DNA of 64,000 nt from Bacteroidota bacterium (GTDB lineage Bacteria > Bacteroidota > Bacteroidia > B-17B0 > Aurantibacillaceae). The notes beneath the pieces were generated by a model. It made no database searches. It had not been told where the DNA came from and was given only the letters and a program-made list of their open reading frames with translations. Made by a program: the position numbers and the translations under genes. Shown in pieces: positions 1 through 64,000 of this stretch. Each line of letters begins with the position of its first letter. Position 1 is the first letter of the stretch. The DNA lies in assembly GCA_016185125.1 (NCBI GenBank), contig JACPOC010000032.1:62001-126000 (forward strand), in the 5' to 3' direction.

Positions 1-12
1 CTAAATGGTGGG

Positions 13-31
13 AAGCCTAATGGCTTTTTTT
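13..31 (+). terminator. Short hairpin plus T-run, possible terminator of a gene lying to the left
   Basis: The arms AAGCC (13-17) and GGCTT (22-26) enclose a TAAT loop and run into seven Ts on the plus strand. It could end a plus-strand gene whose body lies outside the window; one frame ends in a TAA at 18-20 inside the hairpin. The stem has only 5 bp, so confidence is low. Nothing else convincing is seen in bases 1-115. Confidence 0.35.
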
Positions 32-115
32 GAGCTCATCCATGTAACCGGTATCGCTTCTCTCATAAAAAAATCGCCTCATTTTTTATCCAAGGCTATA
101 TTAAAGTAGAACAGG

Positions 116-3100
116 CTATTTATATAGTGTCACGTGCCCGGTCATTTCCTTTGCTTTGCCATTAATAGTAGTTACACGAATACGCCAAACGTAAACATCA
201 TCCTGACATATTTTATCTCCTCTCCCTTGATAATTTCCTAACCAAGGATTCTGAATGTTATCGGTTACAAAAATACTTTCACCCCAACGATCAAAAATCT
301 GCATTTGAAATTTTACAATCCCAAATCCTTTTGCTGTAAAAACATCGTTCACTCCGTCTCCGTTCGGCGTAAAGGCATTCGGCACATAAATTCCAAAATC
401 TTCACTAACGGTTATCGTTTTAAGAACTGTGTCAATGCAACCTTTATCGCTTTTCACAATCAGCACCACCGGATAAATTCCTGGATCCTGATAAATGTAC
501 ACAGGATTCTGAACATTAAATGTATATTGTTTGCCGGCAAGTAAATACCAGTTCCAGCTTACAATAGGCGCACCGTAAGATATATCCGTAAAATGCACGT
601 CATCCGCATTTTCAAGTGGCTTTATAGGATCAAACACAAAATCGGCAACGGGCTTAGGATACACCTCGGCAGGATAAATTGCAGTTGCGGTGCAGCCATT
701 AACATCGGTAACAAGCGCAGAAATCTCGTAACTTCCCGGAGTATTGTAACAGGAAGCAGACACCGAACCGTTAGTTGCCGTTAGGCCATTACCAAAATTC
801 CAACTTGTGGAAGATGCGGCAGGAGAGCTTTGTACGGAATAAGTAACGCATAAAGGCGCGCAACCCTTATTTAACCCCGAAAAAATTACTGGTTTCGGCA
901 AAGGATTTACCACAACATTTACAGAAGATGTTCCTCCGCAACCGCCGTTTACCGAAACATTCACAAAGTAAACACCCGAACTAACCGAAGAGGTAGTGGC
1001 AATAGTTGGGTTTTGAACTGTGGAAACAAAACCATTCGGGCCGGTCCAATTATATTGATTACCGCCACTGGCCGAAAGCATTAAAACGGCTTTTGCGCAA
1101 ATAGGGCCGTTAGAAGAAATAACAGGAACAGCCGACGGATTAACAGCAATGCTTGTTACTGCAATATTTGTACAGGTATTAGCATCGGTAATTAAAACGG
1201 TATATTGTCCCGCATTAGCTGAGGTGGCATTTAGAATAACAGGATTCTGCAGTAACGAAGTAAAACCCGGGCCATTCCAACTATAAGACACCCCACCGCT
1301 TGCATTTAACTGGGCACTTGTATTCTCACAAACTGTTGCCCCCGTTGCTGATACTATTGGTGTTGGATTTACTGTTACACTGGTACTTGTTGCACCCACG
1401 CAGCCCTTAGAATCGGTAACACTATAGGAATAAACTCCGCTGTTGCTAGGCGTTGCAGAGGCTATAGTAGGATTTTGAATGTTAGAACTAAAAGCCGCCG
1501 GGCCGCTCCAAGTAAAGGTATTGGCTGCGGAACCGTTAAGTGAAATAGTATTTCCCGGGCAATAAGGACCTGTGTTAGATGCTGTAGGAACCGGCAAAGC
1601 GTTAACCGTTACCGAGGTGGTAGCAATTGCGGTACAAGTACCAATATTTACAAGCACGGTATAGTTTCCCGACATAGGAGTTGTAGAGCCGGGTCTTGTA
1701 GGATTCTGTGCGTTTGATGCGAAAGCGGCGGGTCCGCTCCAAGTATAAGAAGTTGCTCCCGGAGTATTTAATTGTATGGTTGAACCGGCACAATAAGGTC
1801 CGTTGTTCGAAGCTGTTGCGGTGGGTGTTAACACCGAAACATTTACGCTTGCGGTATTGGTGCAACTTAACGCTGTTACCGTTACGGTATATACTCCATC
1901 ATTGGCAGATGTGGCTCCACTAACCGTAGGGTTTTGTGCAATAGAAGTGAAAGCGGCAGGTCCGCTCCAGGAGTAAGAAGTTCCGCCAGTCGCAGTAAGA
2001 TTAATAGTATTGTTTAAACATACAGGGTTATTACTACCAATAGTTATGGTGGGCGTTGGATTTACTGTAACACTAGTAGTTGTGCTTCCAACACATCCAT
2101 TAACATCCGTTACACTATAAGTGTAGGCTCCACTGTTTGCAGATGTTGCCGATGGGATATTAGGATTTTGAGAATTAGAACTGAAAGCCCCTGGCCCGCT
2201 CCAGGTAAAAGAACTTGCAGCAGAGCCGCTCAAAGAGACAGTATTTCCCGGGCAATAAGGGCCGGCGTTAGATGCTGTAGGAACAGGCAAGGCGTTAACC
2301 GTTACCGAGGTGGTGGCAGAAGCTGTACAGGTACCAAACGAAACAAGAACAGTATAATTACCCGACATGGCTACTGTTGCCCCAGATATCATTGGGTTTT
2401 GAACGCTTGAACTAAATCCAGCGGGTCCGCTCCAGGTATAAGTAGATGCACCGGGGTTGTTTAACTGAATGGTTTTTCCTGCACAATAAGGCCCTGTGTT
2501 TGAGGCGGATGTTGTTGGCGTTGTAACAATTACATTTACAGTAGCAGTACTTGAGCAACCAGAGGCTGTTACGGTTACAGTATACAAACCCGAATTACTT
2601 AAGGTTGCTCCCGCAATGGTGGGATTTTGAAGGGTAGATGAGAATGCCGGTGGTCCGCTCCAGGAATATGAAGTGCCTCCATTGGAGGTTAAATTAATGC
2701 TTCCTCCTAAACAAACCGGACTGTTACTTCCTATAATGGGATTTGGCACCGTATTCATAACTACTGTTGTACTGGAAGAATTTATACATCCGTTGGCATT
2801 AGTCACTGAAACGGTATATACCCCGCCATTGCTTGCCGTGGAAGAAAGAATAGTTGGATTTTGACTGTTGGATGAAAAAGAGGAAGGGCCGCTCCAAGTA
2901 TAAGTGGAAAAAGCACCCACATTTAATTGAACGGTTGTTCCCACGCAATAAGGCCCCGTATTTGAAGCAAGCGGTGTTGGCAACGCATTTATAGTTACTA
3001 CAGCAGTGGCAGTACCAGAGCAAGCACCCGTGGTGCCAGTTAATGTATAAGTTGTTGTAACGGCAGGAGTTGCTGTAACGGTACCTCCTGTAGTAGCGCT

Positions 3101-4846
3101 GAGACCCGTGGCGGGACTCCAGTTATACGTTGTTGCGCCCGAACCGTTTAAAACCACCGATCCTCCTGCACAGGCAGTGCCGGAGTTAACGGTAACAACC
3201 GGGGGAACGGGTTGTGTTATTGTTACTGTTGTAAATGTTGTGCACCCTTTATTATCTTTAACTGTAAGTGTATATGTTCCACCTGCAAGTCCTGTATAAT
3301 TCGTTGTTCCTGAAAAAGCACCCGCATTTAACTGATAGGTGTAAGGTCCTGTACCTCCAGCTCCACTCACCAGGACACTTCCGTTAGCCGAGCCACAGCT
3401 GGCATTGGTGGGGTTAGCCGTTATGGTTAAATTGGGAGGTGAAGTCACATTAACCGTTTGTGTAACCGTACTGTTACATTTAGCATTGGATACCGTAATT
3501 GAATAAACGCCTGCGCATAGAGCATTTACGCTGGTATTTGTGCTGCCTGTGCTCCATAAATAAGTATAAATACCATCTCCACCCGTAACAGGGCTAACTG
3601 TGGCTGAACCGTTACATTGGCCAGGACAACTTACCGGAGACGGTGTAGCCGTAGCTGCCAAAGGCGCAAGCAATTGCACAAACTGTGTAGCTGAGGAAGG
3701 ACATGCACCTCCAATATTTGCTGTAATGGCATAGGTGCCGGGCGTCGTATAATTATGTGCCGGAGGAGCTGTGCCTGTATAGGTAGGAGAACCGTCCCCA
3801 TAATTCCAAACCTCAGCGCAAGCTCCCGTAGAAGCATTATTAATTACAGCGTTTAAACTGGGGCCACACACTAAAGTAGGGGCATTAACAGAAAAAGCGG
3901 CATTAGAATTAATCATTGCCGTAGAGTTAACGAAGGATAATGAGAAGCCCACGTTGTTACTAACATAGTTCGAAATTTGAATGGCGTATGTTTTACCGCA
4001 AGCTACGTTAATAGGACCGCAGAATTCCTTGGGTTTTGATGAAGTAAATGAATTATAACCACATGTCACAGTGCCAGCCTGCGCCTGCATTCCAAATCCA
4101 TTGCTTGATCCTCCCGCATAATTATAATTGCAACATGCTAAAGTTCCAGGACAACCCCCGGTTATGTCCCACAAAGCCCAGTCAAATTCAGTACTAGCTG
4201 TATTAGGCGTAGCCGTCCATGCAAGTAAACCGGCTTGTGTTATTGTAAACTTAATCCATATATCCTGTTGTGGCGCACTTCCGAAACAGGCAGGTGCTTG
4301 CCCCGAAGAGTTACTTGGTATAGATGCCTGATTAAATACGTTTGAACAAACATTTATTGCCTGAGCACATGTATTGCCGGGACCAGGCAATGGTGGTGTA
4401 GAATTTATGCATAACTGAAAAGTTCCATCGACCCCTCCGTTCGATGCAACACCTACCCAAACCTGAGCTCCTGCTGTCATTCCCCATGTTGTAATGAGCT
4501 GGGAGCTACCGTTAGCCACTGCGCATGTCTGCAAAGCGGAGCCGGCTGTATTGGGGCACCCCCCCTGATAAATTACAATTTCCGCATTCGTTAAAGTTCC
4601 CGGCGTGATGGTAAAATTATTATTTGAACCGTTAGTTACATAGGTATACCAAACCATATTAACGGGGGCAGCATTACAAGAACCGTATAAAATATTATCG
4701 CTGATGGCTCCTGCACTCGTTCCGTTAACGCAAGCACTTCCACCTGATAAAGAAAGATTAGTTGCAGTGTTGCAATTGGTTGATTGGGAATATAATTGAA
4801 CGGTAGTAAGAACAATGAACAAGAGGACAAGGACAATTTTTTTCAT
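116..4846 (-). CDS. Giant secreted Ig-like/PKD repeat protein with T9SS type B (gliding motility-associated) C-terminal domain
   Basis: A 1576-residue protein that is probably surface-exposed or released and adhesin-like. A signal peptide (MKKIVLVLLFIVLTTVQLYSQ) is followed by a region of about 300 residues with paired cysteines, a PKD-like domain near residue 346 (WNYGDGSP), and a long run of Ig-like domains with repeated cores of the form YxWSGPxxFxSxxQNP. A second PKD-like domain lies near residue 1349 (SWNFGNG). The end, from about residue 1485, has the signature VPNAFTPNGDGVNDVF, which defines the type B sorting domain recognised by the T9SS. The gene starts 17 bases after a small secreted protein gene on the same strand, so the two are probably co-transcribed. 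Internal copies are very similar at DNA level (see the 693-bp repeat). The ligand is unknown; the secretion route is well supported and the adhesin role is inference. Confidence 0.9.
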   Translation of the reverse strand: MKKIVLVLLFIVLTTVQLYSQSTNCNTATNLSLSGGSACVNGTSAGAISDNILYGSCNAAPVNMVWYTYVTNGSNNNFTITPGTLTNAEIVIYQGGCPNTAGSALQTCAVANGSSQLITTWGMTAGAQVWVGVASNGGVDGTFQLCINSTPPLPGPGNTCAQAINVCSNVFNQASIPSNSSGQAPACFGSAPQQDIWIKFTITQAGLLAWTATPNTASTEFDWALWDITGGCPGTLACCNYNYAGGSSNGFGMQAQAGTVTCGYNSFTSSKPKEFCGPINVACGKTYAIQISNYVSNNVGFSLSFVNSTAMINSNAAFSVNAPTLVCGPSLNAVINNASTGACAEVWNYGDGSPTYTGTAPPAHNYTTPGTYAITANIGGACPSSATQFVQLLAPLAATATPSPVSCPGQCNGSATVSPVTGGDGIYTYLWSTGSTNTSVNALCAGVYSITVSNAKCNSTVTQTVNVTSPPNLTITANPTNASCGSANGSVLVSGAGGTGPYTYQLNAGAFSGTTNYTGLAGGTYTLTVKDNKGCTTFTTVTITQPVPPVVTVNSGTACAGGSVVLNGSGATTYNWSPATGLSATTGGTVTATPAVTTTYTLTGTTGACSGTATAVVTINALPTPLASNTGPYCVGTTVQLNVGAFSTYTWSGPSSFSSNSQNPTILSSTASNGGVYTVSVTNANGCINSSSTTVVMNTVPNPIIGSNSPVCLGGSINLTSNGGTSYSWSGPPAFSSTLQNPTIAGATLSNSGLYTVTVTASGCSSTATVNVIVTTPTTSASNTGPYCAGKTIQLNNPGASTYTWSGPAGFSSSVQNPMISGATVAMSGNYTVLVSFGTCTASATTSVTVNALPVPTASNAGPYCPGNTVSLSGSAASSFTWSGPGAFSSNSQNPNIPSATSANSGAYTYSVTDVNGCVGSTTTSVTVNPTPTITIGSNNPVCLNNTINLTATGGTSYSWSGPAAFTSIAQNPTVSGATSANDGVYTVTVTALSCTNTASVNVSVLTPTATASNNGPYCAGSTIQLNTPGATSYTWSGPAAFASNAQNPTRPGSTTPMSGNYTVLVNIGTCTAIATTSVTVNALPVPTASNTGPYCPGNTISLNGSAANTFTWSGPAAFSSNIQNPTIASATPSNSGVYSYSVTDSKGCVGATSTSVTVNPTPIVSATGATVCENTSAQLNASGGVSYSWNGPGFTSLLQNPVILNATSANAGQYTVLITDANTCTNIAVTSIAVNPSAVPVISSNGPICAKAVLMLSASGGNQYNWTGPNGFVSTVQNPTIATTSSVSSGVYFVNVSVNGGCGGTSSVNVVVNPLPKPVIFSGLNKGCAPLCVTYSVQSSPAASSTSWNFGNGLTATNGSVSASCYNTPGSYEISALVTDVNGCTATAIYPAEVYPKPVADFVFDPIKPLENADDVHFTDISYGAPIVSWNWYLLAGKQYTFNVQNPVYIYQDPGIYPVVLIVKSDKGCIDTVLKTITVSEDFGIYVPNAFTPNGDGVNDVFTAKGFGIVKFQMQIFDRWGESIFVTDNIQNPWLGNYQGRGDKICQDDVYVWRIRVTTINGKAKEMTGHVTLYK
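1554..2953. repeat. 693-bp higher-order repeat inside the giant Ig-like gene
   Basis: The word CCCGGGCAATAAGG occurs at 1554-1567 and 2247-2260, and its variant CCCACGCAATAAGG at 2940-2953. Both intervals are exactly 693 bp (231 codons). Each interval holds three distinct Ig-like domains in the same order, so the unit of duplication is a three-domain block rather than a single domain. Unit borders cannot be fixed by eye; the coordinates given are the anchor words. The neighbouring domains toward the C-terminus (950-1500) look like older, more diverged members. Confidence 0.85.
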
Positions 4847-4863
4847 TTTTTAGATTTCTTAAT

Positions 4864-5193
4864 TTAGTTCGAGAGGTAAACGTTTGCAGTGCGGGGAAGT
4901 GGAACAAATCCTTTTTTATTTATCACATTAAATGGAAGTACCATTACGCGTACATTATTTTTTAGAGGGAAATAAACCACCTCGCTTTGATGTCTTTTCG
5001 CTTCAATAGAGTCCATTATCCACAATGGTGTTTCAGTTTTATCGCGTGAATTTATAACTTGAACTTGGTAAGTTCCTTCTAATTTATGGAATAAAGTCAT
5101 TAAACGGTGTGATTCTAATTTTCCCTCATTTTGAGCTGAAAGTTTAATGGAAAGAATTATAGCCAAAAATAAAAATTGTAGAGTACGTTTCAT
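4864..5193 (-). CDS. Small secreted protein of unknown function, upstream partner of the type B giant
   Basis: 109 residues with an N-terminal signal peptide (MKRTLQFLFLAIILSIKLSA). The mature part, about 88 residues, has no cysteines and no family I recognise; alternating hydrophobic segments (TYQVQVINS, VRVMVLPFNV) suggest a small beta-rich periplasmic or surface protein. It ends 17 bases before the start of the 1576-residue type B cargo on the same strand, so it is probably the first gene of that operon. A small secreted protein also precedes the type B giant at the other end of the window (62020-62439), although the two small proteins are not obviously similar. Function unknown. Confidence 0.75.
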   Translation of the reverse strand: MKRTLQFLFLAIILSIKLSAQNEGKLESHRLMTLFHKLEGTYQVQVINSRDKTETPLWIMDSIEAKRHQSEVVYFPLKNNVRVMVLPFNVINKKGFVPLPRTANVYLSN

Positions 5194-5204
5194 GTGCTTT
5201 TTAT

Positions 5205-5227
5205 TTAACTTAATACAATAAAGTTAA
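5205..5227. promoter_or_regulatory. Inverted repeat just upstream of the small secreted protein gene
   Basis: The arms TTAACTT (5205-5211) and AAGTTAA (5221-5227) are perfect inverted copies separated by 9 bp. The repeat begins 12 bases upstream of the ATG at 5193 on the minus strand. It could be an operator or a 5' leader hairpin; the A+T-rich context makes chance possible. Confidence 0.35.
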
Positions 5228-5287
5228 GAAATACTATGGTGAAAAACAAATTATTCCCTCATTAATATGTACCCTTCGCTCATTGTT

Positions 5288-5295
5288 TATTTTTG
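5288..5295 (+). promoter_or_regulatory. Bacteroidota -7 box for the 58-residue membrane protein gene
   Basis: TATTTTTG matches the Bacteroidota primary sigma factor -7 consensus TAnnTTTG and ends 13 bases before the ATG at 5309. No clear -33 TTG is seen at the expected distance. Confidence 0.45.
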
Positions 5296-5308
5296 TTAAA
5301 TTTATACC

Positions 5309-5485
5309 ATGAATAAACCTTGGTTAGGCTATGTGTCTTCCGCGCTTTTTTTAATTGCCGGAATTTTTATGATTGCAGACGAACGTTGGTACGTGGGTTC
5401 TTTACTTATATTGGTTTCGGCGGCAAGTACAGTGCTTAATTTTAAAATGAATGTTGCTGCTAAGAGGAACAAGCCGGAGAAGTAG
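5309..5485 (+). CDS. Small two-helix inner-membrane protein, unknown function
   Basis: A 58-residue reading frame starting MNKPWLGYVSSALFLIAGIF and ending in a basic tail (KRNKPEK). Two hydrophobic segments, about residues 8-23 and 29-44, are separated by a short polar turn (DERW), so it probably forms a helical hairpin in the inner membrane. Support for its being real: a good -7 box directly upstream, protein-like composition, and its place as the only plus-strand gene in an otherwise minus-strand stretch. It is short, so an alignment with relatives is the decisive test. No functional prediction can be made. Confidence 0.6.
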   Translation: MNKPWLGYVSSALFLIAGIFMIADERWYVGSLLILVSAASTVLNFKMNVAAKRNKPEK

Positions 5486-5614
5486 ATGATTGAGTAAAGG
5501 AAAAATACCCGCTCCTACTCTTTGCAGTTGGCCACATATAACACTAATGTCTGCCAATTAATTTTTACCTGTTTGCTTAATTTTAATGGGTGAAATTAGT
5601 GGCTTAAAAAATCA

Positions 5615-8600
5615 TTAATTAATCTCTCTCTTCACTTTAAATTCAGGATTTTTAGGCACATGTTTAGTGATAGCGGCGTTAAAAGCCGTGCGGTTTGTAG
5701 CATATTCTTTTTTAAGATCTTCAATGGATTCAAGCTGTGTGGAGTTAGGCTTACTTTCCATTCCGCAAAAAGATCCATAAAGTTTAGATACCTTTTCGCG
5801 CAATCTTTCTTCATCAGCAAAAATAGAAGTTTTAGTAGTAGCCATAAATTCTGATTTTACTTTTTGAAGATCGTTATAAAACGCTTTCGCATTTTTATTT
5901 TTAGAAAATGTCACTGTATCTTTTTTCATTTTAGCCTGATAAAGCGAGATGGTGTCAATGGTGTTATTAATATCGTTGTAAAGCGATTGCAATTGCATGG
6001 CTTTTTGATAAACCAATTTTCTGTCCTCCAAAGTAAGATCTTTATTTGCTTCATCATGTATGCATTTGATTTGGCTCACATATTCCTTATCATTTACTTT
6101 TAGTTTAACTGTGTAATTTCCGGGCAAAACCATAGGAGCGGCAAAACCTGCGCCGTCCATTTTCGTACTTCCTTCCGCTACTTTAGGGGGAATGCCGCAA
6201 AGATTCCATTGTACTTTATTAATGCCCCTTCTTATACTCCCGGGCATTGATTGAACAAGTTGATTTTTATCGTCAAAAATTTCAACAGTTATTTTTCCGG
6301 TATTTAAACGTTGTTTCATGTAATAATTAATAGAAGGGTAAGATGGGGGATTTCCTGTGTTCCATCCGCCGGAAACTTCGGGACCGCCCCATCCGAATTT
6401 TCCGGTGTTAAGAGTAATTTCAGGCGTTGGAAAAAGAAATACATCCTGTTCCCAGATCTCTTTAGTAAGGTTTCGCATGGCACGAATGTCGTCAAGAATA
6501 AAAATTCCTCTGCCGTGAGTGGCTACAATAAGATCATGCGTTTTTGGATGAATTTGAATATCCCGTACCAAAGCATACTCAGGAATTTTACTTTTCATTC
6601 TGAACCAATTAACACCACCATCAAGAGTTGCGAATAACCCCATTTCGGTGCCAAGAAATAACAGGTTTTTATTTTCAGGATCTTCTTTTATTTTGTGGGC
6701 AAAACCTGTAAACTCTTTGCTGGTAATACGCGTCCAGGTTTTTCCAAGATCTGCACTTTTACCTAAATAGGTTTGCATATCGCCGTACATGTGATTTTCA
6801 AAAGTAACATACACCGTGTTTTTATCGAATTGCGATGGTTGAATACTGCTGACCCATGCCTGAGCCGGGATGCCCGACTTAGTAACAAAGCCCGAAACGT
6901 TAGTCCAGGTAGTTCCGCCATCGGTACTGTATTGAAGATTACCATCATCTGTTCCTGCCCATATCATATTTTCGTCAAGAGAAGATTCAGCTATGGTAAA
7001 TATGGTACAATGATTTTCGGCAGAAGTATTATCCGCACTAAGTCCGCCGCTTTCTTCCTGCGCTTGTTTCTTTTTATCATTGGTAGTTAAGTCGTTTGAA
7101 ATGCGTTTCCAGGTTCTCCCTTGATCCGTTGATTTATAAAGATATTGCGATCCAACATATAAGTTCTTTGGGTTTTTTGCTCCGGTTACAATCGGCGTAT
7201 TCCAGTTCCAGCGCAACTTATCTTCTTTACCGGTTTTTTGGGGCTGAATGAATTCCCCTTTCATGGTTACCAAATTTGTTCTGTACATATTTCCGCCCTG
7301 ATATTCAGAATACACAGTTTTACCATCCGCATCAGGAACAGTCCAAAAACCATCGCCGCCATTTACCCGATGCCAATTTCCGTTACCAATGCCGCCGGGA
7401 GCAGCGCTTGGAGCCATCCAACTTCCGTTATCCTGTAAACCTCCATAAATATTATATGGCTCTTTTAAATCTGCGGCCACGTGATAAAATTGCCCTAGAG
7501 GCAAGCCATGGTTAAACTGCCAGGTAACACCTTTATCTACACTCATGTAAACACCGCCATCGGTGCCAATGTACATCACATTGGTGTTAGTAGGGTTTAT
7601 CCAAATCGCATGCATATCGCTGTGCACCCAGCCTCCATCGCCGCTCGCGTCGCTAAAAGAATATCCGCCATCGCTGCTGTAGGCGAAGTTAAATGCAGGA
7701 CGATAAACACGTTTAGGATCTTTAGGATCAAACGCAATGGTGCTGAAATAAAAAGGGCGAGCGCAAACGTTTAGGGTAGCGCTTTGACTTTTCCAGGTTT
7801 CGCCGCCATCTGAAGAAATATATAAACCGGTGTTCTTACTTTCTACAATAGCCAACATTTGTTTAGGATCGCTTGGAGCCAATGTCATTGCAATTCTTCC
7901 AAAAGGTTTCGGGGGCAATCCTTTAGTAATTTCTTTCCATGTTTTTCCTGCGTCAGTGCTTTTATACAATCCGCTGGAAACACCTCCTGAATTAAAGCTA
8001 AATGGCTGACGGCGAAATTGCCACATAGAGATAAAAAGAACATTTGAATTAGTAGGATCAATTAAAAGATCGGCGCAGCCTGTATTTTCATTTACATAAT
8101 AAATTTTTTCCCAGGAATCGCCGCCGTTAACTGATTTGTAAAGTCCGCGGTGTTTGCTGCTGCTCCATAACGGTCCGGGGGCTGCCACATAAATAATATT
8201 TGAGTTAGCGGGGTCAATTACAATTTTAGAAATATGTTCTACACTATCGAGGCCTATTTTTTTCCAATTATCTCCACTATCGGTTGATTTGTATAAACCA
8301 TTTCCAATAGAAACAGAATTACGCATGTTACTTTCTCCGGTTCCAACAAAAACAATATTCGGGTTTTTTTGATCGATAGCCAGCGCGCCTATTGACTGAC
8401 AATATTTATCAAATTTTGATTCATAAGAAGCTCCCGCATTGGTGGATTTCCAAACACCGCCGCCCGCAGTACCAATAAAGATTGTTTTACCTTCATCGTT
8501 GTTAACGCCTTCAATAGCGGAAATGCGCCCGCTCATAGTACCGGGGCCGAGTGAACGTGCTTCCATCATACCAAACATGGCGGAATTAACAGGAGATTGA

Positions 8601-8656
8601 GCGTTTAAAAAAGCAGTAGTGCAAATTAAAATTAAATGAATGATTTGTTTTTTCAT
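5615..8656 (-). CDS. Secreted BNR/VPS10-like beta-propeller protein (glycosyl hydrolase-like)
   Basis: 1013 residues from the chosen start at 8656 (MKKQIIHLILICTTAFLNAQ, a good signal peptide). An in-frame ATG at 8704 is rejected because the extra 16 residues spoil the signal peptide and are encoded by the terminator hairpin of the upstream gene. The first ~750 residues contain many BNR-type motifs (GLYKSTDSGDNW, GLYKSVNGGDSW, GLYISSDGGETW, GVYMSVDKGVTW), as in sortilin/VPS10 and xyloglucanase-like propellers. The rest holds a beta-sandwich-like segment and a helical, lysine-rich tail. Relatives are commonly annotated as glycosyl hydrolases, but I see no catalytic residues that would justify an activity. 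No T9SS sorting domain is visible at the C-terminus. Confidence 0.85.
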   Translation of the reverse strand: MKKQIIHLILICTTAFLNAQSPVNSAMFGMMEARSLGPGTMSGRISAIEGVNNDEGKTIFIGTAGGGVWKSTNAGASYESKFDKYCQSIGALAIDQKNPNIVFVGTGESNMRNSVSIGNGLYKSTDSGDNWKKIGLDSVEHISKIVIDPANSNIIYVAAPGPLWSSSKHRGLYKSVNGGDSWEKIYYVNENTGCADLLIDPTNSNVLFISMWQFRRQPFSFNSGGVSSGLYKSTDAGKTWKEITKGLPPKPFGRIAMTLAPSDPKQMLAIVESKNTGLYISSDGGETWKSQSATLNVCARPFYFSTIAFDPKDPKRVYRPAFNFAYSSDGGYSFSDASGDGGWVHSDMHAIWINPTNTNVMYIGTDGGVYMSVDKGVTWQFNHGLPLGQFYHVAADLKEPYNIYGGLQDNGSWMAPSAAPGGIGNGNWHRVNGGDGFWTVPDADGKTVYSEYQGGNMYRTNLVTMKGEFIQPQKTGKEDKLRWNWNTPIVTGAKNPKNLYVGSQYLYKSTDQGRTWKRISNDLTTNDKKKQAQEESGGLSADNTSAENHCTIFTIAESSLDENMIWAGTDDGNLQYSTDGGTTWTNVSGFVTKSGIPAQAWVSSIQPSQFDKNTVYVTFENHMYGDMQTYLGKSADLGKTWTRITSKEFTGFAHKIKEDPENKNLLFLGTEMGLFATLDGGVNWFRMKSKIPEYALVRDIQIHPKTHDLIVATHGRGIFILDDIRAMRNLTKEIWEQDVFLFPTPEITLNTGKFGWGGPEVSGGWNTGNPPSYPSINYYMKQRLNTGKITVEIFDDKNQLVQSMPGSIRRGINKVQWNLCGIPPKVAEGSTKMDGAGFAAPMVLPGNYTVKLKVNDKEYVSQIKCIHDEANKDLTLEDRKLVYQKAMQLQSLYNDINNTIDTISLYQAKMKKDTVTFSKNKNAKAFYNDLQKVKSEFMATTKTSIFADEERLREKVSKLYGSFCGMESKPNSTQLESIEDLKKEYATNRTAFNAAITKHVPKNPEFKVKREIN

Positions 8657-8678
8657 ATAGGGGGTTTTAAAAATAAGA

Positions 8679-8700
8679 ACGGCCTGCAATTGCAGGCCGT
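8679..8700 (-). terminator. Rho-independent terminator of the LolA-like gene
   Basis: A perfect 22-bp palindrome (ACGGCCTGCAATTGCAGGCCGT) that can fold as a 9-bp G+C-rich stem with an AATT loop, followed on the minus strand by TCTTATTTTT. It lies 13 bases after the stop of the gene ending at 8714. Confidence 0.75.
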
Positions 8701-8713
8701 GCAATAGAAAAAA

Positions 8714-9415
8714 TTATTTTGTAGGTTTAAAAATAGATTCGTCAATTACCGGATTAATTTCAATTTTGGTTACTTCGGCGTCACCAAAACCGCTGCCCAC
8801 ATTCATGGGATAAACAATGCCTTCGGGTAATTTTTTATAATTACTGAACGTAGAAGTTTCTTCCATTTCTTTTCCATTGGCTTTAATTTTTTGAGTTTCT
8901 TTAATTACATAATAACTATCCGCATCTAAAAAATAAGTTGTTTCCTTTGCGTTTTTGTCAATCAATTTCAGTTTAAAACAATCCGTTCCGTCAACGTCAT
9001 CCTTACCTAAGTACTCCAATTTTTTACCATGCTCTAAATAAGCAATAAATTCGTCCTGAATTTCAAGGCCATCTTGTGCGTTTTTTACATCATCGGCAGT
9101 TAAGGGCTCGGCTTTTGTTTGTCCTGAAAAAGGCATAAAGCTCCAACCTTCGGTGTTTGTAAGAATGCTCCAGCCATTCATTCCCATTAAAGCAATATCC
9201 TGACGCATGGCTTTGTTATTAACCTGTACAATGGTAGTTTTAATTTCAGCACCCTGTGCTTTCATTACACATTCCATTTTAAGGCTTTTTACTTTTTTCC
9301 AGTTTTCCTTGCCGCCAACGGCTTCAATGTGTTTTGCTACAATTTCATCGGCAGTTTGCGCAAATGAATTAATTGAAAGTATAGCGATAAAAATAAGGGT
9401 GATTAAATTTTTCAA
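8714..9415 (-). CDS. Periplasmic LolA-like/outer membrane lipoprotein-sorting-type protein
   Basis: 233 residues with a signal peptide (MKNLITLIFIAILSINSFAQ), then the N-terminal pattern typical of this Bacteroidota group (TADEIVAKHIEAVGGKENWK) and an all-beta body ending near TKIEINPVIDESIFKPTK. The pattern fits the LolA/LolB-like half-barrel fold found in proteins annotated as outer membrane lipoprotein-sorting proteins, but this branch is distinct from true LolA and its cargo is unknown. The gene stands alone: it has its own -7 box and operator-like repeat upstream and a strong terminator downstream. It probably acts in the periplasm on a hydrophobic ligand; that role is inferred from fold only. 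Confidence 0.7.
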   Translation of the reverse strand: MKNLITLIFIAILSINSFAQTADEIVAKHIEAVGGKENWKKVKSLKMECVMKAQGAEIKTTIVQVNNKAMRQDIALMGMNGWSILTNTEGWSFMPFSGQTKAEPLTADDVKNAQDGLEIQDEFIAYLEHGKKLEYLGKDDVDGTDCFKLKLIDKNAKETTYFLDADSYYVIKETQKIKANGKEMEETSTFSNYKKLPEGIVYPMNVGSGFGDAEVTKIEINPVIDESIFKPTK

Positions 9416-9436
9416 GTTTTTAGAGTTTTAGATATA

Positions 9437-9444
9437 CAAATTTA
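9437..9444 (-). promoter_or_regulatory. -7 box of the LolA-like gene
   Basis: On the minus strand the sequence reads TAAATTTG, a full match to TAnnTTTG, ending 21 bases before the ATG at 9415. Confidence 0.5.
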
Positions 9445-9463
9445 AAAAATTAAATTATAAATA

Positions 9464-9482
9464 GACTTACCATCTGTAAGTC
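9464..9482. promoter_or_regulatory. Operator-like inverted repeat over the -33 region of the LolA-like gene
   Basis: Perfect arms GACTTAC (9464-9470) and GTAAGTC (9476-9482) with a 5-bp spacer. The repeat starts 19 bases upstream of the -7 box, which places it over the -33 region, where a repressor would block the polymerase. No regulator gene is adjacent. Confidence 0.4.
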
Positions 9483-9540
9483 AATATTAACCGTTGGTGT
9501 GAAATACGACTCCAAAAATTTCAGAAACGTGATACAACAA

Positions 9541-9570
9541 AAAAAGCCCCAAATTGCTTTGAGGCTTTTA
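9541..9570 (-). terminator. Terminator downstream of dnaK
   Basis: Plus-strand bases 9542-9553 pair with 9558-9569 with one mismatch (AAAAGCC against GGCTTTT, then CAAA against TTTG), leaving a TTGC loop. On the minus strand the stem is followed by a T-rich run. It lies 17 bases after the dnaK stop codon. Confidence 0.7.
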
Positions 9571-9586
9571 ATCATAGAAATTATAT

Positions 9587-11515
9587 TTATTTTACTTCTT
9601 CAAAATCAACATCGGTTACATTTTCGCCGCCGTTTTTGTCGCTTTTTTGATTAGCATTTTGATCTCCGGCATTGTTGTTATTTGCCTGATCGTTGTTATT
9701 GCCCTGCTGATTCTGAGTGGCTTTGTACATATCTTCGCTTGCAGCTGCCCATGCATCGTTTAGCGCTTTTAAAGCCGCATCAATTTTTGTAAGATCTTTT
9801 GAAGCGTGTGCTGCTTTTAATTCGGTATGCGCACTTTCAATTACGCCTTTTTTATCGGCAGGTAATTTATCGCCATATTCTTTTAATTGCTTTTCCGTTT
9901 GAAAAATCAAAGCGTCTGCTTCATTCAGTTTTTCAACTTCTTCCTTGGCTTTTTTATCAGAATCCGCATTTACTTCCGCTTCGCGTTTCATGCGGTCAAT
10001 TTCTTCCTGACTTAATCCGCTTTTTGCTTCAATACGAATGTTATGCGATTTATTAGTGGCTTTATCTTTAGCGCTAACATTTAAAATACCATTCGCATCG
10101 ATATCAAAGGTTACTTCAATTTGAGGCACGCCTCTTTGTGCAGGTGGAATTCCATCTAAATTAAATTCACCTAACTTACGGTTATCTCTTGCCATTGGCC
10201 GCTCTCCCTGATAAACTACAATTTGAACAGAGGGTTGATTATCGGCAGCGGTACTAAAATCCTGTGATTTTTTTGTTGGAATGGTAGTGTTGCTTTCAAT
10301 TAACTTTGTAAACACACCGCCCATAGTTTCGATACCTAAAGAAAGAGGTGTAACATCCAACAACAATACATCCTTTACTTCTCCGGTTAAAACTCCACCC
10401 TGAATAGCGGCGCCAATTGCAACCACTTCATCAGGATTTACGCTTCTGTTACAAGGCTTGCCAAAGAATTTTTCAACGGCAGCCTGAATGGAAGGAATAC
10501 GTGTTGAACCTCCTACCATAATAATTTCATCAATATCAGAAGTTGATAATCCTGCATTTTTTAAAGCTGAACGGCAAGGCTCAATGGTGCGCTGAATAAG
10601 CGAATCGGCCATGGATTCAAATTTTGCACGTGATAAGGTTTTAACCAAATGTTTTGGTATACCATTAACCGGCATGATATAAGGCAGATTAATTTCGGTG
10701 CTGGTAGCGCTCGATAACTCAACCTTGGCTTTTTCTGCTGCTTCTTTTAAACGCTGTAAGGCCATAGGATCTTGGCGAAGATCAATTGCTTCATCTTTTT
10801 TAAATTCATCGGCTAACCAATCAATAATTACCTGATCAAAGTCATCACCGCCTAAGTGCGTATCTCCATCTGTAGATTTTACTTCGAAAACGCCGTCGCC
10901 TAATTCTAAAACAGAAACGTCATGCGTTCCACCACCACAGTCGAACACCACAATTTTCATATCCTTGCCTTTTTTATCCATACCATAAGCAAGGGCAGCG
11001 GCAGTTGGTTCGTTGATGATACGTTTCACTTTTAAACCAGCAATTTCGCCGGCTTCTTTAGTGGCCTGACGTTGCGCATCGTTAAAATAAGCAGGCACTG
11101 TAATTACAGCATCGGTAACTTCTGTTCCCAAAAAATCTTCTGCTGTTTTCTTCATTTTTTGAAGAATAATAGCTGAAATTTCCTGAGCAGTATATTTTCT
11201 ATCGTCTATTTTTACACGAGGCGTATTATTATCGCCTTTAATTACTTCATAAGGCACACGCGCTACTTCAGAACTAACTTCTTCATAAGTATGCCCCATA
11301 AAACGCTTTATAGAGTAAACCGTTTTTCTTGGGTTGGTTATTGCCTGACGTTTTGCAGGATCTCCCACTTTACGTTCGCCACCTTCAACAAAAGCTACTA
11401 CTGAAGGCGTGGTGCGTTTACCTTCGTTATTAGCAATAACTACAGGCTCATTACCTTCCATAACCGCCACGCAGCTATTTGTAGTTCCTAAATCTATTCC
11501 TATTATTTTTCCCAT
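9587..11515 (-). CDS. dnaK: Chaperone DnaK (Hsp70)
   Basis: 642 residues, the normal length for bacterial Hsp70. The N-terminal ATPase begins with the phosphate-1 motif [16 protein letters not shown] (residues 4-19). The second phosphate motif is near residue 193 ([18 protein letters not shown]), where many DnaKs have DLGGGTFD. The adenosine-binding motif [11 protein letters not shown] and the linker [16 protein letters not shown] come before the substrate-binding beta-sandwich, and the protein ends in a helical lid, an N/Q-rich linker and a conserved acidic tail (DVDFEEVK). It refolds and disaggregates proteins with DnaJ and GrpE, neither of which is encoded here. It is transcribed alone, with palindromic elements upstream and a terminator downstream. 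Confidence 0.98.
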
Positions 11516-11561
11516 TTTAAATTCTTTATAATTCTGTTACTAAACTTCAATAAATATGCCA

Positions 11562-11576
11562 TAGCAAAAAGTGCTA
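11562..11576. promoter_or_regulatory. dnaK: Inverted repeat in the dnaK leader, resembling half a CIRCE element
   Basis: TAGCA (11562-11566) and TGCTA (11572-11576) are inverted copies with a 5-bp spacer. The minus strand reads TTAGCACT at 11577-11570, matching the left half of the HrcA-binding CIRCE element (TTAGCACTC-N9-GAGTGCTAA), but the right half is missing, so an HrcA site is not claimed. Confidence 0.3.
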
Positions 11577-11582
11577 ATTTGT

Positions 11583-11597
11583 GTGACAGACTGTCAC
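11583..11597. promoter_or_regulatory. dnaK: 15-bp perfect palindrome upstream of dnaK, candidate heat-shock operator
   Basis: GTGACAGACTGTCAC is a perfect palindrome around one central base. It lies 68-82 bases upstream of the dnaK ATG on the minus strand, next to the half-CIRCE-like repeat. Position and symmetry suggest binding of a dimeric regulator; the regulator is not identifiable here. Confidence 0.5.
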
Positions 11598-11659
11598 CAA
11601 AAAAAAGTTAATTGTAGAAATTTCGACATAAAAATCGAAACAAATGGGGTAATGTCAGA

Positions 11660-12763
11660 TTATTGGCAACCGGGCAAGCTGAGTGAGGCGTTAAAGAATT
11701 TGTAAGAACAGGTACTGGGATTGGTGGCAAATTGGGATTTAAATGAAGTTGCCAATTCTTTCATTACCGAGCAGCGCGCCCGGAAGGTGAAAATTCCGAT
11801 AGCTCCATTATCAAAATTAGAGAAAATGTGTTTTTCCTGATTAATACTTAATGAGGGAGCCGAAAACTGGAGATAATCGCTGTAATCCTGCGTTGAAGAA
11901 AACACAAAAAATTGCAATTTATAAGTTAAACGACCAATAACGTCGGGATTATTTGGCACTTTACTCATAGCCGTTCCAATGGCATTGTAAATAGTTTGCC
12001 CTTTAAAAGTGTTAGATAATTCGTTGGTTATTGGGTTAATATCTTTTGGATACTGATTGGTAAAAGCATAATCGGCATAGGTGTAATTTTTATATCCGTT
12101 TGAGGAATTACCGTTTAGCAGAGAATCGTAATAATGCACACGCATGAGCAATTGGTAAATTTTAGCTGAATTTGTTTTGTAGCGAATGGTATTGGTTTGG
12201 TTGACATTGCTGTAATCAATGTAATTATCCGAGTTTACAGGGCTTCCTGGCGGCACAGGGTAATAGCCGGGAGTAAAGGGACGCCCCGAAGGAATGACAC
12301 TGTCAAGAGCCGCAGACTTTGCCGTAAATGTGTTTTTTGTGTTATTGTTGTACACAGTTAAAACATAATCTCCCCAAGTAAATAATTTTGAAGAAGTAAC
12401 ATACACGCGTTGATTGGTATTAAAAACTCCCGGCTCCGATTGTAAAACCGAATCGCGAAAGGTTATAATCTGCAGCCCGGGACTGGCATCCTCTTGTACA
12501 TTACTGACAAAACGCTTTAAAGTAATAGTTAAATCACCAGGCTTATAATTAATGGAATCAGATACCTGCGCCATGGCCTTGGCATCGCTTTCACCTAAAA
12601 AAACTTTATTAATACGAATAATCTGCATTTTATCCTGCGGATTTAGTACCGCGTAAATGCTGGGAATTTCCTTATAGGGCGCGTTTAATTTTAAATCGTT
12701 TTTACAGCCGCTAAAAGTTAGCATTACTGCCAATAAAAAGAATATTTGGTTAAGGAATTTCAA
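11660..12763 (-). CDS. Outer-membrane or periplasmic lipoprotein, DUF4249-like
   Basis: 367 residues with a lipoprotein signal (hydrophobic segment ending LTFSGC, cysteine near residue 20). The early segment, IYAVLNPQDKMQIIRINKVF followed by LGESDA, resembles the N-terminal part of DUF4249-type lipoproteins of the Bacteroidota, and the rest looks beta-rich (LTITLKRF, DYVLTVYNN). It is last in a minus-strand series with the deacetylase-like protein (41-base gap) and the DUF4270 lipoprotein. A structural outer-membrane or periplasmic role is likely. The family assignment is from pattern memory and only moderately sure. Confidence 0.6.
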   Translation of the reverse strand: MKFLNQIFFLLAVMLTFSGCKNDLKLNAPYKEIPSIYAVLNPQDKMQIIRINKVFLGESDAKAMAQVSDSINYKPGDLTITLKRFVSNVQEDASPGLQIITFRDSVLQSEPGVFNTNQRVYVTSSKLFTWGDYVLTVYNNNTKNTFTAKSAALDSVIPSGRPFTPGYYPVPPGSPVNSDNYIDYSNVNQTNTIRYKTNSAKIYQLLMRVHYYDSLLNGNSSNGYKNYTYADYAFTNQYPKDINPITNELSNTFKGQTIYNAIGTAMSKVPNNPDVIGRLTYKLQFFVFSSTQDYSDYLQFSAPSLSINQEKHIFSNFDNGAIGIFTFRARCSVMKELATSFKSQFATNPSTCSYKFFNASLSLPGCQ

Positions 12764-12804
12764 CGGTTAAATATACGTCCTTTTTTTAAAAGTATAAAAG
12801 GAAA

Positions 12805-14154
12805 TTATTTCAGCAAGTTTTTATACATATCTGCAAAACCCGGATGCAAATGTTGGGCAAAAGTACGTTCGTGAAAAACAGTTATGAATAAGCCGTGCAC
12901 ATTTATCACTTCTTCTTTTAATTGTTGAAGCGAAGTGAAGGCCTGTTGAGGATCGGTTGAATTATAAATAGTATAAGCGCCATCCATGGCACAAAAAGGA
13001 ACCAATAAAAGCTCACTTTCTTTTTCCTCATTAAAATTATAATAATAAAACGGAAAAGAAGTGCCTGCACGAAAACCGGGGCTCGAAGCAAAGCCCATTG
13101 AAAAGTCGGCCTTGATACCGTTTTGAATTAATTGTTGAGGCGTGCTTTTAATATTAAATTTTAAATAATGCTGGCGGGATAAGTTTACGGTTTTTTCTAA
13201 TGCCTTAGAAAATTGCGCGATTTCGGATTTAAGTAAATATTCATTTTCGCTTGAATAATACGAAGGATGCAAGCCTATTATTCCGCTATTTTTTTTAATT
13301 TTATTAAATACATTTTTAAATGCAGGCGAAGTTGGCTTAACTGTTCGGTCAAAAGAAGTGCCTGTTCTGTAAAGAAAAAAATAAATTAAAGGAATATTTA
13401 GTTCGTTGCAATATTTGCTAAATGAGTCATAAATATCAAAAGGATCAACCGCCTGCTTTGTTATCGTTTTTAATCGTCTGGAAAGATTTTTAAAATCACC
13501 CTTAAATATATCTTTCACACCGGCTCCTAAAGTTCGAATAAAATCTTTGTGGGCATAGGCATATAAATTATCTACATCAATGGTACTAATGATTTTATAT
13601 TGAACTGCCGGAAAAAGAAGTTGTGGATAAAACTTGGCCAAAGCTCTTCGCAACTCCATTATCCAAATATCTGTTACAGGCTTTAAATGCATTTTATATT
13701 TAAAAAGAATGCTTTGATCCAGTTCAAAACGCTTATGCGCATCAGGTGCAAAGGTTTGCCATTCCTCATAACGCGAAATCATGAAAAATACTGCTGAAAA
13801 AATATCGAAATGCAGATCAGCTTTTTCCGTATTATAAAAAAAAAGGCAATTATCCTTTATAACGGCTTCAGGCTTGTTTTCATTTACAGAACTTTCATTT
13901 AATAATCCCGCAGGAATAATATGAAAAGCAGAATTAACCAGGTCATGCGAATAATTTATTTTAAAAAATCGGGAGGCTTGAAATTCGTCGTTACCGGAAG
14001 TTAAAACATATTTTATTTTTAAAACATGTTCAAAAATAAAACGGCAAACGTAATTTAAACGCTCGTTTATTTGTTCGGAAAAAATAATTACTGTGGTTGC
14101 ATCCGGTTTCATACCAAGACCTAACAAAGCGTGCAGATCTTTTTTTCCGGTCAT
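12805..14154 (-). CDS. Polysaccharide deacetylase family protein (Bacteroidota type)
   Basis: 449 residues, cytoplasmic in appearance (no signal peptide). The N-terminal ~130 residues form the conserved pre-domain seen in this family (IIFSEQINERLNYVCRFIFE). The NodB-like part follows, with STIDVDNLYAYAHKD near residue 190, GLHPSYYS near 295, LSRQHYLKF near 328 and MGFASSPGFRAGTSFPFYYY near 355. These fit the carbohydrate esterase family 4 barrel with its metal-binding Asp and His residues, so a deacetylase role on a cell-surface glycan is plausible though untested. An alternative start is Met15 (14112), closer to where the conserved region begins. The gene starts 9 bases after the DUF4270 stop, so the two are co-transcribed. 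Confidence 0.8.
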   Translation of the reverse strand: MTGKKDLHALLGLGMKPDATTVIIFSEQINERLNYVCRFIFEHVLKIKYVLTSGNDEFQASRFFKINYSHDLVNSAFHIIPAGLLNESSVNENKPEAVIKDNCLFFYNTEKADLHFDIFSAVFFMISRYEEWQTFAPDAHKRFELDQSILFKYKMHLKPVTDIWIMELRRALAKFYPQLLFPAVQYKIISTIDVDNLYAYAHKDFIRTLGAGVKDIFKGDFKNLSRRLKTITKQAVDPFDIYDSFSKYCNELNIPLIYFFLYRTGTSFDRTVKPTSPAFKNVFNKIKKNSGIIGLHPSYYSSENEYLLKSEIAQFSKALEKTVNLSRQHYLKFNIKSTPQQLIQNGIKADFSMGFASSPGFRAGTSFPFYYYNFNEEKESELLLVPFCAMDGAYTIYNSTDPQQAFTSLQQLKEEVINVHGLFITVFHERTFAQHLHPGFADMYKNLLK

Positions 14155-14163
14155 AAAAACAAT

Positions 14164-15525
14164 TTAGTCGTTTTTAAATTTAATATAACTCAGATTAAAT
14201 TTTGGCTTAAAGGAAGCGTTATCGGTTCCGGCCAACACTACTCGCTCAGAGTAAATATCGCGTTTAACCGTATAAAGTGCCGATGGATCAGCAACTACAA
14301 CGTAAAAACCGTAGTTCTTTTTTTTGCCGCTTAAAATGGCCTGTACATGGCGGGCAATGTTGAATACGTATCTTTTATTAACCTCGTCATATATTCCATT
14401 ATATCGTGCCGCGTCAATAGTGGATAACTGATCGGTTACAAAGTTTTCGCGCCCTGCCGAATCAATTGCCAGCAGTGCAAGAGAATAAGGTGGGAAGTAC
14501 TGGCCATTAGGGGAAGTAAAAGCCGGATCAACATTTAAAACTACTTCCGCTCTGTTAACGGCCACTTTAAATGAATCGGCAAAAGATTTTAAAGAGGGCA
14601 TAAATAATTTCAATTTGGTGCCCGCAAGTCCTTTTAAAAATAAATTTTGCCGGCCTTTTACTGTATCGCCATTTAACTGAGAAAATAAAAGGCTGGAAGC
14701 ACCGTTAGAAGGCTGATAATTTATGTAATTATATTTAACTGAACCTATGCCTGAAAAGCCGAATTTATATGTTTTATTTTCTTTAGTGGCCGAGGGCGTA
14801 CCGTTTTGATAATACAAATAAAAGCCGCTTATAGCATGGCTAAGATTTACTTTTGTAATTGCGCCTTGGTTAGTAACCGGATTTAGCGAAGTGCCGGCGC
14901 TTGAAATATAAAAGCCCTTGTAGGCGTTTTGAAATGTAGTGTTATTTAATAAATATTCAGGATTGGTTAAAATTGCTTGAGCGTAATTATAATCAACAGG
15001 AATACGTATTGCCAATTTCCCTTCGATGACGCTGTAAGTTCCTGTGTAAGTGCCCAATACTGAGTTTTTATTGTGAAGACTATCATTGCTGGTAAGATAT
15101 ACGGATGAGGTGCTAAGTGCGGTTGTTATGGGAAATACCGAATAAGTCATTACCGTATTATAGTCGCCCACAAAATCAAGGCTGGGTATCATTAAGATAA
15201 TTTCAGCGGAAACCAGATTGGCGTCGGCACCAAAGGAAACGTTAGTAATAGAATTAGGAATTACCATGTTGGTATAAAGCCCTACATCGGTTCGGCCGAA
15301 ATGCGGATCTTGGTTACTGCCAATAAATTTTGTTTCAGAAGGAAAACTTATTGTGCTTTTATGGGTAATGGTATGAATAAACATTGGGGTTGCATCAGAA
15401 AAAGAGGCGTTTAAAGCATCATTTTCGGGTTGCACTTCTGCGCCCAAAACACGATTGTCTTTTTTACACCCGCTAAAAATGAAGCAGGCGACAAAAAACA
15501 GCAGTATATGATTTATAAATTTCAA
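14164..15525 (-). CDS. DUF4270 family lipoprotein
   Basis: 453 residues with a lipoprotein signal peptide ending FIFSGC (cysteine near residue 20) followed by KKDNRVLGAEVQPENDALN, which is typical of DUF4270. The body is beta-rich: it has the expected GSNQDPHFGRTDVGLYTNM segment near residue 69, and it ends FKPKFNLSYIKF. DUF4270 lipoproteins are restricted to the Bacteroidota, are outer-membrane associated, and usually sit next to the short glycogen synthase and panC, exactly as here. Function is unknown. The glycogen synthase gene upstream has its own terminator, so transcription of this gene may partly depend on read-through or on a promoter in 15526-15590. Confidence 0.88.
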   Translation of the reverse strand: MKFINHILLFFVACFIFSGCKKDNRVLGAEVQPENDALNASFSDATPMFIHTITHKSTISFPSETKFIGSNQDPHFGRTDVGLYTNMVIPNSITNVSFGADANLVSAEIILMIPSLDFVGDYNTVMTYSVFPITTALSTSSVYLTSNDSLHNKNSVLGTYTGTYSVIEGKLAIRIPVDYNYAQAILTNPEYLLNNTTFQNAYKGFYISSAGTSLNPVTNQGAITKVNLSHAISGFYLYYQNGTPSATKENKTYKFGFSGIGSVKYNYINYQPSNGASSLLFSQLNGDTVKGRQNLFLKGLAGTKLKLFMPSLKSFADSFKVAVNRAEVVLNVDPAFTSPNGQYFPPYSLALLAIDSAGRENFVTDQLSTIDAARYNGIYDEVNKRYVFNIARHVQAILSGKKKNYGFYVVVADPSALYTVKRDIYSERVVLAGTDNASFKPKFNLSYIKFKND

Positions 15526-15590
15526 GCGGGGGCTAAAGTAAGATTAAAAAACTATGTTTTAAGCTAAAGATGTACAAAAAAAGCAAAAAA

Positions 15591-15616
15591 ATACCCCGAC
15601 GGATAAGCCGGGGTAT
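15591..15616 (-). terminator. Strong rho-independent terminator of the glycogen synthase gene
   Basis: The 8-bp arms ATACCCCG and CGGGGTAT enclose a 10-base loop and are followed on the minus strand by a run of seven Ts and further T-rich sequence. It lies 17 bases after the stop codon. Confidence 0.85.
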
Positions 15617-15632
15617 CCTTTATTTAAATTTG

Positions 15633-16463
15633 TTAGGATAAAACTTTTTCTTCTTCCAGAATTTCATCATAGAATTCGTTAAAAGCATCCATATATTCTA
15701 ATTCATTTTTGTGCGTAAGAAAAGGTTTGCCCGATTTTTTTACAAACTTTTCAATATCCGCGCTGATTTTTTCAGATCCCTGAATAACTCCGTCGGCAAA
15801 TTCAATGGATTGCTTTAACATATTAAAATGAGAAGAATCTTCAGAAATATGTTTTAGGTCTTTTTTATTAAATCCATCAAAAGCTAACTTTTCCATAAAC
15901 TTTTTATTTAAGTTTTTTGGATATTCATCTTCGTACAAGGACACAATGATTTTGGTATCCGCAAAAATAGGATCTTCGGCATAATATTTTTTAATGTACA
16001 TTGGCATAAGAGAAGTAAACCAGCCATGACAGTGAATAATATCAGGCTGCCAGCCCAACTTTTTAACTGTTTCAGCTACTCCGCGTACAAAAAACATGGC
16101 TCTCTCGTCGTTATCATCAAAATATTTACCGCTGGTTTTGTCGGTTAAAACAGCTTTACGGCTAAAAAACTCTTCATTATCAATAAAATAAACCTGCATG
16201 CGCGCGCTTGGTATGCTTGCAACTTTAATAATTAATGGATGATCAACATCGTTTATTACCAGGTTCATACCTGATAAACGGATTACCTCGTGTAATTGGT
16301 GGCGGCGTTCGTTTATACAGCCATATTTTGGCATAAATGTGCGAATTTCTTTACCGCGTTCTTGAATACCCTGAGGAAGTTTCCTTGAGATTTTACCAAC
16401 ATAAGTTTCATCTAAATATGGGGTTATATCTGAGGAAATAAAAAGGACTCTTGCTTTCTTCAT
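15633..16463 (-). CDS. Glycogen/starch synthase N-terminal (GT5) domain protein, single-domain form
   Basis: 276 residues from the chosen start at 16463 (MKKARVLFISSDITPYLDET). The frame is open to an ATG at 16517, but that lies upstream of the promoter and would add an unlikely hydrophobic extension. The protein matches the N-terminal half of glycogen synthase: the early E/D-T-Y-V-G-K segment typical of the ADP-glucose site, VRGVAETVKKLGWQPDIIHCHGWFTSL near residue 130, and VSLYEDEYPKNLNK. The C-terminal GT-B half is missing, and the lysine of the canonical KxGG motif is replaced (DETYVGKISRKLP). Truncated homologues of this size occur across the Bacteroidota next to panC, so this is a family form, not a damaged gene. 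Whether it synthesises glycogen is doubtful. Confidence 0.85.
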   Translation of the reverse strand: MKKARVLFISSDITPYLDETYVGKISRKLPQGIQERGKEIRTFMPKYGCINERRHQLHEVIRLSGMNLVINDVDHPLIIKVASIPSARMQVYFIDNEEFFSRKAVLTDKTSGKYFDDNDERAMFFVRGVAETVKKLGWQPDIIHCHGWFTSLMPMYIKKYYAEDPIFADTKIIVSLYEDEYPKNLNKKFMEKLAFDGFNKKDLKHISEDSSHFNMLKQSIEFADGVIQGSEKISADIEKFVKKSGKPFLTHKNELEYMDAFNEFYDEILEEEKVLS

Positions 16464-16493
16464 ATAAATCTGTTCCTTTAAAATAAGAATATA

Positions 16494-16524
16494 CAAAAGT
16501 AATAAAAAATAACCCATATTTCAA
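16494..16524 (-). promoter_or_regulatory. Complete Bacteroidota-type promoter of the glycogen synthase gene
   Basis: On the minus strand the -7 box TACTTTTG (16501-16494) follows a TTG (16524-16522) after 20 bases, matching the Bacteroidota TTG-N19/20-TAnnTTTG layout. Transcription would begin near 16487, about 24 bases before the ATG at 16463. This is why the start at 16517 is rejected. Confidence 0.65.
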
Positions 16525-16533
16525 AGTAAAATG

Positions 16534-16541
16534 TACTTTTG
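16534..16541 (+). promoter_or_regulatory. panC: -7 box of panC
   Basis: TACTTTTG matches TAnnTTTG and ends 11 bases before the GTG start of panC, which would leave a very short leader. No good -33 element is seen. Confidence 0.45.
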
Positions 16542-16552
16542 CTTCAATAAAC

Positions 16553-17398
16553 GTGTTAATAATCACCAAAATAGAGGAATTACAGGCATTTTTAGCTGAT
16601 AAAAAAGCAAATAATTTTTCTATAGGATTTGTACCAACCATGGGCGCACTGCACGCCGGGCACATTTCCCTTATTAATTCTTCAAATTTGGAGTGCGATA
16701 TAACGGTTTGCAGTATTTTTGTTAATCCTACTCAATTTAACGATAAAAACGACCTAGAAAGGTATCCAAAAACCCCTCAGGACGATATTAAAATGTTAAA
16801 AAACGCCGATTGCGACGTTGTTTTTATGCCTTCAGCCGAAGAAATGTATCCTCACCAAGATGAACGCCAATTTGATTTTGGTTATTTGGATAAAGTTTTG
16901 GAAGGAGATCACCGTCCCGGGCATTTTAACGGCGTGGCCCAGATTGTAAGTCGTTTGTTTAACGTAGTGAAGCCCGATAAAGCATTTTTTGGAAGTAAAG
17001 ATTATCAACAGGTGATGATTATCCGCGCTTTGGTTGAGAAATTAAAATATCCGATAAAAATTATTACCTGTGCTACTTTACGCGAAAGCGATGGTTTAGC
17101 TATGAGTTCGCGTAACATGTTGCTCAATGCAAAGGAGCGGGAAGTTGCCAAGATTATTCCTAAATTAATGCAAGAGGCAAATGAATTAAAGCATAAAGGA
17201 AAAGAGGTGGGTGAAATTAAAGAACATGTAATTTCGGAGCTGAATAAAAGAGGTAATTACGAATTGGATTATTTTACCATTTGCGATGCCGATACGTTAA
17301 AAGAATTAAAATCGTTTAAAGATGCTGAGCGCCAGGTTGCCCTTATAGCCTGTTATGTAGGAAAAATACGGTTGATAGACAATATTTTGTTAAAATAA
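16553..17398 (+). CDS. panC: Pantothenate synthetase (pantoate--beta-alanine ligase)
   Basis: 281 residues, normal for PanC. It condenses D-pantoate and beta-alanine with ATP to make pantothenate, the precursor of coenzyme A, in the cytoplasm. Visible motifs are VPTMGALHAGHISLI (the ATP-binding HxGH, residues 28-42), FVNPTQFNDKNDLERYPKT (pantoate binding), LEGDHRPGHFNGVAQIV near residue 121, FFGSKDYQQVMIIR near 145 and AMSSRNMLLN near 183 (the KMSKS-like loop). The start is GTG: no in-frame ATG lies upstream, and conserved sequence begins directly with LIITKIEELQ. It is divergent from the short glycogen synthase across an 89-base promoter region, a common Bacteroidota arrangement. No panD follows here. 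Confidence 0.97.
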   Translation: MLIITKIEELQAFLADKKANNFSIGFVPTMGALHAGHISLINSSNLECDITVCSIFVNPTQFNDKNDLERYPKTPQDDIKMLKNADCDVVFMPSAEEMYPHQDERQFDFGYLDKVLEGDHRPGHFNGVAQIVSRLFNVVKPDKAFFGSKDYQQVMIIRALVEKLKYPIKIITCATLRESDGLAMSSRNMLLNAKEREVAKIIPKLMQEANELKHKGKEVGEIKEHVISELNKRGNYELDYFTICDADTLKELKSFKDAERQVALIACYVGKIRLIDNILLK

Positions 17399-17449
17399 TA
17401 GGTTATGTGCTTTATTTTAAGTACATTTATTATAACTAAATAAAATATC

Positions 17450-19633
17450 ATGGTAAAAAGAATAAAATTATTCGTTCCATTAATCTTTAGCACTCTTTTT
17501 TTTATTGATCAAGTTAATGCCCAATGCGCTGCCACGTTTACTTCTACGGCAGGCGCAAATAATACCTATTCATTTCAAGGTACTGCTTTGCCTTCAAATA
17601 CAACAGTTAGTTATTCTTGGAATTATGGAGATGGAGCTATTGGCAATGGAAGCGTGGTAACTCACCAATACAACAGCAGTGGAATTTTTACCGTTACCTT
17701 AAATATTATGACAACCGCGCCGAGTTGCAGTGCGACCATAAGTCAAACTATAAACGCTATACAATGTCCTATAAATTCGAATTTTAGTTATACCATAAAT
17801 ACGGGCGGTGTAGTTAATTTTTCAAATACGTCAACAGGCACTACTTCAAATACATCCGTTTATTGGTTTTTTGGTGATGGTAATTTTGCAGGGCCTTCCA
17901 ATACGGCATCTTATACTTACACGAACAATGGCACTTATAGCGCATCAGTTTATTTAACGGATTCGGTTTTAGGCTGCGCCGACAGTATCGCATTTGCCAT
18001 AACCATTAGCGGCTTGCCATGTAATCTTAGCGCAGGCTTTACTTCCTCGACAATTAATGGATCGGAATACTTCAGCAATACCAGTACTCCAAATTTTCCA
18101 ACTCCAACCTGCGCTTGGAATTTTGGCGATGGCACAACCGGTACAGTATTTTCACCGGTTCATACTTACAGCGCTTCAGGAACCTATACTGTTTTATTAA
18201 CTATTAGCCAAGGAACATGCGCATCAAGTTTTTCAAGCGCGGTAACTACAACTATTGCCGCGCCTCCTCCCCCATGTTCTGTTACCGCCAACTTTACTTA
18301 TACCTTAGGCAGCAATGGCAGTGTCAGTTTCAGTAATACTTCTACTGGTGTAAGTACTACAACATTTGTCACCAATTGGAACTTTGGAAATGGGAACTAC
18401 GCATATGCAAATAATACGCCAACCTATACTTTTACCAGCAATGGAACCTATTCAGTGGCACTAACTGTTGTTGATAGTTCTTATGCCTGCTCTGATAGTA
18501 TTATGATTCCAATAACAATATCAAATGTTACGTGCGGATTAAACCCCACTTATATAACTGTTTATGCTTCACAAGCCAATAATGGTGCTGCAACATTTTA
18601 CAGCAATATGTCCAACACTACTAACTTGCTTCTTTGGAATTTTGGCAACGGGGCAACCTCAACGGCTACTACGCCTAGCACAACTTACAGTGCATCAGGT
18701 ATATATACAATAACCTTATCGGTTACAAATGCCACTAATTCTGCATGCAGTACATTAGTCACCCAAACAATTTCAATCTATTATTTTCCGTGTACCTATT
18801 CCGCATCTTTTACCAGTACGCTTACGGGCAATACCCTTAATGTTACTAATACAACATCAGGCACTAGTCCAAACCCTTATTATCTGTTTAATTGGGGTGA
18901 TGGCAATTATAGTGGCAGCATTACTGTTGTAAATGCCTCGCATACTTATTCAATTAACGGCACTTACACTGTATTTTTAAGCGCGGGGGATTCCACTAAC
19001 TTTATGTGTAAAGACTCCACGGCAATAGTAATAAATATTACGAATGCAACACCATGTTCGGTTAACTCCAACTATTCTTTGCAAAAAGACAACACGCAAT
19101 TGTATTCCTGGTTCGCTTATCCCGCCAATTATGGAAGCAATGTTGCATCGGTTATCTGGACTTGGGGTGATGGAACTTCGTCAACTACTCCTTACCCTTC
19201 CCATACATACTCGGCGGTAGGCTGGTATAACATCTGCCAGACCGTGAGTTTAACCTGTGGAAGCCAATCTACTACGTGCTACAACAATTACTTAAATAAA
19301 ACCGCAGAATCAAATGCGGTTGTATTTATTCAGGTGGTTAATCCTGTAACAGGAATAAACAATTATGAAGCTACAAAAAAGAATGTAAGCATTGAGCCAA
19401 ATCCTAATAATGGAGAATTTACTTTAAATTTTAATGGCTTTCAATCCGCTGATCCATTAGAAATTTTAATATATAATGCTTACGGCGAATTGATAAATAA
19501 AAATGTGAATACTTTAACATCTGAAAATGGAATTAAAAAAATAGATCTGAGCAACTTCCCCAACGGTTGTTATATAGTAACAATAAAAAATACGAATACT
19601 GTTATATCAAGAAAATTAATAATTAACAGATAA
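17450..19633 (+). CDS. Secreted PKD-repeat protein with T9SS type A sorting domain
   Basis: 727 residues with a signal peptide (ending FFIDQVNAQ) and about six PKD or PKD-like domains of 85-95 residues, each centred on a W-N/F-G-D-G motif and ending with HTYxxxGTYTV (WNYGDGAIG, WFFGDGNFA, WNFGDGTTG, WNFGNGNYA, WNFGNGATS, WTWGDGTSS). The last 80 residues form a type A C-terminal domain: IEPNPNNGEFTLNFNGF, then EILIYNAYGELI, and finally GCYIVTIKNTNTVISRKLII. T9SS would carry it across the outer membrane, with cleavage and probable attachment to the surface. PKD domains usually act as spacers or in protein or glycan binding; no catalytic domain is visible. It converges with the gene ending at 19682. 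Confidence 0.88.
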   Translation: MVKRIKLFVPLIFSTLFFIDQVNAQCAATFTSTAGANNTYSFQGTALPSNTTVSYSWNYGDGAIGNGSVVTHQYNSSGIFTVTLNIMTTAPSCSATISQTINAIQCPINSNFSYTINTGGVVNFSNTSTGTTSNTSVYWFFGDGNFAGPSNTASYTYTNNGTYSASVYLTDSVLGCADSIAFAITISGLPCNLSAGFTSSTINGSEYFSNTSTPNFPTPTCAWNFGDGTTGTVFSPVHTYSASGTYTVLLTISQGTCASSFSSAVTTTIAAPPPPCSVTANFTYTLGSNGSVSFSNTSTGVSTTTFVTNWNFGNGNYAYANNTPTYTFTSNGTYSVALTVVDSSYACSDSIMIPITISNVTCGLNPTYITVYASQANNGAATFYSNMSNTTNLLLWNFGNGATSTATTPSTTYSASGIYTITLSVTNATNSACSTLVTQTISIYYFPCTYSASFTSTLTGNTLNVTNTTSGTSPNPYYLFNWGDGNYSGSITVVNASHTYSINGTYTVFLSAGDSTNFMCKDSTAIVINITNATPCSVNSNYSLQKDNTQLYSWFAYPANYGSNVASVIWTWGDGTSSTTPYPSHTYSAVGWYNICQTVSLTCGSQSTTCYNNYLNKTAESNAVVFIQVVNPVTGINNYEATKKNVSIEPNPNNGEFTLNFNGFQSADPLEILIYNAYGELINKNVNTLTSENGIKKIDLSNFPNGCYIVTIKNTNTVISRKLIINR

Positions 19634-19681
19634 TTTTATTTGTTTAGAAATAATCTAACAATTGAATAACTTACGTTAAAA

Positions 19682-21742
19682 CTATTCCTTCACAAATTTT
19701 TTAATTAGAGTATTGGCTTCACTTTGTATCTCCAATAAATAAATTCCGGGGTTTAATTTATCAATATACAATTGCGAAGCGTTAGACTCATGAATTAGAG
19801 TTTGACCCTGTAAATTGTATAGGATAAGATTATTTATTTTAGCAGGACTGCTTACATAAATGATGTCATGTGCAGGGCTTGGATAAATAAGATATTCACT
19901 ATTTATAAGAAGAGCATGAACAGAGGTAATTACATTCGGAAAAAAATAATTCCAAATATCCCTAAACATAGAGTTTCTTTTTGCTGAAGTAACAATGGTT
20001 TCGAATGGAAAAGTGATATAAACCAACTTTGCGGACGCTGTTCCGCCGGAGAAAGTGCCAGAGTAATTTATTGCTCCCACATTGCTTCCTGAATTTGTAA
20101 ATTTTAAGCAAGAGGCACTGCCATTCAAAGGGGTTATTACATCCGGATAATCTACGTTGTAAGAACCGTTAGTTCCGTTATCAAAAAAAGTAGTATCGGT
20201 AAAAGTAAAAAGATTATTGAAAGGCTCCTTTACCGCCTTATACCAGGTCGATGCTTGTCCGTTAGGCGCGTCGGCCACATAAGAAGCTTTTAAGTAATTA
20301 TTATAGAAACTTTTATCGGCAGTAGTTCCGTTATTATCAAGATCCCACCCAATTTCAGATCCACTTACAAAAAAATTCCCGCCTTGTTTTAAATAATTAC
20401 TTACCTGGGTTTGCTCCGTTGAATTAAATGTTTGGTTAGCCGTACTTTCTTTTCCTAATATCCAGTCAACCATTTTATAAGTGTTTATGTTTAACAAGCC
20501 ATCCTGTAAAGCTTCATTGGTAGCAGAAGAAAAATATTTTGCGTTAGAATAAGCCGACCCTCCATGATGCTTTATAAAATCATACGTGTTACCTGTTACT
20601 GATCGGTCAAATCCATTTACAATCAGTAAAGAATCCTGGTAATTACAAGGCACCGCCCCTAACACTTCTGAAACCGGTGATGTAAGAGAATAAGTACTGT
20701 TGTAAGCTGAAATTTTAATAAAATAAACCTGATTTGGCGTAAGAGCAGTTAAGGTAAGATTAGTTTTTGCCAGTAATTGCGGCGCTGAAAAACTTACACC
20801 ATTTATACTTAGGTAAACTTTGTAATGAGTTACATTAGGATCATTTTTAACTTTTACTTCAAGCGAATTGTTTGTTTTATTAAGCAGCGCAAATGATAAA
20901 GGTGTATTTAACGACGTGATATTTCCATAAGGATATTCGGGAGGATTGATAGCACCTTCATCACTAAGCATAGAATTTAGAGAGCCTGTAAGTATTGATT
21001 TTATGGTTGTGGGAACGCCATTATGTATAACACTATTTTGAATGAGGCGAATACCATGGCTGTAATCCATATAAGAATCTGCATGCACATTTGTAACAGG
21101 TTGAATAGGATTGCCAATACTTGTATGCCATCCATATATGATTACTCGATTGGCGGTACTGTAAATAAGATTTGAAATGATAACATCTTTTTTATCTCCC
21201 GCAACCAATGCCCCAAGATAGTACGGCGGTATAAAGCCATTACGCTGTGTTTTAACCATTTCGTTATGCTGCGCAAAAGCCTGTACAGTGGTCATGGTGA
21301 CACTTGCGGGTATAGTCAAAGGATTCACGGTTAAAGTAGCCTGGGCATAAATATCGTTTACCATTTTACGCGTTGGTAATGTACATCCTATACTGTCGGC
21401 AATTTTAGTGGCGAGCATTGGTGACATTGGACACAAAAAATAATCAGCATTTGAACCGATTGCCAGGTAATCGGGCAGCACATAATAGGTAACACTTTGC
21501 AATGATCCGTTTATAACGGCACTGCTTGTAACAGCAGTTAAAGTTCTCGAAAAATCAGGAATATTACCGCTAATAACTTCATTATAAATACTACTTTCCC
21601 TTGCACTAAGATTTAGAGAAGCAATTTGCGCTGTATATTGTGACCCCGTAAGCATGGAGACCAGCCGTGGAGGAACATTTAAAAACTGTGCTTTCGAAAA
21701 AAAAACAAGTGTAAGGAAACTTAAAAAAACAATACGGCGCAT
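19682..21742 (-). CDS. Secreted multidomain protein with fibronectin III-like domain and T9SS type A sorting domain
   Basis: 686 residues with a signal peptide (MRRIVFLSFLTLVFFSKAQF). Residues ~75-260 contain a distinctive conserved region (YYVLPDYLAIGSNADYFLCP, LPTRKMVNDIY, VAGDKKDVIISN, IIYGWHTSIGNPIQPV, DYSHGIRLI). It recurs, from pattern memory, in secreted proteins of several phyla, but I know no assigned activity; its Asp, His and Tyr residues suggest an enzyme. A fibronectin III-like domain follows (~280-360), then a Rossmann-like region (~370-600, VSGSEIGWDLDNNG) resembling glutamine-amidotransferase-like lipoprotein domains. The end is a type A sorting domain (YPSPAHDIIYVSS to GIYLLEIQ). 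It starts 18 bases after the beta-propeller gene, so the two form an operon and may act together. Confidence 0.8.
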   Translation of the reverse strand: MRRIVFLSFLTLVFFSKAQFLNVPPRLVSMLTGSQYTAQIASLNLSARESSIYNEVISGNIPDFSRTLTAVTSSAVINGSLQSVTYYVLPDYLAIGSNADYFLCPMSPMLATKIADSIGCTLPTRKMVNDIYAQATLTVNPLTIPASVTMTTVQAFAQHNEMVKTQRNGFIPPYYLGALVAGDKKDVIISNLIYSTANRVIIYGWHTSIGNPIQPVTNVHADSYMDYSHGIRLIQNSVIHNGVPTTIKSILTGSLNSMLSDEGAINPPEYPYGNITSLNTPLSFALLNKTNNSLEVKVKNDPNVTHYKVYLSINGVSFSAPQLLAKTNLTLTALTPNQVYFIKISAYNSTYSLTSPVSEVLGAVPCNYQDSLLIVNGFDRSVTGNTYDFIKHHGGSAYSNAKYFSSATNEALQDGLLNINTYKMVDWILGKESTANQTFNSTEQTQVSNYLKQGGNFFVSGSEIGWDLDNNGTTADKSFYNNYLKASYVADAPNGQASTWYKAVKEPFNNLFTFTDTTFFDNGTNGSYNVDYPDVITPLNGSASCLKFTNSGSNVGAINYSGTFSGGTASAKLVYITFPFETIVTSAKRNSMFRDIWNYFFPNVITSVHALLINSEYLIYPSPAHDIIYVSSPAKINNLILYNLQGQTLIHESNASQLYIDKLNPGIYLLEIQSEANTLIKKFVKE

Positions 21743-21760
21743 ACATAAAAGTACAAAAAT

Positions 21761-24175
21761 TTATTTATACAATACTTGAGCACCTTTACTTTTGCGAATG
21801 AATGTTTCAATATTAATTATTTCATTTTTTCCATCCCTTACTAAATGTTTATCTTTTATATAAAGCGTACTGCCTTTTTTTAGATCAATTACAGAGCCTT
21901 TTGTAATTATAAATTTAGAATTTATGGTGTATGTTCTTTTGCGTTCGACAACAAGTTTTCCATCTATCTTAACCGCTTGGTTCTCGGTTGTATTCACTCT
22001 GATCTCTTTTCTTGAATTTAAATTGCTCAACAATTCTGTTTGCCAAATCCCACGCCCATAGGTTGCCGCCACAAGCTTGTTCGCATAATAATTAAACGAC
22101 AAGCCGGTAACCATAACGCCAGGCAGTGCATGTTCCACTGCATTCATTTTATTCCACACGGCCGAATCGCTGGTTAACTCCGCAAAATAAACTCCATCAT
22201 CAGCTGCGAGGTAAGTAATAGTGCTGAACTTATCTCTTTTAATTTTATTTAATCCAATAGCGGGCAAATATCCATTTAATTTTTTAAAAATACATTTTGC
22301 TGAATCCGGAACATAAGTTACCTGCAACAACAAACAATCCGTTTGATCAAAAGGGTTTTTAGCTATCAGATTAAATTTCATCCCATCGCTCAAATCCAAT
22401 TCTACATCGCACACTTCCATCCAACGGAAAACCTCAAGCGTGTTATAATTTATTAAGGATGTAATGTCGATCCATTCTTTAGCGCCCGCTTTCAAGTCAG
22501 GGCTAAAAAACATCTTTCCCGCGTTTTCTTTACTGCCCCAATTTTGATTTGCATAAACTATCACTCCGGTATTTAAATTTCCAAAACTCATGCACTTAAT
22601 AGAATTATTACGTAAATTTCCATTTTCGTCCTTAACATCAGGCATTGCGGTAAATCTTTCCAACAGCGTTTCTCCTTTTTGCAGTCTATATTTATTAATT
22701 CGCCACACGTCGTGATAACCAACGTACACAAACGAATCTTTTATCAATAGCGGTCGTTTAGTTTCATATTTATTATCAGGAATTGATAAATAATTATGCA
22801 AGCCCAACTTTATATTATGGTAATAAATTGATGGCGCATTACATTCAATTATCGAAGACACCTCATCCAGTACTAAGCCCAGATATCCATCGCCACAACT
22901 GTTAATTGTATTTGTTGAGGAATTTTCTGAAATTAAAAACCCACCGTTATCCTGTGCGCCGCCTGAAGCAAACATCGTGTCGCTTTGCGCCACATCTATT
23001 CCCCAGAATTGATTAACATTTAAACCCGTACCATTTAAATTTTTCCACTGTGGCGGATTATATTGATTGATAAAAGAAACCCCACCGTCATTTCCTGTTA
23101 TAAATACATCTTTAACTCCTTTTATACTGTGTTGCACTAACTTTGCCGCCCGCACATCCGCATGTGTATTTTCGCCATTATACACTCCAATTTTTTCAAA
23201 CGATTTTCCTCCATTAACACTTCTTGATATTTCTGTCATACAAATATAAATTACAGAGGTGTCTAACTCATTTACCGATAATTCCAAATTCCAATAGGTG
23301 CCGCTATAGGTATGATTAACCGGCAAAGTATTTAAGGTGGAGAAATTAATGCCATTAAAAAACTGAACAAAAACATCTGTAACTCCAAGTGCTACATAAA
23401 ACTTGTTTTTAAATGCTTCTTTATTAATTACGGCCACTTCTATGCGTTCTGATTTTATACCTTTTGGTGTAATGTCCGTAATTGATTTTCCAAAGTTCTC
23501 ACACACATATAATTTAGGGTCGTAAAAATTATTTGTTCGTGTGCAGACATAAAATTTCCCGGTTTCAAACGGCGCGAATTCTACATCACAAAACGAAATA
23601 TCTTTGTCTTTTTCGAACGGAATTTTAATTTCCTCAAAGCTTGCCCATTCATTTCTGGTAATAAAAATTTGCTTTGATGTGTAAGCTATCATTTCAGATG
23701 AGTTCTGCGGATTCATCACCAAACCTTCCATCATAAAAAGATTTTGCCTTACTGCTTTCGGGCCAACTTCCTGCCAAGATATTCCTCCATTAACTGTTTT
23801 CAAAATGCCATTACCATAACCCATTGGCAAAGCACTGTTGTGACCTGTAGCAATAAAAATAGTATTGTTTTGTGTGCCGGGCTTCACAACAATATCTGCA
23901 ACGCCAAAACTCATCCCCACATAAGAATCAGATATACATTGCCACAATGGCTTTTCGGCTGTTGCGTTAATTGTTTTAAATAAACCGCCACTGCAGCTTC
24001 CGGCCAAAACAAAATTTAAGTTTTTATCGTCTACCCAAACCGATTTAATGAAACCTTTTACCTGTGTATTCATCTCTTTAGGACCCACGTATTTCCAACC
24101 ACCCGCATTTGTTTGAGCATTGATTTTAAAAAAAACAAACAGAATAAATATCTCAAAATAACACAAAAATTTCAT
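21761..24175 (-). CDS. Secreted BNR/VPS10-like beta-propeller protein
   Basis: 804 residues with a signal peptide (MKFLCYFEIFILFVFFKINAQ). Residues ~25-720 carry irregular BNR-like repeats (GGLFKTINATAEKPLWQ, GILKTVNGGISWQEVG, ISRSVNGGKSFEKIG, VMVTGLSFNYYANKLVAATYGRGIW), indicating a seven- to ten-bladed propeller of the sortilin type. The C-terminal ~90 residues are lysine-rich and beta-like, and do not match a known T9SS sorting domain. It is the first gene of a two-gene operon with the 686-residue cargo. It is only distantly similar to the 1013-residue propeller at 5615-8656. A binding role is more likely than catalysis, but no ligand can be proposed. Confidence 0.8.
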   Translation of the reverse strand: MKFLCYFEIFILFVFFKINAQTNAGGWKYVGPKEMNTQVKGFIKSVWVDDKNLNFVLAGSCSGGLFKTINATAEKPLWQCISDSYVGMSFGVADIVVKPGTQNNTIFIATGHNSALPMGYGNGILKTVNGGISWQEVGPKAVRQNLFMMEGLVMNPQNSSEMIAYTSKQIFITRNEWASFEEIKIPFEKDKDISFCDVEFAPFETGKFYVCTRTNNFYDPKLYVCENFGKSITDITPKGIKSERIEVAVINKEAFKNKFYVALGVTDVFVQFFNGINFSTLNTLPVNHTYSGTYWNLELSVNELDTSVIYICMTEISRSVNGGKSFEKIGVYNGENTHADVRAAKLVQHSIKGVKDVFITGNDGGVSFINQYNPPQWKNLNGTGLNVNQFWGIDVAQSDTMFASGGAQDNGGFLISENSSTNTINSCGDGYLGLVLDEVSSIIECNAPSIYYHNIKLGLHNYLSIPDNKYETKRPLLIKDSFVYVGYHDVWRINKYRLQKGETLLERFTAMPDVKDENGNLRNNSIKCMSFGNLNTGVIVYANQNWGSKENAGKMFFSPDLKAGAKEWIDITSLINYNTLEVFRWMEVCDVELDLSDGMKFNLIAKNPFDQTDCLLLQVTYVPDSAKCIFKKLNGYLPAIGLNKIKRDKFSTITYLAADDGVYFAELTSDSAVWNKMNAVEHALPGVMVTGLSFNYYANKLVAATYGRGIWQTELLSNLNSRKEIRVNTTENQAVKIDGKLVVERKRTYTINSKFIITKGSVIDLKKGSTLYIKDKHLVRDGKNEIINIETFIRKSKGAQVLYK

Positions 24176-24200
24176 GTTTAAATTTAACCAATTAAATGGC

Positions 24201-24208
24201 TATTTTTG
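24201..24208 (+). promoter_or_regulatory. glyQS: -7 box of glyQS
   Basis: TATTTTTG matches TAnnTTTG and ends 18 bases before the ATG at 24227, inside the 51-base region between divergent genes. Confidence 0.45.
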
Positions 24209-24226
24209 CTGCCATAAATTTATTGT

Positions 24227-25768
24227 ATGTCGCAAAAACCGGAAGATTTTTTTAAAAACATTATTTCTCACAGTAAAGAGTACGGCTATATTTTTCAAAG
24301 TAGTGAAATTTATGACGGATTAAGTGCTGTTTATGATTATGGACAAAACGGCGCAGAATTAAAAAAGAATATCCGCGAATATTGGTGGAGAGCCATGGTG
24401 CAATTAAATGAAAATATTGTAGGCATAGATTCTTCTATATTTATGCATCCCACTATCTGGAAAGCAAGCGGACACGTAGATGCCTTTAACGATCCTTTAA
24501 TTGATAATAAAGACAGTAAAAAAAGATACCGTGCCGATGTTTTAATTGAAGAGCATGTAGCAAAAATTGAAGAGAAAATTGAAAAGGAAGTTGAGAAAGC
24601 AAAAAAACGTTTTGAAAATTTTGACGAAACAATGTTCCGCTCAACTAACGGAAGAGTGGCTGAATATCAGGCAAAAATCAACGAGATAAACAGTCGTTTT
24701 AAAAACGCGTTAAACGATGGCAATCTTGCAGAAGTAAAACAAATTATTGTGGATTGCGAAATAGTAGATCCTGTTAGCGGAAGCAGAAACTGGACAGATG
24801 TAAGACAATTTAATTTGATGTTCTCAACCTCCATGGGCTCGGTTGCCGAAGAAGGAAACACCATTTATTTACGCCCAGAAACTGCGCAGGGAATTTTTGT
24901 GAATTATTTAAATGTACAAAAAACCGGGCGCATGAAATTACCCTTTGGAATTGCACAAACAGGAAAAGCTTTCAGAAATGAAATTGTTGCGCGCCAGTTT
25001 ATTTTCAGGATGCGTGAATTTGAACAAATGGAAATGCAATTTTTTGTAAAGCCGGGCACCGAAATGCAATGGTATGAACATTGGAAGGAAGAACGCTTAA
25101 AATGGCATTTGAGTTTAGGTTTAGGAAGGGAAAATTATAAATTTCACGACCATGTAAAACTGGCGCATTATGCTAACGCAGCGGCGGATATTGAATTTAA
25201 ATTTCCTTTTGGATTTAAGGAATTGGAAGGAATACATTCGCGAACCGATTTTGATTTAAAACAACACGAACAATTTAGTGGTAAAAAACTGCAATATTTT
25301 GATCAGGAAGCAAACATAAGCTACGTGCCTTATGTAGTGGAAACATCGGTTGGATTAGACCGTTTATTTTTATCCATCCTTTCCTCTTCCTATAAAGAAG
25401 AAACGCTTGAAAACGGTGAAACCCGCGTAGTACTTAGCCTTCCGCCTGCCCTTGCGCCAATTAAAGTGGCAGTATTTCCATTAGTAAAAAAAGATGGCTT
25501 GCCCGAGCTTGCGCAAATTATTGTTAACCTTTTAAAATTTGATCATATTGTTACCATTGATGAAAAAGACACGGTTGGCAAACGTTATAGAAGGCAGGAC
25601 GCAATCGGCACTCCGTTCTGCATCACAGTAGATCATCAGAGTTTGGAAGATGACACGGTAACAGTGCGCTACAGAGATACCATGAAACAAGAACGTTTAA
25701 AAATTGATAAGCTTGCTAAATTTTTAGATGAGAAAGTAAGTTTAAAAAGTTTACTTCAACTACTTTAA
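24227..25768 (+). CDS. glyQS: Glycyl-tRNA synthetase, single-chain class II type
   Basis: 513 residues. It charges tRNA-Gly with glycine using ATP. The layout is that of the dimeric (eukaryote/archaeon-like) GlyRS used by Bacteroidota, not the alpha2beta2 enzyme of Proteobacteria: the N-terminus has GYIFQSSEIYDGLSAVYDYG (residues 19-38), motif 1 follows with FMHPTIWKASGHVDAFNDP near 80, motif 2 is FRNEIVARQFIFRMREFEQM near 250, and motif 3 is VETSVGLDRLFLSIL near 375. The last ~100 residues are the anticodon-binding domain (APIKVAVFPLVKKDG, VGKRYRRQDAIGTPFCITVD). It is transcribed alone and divergently from the beta-propeller operon. Confidence 0.97.
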   Translation: MSQKPEDFFKNIISHSKEYGYIFQSSEIYDGLSAVYDYGQNGAELKKNIREYWWRAMVQLNENIVGIDSSIFMHPTIWKASGHVDAFNDPLIDNKDSKKRYRADVLIEEHVAKIEEKIEKEVEKAKKRFENFDETMFRSTNGRVAEYQAKINEINSRFKNALNDGNLAEVKQIIVDCEIVDPVSGSRNWTDVRQFNLMFSTSMGSVAEEGNTIYLRPETAQGIFVNYLNVQKTGRMKLPFGIAQTGKAFRNEIVARQFIFRMREFEQMEMQFFVKPGTEMQWYEHWKEERLKWHLSLGLGRENYKFHDHVKLAHYANAAADIEFKFPFGFKELEGIHSRTDFDLKQHEQFSGKKLQYFDQEANISYVPYVVETSVGLDRLFLSILSSSYKEETLENGETRVVLSLPPALAPIKVAVFPLVKKDGLPELAQIIVNLLKFDHIVTIDEKDTVGKRYRRQDAIGTPFCITVDHQSLEDDTVTVRYRDTMKQERLKIDKLAKFLDEKVSLKSLLQLL

Positions 25769-25848
25769 TAATTATTTTCTTTTTAACGCTGAGCCGTGAG
25801 TTTGGAGTAGCGAGTTCGCTGAAAAACACTTTTAATGTATTTGTGCGT

Positions 25849-26244
25849 TTATTTAAAATTAGCTGCAATTTTTGCTGCTATACCTTCAAATTCCTGTTTT
25901 GATAATTTTAATTTCTCGTTACTGAAATTGCAATCGTTGGGCGTGTTTATAGGAATCAGATGAATATGCGCATGAGCCACCTCTAAACCTATCACGTGCA
26001 TTGATACGCGATTACATTCGATAGAAGACTTAATGGCAACGGCAACGCGTTTGGCGAAATTCATTAAACCTGTATATTCTGATGCCTCCAAGTCAAACAG
26101 ATAATCTACCTCAACTTTTGGAACAACCAACACATGTCCTTTTTTTAGCGGAGAAATATCTAAAAAGGCTATAAAATGCTGATTTTCAGCAACTTTGAAA
26201 CATGGAATTTCGCCGGCTATAATTTTAGAAAAAATAGTGGGCAT
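25849..26244 (-). CDS. HIT family protein (histidine triad nucleotide hydrolase)
   Basis: 131 residues, the standard HIT length. The start MPTIFSKIIAGEIPCFKVAE and the helix-strand pattern are characteristic, and the histidine triad HAHIHLIPI lies near residue 90. HIT proteins hydrolyse AMP conjugates such as adenosine phosphoramidates; the physiological substrate is unknown here. The ATG overlaps the greA stop codon by one base (TAATG), so translation is coupled to greA. The pairing of greA with a HIT gene is familiar in Bacteroidota, although no functional link is proven. Confidence 0.93.
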   Translation of the reverse strand: MPTIFSKIIAGEIPCFKVAENQHFIAFLDISPLKKGHVLVVPKVEVDYLFDLEASEYTGLMNFAKRVAVAIKSSIECNRVSMHVIGLEVAHAHIHLIPINTPNDCNFSNEKLKLSKQEFEGIAAKIAANFK

Positions 26245-26720
26245 TAAATGGTTATTTCAATCACTTCAAAAGTTACTTTACCGGCCGGGATTTGAACGTC
26301 AGCTTTGTCGCCCACTTTTTTACCTAATAAGCCTTTTCCTATTGGAGAATCTACCGAAATTTTTCCTGCTTTTAAATCCGCTTCACTTTCCGCAACCAGG
26401 GTGTACTTCATGGTAGCGCCATTGTTGATGTTTTTAATTTTTACGGTTGTAAGAATACTCACCTTACTTAAATCCAATAACGATTCGTCTACCAAGCGGG
26501 CATTGGCAATAACCTCCTTCAATTTTCCGATGCGCACTTCCAGTAAAGCCTGTGCCTCGCGTGCGGCATCGTATTCCGCGTTCTCGCTTAAATCACCTTT
26601 ATCGCGTGCTTCCGCCACCGCTGCCGTGCATTTTTTTCGTTCAACGGTTGACAGTTGATGAAGTTCTGTTTTTAACTTAAGTAAACCTTCCTCGGTATAA
26701 TACCCAATTTGCTGCGCCAT
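26244..26720 (-). CDS. greA: Transcription elongation factor GreA
   Basis: 158 residues, the usual size. GreA enters the secondary channel of RNA polymerase and stimulates cleavage of backtracked transcripts. The N-terminal coiled coil (residues ~8-75) carries the conserved acidic tip DLSENAEYDAAREAQ near residue 48, followed by the C-terminal FKBP-like domain with ISVDSPIGKGLLGKKVGD near residue 120. The start MAQQIGYYTEEG is clear. It is the first gene of a pair with the HIT gene, just downstream of the terminator that ends the PorV-like operon. Confidence 0.97.
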   Translation of the reverse strand: MAQQIGYYTEEGLLKLKTELHQLSTVERKKCTAAVAEARDKGDLSENAEYDAAREAQALLEVRIGKLKEVIANARLVDESLLDLSKVSILTTVKIKNINNGATMKYTLVAESEADLKAGKISVDSPIGKGLLGKKVGDKADVQIPAGKVTFEVIEITI

Positions 26721-26741
26721 ATTGCTTTTTTTTAAAAAACA

Positions 26742-26770
26742 AAGAATCCCGGCTACTCACCGGGACTCTT
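26742..26770 (-). terminator. Terminator at the end of the receptor/cargo/PorV-like operon
   Basis: AAGAATCCCGG (26742-26752) pairs with CCGGGACTCTT (26760-26770) with a small internal mismatch. On the minus strand the stem leads into TTGTTTTTT. It follows the PorV-like stop codon by 24 bases and separates that operon from greA. Confidence 0.75.
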
Positions 26771-26794
26771 CTTAAACAAAAATAATAAAAATTT

Positions 26795-27862
26795 TTATAA
26801 ATTAACTCTTAATCCAAAAGTATGTGTTCCTCCGAATGGATTTGTAAAGCGATAAGAATAATCCACACCCACTGTTGATTTTTTATCATTAAAAGGTATT
26901 TCAAAAGTTACGCCTGCGCAGGGTCCTGTAAAAACCGTACGGCGGGTATCAGGGCTAAAAATTCCTTTTTCCGTGTACATGCCCGCTCTCAGCATTAACA
27001 TTTCCTTATAGGAATATTCTGCCCCAATTAAATAATTATCATAAGTAAATGAGTTAGAGGTATAGGTAGCATTGAGGGATAAACGTTGTTTTTTTGAGCG
27101 CCCTGTACTGTCTTTTAACAGGTAAAAGTCGTAGGAAGTACCAATGTTAACCAGAGCCGGTAATTCAAAAGCACCTGAACGATTATTAACTGTTAACTCA
27201 TAATTATTGCCATATTTTACAGTAGATTGGCGGCTTAAACCATCGCCGCGGTAAGTCATTTTAGGTCCCAGGTTTTTAATGGAAATACCAATATGAATTT
27301 GGTCGTATTTACCGGTGTGGTACTGAATACCAGCATCAATGGCCAAACCTCTGGCCGCCACGTTAGGAATTTGCTCACTTATAATCTTAAAATTAATTCC
27401 TCCAAAAATATTTTCAGAAAACATTTTGGCATAAGACATGCTAATGTTATAAAATGTAGGGCTATAAGTTCCTAAACCTCCTTCGGGTTGATCTTCAGTA
27501 GTAATATCAATTTTACCGCCATTAATGGAAACAATTCCTAAACCAATAGTGCCCGTTTCGCCCACACCTTGGGTTAAACCAAAACTATTAATAAAAATAT
27601 CGGTTCCCTGAAGCCAGTTAGATCGGTTAAAAATAAATTCGGTTTTACGGGTATAAGCTGTTCCCGCAATATTAAGAAACTGGGCTTCTAAACCTCGAAC
27701 TCTTGCCGAATTGGAGCCGGCCATTCCCGCATTACGGGCATAAGGATTAATTAATAATTGATTAGCTCCCGCCTGCCCGGCGCGTTCAGGATTACCTGCC
27801 TCTAAAAGCGCAGATGTAAGCAGTGCAGTGGATAATCCTAAATATTTTAAATTTTTAATCAT
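26795..27862 (-). CDS. PorV/PorQ family outer-membrane protein
   Basis: 355 residues from the chosen start MIKNLKYLGLSTALLTSALL (27862); the frame is open to an ATG at 27883 that lies inside the stop codon of the upstream gene, so the shorter form is preferred. After the signal peptide comes the family hallmark NQLLINPYARNAGMAGSNSA and then a series of amphipathic beta strands ending in an aromatic-rich strand (THTFGLRVNL), as in 14-stranded FadL-like barrels. PorV is the T9SS shuttle protein that carries cargo from the translocon to the PorU attachment complex. Here the protein is last in an operon with a TonB-dependent receptor and a large secreted protein, so it may be a dedicated paralogue for that cargo rather than the general PorV (inference). 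Confidence 0.82.
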   Translation of the reverse strand: MIKNLKYLGLSTALLTSALLEAGNPERAGQAGANQLLINPYARNAGMAGSNSARVRGLEAQFLNIAGTAYTRKTEFIFNRSNWLQGTDIFINSFGLTQGVGETGTIGLGIVSINGGKIDITTEDQPEGGLGTYSPTFYNISMSYAKMFSENIFGGINFKIISEQIPNVAARGLAIDAGIQYHTGKYDQIHIGISIKNLGPKMTYRGDGLSRQSTVKYGNNYELTVNNRSGAFELPALVNIGTSYDFYLLKDSTGRSKKQRLSLNATYTSNSFTYDNYLIGAEYSYKEMLMLRAGMYTEKGIFSPDTRRTVFTGPCAGVTFEIPFNDKKSTVGVDYSYRFTNPFGGTHTFGLRVNL

Positions 27863-27882
27863 ATAATTCTTTCTTAAAAGCA

Positions 27883-30800
27883 TTAATAACTTTGAACGTC
27901 AAGAGGTCGCATAACCCCAAACCACTTAACTATTTTCTCGCCTACTCCCGGCGCATCTATGTGAAGGATGTATAAACCACTTGCAATACTAATGTTGTTT
28001 TGGTTCTTAAGATCCCAATCCACAAAAGATAAACGTTTAGATTGAACAATATCTAATCCCGTTCCGGCCTTTCCAAGATTTACATCTTCTTGGCCACTCA
28101 CATCCCGTTTAAGGGTGCGAACCAAGGTACCGTTCATAGTAAAGATTTTGATGGTACATTTGTTTGGCAGATTAGTTATTCTCACTCTGTTGTCCACCCG
28201 TCCTGTTTCGTAAGTAGAACTTCCATAATAAGGATTTGGAACCACTTTAATAAGATCTAATGCGTTTTTTTGTACAGATGCCTGATTAAACAACGTGGCT
28301 ATATCACTGGTATTAAATGAGTATAACGGGAAGTTATTGTTTTGCGGCGTTGAACTCACATCTGTTGTTAATAATGATGGACTATTTACAGAAGTAAATT
28401 TGTTTGTATTAATGTATTGCGATGCCGAGGTAAGTGGAGGCGTATTAATTACCCCTGAAAACCCATAACGGTAAGGCTTAGCTACATTTATCTGAATTCG
28501 AACATCCGAAGGCATTTGCGAAGGGTCACTAAATGAATAACCAGGTGCCAACATTGGCATAGAAGTCCACATAATATCCCTTTCAACAGCCCAGAAGCCT
28601 GCCATAAAATTACCGCTCGTTGGTCCTGTAAGCGAAGTTTTTGAGAAGAAATTAGAAAGTATATTCATCATTTTTTTACCATAATCGTACCTTCCCACAC
28701 CGTAATCAGCTCCATCCAATAATGGTTCCCAATTGTAAGTAGTTGTGTTACTGAATTTTGAACTTACTGAATTGCCACCAAAAACATACACAAAATGTTT
28801 CCCTCCAAAAGCGTATTGATAAGGAGCATTAAGGTTCTCTGTTGGATTCCACTTCATGTCGTTACCGTTGTTTTCTTTCTGATAGCTGTCTTCTCCAAAG
28901 GCCATATTTAAACGTTCGCCTGTTTCTAAGTTAATCGCATAACCCGGAAACCAACCCATTCCTGTTTCAGAAATAAAATTGGCGTCGCTTGCGGAAGTAC
29001 TGGAACCACTTCCCACCGCTGCTGAAACACCTTCCTTATTAACTGATTGGTGCGCTCTTGGAGCAAAAAACGGCACAAAACCCTCACTTAAGTTAGATTT
29101 TTCCTGCATTTCTAAAACCACGCATCGCGTCCATTTACTTTTATCTTTTGTGTAAACTATCAAAACACTGCCTGTTTTTCTAAGATCGCCATTATTGCCG
29201 CCGGGAACATCTTTAGGCGTGGCGGATACTCCATAATTACTCTGAAAGTAAGGATCGCTTTCCCATACTTTACCGCTAAAACCAGGTCCACCAATAACAC
29301 GTAAGCCAAAACGATAAAAAGAACCTGTTAAAGGATAGGGCGACCAAGTTCCCCCTAAAATTTTGCCGAATTGTTTTTGCGGATCGTAAAATGCTCCGTT
29401 TGCCCCATAGTTAGCATCCTCGTTTCCAACAGCTTTATTATTGCCGGATAATATCCAATTAAACGGGCTTGTTCCATCCGCATCAGCTATAGGACTTAAC
29501 CAGTTAGCGGCACCATTTACATACGAAATACTTGCTCCGATAAACGATCCAGGCTCGGGGCCAGTATAATCAGAATTAAGAGTATTATAATTGGTTAAAC
29601 TGTTTAGCTTTTCGCCCGGATCGGCAATTTGCTTAATATTTAACGAAAACCCTAAATCAGGGAAGTAAAATTCATTCCCCACTTTAATGGTTTGATAAAG
29701 TGTATCCTTATAAAAAGGCGAAGTGGTGTTGGTGCTTGGAGTTGGATCGTTCGGGTAATAAGTTTTACCACCCGGGCTAAGATCTTTTAACTCCCAGCTT
29801 GTATTGTCAACATTTAATGCAGCGCTTAAAGAACCGTTGCCGGTAGCTGTATTGTTGGATCCCGTAGCAACCGAAGGCATTGCATTGATAGAGGTTTGAG
29901 GAGATGCGTTAAAGAATCGGGAATTTATAAATCTGAAAGTAAAATTCGCGTCCTTTACGTTTAAAGGGTCCACCACACGAATGGTTAAAGGCCCTTGAGC
30001 ATTTTCGTAAGTGATCTTATCTTTAAAGAAATTATTTACAATTTCATCTTCTGAAGCCGGTGTAAGGGTTAACTTGTTGCCTCCATTACCCTGACCCTCA
30101 ATTCTGGTTATTTTAGGACCAAATCCATAAGCGGATTGCGTAGCGGTGCCATCCTTCTCCATATCTGTATTGTGTGGTATGCCTGCGGCACGCTTGATTT
30201 TACGGCCTTCTAAATACGGGCGTTTTTGGCCTAAAAAGTTAGCTGCCTGATTTACAGATGGAGAAACGTCCGGAGCATAAGTTAAATAATTATTATACGC
30301 ATAGGCCACGGCCAAAAAATAATAAGTTTTATTATTCACCAATTTTCTGTTTGTACTAGTAGAGAAGGCATCATCGGTAACCCTGAATGTAGAGGTTATT
30401 CCGTTGTTAGCTCCTTCCACCATAATCTTAGGAACTACTGCTCCTATGGCGTTATCTTGAACGTAATTAACCAATCGGGTAACATTGTTTCTTAAATCTG
30501 TTTGAAAAACCGGAATGGCTTTTGTTCTGTCGGAAAGATCAGTAGAAGTTACTTTATCATCTTTAACTTGATAAACCACATATCCTTCAAACTTATAAAA
30601 CTTATCAGGATTACTTAAAGCCTGCACAGTAGAAGTTGGATCGGAAAGAATGGAAATATCTTCTTCGTTGTAATCATTATTAAATACTTTGTAGTTGTTA
30701 GAACCTTTTTTATTGGTTAAATAAATAATAAGTTCGTTGTTTGTCTCCTGAACGGTTAAATCGGGAGCTTCCGGCCCATCTAATAATTTAAAACAATTAT

Positions 30801-32331
30801 TAAACAGAGCCTGTGCTTTATCATCGGCCACTTTTAATAGTTTAACAGACTCTATGTATCCGCCTTTGGTTGGACTTTGTGCCCAAGGCATACCAAATGT
30901 AATATCGTTTACAGCACCAGGCTTAAGCGTAAAAGGACCTGCGGATTGAAGAAAACGGCGGTCGCCGGGAAGATTACCCGCACTTTTTTCTGTCCAACCG
31001 GTTCCCGCAACAGGGTCTCCATCGTAAACAAACTGAGAAGGAGCAGTGCCACCATAAGCATTACCGCCTTGTGTAAAAGGAGAACCGTCTTTCCAAAATC
31101 CTGTCATAAAATTATAATAATGTATGGCTAAGTCAGGATTAGTAGTTTGGGGAGGGAAAGCACCTATGTTATTGTTATAATAGGTAAAACGGCTCATTTG
31201 AATAGATTCACCCGGCTCATCTATTCCACTAAATGGCAAACCGGTTCCGTTATCAAAATCATTATCAATTCCGTCATTTGGGTCTGCTAAAGGGCCTTTA
31301 AAAAAGTCGCAGCCTAAAGCAGGAGGAAAATCTTGGTATCCGTTGGTTCCGCCGGCAGTTTCATCAAATGGGTCGGCATTGTAAATATAACCTAAACCAC
31401 GGGAAACGTCACAACCCACATAATCATCCAAATAATATCCAAGATCGGCATCATTCCAGATGGTAAAATAAGTACTATTTAAAGAGTAAGAAGAGCGGTT
31501 ATGAACCTGGTAGCTGTAAAAGGTCATGTTGTTAATTTCATCGTTGGTTTTAAAAGCAAAAGCCTGTGCCCGTACTTCTACTCCAATGGCAATACCACTG
31601 GATTCTGTGTGAATACCGCCGTTATCGTTAAACACCCAAAATAAAGTATTATCGCCATACAATTTGGTTTTACAAAAGCCTAAATTATCCTTTTCAGCAA
31701 GATTTTTAACATCGTAGGCGGGATAATCTCCGGTAGTGGGGTCATAATAGCCGTCTCCATCTATATCCACATAAGGCGCAAGGCTTCGGGCTTGCTTTTT
31801 GCTCACATCGCCATTACCCGGCCAAGCACTGATATTGGGTGTAACCACACCGCTGGTAACAAAATTATCCACCTCCACACGAGACATGTTAAAAATTTGA
31901 TCGTATTTGGCGCATTCTGCGGGGTCAGCCGAAGCATTGGTTGTATCTAAAGGCCCCGGCCAAAAATCTATTCCATTTTGGCGGTAAGTCATGGCAGCCA
32001 CTTTTAATTGACCACCCGCATCCAAGCCGCCCAACCATATTGAACCCGCAAAACTTGAAGAAATACCGTTAGCTTTGTTTTGCACCGCAGGCACAATATA
32101 ATAAGCATTACCTCCTCCAAAAAGATCCCACCACATATCTCCACCACTATAAATGATTGTACGAACGTTGTTTACCCACAACTCCCTACTGGCTTTAGGG
32201 CTAGAGCAACCTGCCATAATTTTCTGGCCCAATTGACCGGTGCTGCCGGCAATTCTTTCCCCTGCCGCTTTTTCTTTGGCATTAAAGGATGCCGCCGATA
32301 AAATGCTTAGTAATATTATTATTTTTTTCAT
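27883..32331 (-). CDS. Very large secreted protein with T9SS type A-like C-terminus, middle gene of the receptor operon
   Basis: 1482 residues from the chosen start MKKIIILLSILSAASFNAK (32331), 16 bases after the receptor stop; an ATG at 32358 overlaps the receptor gene and is rejected. No cysteine-rich or catalytic motif is recognised. The N-terminal third contains Asp/Asn/Gly-rich calcium-site-like segments (VDIDGDGYYDPTTGDYPAYD, DPNDGIDNDFDNGTG). The last ~90 residues resemble a type A sorting domain (VVPNPYYGSSTYETG, CTIKIFTMNGTLVRTL, SGLYILHIDAPGVGEKIVKW) but continue into GVMRPLDVQSY, an ending I associate with proteins encoded beside TonB receptors and PorV-like genes. It is probably secreted by T9SS and held at the surface. 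Function unknown. Confidence 0.82.
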   Translation of the reverse strand: MKKIIILLSILSAASFNAKEKAAGERIAGSTGQLGQKIMAGCSSPKASRELWVNNVRTIIYSGGDMWWDLFGGGNAYYIVPAVQNKANGISSSFAGSIWLGGLDAGGQLKVAAMTYRQNGIDFWPGPLDTTNASADPAECAKYDQIFNMSRVEVDNFVTSGVVTPNISAWPGNGDVSKKQARSLAPYVDIDGDGYYDPTTGDYPAYDVKNLAEKDNLGFCKTKLYGDNTLFWVFNDNGGIHTESSGIAIGVEVRAQAFAFKTNDEINNMTFYSYQVHNRSSYSLNSTYFTIWNDADLGYYLDDYVGCDVSRGLGYIYNADPFDETAGGTNGYQDFPPALGCDFFKGPLADPNDGIDNDFDNGTGLPFSGIDEPGESIQMSRFTYYNNNIGAFPPQTTNPDLAIHYYNFMTGFWKDGSPFTQGGNAYGGTAPSQFVYDGDPVAGTGWTEKSAGNLPGDRRFLQSAGPFTLKPGAVNDITFGMPWAQSPTKGGYIESVKLLKVADDKAQALFNNCFKLLDGPEAPDLTVQETNNELIIYLTNKKGSNNYKVFNNDYNEEDISILSDPTSTVQALSNPDKFYKFEGYVVYQVKDDKVTSTDLSDRTKAIPVFQTDLRNNVTRLVNYVQDNAIGAVVPKIMVEGANNGITSTFRVTDDAFSTSTNRKLVNNKTYYFLAVAYAYNNYLTYAPDVSPSVNQAANFLGQKRPYLEGRKIKRAAGIPHNTDMEKDGTATQSAYGFGPKITRIEGQGNGGNKLTLTPASEDEIVNNFFKDKITYENAQGPLTIRVVDPLNVKDANFTFRFINSRFFNASPQTSINAMPSVATGSNNTATGNGSLSAALNVDNTSWELKDLSPGGKTYYPNDPTPSTNTTSPFYKDTLYQTIKVGNEFYFPDLGFSLNIKQIADPGEKLNSLTNYNTLNSDYTGPEPGSFIGASISYVNGAANWLSPIADADGTSPFNWILSGNNKAVGNEDANYGANGAFYDPQKQFGKILGGTWSPYPLTGSFYRFGLRVIGGPGFSGKVWESDPYFQSNYGVSATPKDVPGGNNGDLRKTGSVLIVYTKDKSKWTRCVVLEMQEKSNLSEGFVPFFAPRAHQSVNKEGVSAAVGSGSSTSASDANFISETGMGWFPGYAINLETGERLNMAFGEDSYQKENNGNDMKWNPTENLNAPYQYAFGGKHFVYVFGGNSVSSKFSNTTTYNWEPLLDGADYGVGRYDYGKKMMNILSNFFSKTSLTGPTSGNFMAGFWAVERDIMWTSMPMLAPGYSFSDPSQMPSDVRIQINVAKPYRYGFSGVINTPPLTSASQYINTNKFTSVNSPSLLTTDVSSTPQNNNFPLYSFNTSDIATLFNQASVQKNALDLIKVVPNPYYGSSTYETGRVDNRVRITNLPNKCTIKIFTMNGTLVRTLKRDVSGQEDVNLGKAGTGLDIVQSKRLSFVDWDLKNQNNISIASGLYILHIDAPGVGEKIVKWFGVMRPLDVQSY

Positions 32332-32347
32332 GATATTCCTCCTTTTA

Positions 32348-35300
32348 TTAAAACTCAAACATTAAACCAATACGAATTTGACGCGGTAAATTATAATTTG
32401 CAGGGCTGTTAACACGGATGCTGTACATATCTCTGTATGCAGCCGCGCTATTAGCCAAAGCCAATGAAGACTGAGCCTGTGTAGAAGTTAAATACCCGTC
32501 ATCTTCAGGGTTTCCGGTATAATTATACACATTTAAAATATTTCTGGTGTTAAACAGGTTAAGTACCTGTACATACACATTTAAGTTAGCTGTTTTCTTA
32601 TTTTCAGCATCTTTCTTTCCAAAGCTTAAAGGAATGTTTTTATCTATACGTAAGTTAGTTCTGAAATTCCAAGGCTTAGATGAGCCGTTAATTTGGCCAA
32701 GGATGCTTGAACGACCGTTTCCGCCTTGCGTAGGAACCGCGGAACTCCAACGGGTATATGGCGTACCTGATCCTAAAAGGAAAGAAAGGTTAAAGCCAAC
32801 ATCTTCAAAAATACGAAGGGTTTTGTCTGATTTTGTTTTAAAGCTTGGGCCTTTGTAGTCTTTTTCAGATCCAAAACGGAAGTCGTAATTTAACACAAAA
32901 CTGTGGCGCTGATCAAAATCAAGTGGCTGAAGAACGCGCAAATTTGGCTGGCCGGATGATGCTAAGTTAGCTCCCGAGTTTGCGTTTGAGCCTGAACCTT
33001 CGGCAAATTGTAAGGTATAGTTAGCATTAACGCGCGAACCGCCTGTTCTGCGGAAGTCAAATATAAACGATAAACCTTTTACGGTACCAAAATCAATGTT
33101 ATCATACATAATGTAGGTTTTAGGATATGCTCCCACAATCTGCTTTTGATTAATCATATTACGCATTTCTCTATAAAAAGAAGTGATGGTTAAAGAAGCG
33201 TTTTTGCGCTCATTTAAAACCTGCTGAAAACCTAATTCATAATCAATAGTTTGTTGCGGACGCTGATTGGCATTATTAATTAGGGGAGAAGAGCTGGCTG
33301 CTTCCATAAAATAATAATCAAGCGGGCTTAAAACACTGTTAGTTGGGCGCTGTGTAAGAATGTCGTAGTGCGCAAAGAAATTAGCTACATCGGATATTGG
33401 GAAGGAAAAAGCAATTCTTGGCATGGCATTGATGGCAGCGGCGTAATCGGTAAATCCGCCGGCTGACATTTTTTTATCGTAATTCGCTCTGTCTTTAAAT
33501 AAGGGAATAGGGCGTCCGTCGGCCGAGGCGATGAGTGAGGGGTCGGAAATTTCGTTTCCTTCCGAGTCAAACCATTTATCACCTTCTCTAAATCCTCTGA
33601 TGGAAAGCGGTGATTTTCCTCCTGAAGGGTTTTGAGCAACGTAAACAGCCGCGTCTTTGGAAATGCTGGACGGGATATTTTCGCTGAAGCCTGCGGGTAA
33701 GTAATCCAATGATTTAAGATCGCCTACTTTTGCAAGATCATGTAAAGCGTATTTATCTTTTAATACCGGCTGATTGGCATCATATCTATCTATACGTAAT
33801 CCGGCGTTAAATTTAATGTCTTTAAAATCAAATTTATCCATGATGTAAACCGAAGCGTAAATAGGCTGAAAAGATCCTACAGAGAACATGTTCCGTCCGG
33901 CGGCGTCTTTTTTCTCCAGAAAGTCGGTAATGTTGGTTTTTCCATTAACTTTTACACCTTGAGCGGTAAAGCCACTGTAATCTACTAAACTGGTTTGAGA
34001 ACTGTTATCCAGTAAATCGGTGGCGCTGAACATATCCATTGAAAAAGTGGAAGGATCCAGGGCATCAATATTAGGAACGCCTTTGTAATCTTTAGGAAGG
34101 CCTAATTTTTCTAACAGTTTTTCTGAGAATTGCGTTTGCTTTTCAGCTTGGTATTGGCGCTCATAATAATAATAGGGCACTAAGCCTGAAAATTCAGGAA
34201 CTGCAATTGGATTTGTTTTATCTAATGAACTAATATGAAAATCAGCTAATTGGCGCATCCGTTGCCATAAGCCCAAAGCATCTAAAACGTTATAGGAACT
34301 AACTGTTCTTTTGTCAAATTCCAAGCCAAAAGTTAAGGCATGATTTTTTATATCTGCATTAAAGCTCGAAGCTATACGAAATTGCTCTTGAATCTGCTTA
34401 AGCGAACTTCTTGGGCTGGTGCCGAAATTACTGTATAAACTATAAATGGATTGCGGGTTATCGCCGTTTCTTAAACCATTATTAGAAGCAATGTAATTTA
34501 AATTTATAAAACTGTTGGCAGGAGAATTGGCCATTAAATAACTGGTATAAAGTGCCGCATCGGGATTAAGGGTTCCGGGAGTAAACTGCACATTACCCAC
34601 TTCTCTTTCGCCCTGATATTCGTAAGCATTAATGGTATTGCCGTTGTAAACAAACTCATTGTTAAAATCATAATTGTAAGCAAAATCACGGCCGGCAATG
34701 GTTTTATCAAATTTTCCTACATAACCGTAATTAAAATACTTATCCTTATGCTTGGCGCTTTGTGTTACATCTTTTTTGTTTTCATAACTTACTAAAAATC
34801 TAAAAAAAGCGTTGGAAATTAAAGATTGTGTTTTTTCTTTATTAGGGGTTGCGTTTTTAAATTTTTGGGTAATTGATAAGTTAACACGACCGGATCTGCC
34901 GCTGGTTTTAGAGTTGTTATTGGAGTTTAATAATTGATTACCGGCGCTTGCATTAAAATAATCGACATATTCATAAAACCCACCTAAGGTAATGTTGGTA
35001 TTGGGTGTAGGTGCAAAATCCACTTTTCCGTTAAGAGAGAGCAATCTTGAAGCCGCATTAGGCCTAAATTTCTGCGTTTTCATATCATCTTTGGTCAGAA
35101 ATTCTGAAGATTTAATAAAACCGGTTCCAGAAGGTGAGGGTTGAAGAGGGGCATCCTTTAACTCCTGTAATTTGGCATCTTTTATAACATAAATTGGCAC
35201 AAATGAGGGAGTAGGTTCTTTAACATAATTTCCTTGTCCCGAAACGAAAAACCCAACTACGGTACGTTTGGTAGAATCTTTTTTCTTCCAAATAGGCCCG

Positions 35301-36073
35301 CCCACGCTAAAACCTAAGGAATTGTAACCGTAAGGATCGGTAAGCTGGGATGAAATTAATTCAACCCCGCCAAAATATTTTGATTGAGGCCCGCGTGTGG
35401 AGATAGAAATAGCTCCTGAAGTTAAATCTCCGTATTGAGCGGGAATACCGCCGGTTATTACGTTTAGCTGCTCAATGGATTGCTGTGGAAGATTTGGTGA
35501 ACCAAAAACCTTCACTCCATCCACAAAATATGTAGTATTTCCGCTGCGTCCGCCGCGTACGTTAATAGCTTTACCTTCATCCGCCTGATAAACACCCGCA
35601 GTTGTAGCTGCAACCGAGTTAACATCTTTGGTTGCAAGGTTCTGATAATCTTCGCGGGTAACTGTTTGGCCGGATTTTGTATCCGGATCGATTAATGGAA
35701 CCTGATAAGTTACAACTTCTACTTCATCTAACTTTACACCTTCCCCGTTTGAAAGTCCGATGGGTACATAAGCGGTTTTACCGTCGCCCACCACAACATC
35801 CTTCATTTCGGCTGCCTGATAGCCTACATAAACTCCTTTTACGGAATATTTACCCGGCTCCAGCGGCTTAATAGTGGCAACTCCATCCATATCGGTGGTA
35901 GCCACCCCAACTTGCACCCCATCTTTATACGCAACTACATTGGCAAAGGGAATAGCCTCTTTAGTAGTTTTATCGATGAGCGTAATTTTAATGGCGCCAT
36001 TGCCAGTCTGGGCTATAGCCGCTAACCCAGTTAAAACTACTAATACCACGGTGAAGTAAATGTTCTTTATCAT
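32348..36073 (-). CDS. TonB-dependent receptor with N-terminal carboxypeptidase-regulatory-like domain
   Basis: 1241 residues with a signal peptide (MIKNIYFTVVLVVLTGLAAIAQ). Residues ~25-105 form a CarboxypepD_reg-like beta-sandwich (AIPFANVVAYKDGVQVGVAT). Residues ~130-235 are the plug, with AINVRGGRSGNTTYFVDGVKV and IEQLNVITGGIPAQYGDLTS, and the rest is the 22-strand barrel ending in an aromatic strand (QIRIGLMFEF). Such receptors import large ligands with energy from TonB-ExbBD. No SusD gene is beside it, so it is not a standard polysaccharide-utilisation pair; its partners are a giant T9SS-type protein and a PorV/PorQ family protein. Three 21-bp-spaced repeats lie 193-242 bases upstream of its start and may control it. 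Confidence 0.93.
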   Translation of the reverse strand: MIKNIYFTVVLVVLTGLAAIAQTGNGAIKITLIDKTTKEAIPFANVVAYKDGVQVGVATTDMDGVATIKPLEPGKYSVKGVYVGYQAAEMKDVVVGDGKTAYVPIGLSNGEGVKLDEVEVVTYQVPLIDPDTKSGQTVTREDYQNLATKDVNSVAATTAGVYQADEGKAINVRGGRSGNTTYFVDGVKVFGSPNLPQQSIEQLNVITGGIPAQYGDLTSGAISISTRGPQSKYFGGVELISSQLTDPYGYNSLGFSVGGPIWKKKDSTKRTVVGFFVSGQGNYVKEPTPSFVPIYVIKDAKLQELKDAPLQPSPSGTGFIKSSEFLTKDDMKTQKFRPNAASRLLSLNGKVDFAPTPNTNITLGGFYEYVDYFNASAGNQLLNSNNNSKTSGRSGRVNLSITQKFKNATPNKEKTQSLISNAFFRFLVSYENKKDVTQSAKHKDKYFNYGYVGKFDKTIAGRDFAYNYDFNNEFVYNGNTINAYEYQGEREVGNVQFTPGTLNPDAALYTSYLMANSPANSFINLNYIASNNGLRNGDNPQSIYSLYSNFGTSPRSSLKQIQEQFRIASSFNADIKNHALTFGLEFDKRTVSSYNVLDALGLWQRMRQLADFHISSLDKTNPIAVPEFSGLVPYYYYERQYQAEKQTQFSEKLLEKLGLPKDYKGVPNIDALDPSTFSMDMFSATDLLDNSSQTSLVDYSGFTAQGVKVNGKTNITDFLEKKDAAGRNMFSVGSFQPIYASVYIMDKFDFKDIKFNAGLRIDRYDANQPVLKDKYALHDLAKVGDLKSLDYLPAGFSENIPSSISKDAAVYVAQNPSGGKSPLSIRGFREGDKWFDSEGNEISDPSLIASADGRPIPLFKDRANYDKKMSAGGFTDYAAAINAMPRIAFSFPISDVANFFAHYDILTQRPTNSVLSPLDYYFMEAASSSPLINNANQRPQQTIDYELGFQQVLNERKNASLTITSFYREMRNMINQKQIVGAYPKTYIMYDNIDFGTVKGLSFIFDFRRTGGSRVNANYTLQFAEGSGSNANSGANLASSGQPNLRVLQPLDFDQRHSFVLNYDFRFGSEKDYKGPSFKTKSDKTLRIFEDVGFNLSFLLGSGTPYTRWSSAVPTQGGNGRSSILGQINGSSKPWNFRTNLRIDKNIPLSFGKKDAENKKTANLNVYVQVLNLFNTRNILNVYNYTGNPEDDGYLTSTQAQSSLALANSAAAYRDMYSIRVNSPANYNLPRQIRIGLMFEF

Positions 36074-36265
36074 ATTGTTAAATTACCTTAAATATTATAT
36101 CATTAAATTGCTAAAATTATGAAGGCTAAATCTATATTCAAAAAAAAAGTTAATACATTTTGTTAACGTGCTTAAAATCAATAAATTATATTTTAATCGT
36201 TATTAAATTTTATAATGTTAATACGAATTTAGGGATAAAGTGTTAAAAATATTTTAACAATTTAA

Positions 36266-36315
36266 AAGTGGTAGAAAAAATTGTATAAGTGGTAGGTTTT
36301 TAGGAATAAGTGGTA
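36266..36315. promoter_or_regulatory. Three direct repeats of AAGTGGTA at exact 21-bp spacing, candidate response-regulator operator
   Basis: AAGTGGTA(G) occurs at 36266-36274, 36287-36295 and 36308-36315 (on the minus strand, TACCACTT). Both intervals are exactly 21 bp, two helical turns, so the copies face the same side of the DNA. A degenerate fourth copy (AAGTGTTA) is at 36238-36245, but 28 bp away. The array starts immediately after the stop codon of the basic protein gene and lies upstream of the receptor operon. Short direct repeats at ~21-bp spacing are the known geometry of LytTR-domain regulators. That assignment is inference. Confidence 0.6.
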
Positions 36316-36319
36316 AAAA

Positions 36320-36637
36320 CTACACTTTCTTTTTTTTGGTAAACCAACGCTTTAGGAAGAACTCCCTCTTATTTTCATTGTTTTGATTAGCGCGTTTCTT
36401 GCTTTTTTTCATGCGCTTTTGCACATCTTTGGTTTGAATGCGCTTATGGTGGGCCTTAATGGCTTTTCGTTCGGCTTTTTCTTTTTTTCTTCTCTCGCGC
36501 GCTTCTTTTCTATCTAATTTACGAAGTTTGCGGGCACTGGCCTCTGATTTAACTTTTGGCCCCGTGCCTTTTTCCTGTGCCAAAGAAGGCACCAAGAAGC
36601 TCATTAAGAGAATTAACAGGATGGATTTAATTTTCAC
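36320..36637 (-). CDS. Small, extremely basic exported protein
   Basis: 105 residues: a signal peptide (MKIKSILLILLMSFLVPSLA) and a mature part of ~85 residues of which I count 24 Lys and 12 Arg (about 42 percent), with almost no hydrophobic core until FFLKRWFTKKKKV at the end. The middle looks helical (RKEARERRKKEKAERKAIKA). The start overlaps the end of the dCMP deaminase gene by 11 bases, so it is translationally coupled to it. A cationic exported helix could bind anionic surface glycans, nucleic acid or LPS, but no function is established. The signal peptide argues against a cytoplasmic nucleoid protein. Confidence 0.7.
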   Translation of the reverse strand: MKIKSILLILLMSFLVPSLAQEKGTGPKVKSEASARKLRKLDRKEARERRKKEKAERKAIKAHHKRIQTKDVQKRMKKSKKRANQNNENKREFFLKRWFTKKKKV

Positions 36638-37088
36638 TTTTATACTGAATTACTTCTACGCCAAAACGTTTTAAAAAATCAACACCTTCATCGGTAGATA
36701 AACCTTTAAACGCGGCATAACTGTTTTTATAATATACTTTTTTTATGCCAGTGGTAAAAATTACCCTTGCGCATGCAATGCAGGGAGAAAGTGTCACATA
36801 AAGGGTAGCCCCTTCCATACTTACATTGTTTTTGGCCGCATAAAGAATGGCATTTTGTTCGGCATGCAGCGCCAGCGAACAGCTTCCTTTGCTATCTCTG
36901 GGGCATCCAACTTCCGGCCACTCCATATCGCAATTATGGGTGCCCGAAGGCGGTCCGTTATAACCCAAAGAAATAATCCGCGTATCCTTGGTAAGAACCG
37001 CTCCTACATGGGCTTTCACGCAATGCGACCGGGTGGATAGTTTCTCAGCCAGTTCCATGTAAATATCCGCAAAAGAAGGTTTTATCAT
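36627..37088 (-). CDS. dCMP deaminase family protein (ComEB-like)
   Basis: 153 residues. It carries the zinc-dependent cytidine/deoxycytidylate deaminase signature: ALHAEQNAILYAA near residue 75 (His ligand and catalytic Glu) and LSPCIACARVIF near 103 (PCxxC ligands). Extra CH residues typical of dCMP deaminases occur upstream (THNCDMEWPEVGCP). The predicted reaction is dCMP to dUMP in the cytoplasm, supplying thymidylate synthesis; homologues in Firmicutes are called ComEB. It precedes and overlaps the basic secreted protein gene. The exact substrate is not proven by sequence alone. Confidence 0.92.
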   Translation of the reverse strand: MIKPSFADIYMELAEKLSTRSHCVKAHVGAVLTKDTRIISLGYNGPPSGTHNCDMEWPEVGCPRDSKGSCSLALHAEQNAILYAAKNNVSMEGATLYVTLSPCIACARVIFTTGIKKVYYKNSYAAFKGLSTDEGVDFLKRFGVEVIQYKSEN

Positions 37089-37162
37089 TTTAGTTAAAAG
37101 TGTTTAGTGTTAATATGAAATTTCGGTTTATTAAAAACTAATAACTCAATATTAAAAACTTG

Positions 37163-37786
37163 TTAAAGGGCTTCGCTCACCACTTCCTTCACATCATTCG
37201 GGAGCAAACGTTTTAAAAGAGCTTCTATTCCTGCCTTAAGCGTCATGGTGCTGCTTGGGCAACCGCTGCAGCTTCCTCTCATTTGCACCGTTACCACACC
37301 GTTTTTAAGCTCCTTAAAAGTTATTTGTCCGCCATCCGATTCAACTGCGGGGCGAATGTATTGTTCCAGCACTTCAATAATTTTATTTTCTACATCGTTT
37401 GTTGGAGAAGCATGCAAGGTATTAATGGAAACTGTTTCCTTAAAACCTGAATCTTTAGCCACTTCTTTTTGAGGAAGTTTGTTAATTATACCTTTTCCAT
37501 CATTCAAATAGGTGGTAATAAACACGCGCAATTCATCTCGAATTTCTTCCCACTCTACAGAATCGCGTTTGGTAACCGTTATAAAATTAGAAGCAATAAA
37601 TACCCGTTGAACAAATGGAAATTTAAAAAGCTCTTTTACTATAGGAGCATCATTTGCTTCTGAAACAGATAAATAATCGGCCGAAGCCCCGCTCACTAAT
37701 AATAATTTATTAGCAACAAATTTTACACTCGAAGGATTTGGCGTTTCTTCAGCGTAAATAATATAAGGTATATCTTGTAGATTCAT
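37163..37786 (-). CDS. Nfu-type iron-sulfur cluster carrier (NifU family)
   Basis: 207 residues with two domains: an N-terminal Nfu_N domain (residues ~8-95, YAEETPNPSSVKFVANK and VKELFKFPFVQRVFIASNFI) and a C-terminal NifU-like domain (~130-205) with the cluster-binding CxxC in VQMRGSCSGCPSSTMTLKAG. It carries Fe-S clusters to apo-proteins in the cytoplasm. It is divergent from nadB across a 60-base region. Bacterial quinolinate synthase, the next enzyme after NadB, needs a 4Fe-4S cluster, but a functional link to this neighbour is only a suggestion. Confidence 0.93.
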   Translation of the reverse strand: MNLQDIPYIIYAEETPNPSSVKFVANKLLLVSGASADYLSVSEANDAPIVKELFKFPFVQRVFIASNFITVTKRDSVEWEEIRDELRVFITTYLNDGKGIINKLPQKEVAKDSGFKETVSINTLHASPTNDVENKIIEVLEQYIRPAVESDGGQITFKELKNGVVTVQMRGSCSGCPSSTMTLKAGIEALLKRLLPNDVKEVVSEAL

Positions 37787-37796
37787 AATTCTTACA

Positions 37797-37804
37797 CAAA
37801 AATA
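37797..37804 (-). promoter_or_regulatory. -7 box of the Nfu gene
   Basis: On the minus strand TATTTTTG matches TAnnTTTG and ends 10 bases before the ATG at 37786, implying a very short leader. Confidence 0.4.
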
Positions 37805-37830
37805 CGAACTAAAAAATTGATATTTTATTT

Positions 37831-37838
37831 TACTTTTG
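37831..37838 (+). promoter_or_regulatory. nadB: -7 box of nadB
   Basis: TACTTTTG matches TAnnTTTG and ends 8 bases before the ATG at 37847. It supports the internal start over the ATG at 37817, which lies upstream of this box. The resulting leader would be only a few bases. Confidence 0.5.
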
Positions 37839-37846
37839 CAATACGC

Positions 37847-39412
37847 ATGCAGATTAAAACCGATTTCTTAGTTATTGGTTCGGGAATAGCCGGATTAAGT
37901 TTTGCCTTAAAAGCTTCCACAAAAGGCAAAGTAATTTTGATAACAAAAAGCAACGAAGAAGAAAGCAATACCAAATACGCACAGGGAGGCATTGCCGCTG
38001 TTTGGCATGATACGGATAGTATTGAAAAACATGTAGCTGATACTTTAAACGCAGGTGGCGGCCTATGTGATGAAAAAATTGTGCGCATGGTTATTACAGA
38101 AGGAAAACAACGCGTGCAGGAATTAATTGAATTAGGAACGCGGTTTGATAAAAAAGAAAATGGTGATTACGACTTGGCTAAAGAAGGCGGACACAGCGAA
38201 AACAGAATACTTCATTACAAAGATGTAACCGGTTTTGAAATTGAAAGAGCTTTACTTTCGCAGGTAAGAAACAATAAAAACATAACTATTTACAATCATC
38301 ATTATTCGATAGATATTATCACACAGCATCATTTAGGAGCAGTGGTAACATCCCAAACCCAGGGCATCACCTGTTTTGGCGCATACGTTTTAAATACCGG
38401 TAACGGAGTAATTGATACCGTATTGGCTAAAACTACCATTATGGCCACCGGTGGCGCAGGACATGTGTATGCTACCACTACCAATCCGGCAATTGCAACA
38501 GGCGACGGTATAGCGATGGTTTATCGGGCAAAAGGACACGTGAAGGATATGGAATTTGTACAGTTTCATCCCACGTCGCTTTATAATCCGGGAGAACATC
38601 CAAGCTTTTTAATTACCGAAGCTATCAGAGGATTTGGAGGCGTTTTAAAAACACTGGATGGCAGAGAATTTATGCAAAAATACGATTCCCGCGGCTCCTT
38701 AGCTCCCAGGGATATTGTGGCTCGTGCCATTGATAATGAAATGAAAACCCGTGGTGAGGATTATGTTTTATTGGATTGCCGTCATTTGGACAGAAAAGGA
38801 TTTATAGAACATTTTCCAAACATTTACGATAAATGCATGAATTTAGGAATTGACCCTTTTATTAAAATGATTCCGGTTATTCCCGCTCAACATTATTTAT
38901 GCGGGGGGATTATCGTAAACGAACATGCGCAAACTACCATTACAAATTTGTATGCTATTGGCGAATGCGCTTGTACCGGTTTGCACGGAGCCAATCGCCT
39001 TGCCAGTAACTCACTTTTAGAAGCTGTTGTTTTTGCTCATCGGGCATTTGAAACTTCATCTTCTGCGCTTGAACAAATAAAAATCAAAGACGCAATTCCT
39101 GATTGGAATGCTGAGGGAACTGAACAAACCGAAGAGATGATTCTTATCACGCAATCGCAAAAAGAAGTGCAGCAAATCATGAGTAATTATGTGGGAATTG
39201 TGAGAAGTGAACTCCGATTAAAACGTGCCTTCGACCGGCTTGAAATTTTATTTAACGAGAATGAAAAATTGTATGAAGAAAAAGTAATTACACGGAAATT
39301 GTGCGAGCTGCGGAATTTGATCTGCATCGGCTATCTTATCATTAAACATTCTATGAGAAGAAAAGAAAGTGTGGGGTTACATTATATGGTAAATTATAAA
39401 AAGAAAACTTAA
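37847..39412 (+). CDS. nadB: L-aspartate oxidase
   Basis: 521 residues from the chosen start MQIKTDFLVIGSGIAGLSFA (the frame is open from an ATG at 37817, but that lies upstream of the -7 box). It oxidises L-aspartate to iminoaspartate, the first step of NAD biosynthesis. It has the FAD Rossmann motif GSGIAGLSFA, the substrate/FAD segment NTKYAQGGIAAVW near residue 45, EGGHSENRILHYKDVTG near 115, FVQFHPTSL near 235, and the C-terminal FAD segment GLHGANRLASNSLLEAVVFAHRAF near 385. Its helical C-terminal domain is normal for NadB. nadA and nadC are not in the window. Confidence 0.97.
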   Translation: MQIKTDFLVIGSGIAGLSFALKASTKGKVILITKSNEEESNTKYAQGGIAAVWHDTDSIEKHVADTLNAGGGLCDEKIVRMVITEGKQRVQELIELGTRFDKKENGDYDLAKEGGHSENRILHYKDVTGFEIERALLSQVRNNKNITIYNHHYSIDIITQHHLGAVVTSQTQGITCFGAYVLNTGNGVIDTVLAKTTIMATGGAGHVYATTTNPAIATGDGIAMVYRAKGHVKDMEFVQFHPTSLYNPGEHPSFLITEAIRGFGGVLKTLDGREFMQKYDSRGSLAPRDIVARAIDNEMKTRGEDYVLLDCRHLDRKGFIEHFPNIYDKCMNLGIDPFIKMIPVIPAQHYLCGGIIVNEHAQTTITNLYAIGECACTGLHGANRLASNSLLEAVVFAHRAFETSSSALEQIKIKDAIPDWNAEGTEQTEEMILITQSQKEVQQIMSNYVGIVRSELRLKRAFDRLEILFNENEKLYEEKVITRKLCELRNLICIGYLIIKHSMRRKESVGLHYMVNYKKKT

Positions 39413-39440
39413 TACGGCATTTATATCCTTTAAGGGTTTT

Positions 39441-42017
39441 TTATACATCCTTTAACTTCCCTGCCATTACAAAACGGATTTCAGAATAGGATACATCTTG
39501 CGGCAACTTAACTTTAACTGGAGTTAGGCCCAACTCAGGATTAAAATTTTCCAGCGCCTTTAAGATTAAGTTCTGTTTTTTTTTGCTAACTAAATTATCC
39601 ACACTTAATTCGCCTGTTGCAATATAGGGAATAAGATGCGTTTGAATAGTTCCTACTGTATATCCACGCACCTTTGCAATTTCTTCAAGGCTTTTCCCTT
39701 CTCTGAATAAACGAAAAGTTTGTTCTTTACTGACGGATTTTTTCGCTTTTTCCTTCGGCTGTTCCTTTTCAACGTCGTTTAACGAATACCATTCATCAGT
39801 TTTTACTGCGTCCGATTTAATAACGTCTTGCGTTGTTGCCTTTTCCTTTTTTGGTTTCTTTTCTTTTTTAGAAGGTTTGTTGCCCATCTGCGTCTTCAGA
39901 TCATTTTCGCACATAAATTCCTTAATGATCTTTAAAAACTGATCACCATAAGCTTCTGCCCTTGCCTTTCCAAAACCGGAAATTTTCAGGAGATGGTCCT
40001 CGGTAACCGGTAAAAAATTAGTAAGCTCAGTTAAAGCCTTATTGTTAGCCACCATATAAATTGGCTTCTGTTCCTCGTTGCAAATTTCATCGCGCAATAA
40101 CAAAAGCTGACGATATAACGCCGGATAATTTACATCCGCAGAAACTTTTGTGTTTTTAGCGTTGGCGTAAACATTTATTTTAAAATCAGGATAAATCACG
40201 CCCATTTTGCTTTTAACAAATTCAGCGAAAACAAAACCCTGCGTAAGTGATTTTAAAAGTGCATGTTTAAAAAACAATGAATCAAAAAACACCTGAAAAA
40301 TATCGTTTAGTTCAGTAGCAGATTCTTTATGTTCGGTTCTTAAGGCGCAGTTTTTTAAATCATCCAAACACTTTTTTATTTCTATCGAAAAATAAGAAGA
40401 GGCTTGTTTCAAACGCTCCTGCAAATGCGAATCCGTTTCAATGTTTTTAGCTGCATCTACTAAATTAGAAAGCTGATGTTTGAATTTATTAAAGATTTCA
40501 TTCATTCCATCAATCTTTTGAAAGAATCCCGAAGCCCAATTTAGCCCTTCATTATTAACCCTGGTTTTATGCATTAGAATTATGCCGCCCGCATCGTTTC
40601 TTAAAAACGATAATTCAGAAAAATCAAACAGCCCTGTAAGTACCGTCTTAATATATTGCTTTTGCGAACTTGAATAGATGTCATTTATCTTATCATCATT
40701 CTGCTTGGTCATTGAAAAATCAACGATCTTTTTATCATTACTTAAACTCTGCGGACTAATCTTTGAACTTAAAGTTAAACCTTGTAATCCTCGGCAACGG
40801 CTCAACGCCACATAAACTTGTCCGCTGCTAAAAGCTTCCGCCGCGTCAATAATCAGTTTATCAAATGTTAATCCCTGACTTTTATGAATGGTAATGGCCC
40901 AGGCTAACCTTAGAGGGTACTGATTAAATGTTCCTAAAATTTCTTCATCAATATGTTTAGTGGTTTTATCTACTTTGTACGAAACATTCGACCATTCCTC
41001 GCGCTGAACTTCTATTTCGTATTTATCTTCCTCGCATTTTACTTTGATGGTATCCTCATCAATAAATGATACAATTCCTATTTTTCCGTTATAATAATTT
41101 TTTTCATTATTGTTTTTCAGAAACATTACCCGCGTTCCTTTTTTCAGAATTAATACTTCTTCTGTTGGATAATTTTTTTCTGAAAAGGAACCGTTTACCT
41201 TGCTTTTAAATTTATACTCTTTTCCGGTTAAAGTATTTAAAGCGCGACTGTTTATTTCTTCTGCCTTTCTGTTATGTGTGGTTAAGGTGATATTATTTTG
41301 ATAATCTTCCTGCGTAATATTTTCTTTATAATGCGAATTTAATAATTCAAGCCCTTGAAGATCTAAAACATTATTTCTTACTTTATTTAAGAGATCAATA
41401 AAAGCCGTTTCGTTCTGACGATAAATTTTAGTAAGCTCTATAAACACAGGCGGGTTATGTGTAATAACTAAACTATCAAAAAAATACGCGCTTTGATACA
41501 TGGTACTGAGTATTTGCCATTCCGAACTTTGAACTACCGGGGGCAATTGATACATATCACCAATCAATAACACCTGCACGCCACCAAAAGGCAAGTGCCA
41601 CCTTTTTCGGGTTTGCCGAAGCGTGATGTCTATCTGATCAAGCATATCGGCGCGCACCATACTCACCTCATCAATTACCAATAAATCGAGATTACGAAAA
41701 ATGGCCAGACGTTGAGAATTATATTTAAGAACAGGAAGTGCGGTTTTTTGAAAATCAATTTCTCCCGTTTCTTTAAATGCCGGCATAAAAGGTGTAAAAG
41801 GAAATTGAAAAAAAGAATGAATGGTTGAGCCACCCGCGTTAATAGCTGCAACGCCAGTAGGAGCCACAATGGAGATTTGCTTGTAGGTGTTTTCTTTTAT
41901 ATATTTTAATAGGGTTGTTTTGCCGGTGCCTGCCTTCCCGGTTAAAAAAACAAGCTGGTTGGTATGATTGATAAAGCTTAAAACCTGTTTAAACTGTGAA
42001 TTTATTTCTATGTCCAT
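39441..42017 (-). CDS. PIF1-like superfamily 1 helicase fused to HRDC and helix-turn-helix domains
   Basis: 858 residues, cytoplasmic. The N-terminal helicase core has Walker A (LTGKAGTGKTT, residues ~25-35), motif Ia (APTGVAAINAGGSTIHSFF), the Walker B region LLVIDEVSMVRADML near 110, motif III (LIGDMYQLPPVV), and C-terminal motifs TIHKSQGLTFDKLIID and VYVALSRCRGLQGL near 395-415, as in the PIF1/RecD2-like group. After a helical middle region comes an HRDC domain (~625-705, LLKISGFGKARAEAYG), a lysine-rich linker, and an HTH_40-type domain at the end (EEIAKVRGYTVGTIQTHLIPYI), both of the kind found at the C-terminus of RecQ. It probably unwinds DNA during repair or resolves secondary structures. 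It converges with nadB. Confidence 0.92.
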   Translation of the reverse strand: MDIEINSQFKQVLSFINHTNQLVFLTGKAGTGKTTLLKYIKENTYKQISIVAPTGVAAINAGGSTIHSFFQFPFTPFMPAFKETGEIDFQKTALPVLKYNSQRLAIFRNLDLLVIDEVSMVRADMLDQIDITLRQTRKRWHLPFGGVQVLLIGDMYQLPPVVQSSEWQILSTMYQSAYFFDSLVITHNPPVFIELTKIYRQNETAFIDLLNKVRNNVLDLQGLELLNSHYKENITQEDYQNNITLTTHNRKAEEINSRALNTLTGKEYKFKSKVNGSFSEKNYPTEEVLILKKGTRVMFLKNNNEKNYYNGKIGIVSFIDEDTIKVKCEEDKYEIEVQREEWSNVSYKVDKTTKHIDEEILGTFNQYPLRLAWAITIHKSQGLTFDKLIIDAAEAFSSGQVYVALSRCRGLQGLTLSSKISPQSLSNDKKIVDFSMTKQNDDKINDIYSSSQKQYIKTVLTGLFDFSELSFLRNDAGGIILMHKTRVNNEGLNWASGFFQKIDGMNEIFNKFKHQLSNLVDAAKNIETDSHLQERLKQASSYFSIEIKKCLDDLKNCALRTEHKESATELNDIFQVFFDSLFFKHALLKSLTQGFVFAEFVKSKMGVIYPDFKINVYANAKNTKVSADVNYPALYRQLLLLRDEICNEEQKPIYMVANNKALTELTNFLPVTEDHLLKISGFGKARAEAYGDQFLKIIKEFMCENDLKTQMGNKPSKKEKKPKKEKATTQDVIKSDAVKTDEWYSLNDVEKEQPKEKAKKSVSKEQTFRLFREGKSLEEIAKVRGYTVGTIQTHLIPYIATGELSVDNLVSKKKQNLILKALENFNPELGLTPVKVKLPQDVSYSEIRFVMAGKLKDV

Positions 42018-42063
42018 TTTACAAATAACAAATTAAAGGAAAAATTTATAAATTAGTAGAACA

Positions 42064-43479
42064 ATGAATGAACATAAAATATACTGCGCAGGCAAATTTA
42101 TTACTACTTCCAATAAACTAAAAGTAACAAACAAATATACCGGTAAGGCTTATTCCACTACATACCAAGCCGATGAAAAAACATTAAATAAAGCTATAGA
42201 TGCCGCCTTTAAAATAAAAAATAAATGCAAAAGATTATCATCCCTTGAAAAATACACGGCATTAAAATTTATTTCGGATCAATTAATAAAAAATAAAAAG
42301 CAACTTGCAGAAATACTATGTATCGAAAGCGGCAAACCTATTATTTATGCGAATGCAGAAATTGAACGAGCCGCGCAAACTTTTTTAATTGCGGCAGAAG
42401 AAAGCAAGCGATTACCGGGGGAGATTTTAAGTCTGGATTGGACACCAAACGGCAAAAGCAAAAATGGCATTGTTCGCTATTTTCCTATTGGGATAATAGC
42501 CGGAATATCACCCTTCAATTTCCCTTTGAATTTAGCAGTTCACAAAATTGCGCCTGCTATTGCTGCCGGGTGCCCCATTATTTTAAAACCGGCCTCCACT
42601 ACTCCATTATCAACTTTAGAACTGGCAAAAATAATTGACCGAACAGAACTTCCAAAAGGAATGGTTTCTATTTTACCAATGACAAGAACTACAGGACACT
42701 TATTAGTTACCGATAATAGAATAAATTTATTAAGTTTTACCGGATCGCCTAAAATTGGCTGGGCTTTAAAAAAACAAAGCGGCAAAAAGAAAGTTGTATT
42801 GGAGTTGGGTGGAAATGCGGGCGTAATTATATCAGGTACAGTTACTGTTAAGGAGATTATAGAGAAATGTGTGGCTGGTGCGTTCTCTTACAGCGGACAA
42901 ATTTGTATTCACGCTCAAAGGTTCTTCGTGCATGAGAAAAATTACAAAGAATTTCTTTCACTCATGAAAAAAGAAACCGGTAATTTAAAAAAAGCAAATC
43001 CACTTTCTGCAAATGCACAATTTAGTTGCATGATAGACGAGGACAATGCGCTGCGAGTAGAACAATGGGTAAACGAAGCTATTAAACAAGGCGCTCAGTT
43101 AATTTGCGGCGGAAAAAGGAAAGGAAGTTTTTACGAGGCGACGATCCTCACTAATACAAGTCCTAAAATGAAAGTAAACGCGGAAGAAATTTTTGGCCCG
43201 GTTATATGCATTGAGTCTTACAACGGCAAAATTGAAGAAGCGGTTAAAAAAATAAACGATACCAAATTCGGGTTGCAGTGCGGGATATTTACCGATTCAA
43301 TTTCTGAATTGGATTATGCCTTTATTAATTGCGAAGTTGGCGGTGTAATTCATAATGAAGTTCCTACCCTACGCTTTGATCAAATGCCTTACGGCGGGAT
43401 TAAGGAAAGTGGTTTGGGTCGCGAAGGCGTGAAGTATGCAATAATGGATATGCTGGAGGCAAAAGTTCTGGTGAAATAG
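42064..43479 (+). CDS. NAD(P)-dependent aldehyde dehydrogenase family protein
   Basis: 471 residues, the standard size. Motifs: the catalytic Asn in ISPFNFPLNLAVHKIAPAIAAGCP near residue 150, the cofactor-site segment LLSFTGSPKIGWALKK near 225, the general base Glu in VVLELGGNAGVI near 245, the nucleophilic Cys in YSGQICIHAQRFFV near 280, and EEIFGPVICIESY near 380. It oxidises an aldehyde to a carboxylate, but the substrate cannot be deduced; the sequence resembles the GAPN/lactaldehyde dehydrogenase-like side of the family. It stands alone, 46 bases from the divergent helicase gene. Confidence 0.93.
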   Translation: MNEHKIYCAGKFITTSNKLKVTNKYTGKAYSTTYQADEKTLNKAIDAAFKIKNKCKRLSSLEKYTALKFISDQLIKNKKQLAEILCIESGKPIIYANAEIERAAQTFLIAAEESKRLPGEILSLDWTPNGKSKNGIVRYFPIGIIAGISPFNFPLNLAVHKIAPAIAAGCPIILKPASTTPLSTLELAKIIDRTELPKGMVSILPMTRTTGHLLVTDNRINLLSFTGSPKIGWALKKQSGKKKVVLELGGNAGVIISGTVTVKEIIEKCVAGAFSYSGQICIHAQRFFVHEKNYKEFLSLMKKETGNLKKANPLSANAQFSCMIDEDNALRVEQWVNEAIKQGAQLICGGKRKGSFYEATILTNTSPKMKVNAEEIFGPVICIESYNGKIEEAVKKINDTKFGLQCGIFTDSISELDYAFINCEVGGVIHNEVPTLRFDQMPYGGIKESGLGREGVKYAIMDMLEAKVLVK

Positions 43480-43573
43480 AAATCAATTCATAATCAAAAT
43501 TTAAAATATTCTTAGGTTTAAAGAATTTTTGCTATTTTTAATTGTTATAAGGTTATAATCAAACACAAATAAT

Positions 43574-46363
43574 ATGAAAAAAATTTACAAAAAAATCTCA
43601 CTAGTATTACTATTATTGACGGTACAAAACCACATTCATGCTCAATGTGCAACAAGTGCCACGCTTGGCAGTTCCTCTAATATGTACACTTTAATAAGGA
43701 ACGGAACCAACCCCATTGCCGCAGATAAAAACTTGAATACAATAATTTATGCGCACCGTAATAACGTTTCCGCTTTTGGAGGCAGTTCAGGAAATATTCG
43801 TTATGATGTTTCCATGAATGGAGGAAGTACTTGGTCATTAAATATGGGCGTTGTAAATCCTACCCTTACAGCTCCCGCACGTTATCCTAACGGGGTAATA
43901 TACAATCCGGCAGGCAACACAAATCCAAATAACGCATATCTCGGTTATTTAGCGGCAACCGTTAATACCGTTAGTAACGGATGGAATGGCCCCGTTACCG
44001 GAGTAATACAACTAAACGGTTCGGGTAACACCGAATCTTATCAAACTGTCAGCAGCGCGTTAATTCCAAATTCACTCGTAAAAGGTGCTCCTGGCGTTTT
44101 TTGGTCGGTAGATGCGATTTCAAATGGCACTACTACTTCGGGCTTCAGAATTTATAAAGGAACTTGGAACGGAACTAATGATATAGCTTGGGGAATTAAT
44201 ACAACATTTACGCCTGCTTTAAACACCGCGTTCAATGGCACCGCCCAAGTGGCCGATTATAACATTGCATTTGATCCAACCGGAAATTTTGGATGGATGA
44301 GTTTTCTCGGACACTTAAGTACAGGGCCTGCCGCTTACGCTTATTACCCAATCTTCTACAAAACAACAGACGGTGGAAATACATGGACTGGCCCCATTCA
44401 AGTGAATCTCAATCAATTTCCCTGCCTCACCTCCATCCTTACCAATACCTATGTTTTAACTACGGCCTTTGAACATGATCTAACGGTTGACGTTTTTGGA
44501 AACCCGCACATGTTAACTACCGTTTGCAATGGTAATAACGATTATACAGTATATTATGGTTTCACGCATCATGTGGTAGATATTACTTCACAAAGCGGAC
44601 TTTGGAATGCTTACGATATTGCCAACGTTAATGCAGGTCGTGGAGGCTGGGGCACATCTCCAACCAATAGCGTTACCATGGATATTCAACCACAGGCAGC
44701 ACGAACGGTCGATGGTACAAAACTATTTTTTAACTGGACGAATAATGCCACATACACACTTGGAGCCGCTAACCAAAGTCCTAACCTTTTTTCAAGAGCC
44801 TATGACGCGGTTGCACTAAAATGGACAAACGTTAAGGATTTTACTTCATGTAACGGAGCAACAAACGGCACTATTTTATTTCCCCACATTGCATCTGAGG
44901 TTTTAGAGCCCACAAGCAATTCATTTAAAATGGCCGGGGTTTATGGCCAGTTCAGTGTGCCAAATGATCCGAGCCAAGTAAGTAATTTTAAATTTCTGGA
45001 TAATCTTGTTTTTAATAATACTGATTTTACAGTTAATCAGCCCACGGTTGCAGTAAGCATCCAACAGGGTGCGAGTTGGTTACTTTGCCCTTCAAACACT
45101 ATTTCTCTTAGTATTGCAGGAACCTATACACAGGTATTATGGAACAATGGTGCAAATACTAATACTACTTCAGTAAGTACAGGAAGCAATTACATTGTAA
45201 CGGTGCGAAATGGCTGCGCATTAGGCGCTGATACCATAGCCGTAACCAATCTTACTACAAATATTACAACGCCGGCAATTTGCATCGGCACTTCTACCAC
45301 CTTAACAGCAAGTACGAATGCCTTTAGTTATACATGGCAGCCAATGGGCACCTCTGTTCCAACAGTTGTAGTTAGTCCAACTGTGAATACTTCCTATACA
45401 GTAACAGGCACAGGAACCAATGGCTGTACTTTTCCAAAAGTAATAACGGTTACTGTTAATCCATTGCCTACACTTACCATAACAGGGAACTCAACTGTTT
45501 GTGTGGGATCATCGGTTGTGCAATCTGTTGCAGGAGCGGTAACTTACACTTGGAGTACAAGTGCTAACAGCAGTTCCGTTACGCTCACTCCAACTGTAAA
45601 CTCAACTTACACAGTAACCGGAACTGATGCTAATTCCTGTGTAAATACTCAAACAACCGGAATTTCTTTAGTCGCTAATCCCACAGTAAGTATTGTGGGT
45701 AACCTAACGGTTTGCGCCGGTAACTCCACTACATTAACTGCTTCAGGTGCCTCCACATATTCATGGGATAATGGAGCGACTACTGCGGCAGTAGTTTTGA
45801 GCCCAAGTGTAACATCAACTTATACTGTAATCGCAACAGCTTCTACATCTTGTATTGATATAAAAACTATAACTGTTACATCCAATACTGTTCCCGTGGT
45901 GGGAATTAACAGTAACATTAGCTTGATATGCGCAGGCAGTTCGGCCATTTTAACGGGTAATGGGGCTTCTACATATACCTGGAACACTAACGCTAATACC
46001 ACCTCTATAACCGTTAGTCCGACTGTAACAACAACCTATTCTGTTAACGGAACAGCGTCTAATGGATGTAGTAATTTCTCTTCATTTACACAATCAGTAA
46101 GTGCTTGTACAGGGGTAAATCAGCACCCGTATGCAACGGAAACAATCCTTATTTATCCAAATCCAAACAACGGAGAGTTTATTATTACAACCACTTCCAA
46201 AGCATCTTTATCCATAGTAAATGACCTGGGACAAGTTATCCGAATAATTGAACTTAATGCTCCTGCATTCAGCGCAAATCTATCTGGTCTTTCAAAAGGG
46301 ATTTATATGGTAATTGGAAACACTTCCGGTGGAATTACCAGGAACAAACTTGTAATTAATTAA
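43574..46363 (+). CDS. Secreted BNR-propeller/Ig-like protein with T9SS type A sorting domain
   Basis: 929 residues with a signal peptide ending NHIHAQ. Residues ~22-490 look like a sialidase-type beta-propeller (RYDVSMNGGSTWSLNMG, FYKTTDGGNTWTGPIQV), although I see no Asp-box series complete enough to claim neuraminidase activity. About four Ig-like domains of ~75 residues follow (LTITGNSTVCVGSSVVQSVA, VSIVGNLTVCAGNSTTLTAS), each with a YTWS/YSWDN core. The end is a type A sorting domain (IYPNPNNGEFIITTTS to GIYMVIGN). It has its own strong terminator. A surface-attached role is inferred. Confidence 0.87.
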   Translation: MKKIYKKISLVLLLLTVQNHIHAQCATSATLGSSSNMYTLIRNGTNPIAADKNLNTIIYAHRNNVSAFGGSSGNIRYDVSMNGGSTWSLNMGVVNPTLTAPARYPNGVIYNPAGNTNPNNAYLGYLAATVNTVSNGWNGPVTGVIQLNGSGNTESYQTVSSALIPNSLVKGAPGVFWSVDAISNGTTTSGFRIYKGTWNGTNDIAWGINTTFTPALNTAFNGTAQVADYNIAFDPTGNFGWMSFLGHLSTGPAAYAYYPIFYKTTDGGNTWTGPIQVNLNQFPCLTSILTNTYVLTTAFEHDLTVDVFGNPHMLTTVCNGNNDYTVYYGFTHHVVDITSQSGLWNAYDIANVNAGRGGWGTSPTNSVTMDIQPQAARTVDGTKLFFNWTNNATYTLGAANQSPNLFSRAYDAVALKWTNVKDFTSCNGATNGTILFPHIASEVLEPTSNSFKMAGVYGQFSVPNDPSQVSNFKFLDNLVFNNTDFTVNQPTVAVSIQQGASWLLCPSNTISLSIAGTYTQVLWNNGANTNTTSVSTGSNYIVTVRNGCALGADTIAVTNLTTNITTPAICIGTSTTLTASTNAFSYTWQPMGTSVPTVVVSPTVNTSYTVTGTGTNGCTFPKVITVTVNPLPTLTITGNSTVCVGSSVVQSVAGAVTYTWSTSANSSSVTLTPTVNSTYTVTGTDANSCVNTQTTGISLVANPTVSIVGNLTVCAGNSTTLTASGASTYSWDNGATTAAVVLSPSVTSTYTVIATASTSCIDIKTITVTSNTVPVVGINSNISLICAGSSAILTGNGASTYTWNTNANTTSITVSPTVTTTYSVNGTASNGCSNFSSFTQSVSACTGVNQHPYATETILIYPNPNNGEFIITTTSKASLSIVNDLGQVIRIIELNAPAFSANLSGLSKGIYMVIGNTSGGITRNKLVIN

Positions 46364-46382
46364 AATCCAATTTTACTTTTTT

Positions 46383-46408
46383 AAGGGGCTTTCGGGCCCC
46401 TTTTTTAT
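46383..46408 (+). terminator. Strong rho-independent terminator after the 929-residue cargo gene
   Basis: AAGGGGC (46383-46389) pairs with GCCCCTT (46396-46402), with one further T-G pair closing a TTCG loop; a run of Ts follows. It lies 19 bases after the stop codon. Confidence 0.88.
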
Positions 46409-46446
46409 TGTGTGAAATACCAATACCTTTACACTTTATATAAATT

Positions 46447-47433
46447 ATGGAATACAGAAGATTAGGAAAATCAGGCTTACAAATAAGTGCTCTTTCATTC
46501 GGAAGCTGGGTCACTTTCGGAAAACAAATAGGAGATAATACTGCAGATGAATTAATGAGCATTGCCTACGAGGCCGGGGTTAATTTTTTTGATAACGCTG
46601 AGATATACGCAAGAGGCAAATCGGAAACCGTTATGGGAGAGATCCTTAAAAAGAAAAACTGGGACAGAAGCTCCTATTGCGTTAGCAGTAAGGTGTATTT
46701 TGGTTACGAAGACGGGAAACCCAACCAAACGGGACTATCCAGAAAGCACATCACCGAAGGATGCAATGCGGCTTTGAAGCGATTACAGGTTGATTATCTT
46801 GATCTTTTTTATTGTCATCGTCCTGATAAAAACACTCCTATTGAAGAAACTGTATGGGCAATGAACACGCTGATTCAACAGGGTAAGATTTTATATTGGG
46901 GTTCCAGCGAATGGAGTAATGATGAAATTATGCAGGCTTTTGTATTTGCCGAACGCCACCGCCTAATAGGCCCCACAATGGAGCAGCCTCAGTACAATAT
47001 GTTTGAAAGAACAAAAATTGAAAAAGATTATTTAATGCTTTTCAGGGATTTCGGCCTGGGAACTACTATCTGGAGCCCTTTAGCCAGTGGATTATTAACC
47101 GGCAAATACAATGATGGAATGCCCACAGATAATCGTTTACACATAGAAGGCATGGATTGGTTGAAAGAGAGAACATTGGGGGATAATACCAGAATCGAAA
47201 AAACAAAACAACTTTATAATATCGCCAAAGAGTTAGGTGTCAGTTTACCTAAAATGGCAATTGCATGGTGCGTAAAAAATCCAAACGTGAGTACCACCAT
47301 TTTAGGAGCCAGTAAGCCAGAACAGTTAAAGGAGACATTGACTTCGCTTGATGTTGTGCCTCTACTCACACCACAAATAATGGAAAAAATTGAAGGCATT
47401 TTACAGAATAAGCCTGTTCAGCCACTGTTTTAA
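46447..47433 (+). CDS. Aldo/keto reductase, Kv-beta/YghZ-like
   Basis: 328 residues. The AKR catalytic tetrad is visible: Asp and Tyr in NFFDNAEIYARGKSE near residue 48, Lys in YCVSSKVYF near 81, and His in LDLFYCHRPDKNTP near 120. The start MEYRRLGKSGLQISALSFGSW and the NADPH-binding region near the C-terminus (VSTTILGASKPEQLKETL) fit the potassium-channel-beta/YghZ branch. It reduces aldehydes or ketones with NADPH in the cytoplasm; the substrate is unknown. It is a single gene between a terminator and the region before the efflux operon. Confidence 0.93.
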   Translation: MEYRRLGKSGLQISALSFGSWVTFGKQIGDNTADELMSIAYEAGVNFFDNAEIYARGKSETVMGEILKKKNWDRSSYCVSSKVYFGYEDGKPNQTGLSRKHITEGCNAALKRLQVDYLDLFYCHRPDKNTPIEETVWAMNTLIQQGKILYWGSSEWSNDEIMQAFVFAERHRLIGPTMEQPQYNMFERTKIEKDYLMLFRDFGLGTTIWSPLASGLLTGKYNDGMPTDNRLHIEGMDWLKERTLGDNTRIEKTKQLYNIAKELGVSLPKMAIAWCVKNPNVSTTILGASKPEQLKETLTSLDVVPLLTPQIMEKIEGILQNKPVQPLF

Positions 47434-47697
47434 TTTATTTTATCAAAATTAAATTTATACCAAAGTGATTTAATTTATTAAAAAAAATGTAATCCTATGC
47501 GCACGTTTTTTTAGTTTGTTGCTCTAAATTTACGAACTTGGTTGCTATGAAAGCATTAACTTCATTTAAGAGTTAATAGAGTTTATTTGCAGATGGATCA
47601 TAACTGCACTTCACAAATCAATTGCACTAAAACAAATTCAGCACAGGTTTTAGAAATGCTGAAACCTTGTACGGTTATTTCAATATAAATTTCAACT

Positions 47698-49128
47698 TTA
47701 TTGCCAGCCGCCACCTAAAGCCCTATAAATTTCTACTCTGGCTTTCATCTGTTTCATCTTGGTTTCAACCAATTCAAATCTTGATTCAAGAGCGTCGCGC
47801 TGCGTAAGCAATACCTCCATGTAATCTGCCCTTGCGGATTTAAAGAGAATGTTTGAAATTTCTATAGATTGATTTAACGCTTCTACCTGTTTTGATTTAA
47901 GTTCGTAACTTTTTTGCAAGTTGTTGATATTTGATAACTGATTTACAACTTCTATATGCGCTCTTAAAATAGCGCGTTCATAATTATAAACAGCTTGTAC
48001 TTGTTTTGAACCGGCAGTATAGTAATTTGCTTTAATAACGTTTCTATTAATCAGTGGTGCGATCAGATCTCCTGCTAATGAAAAAATCAACGATTCCGGT
48101 GTTTTTAAAAGGTAAGCCGGATTAAAGGCACCCAAACCACCGCCCGCAGTTATCCTTAAGGCGGGATAGAATTCTGCCTTTGCTGCTTTTATATCCAATC
48201 TGGCTGCTGTTAGCTGCCGTTCGGCCTGTTTAATATCCGGACGGTTTTCAAGCAATTGTGAAGGAACTCCTTCACGAATCGAATCAAGCGGCAGATTGTT
48301 AAACGTTTTAGAATTTCTTTTTACAGGTTGCGGAAAACTCCCAATAAGAAAGTTGATCTTATTCTCCGTTTCGGTGATCTGCTGCTTAATATAAAACTGG
48401 CGGCTTTGACTCTTTAACACTTCCGCTTCAAATCGCCTTACAGCTAATTCTGTAACTCTTGCTGATTGTTTTTCAAGCTTAACTATTTCAAGCGAATTTT
48501 TGTAAATATCAATGTTCTGCGTAAGTATTTCCAACTGATTGTCAAGCGCCACTAACTCATAATACGAACTTGCAATTTCAGCTATCAATTGAGTCACCAT
48601 AAAATTCCGGCCATCTACCGAAGCCAAATATCTATTAACAGCGGCCTTTTTGGCGTTGTGCAATTTATTCCAGATATCAACTTCCCACGAAGCACTTATT
48701 CCCACAGCATAATTTGGAAGGATATCCGGCACTTTTTTCCCCGGCGTAATATCATGAGCAGCATCACTTGCGCCGTGACTTGTATAACGTCCCACTTTTT
48801 CAATGCCCGATCCTATCCCTACTCCGGCTATGGGAAGGTAAGCCCCTCTTCTGGCTCTGACTTCATTTTTTGAAATATTTATTTCCTGCAGCATAATATT
48901 AAACTCCTGATTTTTTTTCAGAGCCGAATCAATCAATGCAATTAAATTAGGATCAGTAAAAAAATCCTTCCATTTTGTTTTGCCAATAGTAATACTGTCA
49001 TTCTCCCCGGTAAAGCTTTTTGGAAGCGTTTTATTTTCCTTTTTAATTAGAGTTGGACTTATACAGGCAGTATACATTAATGATAATGTTGCCAGCCCAA
49101 TGTATAAAAACTGTTTATTTTTGCTCAT
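47698..49128 (-). CDS. RND efflux outer-membrane channel (TolC/NodT family lipoprotein)
   Basis: 476 residues from MSKNKQFLYIGLATLSLMYT (49128); the frame also has an ATG at 49137. A lipoprotein signal (LMYTAC, cysteine near residue 22) is followed by two OEP repeats with long helices (FNIMLQEINISKNEVRARRGAYLP, LLENRPDIKQAERQLTAARLDIKAAKAEFYPAL). These build the trimeric outer-membrane barrel and periplasmic alpha-barrel. It overlaps the permease gene by 14 bases and is the third gene of an adaptor-permease-channel operon, completing a tripartite pump. The substrate cannot be predicted. Confidence 0.94.
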   Translation of the reverse strand: MSKNKQFLYIGLATLSLMYTACISPTLIKKENKTLPKSFTGENDSITIGKTKWKDFFTDPNLIALIDSALKKNQEFNIMLQEINISKNEVRARRGAYLPIAGVGIGSGIEKVGRYTSHGASDAAHDITPGKKVPDILPNYAVGISASWEVDIWNKLHNAKKAAVNRYLASVDGRNFMVTQLIAEIASSYYELVALDNQLEILTQNIDIYKNSLEIVKLEKQSARVTELAVRRFEAEVLKSQSRQFYIKQQITETENKINFLIGSFPQPVKRNSKTFNNLPLDSIREGVPSQLLENRPDIKQAERQLTAARLDIKAAKAEFYPALRITAGGGLGAFNPAYLLKTPESLIFSLAGDLIAPLINRNVIKANYYTAGSKQVQAVYNYERAILRAHIEVVNQLSNINNLQKSYELKSKQVEALNQSIEISNILFKSARADYMEVLLTQRDALESRFELVETKMKQMKARVEIYRALGGGWQ

Positions 49129-52100
49129 GATCATCATTTTCTTCTTTATAGGAAAACCTATCTATTTTGTGAACGAATTCTTCAGTTAATGAACTGTCAT
49201 CTTCATTTCTGATCATTTGTCGCCCTTTAGCCAATGAACCAAAAATATAGTACAATCCCGGAACAATAATAACACCAAACACAGTACCAAAAATCATACC
49301 CCCCATGGCCGATGCGCCAATGGTACGATTACCGATAGCGCCGGCACCATGTGCAATCACTAAGGGAATTAATCCGGCAATAAAGGCGAAGGAGGTCATT
49401 AAAATAGGTCTGAACCTCACGCGTGCTTCTTCTATGGCCGCATCGATAACCGATAAACCCTCCCTTTGCTTTTGCACCGCAAATTCTACAATTAACACCG
49501 CATTCTTACCCAGCAAGCCTACCAACATGACTAATCCTACTTGGGCATAAATATCGTTGGCCAATCCTAAACTTTTAATTAAAAGGAAGGAACCAAATAC
49601 ACCCGCCGGTAAGGAAAGTATAACGGACAGTGGAATGATAAAGCTTTCGTATTGAGCCGCCAGAACAAAGTAAACGAATATAAGTACGATGATAAAGATG
49701 TAAACTGCTTCGTTTCCACGTTTGGTTTCATCATAGGAAAGTGCCGCCCAATCAATGTCGTAACCGTGCGGAAGTGTTTTGGCTGCTACTTCCTGAACGG
49801 CTTTGATGGCCTCGCCGCTACTGTAATTATGTGCAGCCCCCCCCCTGATGGCAGCCGTGTTATACATGTTATACCGGTTAATTTCATTTGCACCTTGGGT
49901 TTTATAAATTTTCATGAAAGCAGAAAAAGGAACCATTTCATTTCGATTGTTTTTCACGTACAGGTTCATGATATCGGTTGGCAGTTTCCTGAATTCAGGT
50001 GAAGCCTGTACAAATACTTTAAAGAAGCGCTGGTATTTGATAAACCCCAGCTCATAAGTACTTCCCACAAAAATAGAAAGTGTATTCATGGCATTACCAA
50101 TAGTAACACCTTTTTGCATTGCCGACTGATTATCAAACTCAATTTCGTATTGCGGGTAATTAGCACTAAAAAATGTAAACAATCCCGTAATTTCTTTACG
50201 CTTTCTCATTTCATTCATAAAATCGGTGGTTACTTTTTCAAGTTGCTTATAATCGCCGCTGTTTGTTTTATCCAGCAATTGCAAAGCAAAACCACCGGCT
50301 GCTCCAAAACCCGGTACCGCAGGCGGATCAAAAAACTCAATGGTAGCTCCCGGAATTAATTTCGTCTTTTCTTCAAGCTCGTCTATAATTTCGGTTACCG
50401 TGTGTTTTCTGTCAGCCCATGGTTTTAAGTTAATTAAACAAGTTCCTGCGTTAGATCCGCGGCCTTCTGTTAATACCTCGTAACCGGCAATGGAAGAGAC
50501 GGATTTTACGCCGTCAACCTCCTGGATCACCTTCACTAATTTTTCAGAAAGATCATTGGTTCTTTCCAAGGTTGAACCGGGAGGCGTTTGAATAATGGCA
50601 TACAACATCCCTTGATCTTCACTTGGAATAAAACCCGACGGTAAACTGTTGCTCACAGCTACAATACCCAGCGCGAACAACACAAATAAACCAACGGTAA
50701 TAAGTTTGCGGTGCGCAATTATTCGCAGCAATCCAACGTATTTACCGGTAAGCTTTTCAAATCCACGATTAAATCTATCCAGCAATCTGTTCATCCATGT
50801 TTTTTTTCTCGGCTTGCCATGATTATTCTTTAAGATCATTGCGCATAAAACCGGTGTAACCGTTAATGCTACAACACCCGAAAGAACAATAGCGGAGGCC
50901 ATAGTGATGGAAAACTGACGGTAGAATGTACCCACCGGGCCCGACATAAAGGATACAGGAACAAACACCGACACCATCAGCAAGGTAATTGCAATAACGG
51001 CGCCGCTGATTTCACCAATTACTTTTCGTACAGCGTTGTATGGCGATAGATGTTCCTCTTCCATTTTAGCGTGTACGGCCTCGACGACGACAATGGCATC
51101 ATCCACCACAATACCAATGGCAAGCACCAATGCAAACAAGGTAACCATATTAATGGTAAGGCCAAATAATTGCATGCAGAAAAAAGCACCGATCAATGAG
51201 ATGGGTACTGCCAGCGTTGGTATAAGCGTTGAGCGCCAATCGCCCAAAAAAATAAATACCACCAGGGCTACAAGTATAAACGCGTCGCGTAATGTACAGA
51301 GAACACTTTCAATGGAGGCGTCCAAAAAAGTAGAAACATCATAACTGATTTCATAATCCATTCCAGGAGGAAATGATTTTTTGAGTTCTTCCAGTTGAAC
51401 TTTTACTTTTTCAATTACTTCAGTCGCGTTACTTCCGTAAGTTTGCTTTAATACCAAGGCTGCAGACGGAAGCCCGTTCATGCTTGAATATATATCATAA
51501 TACTCGCTTCCTAAAGCAACCGTTGCCACATCCTTTAAGCGAAGCATTTCGCCGTTGGGGTTGGATCGTATAATTACATTTTCGTATTGCTCGGGTTCAT
51601 TAAAACGATCGTTATAGGTTAACACATATTCAAGAGCTTCGGCTTGGTTACCATCACCACGGCCAATTCTTCCGGCTTTACCAATTATACTCTGATCGCT
51701 CAGAGCTTCCATTACTTCGTCGGGTGAAACATTGTAAGCACGCATACGATCGGGGTTTAGCCATATACGCATCGCATACTGCCGGCTGCCCAATATCCTT
51801 ACCTGACCTATGCCGTTAATGCGCTGAAGTTCGGGCACCATGTTAACCCCCGCGTAATTAAACAGATACTTCATGTTCGCGTTTTTATCTGTACTATAAA
51901 GATTCACGTACAATAACATGCTTGGAATTACCGGCGTTATTACTACACCTTCGCGCTGCACCAAAATAGGAAGCCTGTTAGTTACCTGCTGCACCCTGTT
52001 AGAAACCTGCACCAACGCTTGGTTAATATCGGTACCCGGATTAAATACTACCTGAATATTTGCCTCACCCGCACTGGTGGCATCGGAAGTCATGTATCGC

Positions 52101-52324
52101 ATGCCCCATGCACCGTTAATAGATTGCTCTAAAGGAATAATTACCGATTCTGCTAACGATTTAGCACTTGCTCCGGGATAAGACGCACTTACCATAACTA
52201 CAGGAGGAGCCACATCGGGAAATTGAGAAGTAGGCAGCGATTTTATTGCCAACATACCTACAAACAAAATAACAAGTGATACTACTATGGCCAGTACCGG
52301 TCGTTGAATGAATTTACTAAACAT
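49115..52324 (-). CDS. RND efflux permease, HAE1 (AcrB-like) family
   Basis: 1069 residues, typical of AcrB-type pumps. It begins MFSKFIQRPVLAIVVSLVIL, the first transmembrane helix. The proton-relay aspartates lie in TM4 (ALVLAIGIVVDDAIVVVEAVHAK, near residue 405), and the conserved FVPVSFMSGPVG follows. The second half repeats the fold (VGLVMLVGLLGKNAVLIVEFA near residue 940). Two large periplasmic loops form the porter and docking domains. It exports hydrophobic or amphiphilic compounds using the proton gradient together with the flanking adaptor and channel. The C-terminal tail (~25 residues) is acidic and charged. Confidence 0.96.
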   Translation of the reverse strand: MFSKFIQRPVLAIVVSLVILFVGMLAIKSLPTSQFPDVAPPVVMVSASYPGASAKSLAESVIIPLEQSINGAWGMRYMTSDATSAGEANIQVVFNPGTDINQALVQVSNRVQQVTNRLPILVQREGVVITPVIPSMLLYVNLYSTDKNANMKYLFNYAGVNMVPELQRINGIGQVRILGSRQYAMRIWLNPDRMRAYNVSPDEVMEALSDQSIIGKAGRIGRGDGNQAEALEYVLTYNDRFNEPEQYENVIIRSNPNGEMLRLKDVATVALGSEYYDIYSSMNGLPSAALVLKQTYGSNATEVIEKVKVQLEELKKSFPPGMDYEISYDVSTFLDASIESVLCTLRDAFILVALVVFIFLGDWRSTLIPTLAVPISLIGAFFCMQLFGLTINMVTLFALVLAIGIVVDDAIVVVEAVHAKMEEEHLSPYNAVRKVIGEISGAVIAITLLMVSVFVPVSFMSGPVGTFYRQFSITMASAIVLSGVVALTVTPVLCAMILKNNHGKPRKKTWMNRLLDRFNRGFEKLTGKYVGLLRIIAHRKLITVGLFVLFALGIVAVSNSLPSGFIPSEDQGMLYAIIQTPPGSTLERTNDLSEKLVKVIQEVDGVKSVSSIAGYEVLTEGRGSNAGTCLINLKPWADRKHTVTEIIDELEEKTKLIPGATIEFFDPPAVPGFGAAGGFALQLLDKTNSGDYKQLEKVTTDFMNEMRKRKEITGLFTFFSANYPQYEIEFDNQSAMQKGVTIGNAMNTLSIFVGSTYELGFIKYQRFFKVFVQASPEFRKLPTDIMNLYVKNNRNEMVPFSAFMKIYKTQGANEINRYNMYNTAAIRGGAAHNYSSGEAIKAVQEVAAKTLPHGYDIDWAALSYDETKRGNEAVYIFIIVLIFVYFVLAAQYESFIIPLSVILSLPAGVFGSFLLIKSLGLANDIYAQVGLVMLVGLLGKNAVLIVEFAVQKQREGLSVIDAAIEEARVRFRPILMTSFAFIAGLIPLVIAHGAGAIGNRTIGASAMGGMIFGTVFGVIIVPGLYYIFGSLAKGRQMIRNEDDSSLTEEFVHKIDRFSYKEENDDHEQK

Positions 52325-52348
52325 ATTGTTTCTTTTTAGGTTATAATA

Positions 52349-53431
52349 TTATTCAACGTATACTTTTAATTTAGGAAGTACTTTTTCAGGAGCTTCGTAA
52401 GTATATTTTATTTTATCATTATCTTTTACTTTACGGATGCCTTCCAGAAGAATTTTATCAGTGGCCGCTAAACCGCTTTTAATTATAAATAGATCTGGCA
52501 TTTCGGATGCTATTATAATTTCTCTGGAATGAACCACATTATTTTCATCTACCACAAAAACATATTTTTTTTCCAGAATTTCATAAGTAGCTTTTTGTGG
52601 GATGATTATCGAGTTCTTCATGGGAATACCCATTTGGATATTGCCCGTTTCGCCATGGCGTAAAAGTCCTTTAGGGTTAGGGAAGGTTGCCCGGAAAGCA
52701 ATGTTGCCTGTTTCATTATTAAAATCTGCTTCAATGGTTTTAACCACGCCCGGATAATCAAATAGCTGATTATTGGCCATTAATAAACTAACGCTGAGCA
52801 TATTTTCTTGGGTAGTGTGCGTTTTATAATTTAAATATTCTGCTTCCGGAACATTAAAATAAACCCACATTTCGCTGTTATCAGATAACGTGGTCATCAG
52901 GTCTCCTTCGTTAATAAAACTACCTAACCTTACCTGAAAGTGATCCATAATACCGTCAAACGGTGCCCTGATTTCGGTAAATTGTAAATGGGTTTGTGCC
53001 AGTGATACTTCCGCTTTTGCTTTATCAAATTTAGCTTTTGCCAAAGCAAGTTCATTGGGCGAAACCACGTTTTTTTCAGATAACTGTTTTGTGTTTTGAT
53101 ATTCAATTTCCACAAAGTCCGCTTCGGCCTGAGCTTTTTGCAATTCCGCATTATAAATCAAGGGCATTATCTTAAACATCATCTGTCCTTTTTTTACCGA
53201 TTGCCCTTCATCTACAAAAATATTTTCGAGGTATCCTTTTTCCAGCGCGCGCACCTCAATGTGTTGAATGGCATGAATCTGACATACGTAATCCCGTATA
53301 ATCAGTGTGTCTTTTTTTAAGGGGCTGGTAACCAAAAAGGTTAATTCTTCTTCCTTTTTTTCGTGATGTGAACCGCAACTTGAAGCACTTATTAATGCGC
53401 AAAAACCAAAACAGACAAACAATATTCTCAT
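52349..53431 (-). CDS. RND efflux periplasmic adaptor (membrane fusion protein) lipoprotein
   Basis: 360 residues with a lipoprotein signal (CALISASSCGSHH, cysteine near residue 19). The order is the usual one: a membrane-proximal strand, a lipoyl half (VRALEKGYLENIFVDEGQSVKKGQMMFKI), an alpha-hairpin (residues ~95-150, AELQKAQAEADFVEIEYQ), the second lipoyl half (FTEIRAPFDGIMDHFQVRLGSFINEGD), a beta-barrel, and a C-terminal domain. It joins the inner-membrane pump to the outer-membrane channel. It is the first gene of the operon; the region upstream has two palindromes and a candidate promoter. Confidence 0.95.
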   Translation of the reverse strand: MRILFVCFGFCALISASSCGSHHEKKEEELTFLVTSPLKKDTLIIRDYVCQIHAIQHIEVRALEKGYLENIFVDEGQSVKKGQMMFKIMPLIYNAELQKAQAEADFVEIEYQNTKQLSEKNVVSPNELALAKAKFDKAKAEVSLAQTHLQFTEIRAPFDGIMDHFQVRLGSFINEGDLMTTLSDNSEMWVYFNVPEAEYLNYKTHTTQENMLSVSLLMANNQLFDYPGVVKTIEADFNNETGNIAFRATFPNPKGLLRHGETGNIQMGIPMKNSIIIPQKATYEILEKKYVFVVDENNVVHSREIIIASEMPDLFIIKSGLAATDKILLEGIRKVKDNDKIKYTYEAPEKVLPKLKVYVE

Positions 53432-53471
53432 AATTTGAAATTTTAAAATTTGATGTGTTGACCGATGAATA

Positions 53472-53522
53472 AATATGTTTGCATATTAAATACAACGGTA
53501 GTGGATTGAAACATTTGTTTCA
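53472..53522 (-). promoter_or_regulatory. Two palindromes and a promoter-like element upstream of the RND operon
   Basis: AATATG-TTTG-CATATT (53472-53487) and TGAAACA-TT-TGTTTCA (53507-53522) are perfect inverted repeats 40-92 bases upstream of the adaptor start. On the minus strand the order is the second palindrome, then TTG, then the first palindrome, then TATTTATT, so the 53472-53487 palindrome sits between candidate -33 and -7 elements. This is the layout of a repressor-controlled efflux promoter, for example TetR-type; no regulator gene is adjacent. Confidence 0.5.
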
Positions 53523-53594
53523 GCAAGAGCAAAAAGAAAATAATTGCTGCCGGAAAAATATTCCATGAGCAACTAATTTTTGCATGAAATTTTT

Positions 53595-54005
53595 TTAGAT
53601 TAAATGACTTTTCCAACTATGGAAAAGCAAGAACAGTGGAACTTTTTTCTTAAGAAAAAAATAGGACAAAGAGCCCGGAAGGCGATAGTTTGATTCAATA
53701 CTTTGATAAGAAATAACGTTATTAGGGCAGGCCAATAATAGTGCCTCATCGCGCTCATCGTCGTCACAGTCATCGCCGTCCTCAAGCTCTTTTTCCTTAT
53801 CCTTAGCACTATTTTCGCCATTTAAAGGGTTACTGAAAGGGCTTTGGGACGCTTGCACTAATACCACTTGTGTAGAAATTGAAGTTTTATACCAAACAGC
53901 TGATTTGTGAAAAACACCCTCATGGTTAGTTGCTAACAGTGAAGTTTTAAATCCACCAATTATAGCGATAAACAAGCAAAAAAGATATGCCTTATTAATT
54001 TTCAC
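53595..54005 (-). CDS. Small exported protein with acidic centre and hydrophobic C-terminus
   Basis: 136 residues with an N-terminal signal or anchor (MKINKAYLFCLFIAIIGGFK). The middle is strongly acidic (ELEDGDDCDDDERDEA) and the last ~35 residues are aromatic and hydrophobic with a basic end (FFLKKKVPLFLLFHSWKS). Small proteins of this general pattern are familiar in Bacteroidota, but I know no function or name. It sits upstream of, and on the same strand as, the RND operon, 163 bases before the adaptor gene, and the palindromes between them suggest separate transcription. Confidence 0.55.
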   Translation of the reverse strand: MKINKAYLFCLFIAIIGGFKTSLLATNHEGVFHKSAVWYKTSISTQVVLVQASQSPFSNPLNGENSAKDKEKELEDGDDCDDDERDEALLLACPNNVISYQSIESNYRLPGSLSYFFLKKKVPLFLLFHSWKSHLI

Positions 54006-54277
54006 AGATATGCAAAATTAGTTTAAAAAAATACTATCTGCAAGTTTAGTTTAGGTAGGCTGGGGCGGCTATTGGTTAAAAAACAAAATAACATCTGTTA
54101 ACATTTTTAATTTCCGGCAGCCAAGCAATAAAGTGGGAGGCAAATGCACGGGCGTATGCTGTTAAAAGATGAGTTTGGTTATTGATAGCGAATAAGTATC
54201 CATTTTTGCCGTGACCCTCAAAAAACCTTGTATACATATTTAGTGATAGAAATATTTTTAAGATGTTTTATTTTTCG

Positions 54278-54285
54278 TACATTTG
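54278..54285 (+). promoter_or_regulatory. -7 box of the tRNA-His gene
   Basis: TACATTTG, a full TAnnTTTG match, ends 15 bases before the first base of the tRNA. Bases 54006-54277 hold no other convincing gene or signal. Confidence 0.6.
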
Positions 54286-54300
54286 CACCTCGTAAAACAC

Positions 54301-54375
54301 GGTAGGTATAGCTCAGTTGGTTAGAGCATCGGTTTGTGGTACCGAGGGTCGTGGGTTCGAGTCCCATTACTTACC
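54301..54375 (+). tRNA. tRNA-His (anticodon GTG)
   Basis: The cloverleaf folds fully: acceptor GTAGGTA (54302-54308) pairs with TACTTAC (54368-54374) with one G-T pair; the D arm contains GCTCAGTTGGTTAGAGC; the anticodon stem TCGGT/ACCGA encloses the loop TTGTGGT with anticodon GTG at 54336-54338; the T arm is GTGGG-TTCGAGT-CCCAT. The extra G at 54301 opposite C73 at 54375 is the G-1:C73 identity pair specific to tRNA-His, counted here as part of the gene. The 3' CCA is not fully encoded. Confidence 0.97.
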
Positions 54376-54383
54376 CAAATAAA

Positions 54384-54410
54384 AAACCCTTGCTAATTTA
54401 TCAAGGGTTT
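54384..54410. terminator. Bidirectional terminator between tRNA-His and the minus-strand T9SS cluster
   Basis: AAACCCTTG (54384-54392) and CAAGGGTTT (54402-54410) form a 9-bp stem with a 9-base loop. T-runs follow on both strands, so it can end the tRNA transcript and also the gene that stops at 54440. Confidence 0.85.
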
Positions 54411-54439
54411 TTTTGTTTTCATATCCATTTATAATCTTT

Positions 54440-57124
54440 TTACTTCAAGCCTTTTAAAGCTTTCCAAAATTCTTTAGCTATAAGCATTCGCTGACCTTTG
54501 TAAAATATTACTGAAAACGCGTCGTGATAAGCAATTTTTTTTGCTTCCATGGTTCTGGTATAAACTTGACGGTAAGTTTTATAAGGCGTGGCCAATACAA
54601 AGCGTGTTAAATTATCATCGTATAATTTCTGATCTACTTTGTCGAGTGTTTCATATTTAAATGCAGGGAAATTTTTTGAATTTACATACGCTCCAATTTG
54701 CACTTTGTAATCCAGGTCTTTGGTTTGATAATCTCCAAATTTACTTAAAAACTCACCGAACATGGCCGCATCCATTACTAAAGCTTTTGATAAATTATCT
54801 TTAGAATAAGGGATCAAATATTTTTCGAATAATCCCGCATAATCCTGATTTGCTTTTGGAAATAATCCCGAACCATTGGTTTTTATTTTAAATTCGCCCT
54901 TTTCATTGGTTTTGGTGTCATTCATTTTAACGCCAGCCATCGGATCGTTATTTGTGTTGTTATTTATAACACCTTCAACAATTACATCTGATGGATAATC
55001 TACAAATATTTTATAGGATTTATTCTTTGGAACATTTTTAAAAACAAAATTTCCTTCGGTATCCGTTACTGTATTCATTACAACAGTGCCATCGTCCGAT
55101 AGTAATTGCACTCTGGCTCCCGGAATTGGTTTTTTAGTTTTTGGATGAGTAACTTTTCCGGCAATGGTCATAAATTCATCTCCTGAATTGGTTCCCGGCA
55201 TGGTTAATTTATACGAGCCATCATCTCCGGTAATCTGATCATTAATAGTAACTCCCGCTAAACCTTTATCGTATAAATCGGTTACTTTGCCCTGTACCAG
55301 TGTGTTTTTAGGGTAATGCACAATTATATCATAATCTTTACCCTTTGGTACCGTATTGAAAACATAATTACCAAATTTATCGGTATAAGTAGTTCGCATA
55401 ATGGTTCCATCTTTCGATTTTAATTCCACTTTCACGCCTTCCAAAGGCTTTCCGGTTTCAGGGTCGGTAACTTTACCCGAAATTTTCATATACTTATCCA
55501 AATAAGCTTGGGTGTATAAATGTATATCTAACACACTGTCTTTAAACTCTTTAAACGGACGGGTATCTAAATTAGTAGTATAAGGGATGCAAGGATCGGC
55601 TTCAAATTTTAAATTGTACTCTAATCCTAAAGGAAATACAAGTAAGTATTTTCCGGTTTCGGAATTTGAATTAAACAAGGAGGGCTCGGCGGCAGTATTT
55701 TTAAGGCCTACCGTAATGTTTGAATAACCCGGTTCTTCGTTAATAAATACCGAACCTTTTAAAACAAAAACCGCGGTGTTTCCAAAATGCCCTGGAGCAG
55801 CCATGTAAATGTCCTGTTGCCCTTGTCCTTTTTTACGCATGGAAGAGAAAAATCCACGCGAACCACTGGCGTTAATTACATAAAATTTATCGTCGAAGGG
55901 AGTGTTGATTTTATTACCGAGATTAACCGGAGTTGTCCAAGCTGTATCTCCCTGAAGTGAAGAATAAAAAATATCGTATTCGCCCATGGAAGTGATATTG
56001 TTGGACGAAAAATAAAGCGTGGTTCCATCGTAAAACAAAAATGGGGCATCCTCATTATAAGCTGTGTTAATTTTTGGGCCTAAATTAGTGGGCCTGGACC
56101 AGTTTCCGTTTGGTAATTTAATAGACCGCCATAAATCTCTTCCGCCGTAGCCGCCCGGACGCTCTGATGAAAAGATCATGGTTTGTTCATTGGAAGAAAT
56201 ACAGGCGCTTCCTTCCCAAAACTCGGAGTTAACCCAGCCGGGTAATGATTTTGGCTTGCCCCATACGCTTCCATCTAAGCGCGAAAGGTAAATATTTCCT
56301 GAAGAGTCGATGGTGTTTCTAAACATGATTAATGTTTGTCCGTCGGGAGATAAGTTGATGGCCGCATCATTTCTATCGGTGTTTAAATTTTCTATAGGAA
56401 TGGCGGGCTTCCAATCGCCTTTTTCATCTTTTGTAGTTTGGTAAATATCTTCGCCATAAAAAATCCCATCAGGGTCCGGTTCTCCTTGATCGTTTACCAT
56501 TCCGCCCTTAGATTTTGGGCCACGATAAGTAAACATCATTGTACTTTCATCGGCATTAATTACCGGAAAATACTCGTCATCCGTTCCGTTAATACTTTTG
56601 GATTGCGGGATTACCTGAACAATCTCGTTCTTGGTATTATCGGCATCTCTTTGTTTAATAGCAAGTGCCGATAAACATTGTGAATAATTATAAAATGCCT
56701 TTTTATAAATAACATCGGCTGTATCCAAGTCTTTTAAAAATGTACCGTAATACTCTTTTGCTTCTTTGTAATTTTCATTTATATGCTGCGCCCTTGCTAT
56801 GTAATAATTAATGTATTTAACTTGTTTGTTTTTACTTTTCTCCAATGGAAGAAGTAATTCCAATGCTTTTTCAGGCGCGTCGCTTTTATAGAGATAACAA
56901 ATTCCTAAACGGTATTTATAGAATTCGTTTTCGGGTTTTCTTTGATTTAAAACCGAGTAATAATTTAGTGCTTGTTTTATATTTCCACCGGTAAAATACA
57001 ATTCGCCTTTACCTTCAAACCAGGAATTACTTTTGTCTTTATACTTTTCTGCAAATTCTTGATTTTGAGAAAAAGATTTTACTCCAAAAATAACGAGGAG
57101 TACCGCGCAATAAAAATATTTCAT
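54440..57124 (-). CDS. PorE-like envelope protein: TPR + PD40 propeller + carboxypeptidase-regulatory repeats + SPOR-like C-terminus
   Basis: 894 residues with a signal peptide (MKYFYCAVLLVIFGVKSFSQ). TPR-like helices occupy ~25-175 (YYSVLNQRKPENEFYKYRLG), then a PD40/WD40-like propeller ~180-440 (YFPVINADESTMMFTYRGPK, ISSNEQTMIFSSERPGGYGG, LFYDGTTLYFSSN). Then come carboxypeptidase-regulatory-like sandwiches present as a duplicated pair (ISGKVTDPETGKPLEGVKVE and IAGKVTHPKTKKPIPGARVQ). The last ~85 residues resemble a SPOR domain (YKVQIGAYVNSKNFPAF). PorE of the T9SS has TPR, PD40, regulatory and OmpA-type domains in this order; here the OmpA end is replaced by the SPOR-like end, another peptidoglycan-binding type. 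It follows PorP/SprF by 66 bases and probably anchors that complex to the wall (inference). Confidence 0.82.
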   Translation of the reverse strand: MKYFYCAVLLVIFGVKSFSQNQEFAEKYKDKSNSWFEGKGELYFTGGNIKQALNYYSVLNQRKPENEFYKYRLGICYLYKSDAPEKALELLLPLEKSKNKQVKYINYYIARAQHINENYKEAKEYYGTFLKDLDTADVIYKKAFYNYSQCLSALAIKQRDADNTKNEIVQVIPQSKSINGTDDEYFPVINADESTMMFTYRGPKSKGGMVNDQGEPDPDGIFYGEDIYQTTKDEKGDWKPAIPIENLNTDRNDAAINLSPDGQTLIMFRNTIDSSGNIYLSRLDGSVWGKPKSLPGWVNSEFWEGSACISSNEQTMIFSSERPGGYGGRDLWRSIKLPNGNWSRPTNLGPKINTAYNEDAPFLFYDGTTLYFSSNNITSMGEYDIFYSSLQGDTAWTTPVNLGNKINTPFDDKFYVINASGSRGFFSSMRKKGQGQQDIYMAAPGHFGNTAVFVLKGSVFINEEPGYSNITVGLKNTAAEPSLFNSNSETGKYLLVFPLGLEYNLKFEADPCIPYTTNLDTRPFKEFKDSVLDIHLYTQAYLDKYMKISGKVTDPETGKPLEGVKVELKSKDGTIMRTTYTDKFGNYVFNTVPKGKDYDIIVHYPKNTLVQGKVTDLYDKGLAGVTINDQITGDDGSYKLTMPGTNSGDEFMTIAGKVTHPKTKKPIPGARVQLLSDDGTVVMNTVTDTEGNFVFKNVPKNKSYKIFVDYPSDVIVEGVINNNTNNDPMAGVKMNDTKTNEKGEFKIKTNGSGLFPKANQDYAGLFEKYLIPYSKDNLSKALVMDAAMFGEFLSKFGDYQTKDLDYKVQIGAYVNSKNFPAFKYETLDKVDQKLYDDNLTRFVLATPYKTYRQVYTRTMEAKKIAYHDAFSVIFYKGQRMLIAKEFWKALKGLK

Positions 57125-57190
57125 TTTGCTGATTTGCTAAATGGCAATTTACCGAAATAAAAACCGGGTGTGATTAAAGTTGTGATAATA

Positions 57191-58144
57191 TTAATATAAT
57201 GCTTGTGAACCTGTATTTTTTCCTGATCCTTTAAATTTGTAAGAAACAAATATCTCGGTCATTGATCCTAAATGGGGTTTTGCCGAATTTAAATACGCTA
57301 CATCGTAACTAAAGCCTGCTCGTAATTTTTTGGCAATAATAATTCCAATTCCGGCAGTTACCGCGTAACTTGATTTATATCCTACAAAAACCCAACCGTA
57401 TTTTTCCGATTCAGCCACCACATTAAAATCGGCCTGAACGGGGGCCGAACTTGCAAAATTACCTACTCCGGCCATGTATCTAACTATGGCAGAGGGTGTT
57501 ATGGTTAAAGGAAAATTGCCTTCAGATGCTTTTATTGCATACTGCGCATTAAAGGTAAAGTGCCTTGTGGGAATATATTTAACCGATTTATTATAAGGAT
57601 CAATGTATCTCACTCGGCTTTCAAATAATTGCCATCCGCTTAAGCCCACATTCAAACCTTTCCAATTAAAATTCAATCCAAAAGCACCGTCTAAGCTCGC
57701 GCGATTTATTGGCTGAGAATACAATTGCGGATCGTTTTCCGTTTTTACCACCACACGGTTAAAATCAAATCTTCTTTGAAAAGCGCCGATGCTAACTCCG
57801 CCGCTAAAATAAGATTCTTCGCCTAATTTTACCGCGTGCGAATAATTGGCGTAGCCCGAAGTTTGACTATATAATCCGGTTTGGTCGTTGGTAACAATAA
57901 AACCAAAACCGTTTTTCTTTGCCGTTAACGGAGCTGTAAAGCTGAACACTTGCGTAACCGGCCCATCGGGTACACCCGACCATTGGGAGCGGTGAAGCGC
58001 AAAGGCTTCAGGCAATTCTCCCTGATAGGTCATTGCCGGATTTATCAGTAAAGTATTAAACATATACTGATTGAGCAAGGGTAATTGCTGAGCCATAACG
58101 GATGAGGTTATAAGAACCAGAATACTGAGTATATTTTTTTTCAT
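57191..58144 (-). CDS. PorP/SprF family outer-membrane protein of the T9SS
   Basis: 317 residues with a signal peptide (MKKNILSILVLITSSVMA). The family signature follows at once: LPLLNQYMFNTLLINPAMTY, then HRSQWSGVPDGPVTQVFSFTAPL, and amphipathic strands to the end (AGFSYDVAYLNS, GSMTEIFVSYKF). SprF-type proteins are needed for secretion of their adjacent type B giants such as SprB and form part of an outer-membrane complex. Here the protein lies 17 bases after a 1283-residue type B cargo gene, the usual cargo-then-SprF order. Its likely partners are that cargo and the PorE-like protein downstream. Confidence 0.95.
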   Translation of the reverse strand: MKKNILSILVLITSSVMAQQLPLLNQYMFNTLLINPAMTYQGELPEAFALHRSQWSGVPDGPVTQVFSFTAPLTAKKNGFGFIVTNDQTGLYSQTSGYANYSHAVKLGEESYFSGGVSIGAFQRRFDFNRVVVKTENDPQLYSQPINRASLDGAFGLNFNWKGLNVGLSGWQLFESRVRYIDPYNKSVKYIPTRHFTFNAQYAIKASEGNFPLTITPSAIVRYMAGVGNFASSAPVQADFNVVAESEKYGWVFVGYKSSYAVTAGIGIIIAKKLRAGFSYDVAYLNSAKPHLGSMTEIFVSYKFKGSGKNTGSQALY

Positions 58145-58161
58145 ATAGTTTATTTTTAAAT

Positions 58162-61100
58162 TTATCTGCTGCTGATAATATTAATACTTCCTTTATAAAT
58201 TACATTACTTTCCGGGAATTTTAACACAAAGAAATAGGTGCCATCGGGTAACCTTTGACCGTTGTACATGCCATCCCAGGTATTTTTATATCCCTTTGTT
58301 TCGTATAACAGCTGGCCGTATCGGTTCAGTATCATCACCTCATTATTTGGATAATTCTCCAAATTTCCAATCCACCAGGTATCATTTACACCATCGTTAT
58401 TGGGTGTTACTGTATTAGCTATAATAAGCTTATAATCATTCTTCACAAAAACCGTAACCTGAGTAACATCTCTGCAGCCAAAACCGTTTTGTACTATTAC
58501 CGTGTAGGTTGTGTTTTTGGTGGGCCAAACATTAGGGTTAAAAACTGTAGTATCTGAAATATTATAATTTGGTGCCCAAGCATATTGAACTCCTCCGCCT
58601 GCTACTATCTGTAAAGAATAGCCAATGCTAATGGTGGTATCCGGATAGGGTTTTAAAGTAGCCGCTTGAAAGAAAAGAACATTTACCTTTACTTTATTAG
58701 AAGTATCGGCCGGACAAATTCCGTTCTTTACTATGGCCGAATACAAACCTGAGGTTGCTAAATTACTGAATGAATACACCGAAAGCGTGTTACTTAAACT
58801 GCTCCACGTCTGTCCGTTATTTGATGAAAATATCCAATCGGTTACTGCCCCTGTGTAGGAAGCTAAACTCAAAGTTCCGGAGTTGGAGGTAGAACATACC
58901 ACCGTGTCCTTTCTTAATATACCGCCATCCGAGGCGGAATTAACAGTAATAGTTGAGGCGTTAGAAAACGCACCGGAACAGTTACCACTTTGTACGTAAG
59001 CTTGATAGATAGTTGTTTGGTTAAGGTTAGAATAAGTTTGGGCGGTGGAAGTATTGGATAATGGGGTCCAGTTAATTCCTCCATTAGTAGAGTACTGCCA
59101 AAACATAACACTGCCATTATTTCCATTAAGGGAAAGGGTAGCACTATTTGAAGATGCACAAACTGTGGTATTACTTTGAACAGATCCGGGAATTGTTGTA
59201 GGATAAATAGTAACCGTTTTATACAAAGTGTCATCGCATCCATAATCGGAATTAGCAACTAACATCACCGTATAAGTGCCTGGTGCAGTATAAGTTACAA
59301 CCGGTTGAAACGCGCCGGAAGTGGTACCATTTCCAAAATCCCAAAGCCAAGACGCTATTACTCCGCTGCCACCAATCCAACTGCTGTTGGTAAATGAAGT
59401 AGAACTTCCAATACATGTTGCAGCGGTAGCAAAATTAAGTATAGGCAAAGGATTTATATTAATAGGATGCACCACCGTATCTGTACAGCCAAAACTATTG
59501 GTTACTACCAGAGTTACAGTTTTTATTCCCGAAAAGGTATAACCCACAGAAACTGTTTGGGTAATTGCAGTACTTGGTGTACTTCCGCTTCCTAAAAACC
59601 ATTGATAACTGTTGGTGCCACCTCCTGCAACAGTACCGGTTAACGCTACAGGCTGATTATCCAAACAAACATTTGCAGGATATAAAAAATCCGCTGAAGA
59701 AAATCCTGTAAGCACCGAAACAGTAGAAATATTAGAAGCCGTACAACCCGCATTACTTACATAATTTAAAGTATAAGTTGTTGTTACAGAGGGCATTACC
59801 ACAATACTTGAGGTCGTGCTACCTGTAGGGTTCCAGGAAAAGGTACCTCCCGCAGGTATAACAGTAGCTACCAGCGCTGCACTTGCTCCCGAACCGGAAC
59901 ATATAGTAGCATTATTTACTGAAAGGGTTGGTGTTGCCGAAACAATTACCTGGGCAGTGGCTGTACCTGCACAACCGGCAGTACTCACATAGTTAAGCGT
60001 GTAAATGGTGGTGCTCGCAGGTGAAACTGCTATGGAGGGGTTGTTTTGACCCCCGGGTGTCCAGGTGTAGTTTCCTCCGGTAGGATTTACTGTTGAAGAT
60101 AAAACCGCGCTTGCACCCGGACATATAGTGGCATTATTAATTGAAATTATCGGTCCTGAGTTTACCGAAACAGTACTAATGGCCTTATTCACGCAGCCAT
60201 CCGGTGAGGCATAATTTACGGTATAATTGGTTGTTGATGAAGGAGATACAACAATATTTGGGGTAGATTGCCCACCCGGCATCCAGGTATAAGTACCGGC
60301 ACTCGGATTAACCGTCGAATTTAAAGTAGTACTTAAGCCCGCGCAAATAACCGCATTATTAACCGTTACAGTAGGACTTTTAACCTGCACGCTTGCCGAA
60401 GCTGTAGCCGTACAGCCCCCCGGCGCAGTATATAATAAAGAATAATTTTGCGATGAAGGGGGCGAAACAGTAATGTTGGCTGTGGTTAAGCCTCCCGGCA
60501 TCCAATTATAGGTTCCTCCACCCGGGCTAACGGTGCTGCTTAACACGGTAGATGATCCGGAGCATATAGTAGGATTTGCTACTGAAACGGAAAGTGCCGG
60601 ATTGGGAGCTACAACAACTGTGCCGGTGGCTGTACCAGTACATCCGCTGGTAGTGGTATAACTTAAATTATAAACCTGCGTTGAAGCAGGTGATACAACA
60701 ATGTTGGATGAGGATAAATTCCCGGGCATCCAGTTATATGCTCCTCCTGTAATATTAACTACACCATTTAATGTGGTGGATTGACCCGAACAAATAGTTG
60801 AACTAACCGGTGAAATGGAAACCACCGGATTTGGATTAACGTTAACTGGAGTTGAAGCCGAACCGGTACACCCCGCAGGACTGGTGTATACTAAATTGTA
60901 GGTAGTGGTAGAACCCGGTGACGCCACAAAACTTGGGGATGTAGACCCGCCAGGTGACCAATTATAAGTTCCTCCTGCCGGGTTTACCGAGCTGTTTAAG
61001 GTGCTGGATTGCCCTAAACAAATATTGGCGGGAGTTGCCGATACCGACACCCCGGGGCTGGGAGATACGTTAATAGTAATGGGTGCATTACTTAAACAAC

Positions 61101-62013
61101 CCGCCGGTGATGTATAAGCCAAATTATAGGTTGTTGTAGCTCCGGGAGAAACCACAACGCTTGAACCACCTAAGTTGCCGGGTGTCCAGTTATAAGTGCC
61201 TCCTGTAGGATTAACCGAACTGTTTAAAGTAGTAGATTGACCGGCGCAAATATTGGTAGTGCTTGCCGAAACGGAAACAGTAGGATATGGAGAAACGTTA
61301 ACAGTAGCCGCGGCCGATCCTGTGGTACAACCTGAAGGGCTGGTGGCATTAACAACGTAAGTCCCTGAAGTTGAAACAGTTATAGCTTGAGAAGTTGCGC
61401 CCGTATTCCATGAATAGGAAGAAAAACCCGGACCGGCATCTAAAGTAACGCTGCCACCCGTACAAAAATTCAGAGGCCCATTAGGGGTTATTACCGGAGT
61501 AACTTGAGAAGGTTGATAATATGTAATAGTAAGTACAATTTTATTTATACATACACTTAGCCCCGTGCAGAGCTGTAAAGTGTTATTGCCCCCATAAACG
61601 TAATTAGGCATGCCGCAAGGGAAATTTCCGGAGGATGAAGCACTAATACCACAAGGAGAGGCAGAGCAGGGACAACCCGTATTACCTTCGTTTACGGCAG
61701 GGATGGCATTACCATTAATAGTAGAGGAAAGAGAATTTCCGAAACAACTTCCCGAATAATAACTCAACTGAACATTGGTTACCAAATTTCCAGGAGGAAC
61801 AGGGTCGAAAAAGGATTGGGTACCGCAAGGAGGAGTGTTTCCGCAATAACTGCCAGCGGTATTAAAGCAATAATAATCGCCTCCGCAAACCGCGCAGCCA
61901 CCGCATGCTAAAAACCCCCCATAACTAACGGTTTTTGTTACAACTGATTGGCTATAACTGTATGAAGTGATAAAAAGAGCCAAAATAACTGCTAAACGTA
62001 TAATTTTTTTCAT
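58162..62013 (-). CDS. Giant Ig-like/PKD repeat protein with Cys-rich N-terminal domain and T9SS type B C-terminus
   Basis: 1283 residues with a signal peptide (MKKIIRLAVILALFITSYSYS). Residues ~35-165 form a cysteine-rich domain with about 13 Cys (CGGCAVCGGDYYC at its start). About eight Ig-like domains follow, several exactly 76 residues long, with cores such as ICSGQSTTLN and GGTYNWMPGG. PKD-like domains lie near residue 890 (WLWDFGNGTTS). The type B sorting domain begins near residue 1199 (TPNNDGVNDTWWIGNLENYP). It is a SprB-like surface adhesin candidate and the probable client of the PorP/SprF protein downstream. Its C-terminal ~480 residues are a close paralogue of the truncated gene at 62512-64000. 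Confidence 0.92.
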   Translation of the reverse strand: MKKIIRLAVILALFITSYSYSQSVVTKTVSYGGFLACGGCAVCGGDYYCFNTAGSYCGNTPPCGTQSFFDPVPPGNLVTNVQLSYYSGSCFGNSLSSTINGNAIPAVNEGNTGCPCSASPCGISASSSGNFPCGMPNYVYGGNNTLQLCTGLSVCINKIVLTITYYQPSQVTPVITPNGPLNFCTGGSVTLDAGPGFSSYSWNTGATSQAITVSTSGTYVVNATSPSGCTTGSAAATVNVSPYPTVSVSASTTNICAGQSTTLNSSVNPTGGTYNWTPGNLGGSSVVVSPGATTTYNLAYTSPAGCLSNAPITINVSPSPGVSVSATPANICLGQSSTLNSSVNPAGGTYNWSPGGSTSPSFVASPGSTTTYNLVYTSPAGCTGSASTPVNVNPNPVVSISPVSSTICSGQSTTLNGVVNITGGAYNWMPGNLSSSNIVVSPASTQVYNLSYTTTSGCTGTATGTVVVAPNPALSVSVANPTICSGSSTVLSSTVSPGGGTYNWMPGGLTTANITVSPPSSQNYSLLYTAPGGCTATASASVQVKSPTVTVNNAVICAGLSTTLNSTVNPSAGTYTWMPGGQSTPNIVVSPSSTTNYTVNYASPDGCVNKAISTVSVNSGPIISINNATICPGASAVLSSTVNPTGGNYTWTPGGQNNPSIAVSPASTTIYTLNYVSTAGCAGTATAQVIVSATPTLSVNNATICSGSGASAALVATVIPAGGTFSWNPTGSTTSSIVVMPSVTTTYTLNYVSNAGCTASNISTVSVLTGFSSADFLYPANVCLDNQPVALTGTVAGGGTNSYQWFLGSGSTPSTAITQTVSVGYTFSGIKTVTLVVTNSFGCTDTVVHPININPLPILNFATAATCIGSSTSFTNSSWIGGSGVIASWLWDFGNGTTSGAFQPVVTYTAPGTYTVMLVANSDYGCDDTLYKTVTIYPTTIPGSVQSNTTVCASSNSATLSLNGNNGSVMFWQYSTNGGINWTPLSNTSTAQTYSNLNQTTIYQAYVQSGNCSGAFSNASTITVNSASDGGILRKDTVVCSTSNSGTLSLASYTGAVTDWIFSSNNGQTWSSLSNTLSVYSFSNLATSGLYSAIVKNGICPADTSNKVKVNVLFFQAATLKPYPDTTISIGYSLQIVAGGGVQYAWAPNYNISDTTVFNPNVWPTKNTTYTVIVQNGFGCRDVTQVTVFVKNDYKLIIANTVTPNNDGVNDTWWIGNLENYPNNEVMILNRYGQLLYETKGYKNTWDGMYNGQRLPDGTYFFVLKFPESNVIYKGSINIISSR
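60351..61254. repeat. Tandem 228-bp repeats encoding 76-residue Ig-like domains
   Basis: The codons that start the motif N/T-I-C-x-G-Q/S lie at 61254, 61026, 60798 and 60570, three successive intervals of exactly 228 bp, followed by one of 219 bp to 60351. The repeats have diverged at DNA level but keep exact length, which is typical of Ig-domain arrays that expand by in-frame recombination. Confidence 0.85.
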
Positions 62014-62019
62014 GCGTAA

Positions 62020-62439
62020 TTATTTTTTATAGAAGTTTAAATTATTCATCCCAAAACGTTTTAAATCCTGCGACTTGATAGGGAAATCTTTAAGAAAAAC
62101 TACAAGTCCTTTTTGCTTCTCCGTGCAATTTCCTAAAACTTCCGAATTTGGAGCTAACGTAATCATTATTTTATCATCCTGATTTTCTTTCCGGATCCAT
62201 TTCAAATCATAAGAAAAAACTGCCGGATACCATTCTACCACCAAGGGCTCTGAGGTATGATTGATAAGTTTTAGCGTTAAGGCCTCGTTATCACCGCATT
62301 TACTTACCAGATAACTGGCTTCCAAACCATTTACATTATTTTGGCCCGCTATATTTAAACCAATCGGGCGCCAATCTGCCTGACTAAAAGAAGTAAAGAC
62401 AAAAAATAAAAAAATAAATGTTACAAATGATTTTTTCAT
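62020..62439 (-). CDS. Small secreted protein between two type B giant genes
   Basis: 139 residues with a signal peptide (MKKSFVTFIFLFFVFTSFSQ). The mature part is beta-rich with two cysteines (SYLVSKCGDNE and VLGNCTEKQKG) that could form one disulfide. The pattern ALTLKLINHTSEPLVVEWYP suggests a small Ig-like or C2-like sandwich. It ends 6 bases before the start of the 1283-residue giant, so the two are certainly co-transcribed and probably coupled. It follows the paralogous giant by 72 bases. I recognise no family; a chaperone or accessory role for the adjacent cargo is only a guess from position. Confidence 0.72.
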   Translation of the reverse strand: MKKSFVTFIFLFFVFTSFSQADWRPIGLNIAGQNNVNGLEASYLVSKCGDNEALTLKLINHTSEPLVVEWYPAVFSYDLKWIRKENQDDKIMITLAPNSEVLGNCTEKQKGLVVFLKDFPIKSQDLKRFGMNNLNFYKK

Positions 62440-62511
62440 GTTTGATATATAAATTATTAATAAAACTTTTTTTGTTTATACGAAGATATTAATTCTTAAC
62501 TAAAATACAAC

Positions 62512-64000
62512 TTATTTACCATTAACTATACTAATACTTCCTTTATATACAATATTTCCATCAGGAAACTTTAATACATAATAATAGGCTCCGTCAGGTA
62601 ATTTCTGACCCTGATAAGTTCCATCCCAATTATTTTTATATGCCTTTGTTTCAAAAAGAATTTGACCGTATCTGTTTAAAATCATCACTTCATTGTTCGG
62701 ATAATTTTCCAGATTTCCTACCCACCAGGTATCATTAAACCCGTCGTTATTCGGGGTCATGGTATTAGCAATTATCACTTTGTAATCAGTAGTCACCAAT
62801 ACTGTTACCTGAGCGGTATCCCTGCAACCATAATTGTTTTTAACAATTACCGTGTAAGTGGTATTTTTATTAGGCCACACATTAGGGTTGTAAATGCTAG
62901 TGTCTGAAATATTATAATTAGGAGCCCAAGCGTATTGAACCCCGCCCGCCGCTATTACTTGTAAAGAGTAACCCATACTAATAGTGGTATTAGTTGCAGG
63001 GCTAACAGAGGCACCTTGAAATAACAGCACATTTACTTTTACATTATTGGAAGTGTCGGTCGGACAAATGCCATTTTTTACCACAGAGGCAAACCATGCT
63101 GATGATACCACATTACTAAATGTGTAAGATGACAGCGTATTGGTAATATTAGTCCACGTTGCACCGTTATTGGTTGACGTTAACCAACTTAAAAGAGAAC
63201 CACTGTAAGAATTTAAACTTAACACGCCTGAATTAAGCGTGGAACAAACCACCGTATCTTTTTTTAATATTCCGGCATTTGATGCGGCGTTTACGGTTAT
63301 GGTTGCAGAATTAGCCATAGCACCCGCACAGGCGCCGCTTTTAACAAATGCCTGATATACAGTTGTTTGGCTCAGATTAGCATAGGCCTGAAGCGTAGAA
63401 GTATTTGAAAGTGGACTCCAGTTGATGCCTCCGTCGTTAGAATAATTCCAATATAATACGTTGCCGGTGTTTCCGTTGAGTGTTAAGGTTCCGGCATTAG
63501 AGCTTGCACAAACAGTAGTGTTATTTTGTACTGAACCCGGAACTGTGGCCGGGGAAATAGTAACGGTATTATACAACGTGTCATCGCACCCATAATCGGA
63601 AGTAGCAACCAGCATTACCGTATAAGTTCCTGCGGCAGTATAAGTGGTTACAGGCTCAAACGTTGAGGAGGTAACGCCATTGCCAAAATTCCATAACCAG
63701 GAAGCAATAACCCCGCTTCCGCCAATCCAGGTGGTGTTGGTAAATGAGGTGGCACTGTTAATACAATTAGGACTGCTGCTTACAAAATTAAGAGTAGGCG
63801 CAGGTTCTATACTTGCCGATTTTATGATGGTGTTTTTACAACCAAATTGGTTGGTAGTAACCAGCGTAACCGTTTTAATTCCGGCATAGGCATAAGAAAT
63901 ATTGCTTGCGTTTTGCGTGGTAGCCGTGGAAGGAGCTGCTCCCGTTCCCAAAGTCCAGGAATAAGTTACCCCTGCTCCTGTAGTACCTGTGTTGATATAA
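62512..64000 (-). CDS. Second type B giant, C-terminal part only (gene continues beyond the window)
   Basis: The frame is open to the window edge; about 495 residues are visible. The codon at 63951 is TTG inside a continuous Ig/PKD-type sequence (TGAGVTYSWTLGTGAAPS), so it is not the start. Visible parts are a PKD-like domain (WLWNFGNGVTS), an Ig-like block (NDGGINWSPLSNTST), a domain containing YAWAPNYNISDTSIYNPNVW, and a type B sorting domain (TPNNDGFNDTWWVGNLENYP). It closely matches the C-terminal ~480 residues of the 1283-residue neighbour, differing in scattered positions, so the two arose by tandem gene duplication. It is probably secreted by the same PorP/SprF system. Confidence 0.9.
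   Translation of the reverse strand, partial: YINTGTTGAGVTYSWTLGTGAAPSTATTQNASNISYAYAGIKTVTLVTTNQFGCKNTIIKSASIEPAPTLNFVSSSPNCINSATSFTNTTWIGGSGVIASWLWNFGNGVTSSTFEPVTTYTAAGTYTVMLVATSDYGCDDTLYNTVTISPATVPGSVQNNTTVCASSNAGTLTLNGNTGNVLYWNYSNDGGINWSPLSNTSTLQAYANLSQTTVYQAFVKSGACAGAMANSATITVNAASNAGILKKDTVVCSTLNSGVLSLNSYSGSLLSWLTSTNNGATWTNITNTLSSYTFSNVVSSAWFASVVKNGICPTDTSNNVKVNVLLFQGASVSPATNTTISMGYSLQVIAAGGVQYAWAPNYNISDTSIYNPNVWPNKNTTYTVIVKNNYGCRDTAQVTVLVTTDYKVIIANTMTPNNDGFNDTWWVGNLENYPNNEVMILNRYGQILFETKAYKNNWDGTYQGQKLPDGAYYYVLKFPDGNIVYKGSISIVNGK

Follow-up and report, generated by a model that had tools for sequence, protein, structure and literature searches.

The analysed stretch of 64,000 nucleotides (the window) comes from a 3.34-Mb metagenome-assembled genome (MAG) of 59 contigs, G000, and carries on its minus strand a tightly coupled trio of genes (26795-36073) that overlap one another by a few bases. 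The first gene of this operon encodes a 1241-aa TonB-dependent receptor, recognised by its Plug and CarboxypepD_reg domain matches (32348..36073). It overlaps the gene for a 1491-aa exported protein without a match in Pfam or NCBIfam (27883..32358), which in turn overlaps the gene for a PorV/PorQ-family outer-membrane protein (26795..27883; NF033709, E 2.3e-41), and both are presumed to be co-transcribed with the receptor gene. Upstream of the receptor lies a minus-strand gene for a 105-aa basic protein (36320..36637). An Rfam search of the window returned tRNA only.

The region between the basic-protein and receptor genes contains three copies of the octamer TACCACTT on the minus strand (36266-36273, 36287-36294 and 36308-36315). 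An earlier note on this DNA gave a period of 21 bp between their starts and a distance of 193-242 bp to the receptor start downstream (36073). Both the coordinates and the period proved exact, and one end of the array is 4 bp past the stop codon of the basic-protein gene. It is best described as three 9-bp half-sites in a strict 21-bp register, ACCACTTAT-N12-ACCACTTAT-N12-ACCACTTTT, running on the minus strand from 36314 down to 36264. The promoter-distal half-site 1, ACCACTTAT (36306..36314), occupies the -244 position, where the genus consensus is roughly NCCA[ACT]TTAT. Half-site 2, also ACCACTTAT (36285..36293), is nearly invariant in the alignment of relatives, and the promoter-proximal half-site 3, ACCACTTTT (36264..36272), is ACCACATTT-like in many of them. 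Because the basic-protein gene is on the same strand, the array can serve the receptor side only, and the order and overlap of the three genes suggest that it would control the whole cassette.

Downstream of the half-sites the alignment of 5' regions revealed a conserved TGTTAA and a weak -33 region of the receptor promoter (36251..36259, minus strand), the latter positioned by the 19-bp distance to the -7 box that the Bacteroides rule gives (PMC6193735). The -7 box itself, TAAATTCG (36224..36231, minus strand; consensus TAnnTTTG), lies 41 nt after the start of half-site 3, and relatives have TAAnTTT(G/A) in the same place. A weaker fourth copy, TAACACTT (36238..36245, minus strand), had been proposed as a further member of the array. 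We do not count it as a half-site: it is 28 bp away and out of register, sits inside the core promoter with the -33 region on one side and the -7 box on the other, and relatives do not conserve it.

The spaced pair of half-sites is far more frequent than chance and lies mostly 5' of open reading frames. The pattern RCCASTTAT-N12-RCCASTT has seven exact matches in G000, extended in phase by several one-mismatch matches, and nearly all pair matches in this genome are intergenic and aimed at a gene start. Across 40 genomes of the genus there were 88 exact matches, compared to one for a reversed-pattern control. When the spacer was left free between 4 and 20 bp, 72 of 95 matches had a 12-bp spacer while the 16 remaining spacings totalled 23 (1.4 on average), a genus-wide preference of about 50-fold. 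Outside the genus the pattern was at background in nearly all genomes. Three further hits, C59:68620, C18:154827 and C23:60632, were rejected as targets, being coding, at a gene end or weak, and having no phased -7 box. In-phase 21-bp tandem repeats of the ATCACTTTCTAAGACCTC type at G000:C43:78037-78211 mimic the operator period and may be the 7-residue repeat of a coding region.

Pairs of a LytTR regulator and a propeller kinase are common in Bacteroidota. G000 encodes six LytTR proteins, and sites were found near only one of them, the response regulator P0001 (G000:C15:140877-141620), whose gene is just beyond the edge of the window, at 43 kb from the array. P0001 combines a receiver domain (PF00072, E 2.4e-20) with a LytTR domain (PF04397, E 8.1e-16). 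Its partner, encoded directly upstream, is a propeller-type kinase with PF06580 (His_kinase), Y_Y_Y and Reg_prop domains; with such a kinase in the same operon, the locus has the make-up of a LytS/LytTR two-component system. Sites stand on both flanks, an array ~100 bp 5' of the kinase gene and a pair 41 bp past the P0001 stop codon. In G000 the kinase gene (L055:11990-14832) is split by a frameshift into two overlapping open reading frames, which is either a MAG error or a recent lesion, since it is a single frame in relatives. P0001 orthologs of 69-89% identity are present in about 34 of the 40 genomes; the orthologous loci that we inspected have a kinase-sized open reading frame directly upstream of the regulator, and for most orthologs sites precede the kinase or follow the regulator, or stand in both places. 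No comparable arrays surround the more distant homologs of the regulator (Pedobacter and others, 34-48% identity).

The evidence of this analysis is comparative throughout and comes for the most part from MAGs. Of the 40 genomes, 37 yielded a receptor ortholog, and the aligned 5' regions, the comparison that the earlier note had called for, preserve the array upstream of the receptor operons: three half-sites keep their register at about -244/-223/-202, with hardly any variation in the middle one, and in most genomes they are followed by TGTTAA and then by the TAAnTTT(G/A) -7 box. A pair matrix trained on sites of G000 and G002, the window's own included, and with a background maximum of 13.5, scored at least 14.4 at the receptor in all 31 genomes with the regulator and enough 5' sequence. 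In the three regulator-less genomes scored (G004, G005 and G024) it reached at most -2.4; the receptor is kept and the array is gone. These three form one clade among the rest in the receptor tree (midpoint root) and thus record a single co-loss, not three. Regulator-less genomes also lacked any pair with a 12-bp spacer, save one exact site in G042, a 60%-complete genome in which no P0001 ortholog was detected.

Several other genes of G000 lie behind such sites. First, the energising operon exbB-exbD-exbD-tonB is a putative target; regulator-positive genomes have its site at about -180 to -200, all four negative ones lack it, and where exbB scores fall within the background range it is the constant position, not the score, that supports them. 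Second, sites precede the gene for a SprB-repeat, type-B-sorted T9SS adhesin, followed by a PD40 protein, as well as genes for a 1150-aa T9SS protein and a DUF7793 protein. Third, two similar-looking ~200-aa proteins (L059:2623-3276 and L060:3708-4310), one with an fn3 hit, are encoded behind sites. The genes of this pair carry LytTR arrays of up to four half-sites, and proteins of ~200-270 aa like them recur behind sites elsewhere in the genus. Adhesin-like, T9SS, ~200-aa and DUF7793-like genes are found behind sites in other genomes too, going by visual inspection of their N-termini. With a consensus as the yardstick in place of mapped transcription starts, a -7-like box follows the start of the last half-site by 40-42 nt in none of the doubtful hits but in 7 of the 9 accepted targets. 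The exceptions are the fn3-a gene, whose box is only weak, and the kinase promoter, whose array in G000 is degenerate and has no clear -7 box at the expected distance.

A candidate small RNA of ~85 nt lies just 3' of the P0001 gene, outside the window (L055:15735-15816, that is G000:C15:141734-141815), and begins immediately after a -7 box. Its parts are an invariant GUUCUUU-containing tail, a weak A/U-rich hairpin that most genomes share, and a terminator hairpin whose loop, UGGAGAUU, never varies. This last hairpin shows compensatory changes in 11 of 13 pairs, far above shuffled or slid controls. Six loci searched at the gathering score gave no Rfam match, and no evident peptide is encoded. 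A covariance model, built from some of the copies that it finds and with rough E-values, detected exactly one copy in each of 27 of the 40 genomes; the five in which no regulator ortholog was detected had no copy. In 26 measurable copies the LytTR pair starts 76-77 nt before the GUUCUUU motif and 72-73 nt before the model start, and this spacing is kept where the RNA no longer lies beside the regulator gene (G014, G015, G047, G048 and G021). The relocated RNA with its LytTR pair was seen at L339 and L325 (G015, G048), L340 (G014) and L337 (G047). Since the downstream neighbour varies, being guaB in many genomes and a convergent gene in others, the small RNA is best read as its own transcription unit. 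In G000 the small RNA was predicted to pair well with the receptor start (z -3.4), but this was not conserved over 23 genomes (mean z -0.45), and pairing with exbB or with the regulator gene was not conserved either.

The sites can be compared with a published rule, by which LytTR proteins recognise a pair of 9-11-nt direct repeats with a spacer of 11-13 nt (PMC4847170); as a rule the pair sits about 10 bp upstream of the -35 (PMC6193735). The array has 9-nt repeats and 12-nt spacers, three in a row, and about 10 bp separate the last half-site from the -33 region in 7 of 9 targets. Published repeats include ACCACTTAT-12-ACCGCTTAT for S. mutans BrsR, ACCACTTAC-12-ACCACTTAC in S. anginosus and ACCAGTTAT-12-ACCGACTAT in B. 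cereus, and binding by HdrR has been demonstrated by gel shift (PMC6193735). The earlier note knew of no described operator with this sequence, which these examples contradict. Its reading of the array as a LytTR site held up: the intergenic pair is far above chance and conserved, and the LytTR gene that it suggested looking for is present and flanked by the same sites. In sequence, spacer and promoter distance the array equals published LytTR repeats, and it reads as an operator of that type to which a third half-site has been added, on a Bacteroidota promoter.

Taken together, these comparisons make it highly probable that the array is the operator of the receptor operon, bound by P0001 as the partner of the Reg_prop/Y_Y_Y/LytS-type kinase, and that the same regulator controls the other targets and the small RNA; the co-occurrence of the sites with P0001 lends indirect support to such binding. 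At each promoter, phosphorylated P0001 would occupy two to four half-sites, all on the same face of the helix, and, with the last half-site about 10 bp 5' of the -33 region, the bound protein would help RNA polymerase to start transcription. P0001 would likewise control its own kinase-regulator operon, exbB-exbD-exbD-tonB, the SprB-repeat T9SS adhesin, other secreted or small proteins, and the ~85-nt terminator-ended RNA 3' of its own gene. Several observations count against this reading: the co-loss happened once, the kinase frame is broken in G000, G042 keeps an exact site, the kinase-promoter array of G000 is degenerate, and some exbB scores do not rise above background.

The same geometry bears on the direction of control. 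P0001 could instead act as a repressor that occupies the array when the receptor is not needed; AgrA, too, is able to repress, through a site that lies downstream of the bsaA promoter (PMC4227749). We regard this as unlikely: every array is upstream of the -33 region, its distance from it nearly constant, in the place published for LytTR activation, and none overlaps the -7 box. Binding by another of the six LytTR regulators, or by several of them, is quite improbable. LytTR sites are similar across the family and all six proteins are present, but P0001 alone is flanked by sites, in G000 and in its orthologs, and sites are absent where P0001 is missing and another LytTR-type regulator is kept (G004 and G024, about 1e-45). 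There is a very small chance that the repeats are bound by an unrelated, unlinked regulator that disappeared together with the LytTR gene. In its favour, the tree shows one co-loss event, and the genomes concerned tend to be small; against it, the site sequence, spacer and promoter distance all follow the LytTR rule and the sites flank the LytTR gene itself. Chance or compositional repeats of AT-rich intergenic DNA, to which the mild enrichment of the core octamer by itself might point (7 seen in the 64-kb window, 2.08 expected), are refuted by the reversed-pattern control, the spacer preference and the position kept across diverged genomes.

We lean towards a broader interpretation, namely a genus-wide LytTR two-component regulon of uncultured Bacteroidota. 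It would tie TonB energisation, T9SS surface proteins and a TonB receptor/PorV-family operon to a trans-acting small RNA not recorded before, and its layout would be agr-like, with an autoregulated operon and a regulatory RNA under the same operator. The case also suggests that receptor supply (the TonB-dependent receptor), energy supply (ExbB-ExbD-TonB) and surface adhesins are switched jointly, as one unit. Here an operator and a regulator come with a promoter geometry, a list of targets and a candidate small RNA, all open to testing together.

The type of operator is already known. In literature searches the octamer TACCACTT led to unrelated papers, apparently by chance sequence matches, and the 9-mer ACCACTTAT to PMC6193735 only; no operator assigned to a Bacteroidota LytTR/propeller-kinase pair was found. 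As far as these searches show, what is new is the assignment to such a pair, the set of receptor, TonB and T9SS targets, and the attached small RNA.

Among known systems, the half-sites are matched by those of S. mutans BrsR/HdrR and related LytTR Regulatory Systems (LRS). These are autoregulatory, and their 9-bp direct repeats, ACCACTTAT/ACCTCTTAG, have 12-bp spacers and end about 10 bp short of the -35 (PMC6193735). Those repeats come as pairs and their regulators are held by a membrane inhibitor protein. The arrays here comprise two to four half-sites on Bacteroidota promoters, go with a two-component system whose kinase is of the propeller type, and serve different targets. With a receiver domain and a histidine-kinase partner instead of a membrane inhibitor, P0001 does not belong to the S. 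mutans-type LRS. An 'LRS-like' operon of B. thetaiotaomicron also has repeats 11 bp before a TGTA-19-TATCTTTG promoter (PMC6193735, Table 3), but they are 11-bp repeats (TCCGGTATTCA/ACCGGAAATCA) and go with a membrane-anchored regulator and no receptor regulon. E. coli YpdA/YpdB, with GGCATTTCAT repeats at PyhjX (PMC4847170), shares the LytS-like kinase, the LytTR regulator and repeats about two helical turns apart, and differs in its half-site sequence, its targets and in having only two half-sites. In S. aureus agr (AgrA; P2 operon, P3 RNAIII; PMC4227749) the kinase is of a different type; the RNA here is ~85 nt and unrelated, and no peptide-signal genes were seen. We claim no membership of the agr family, and the resemblance is one of layout: in both, a LytTR two-component regulator has repeats upstream of its own operon and, apparently, also upstream of a neighbouring regulatory RNA.
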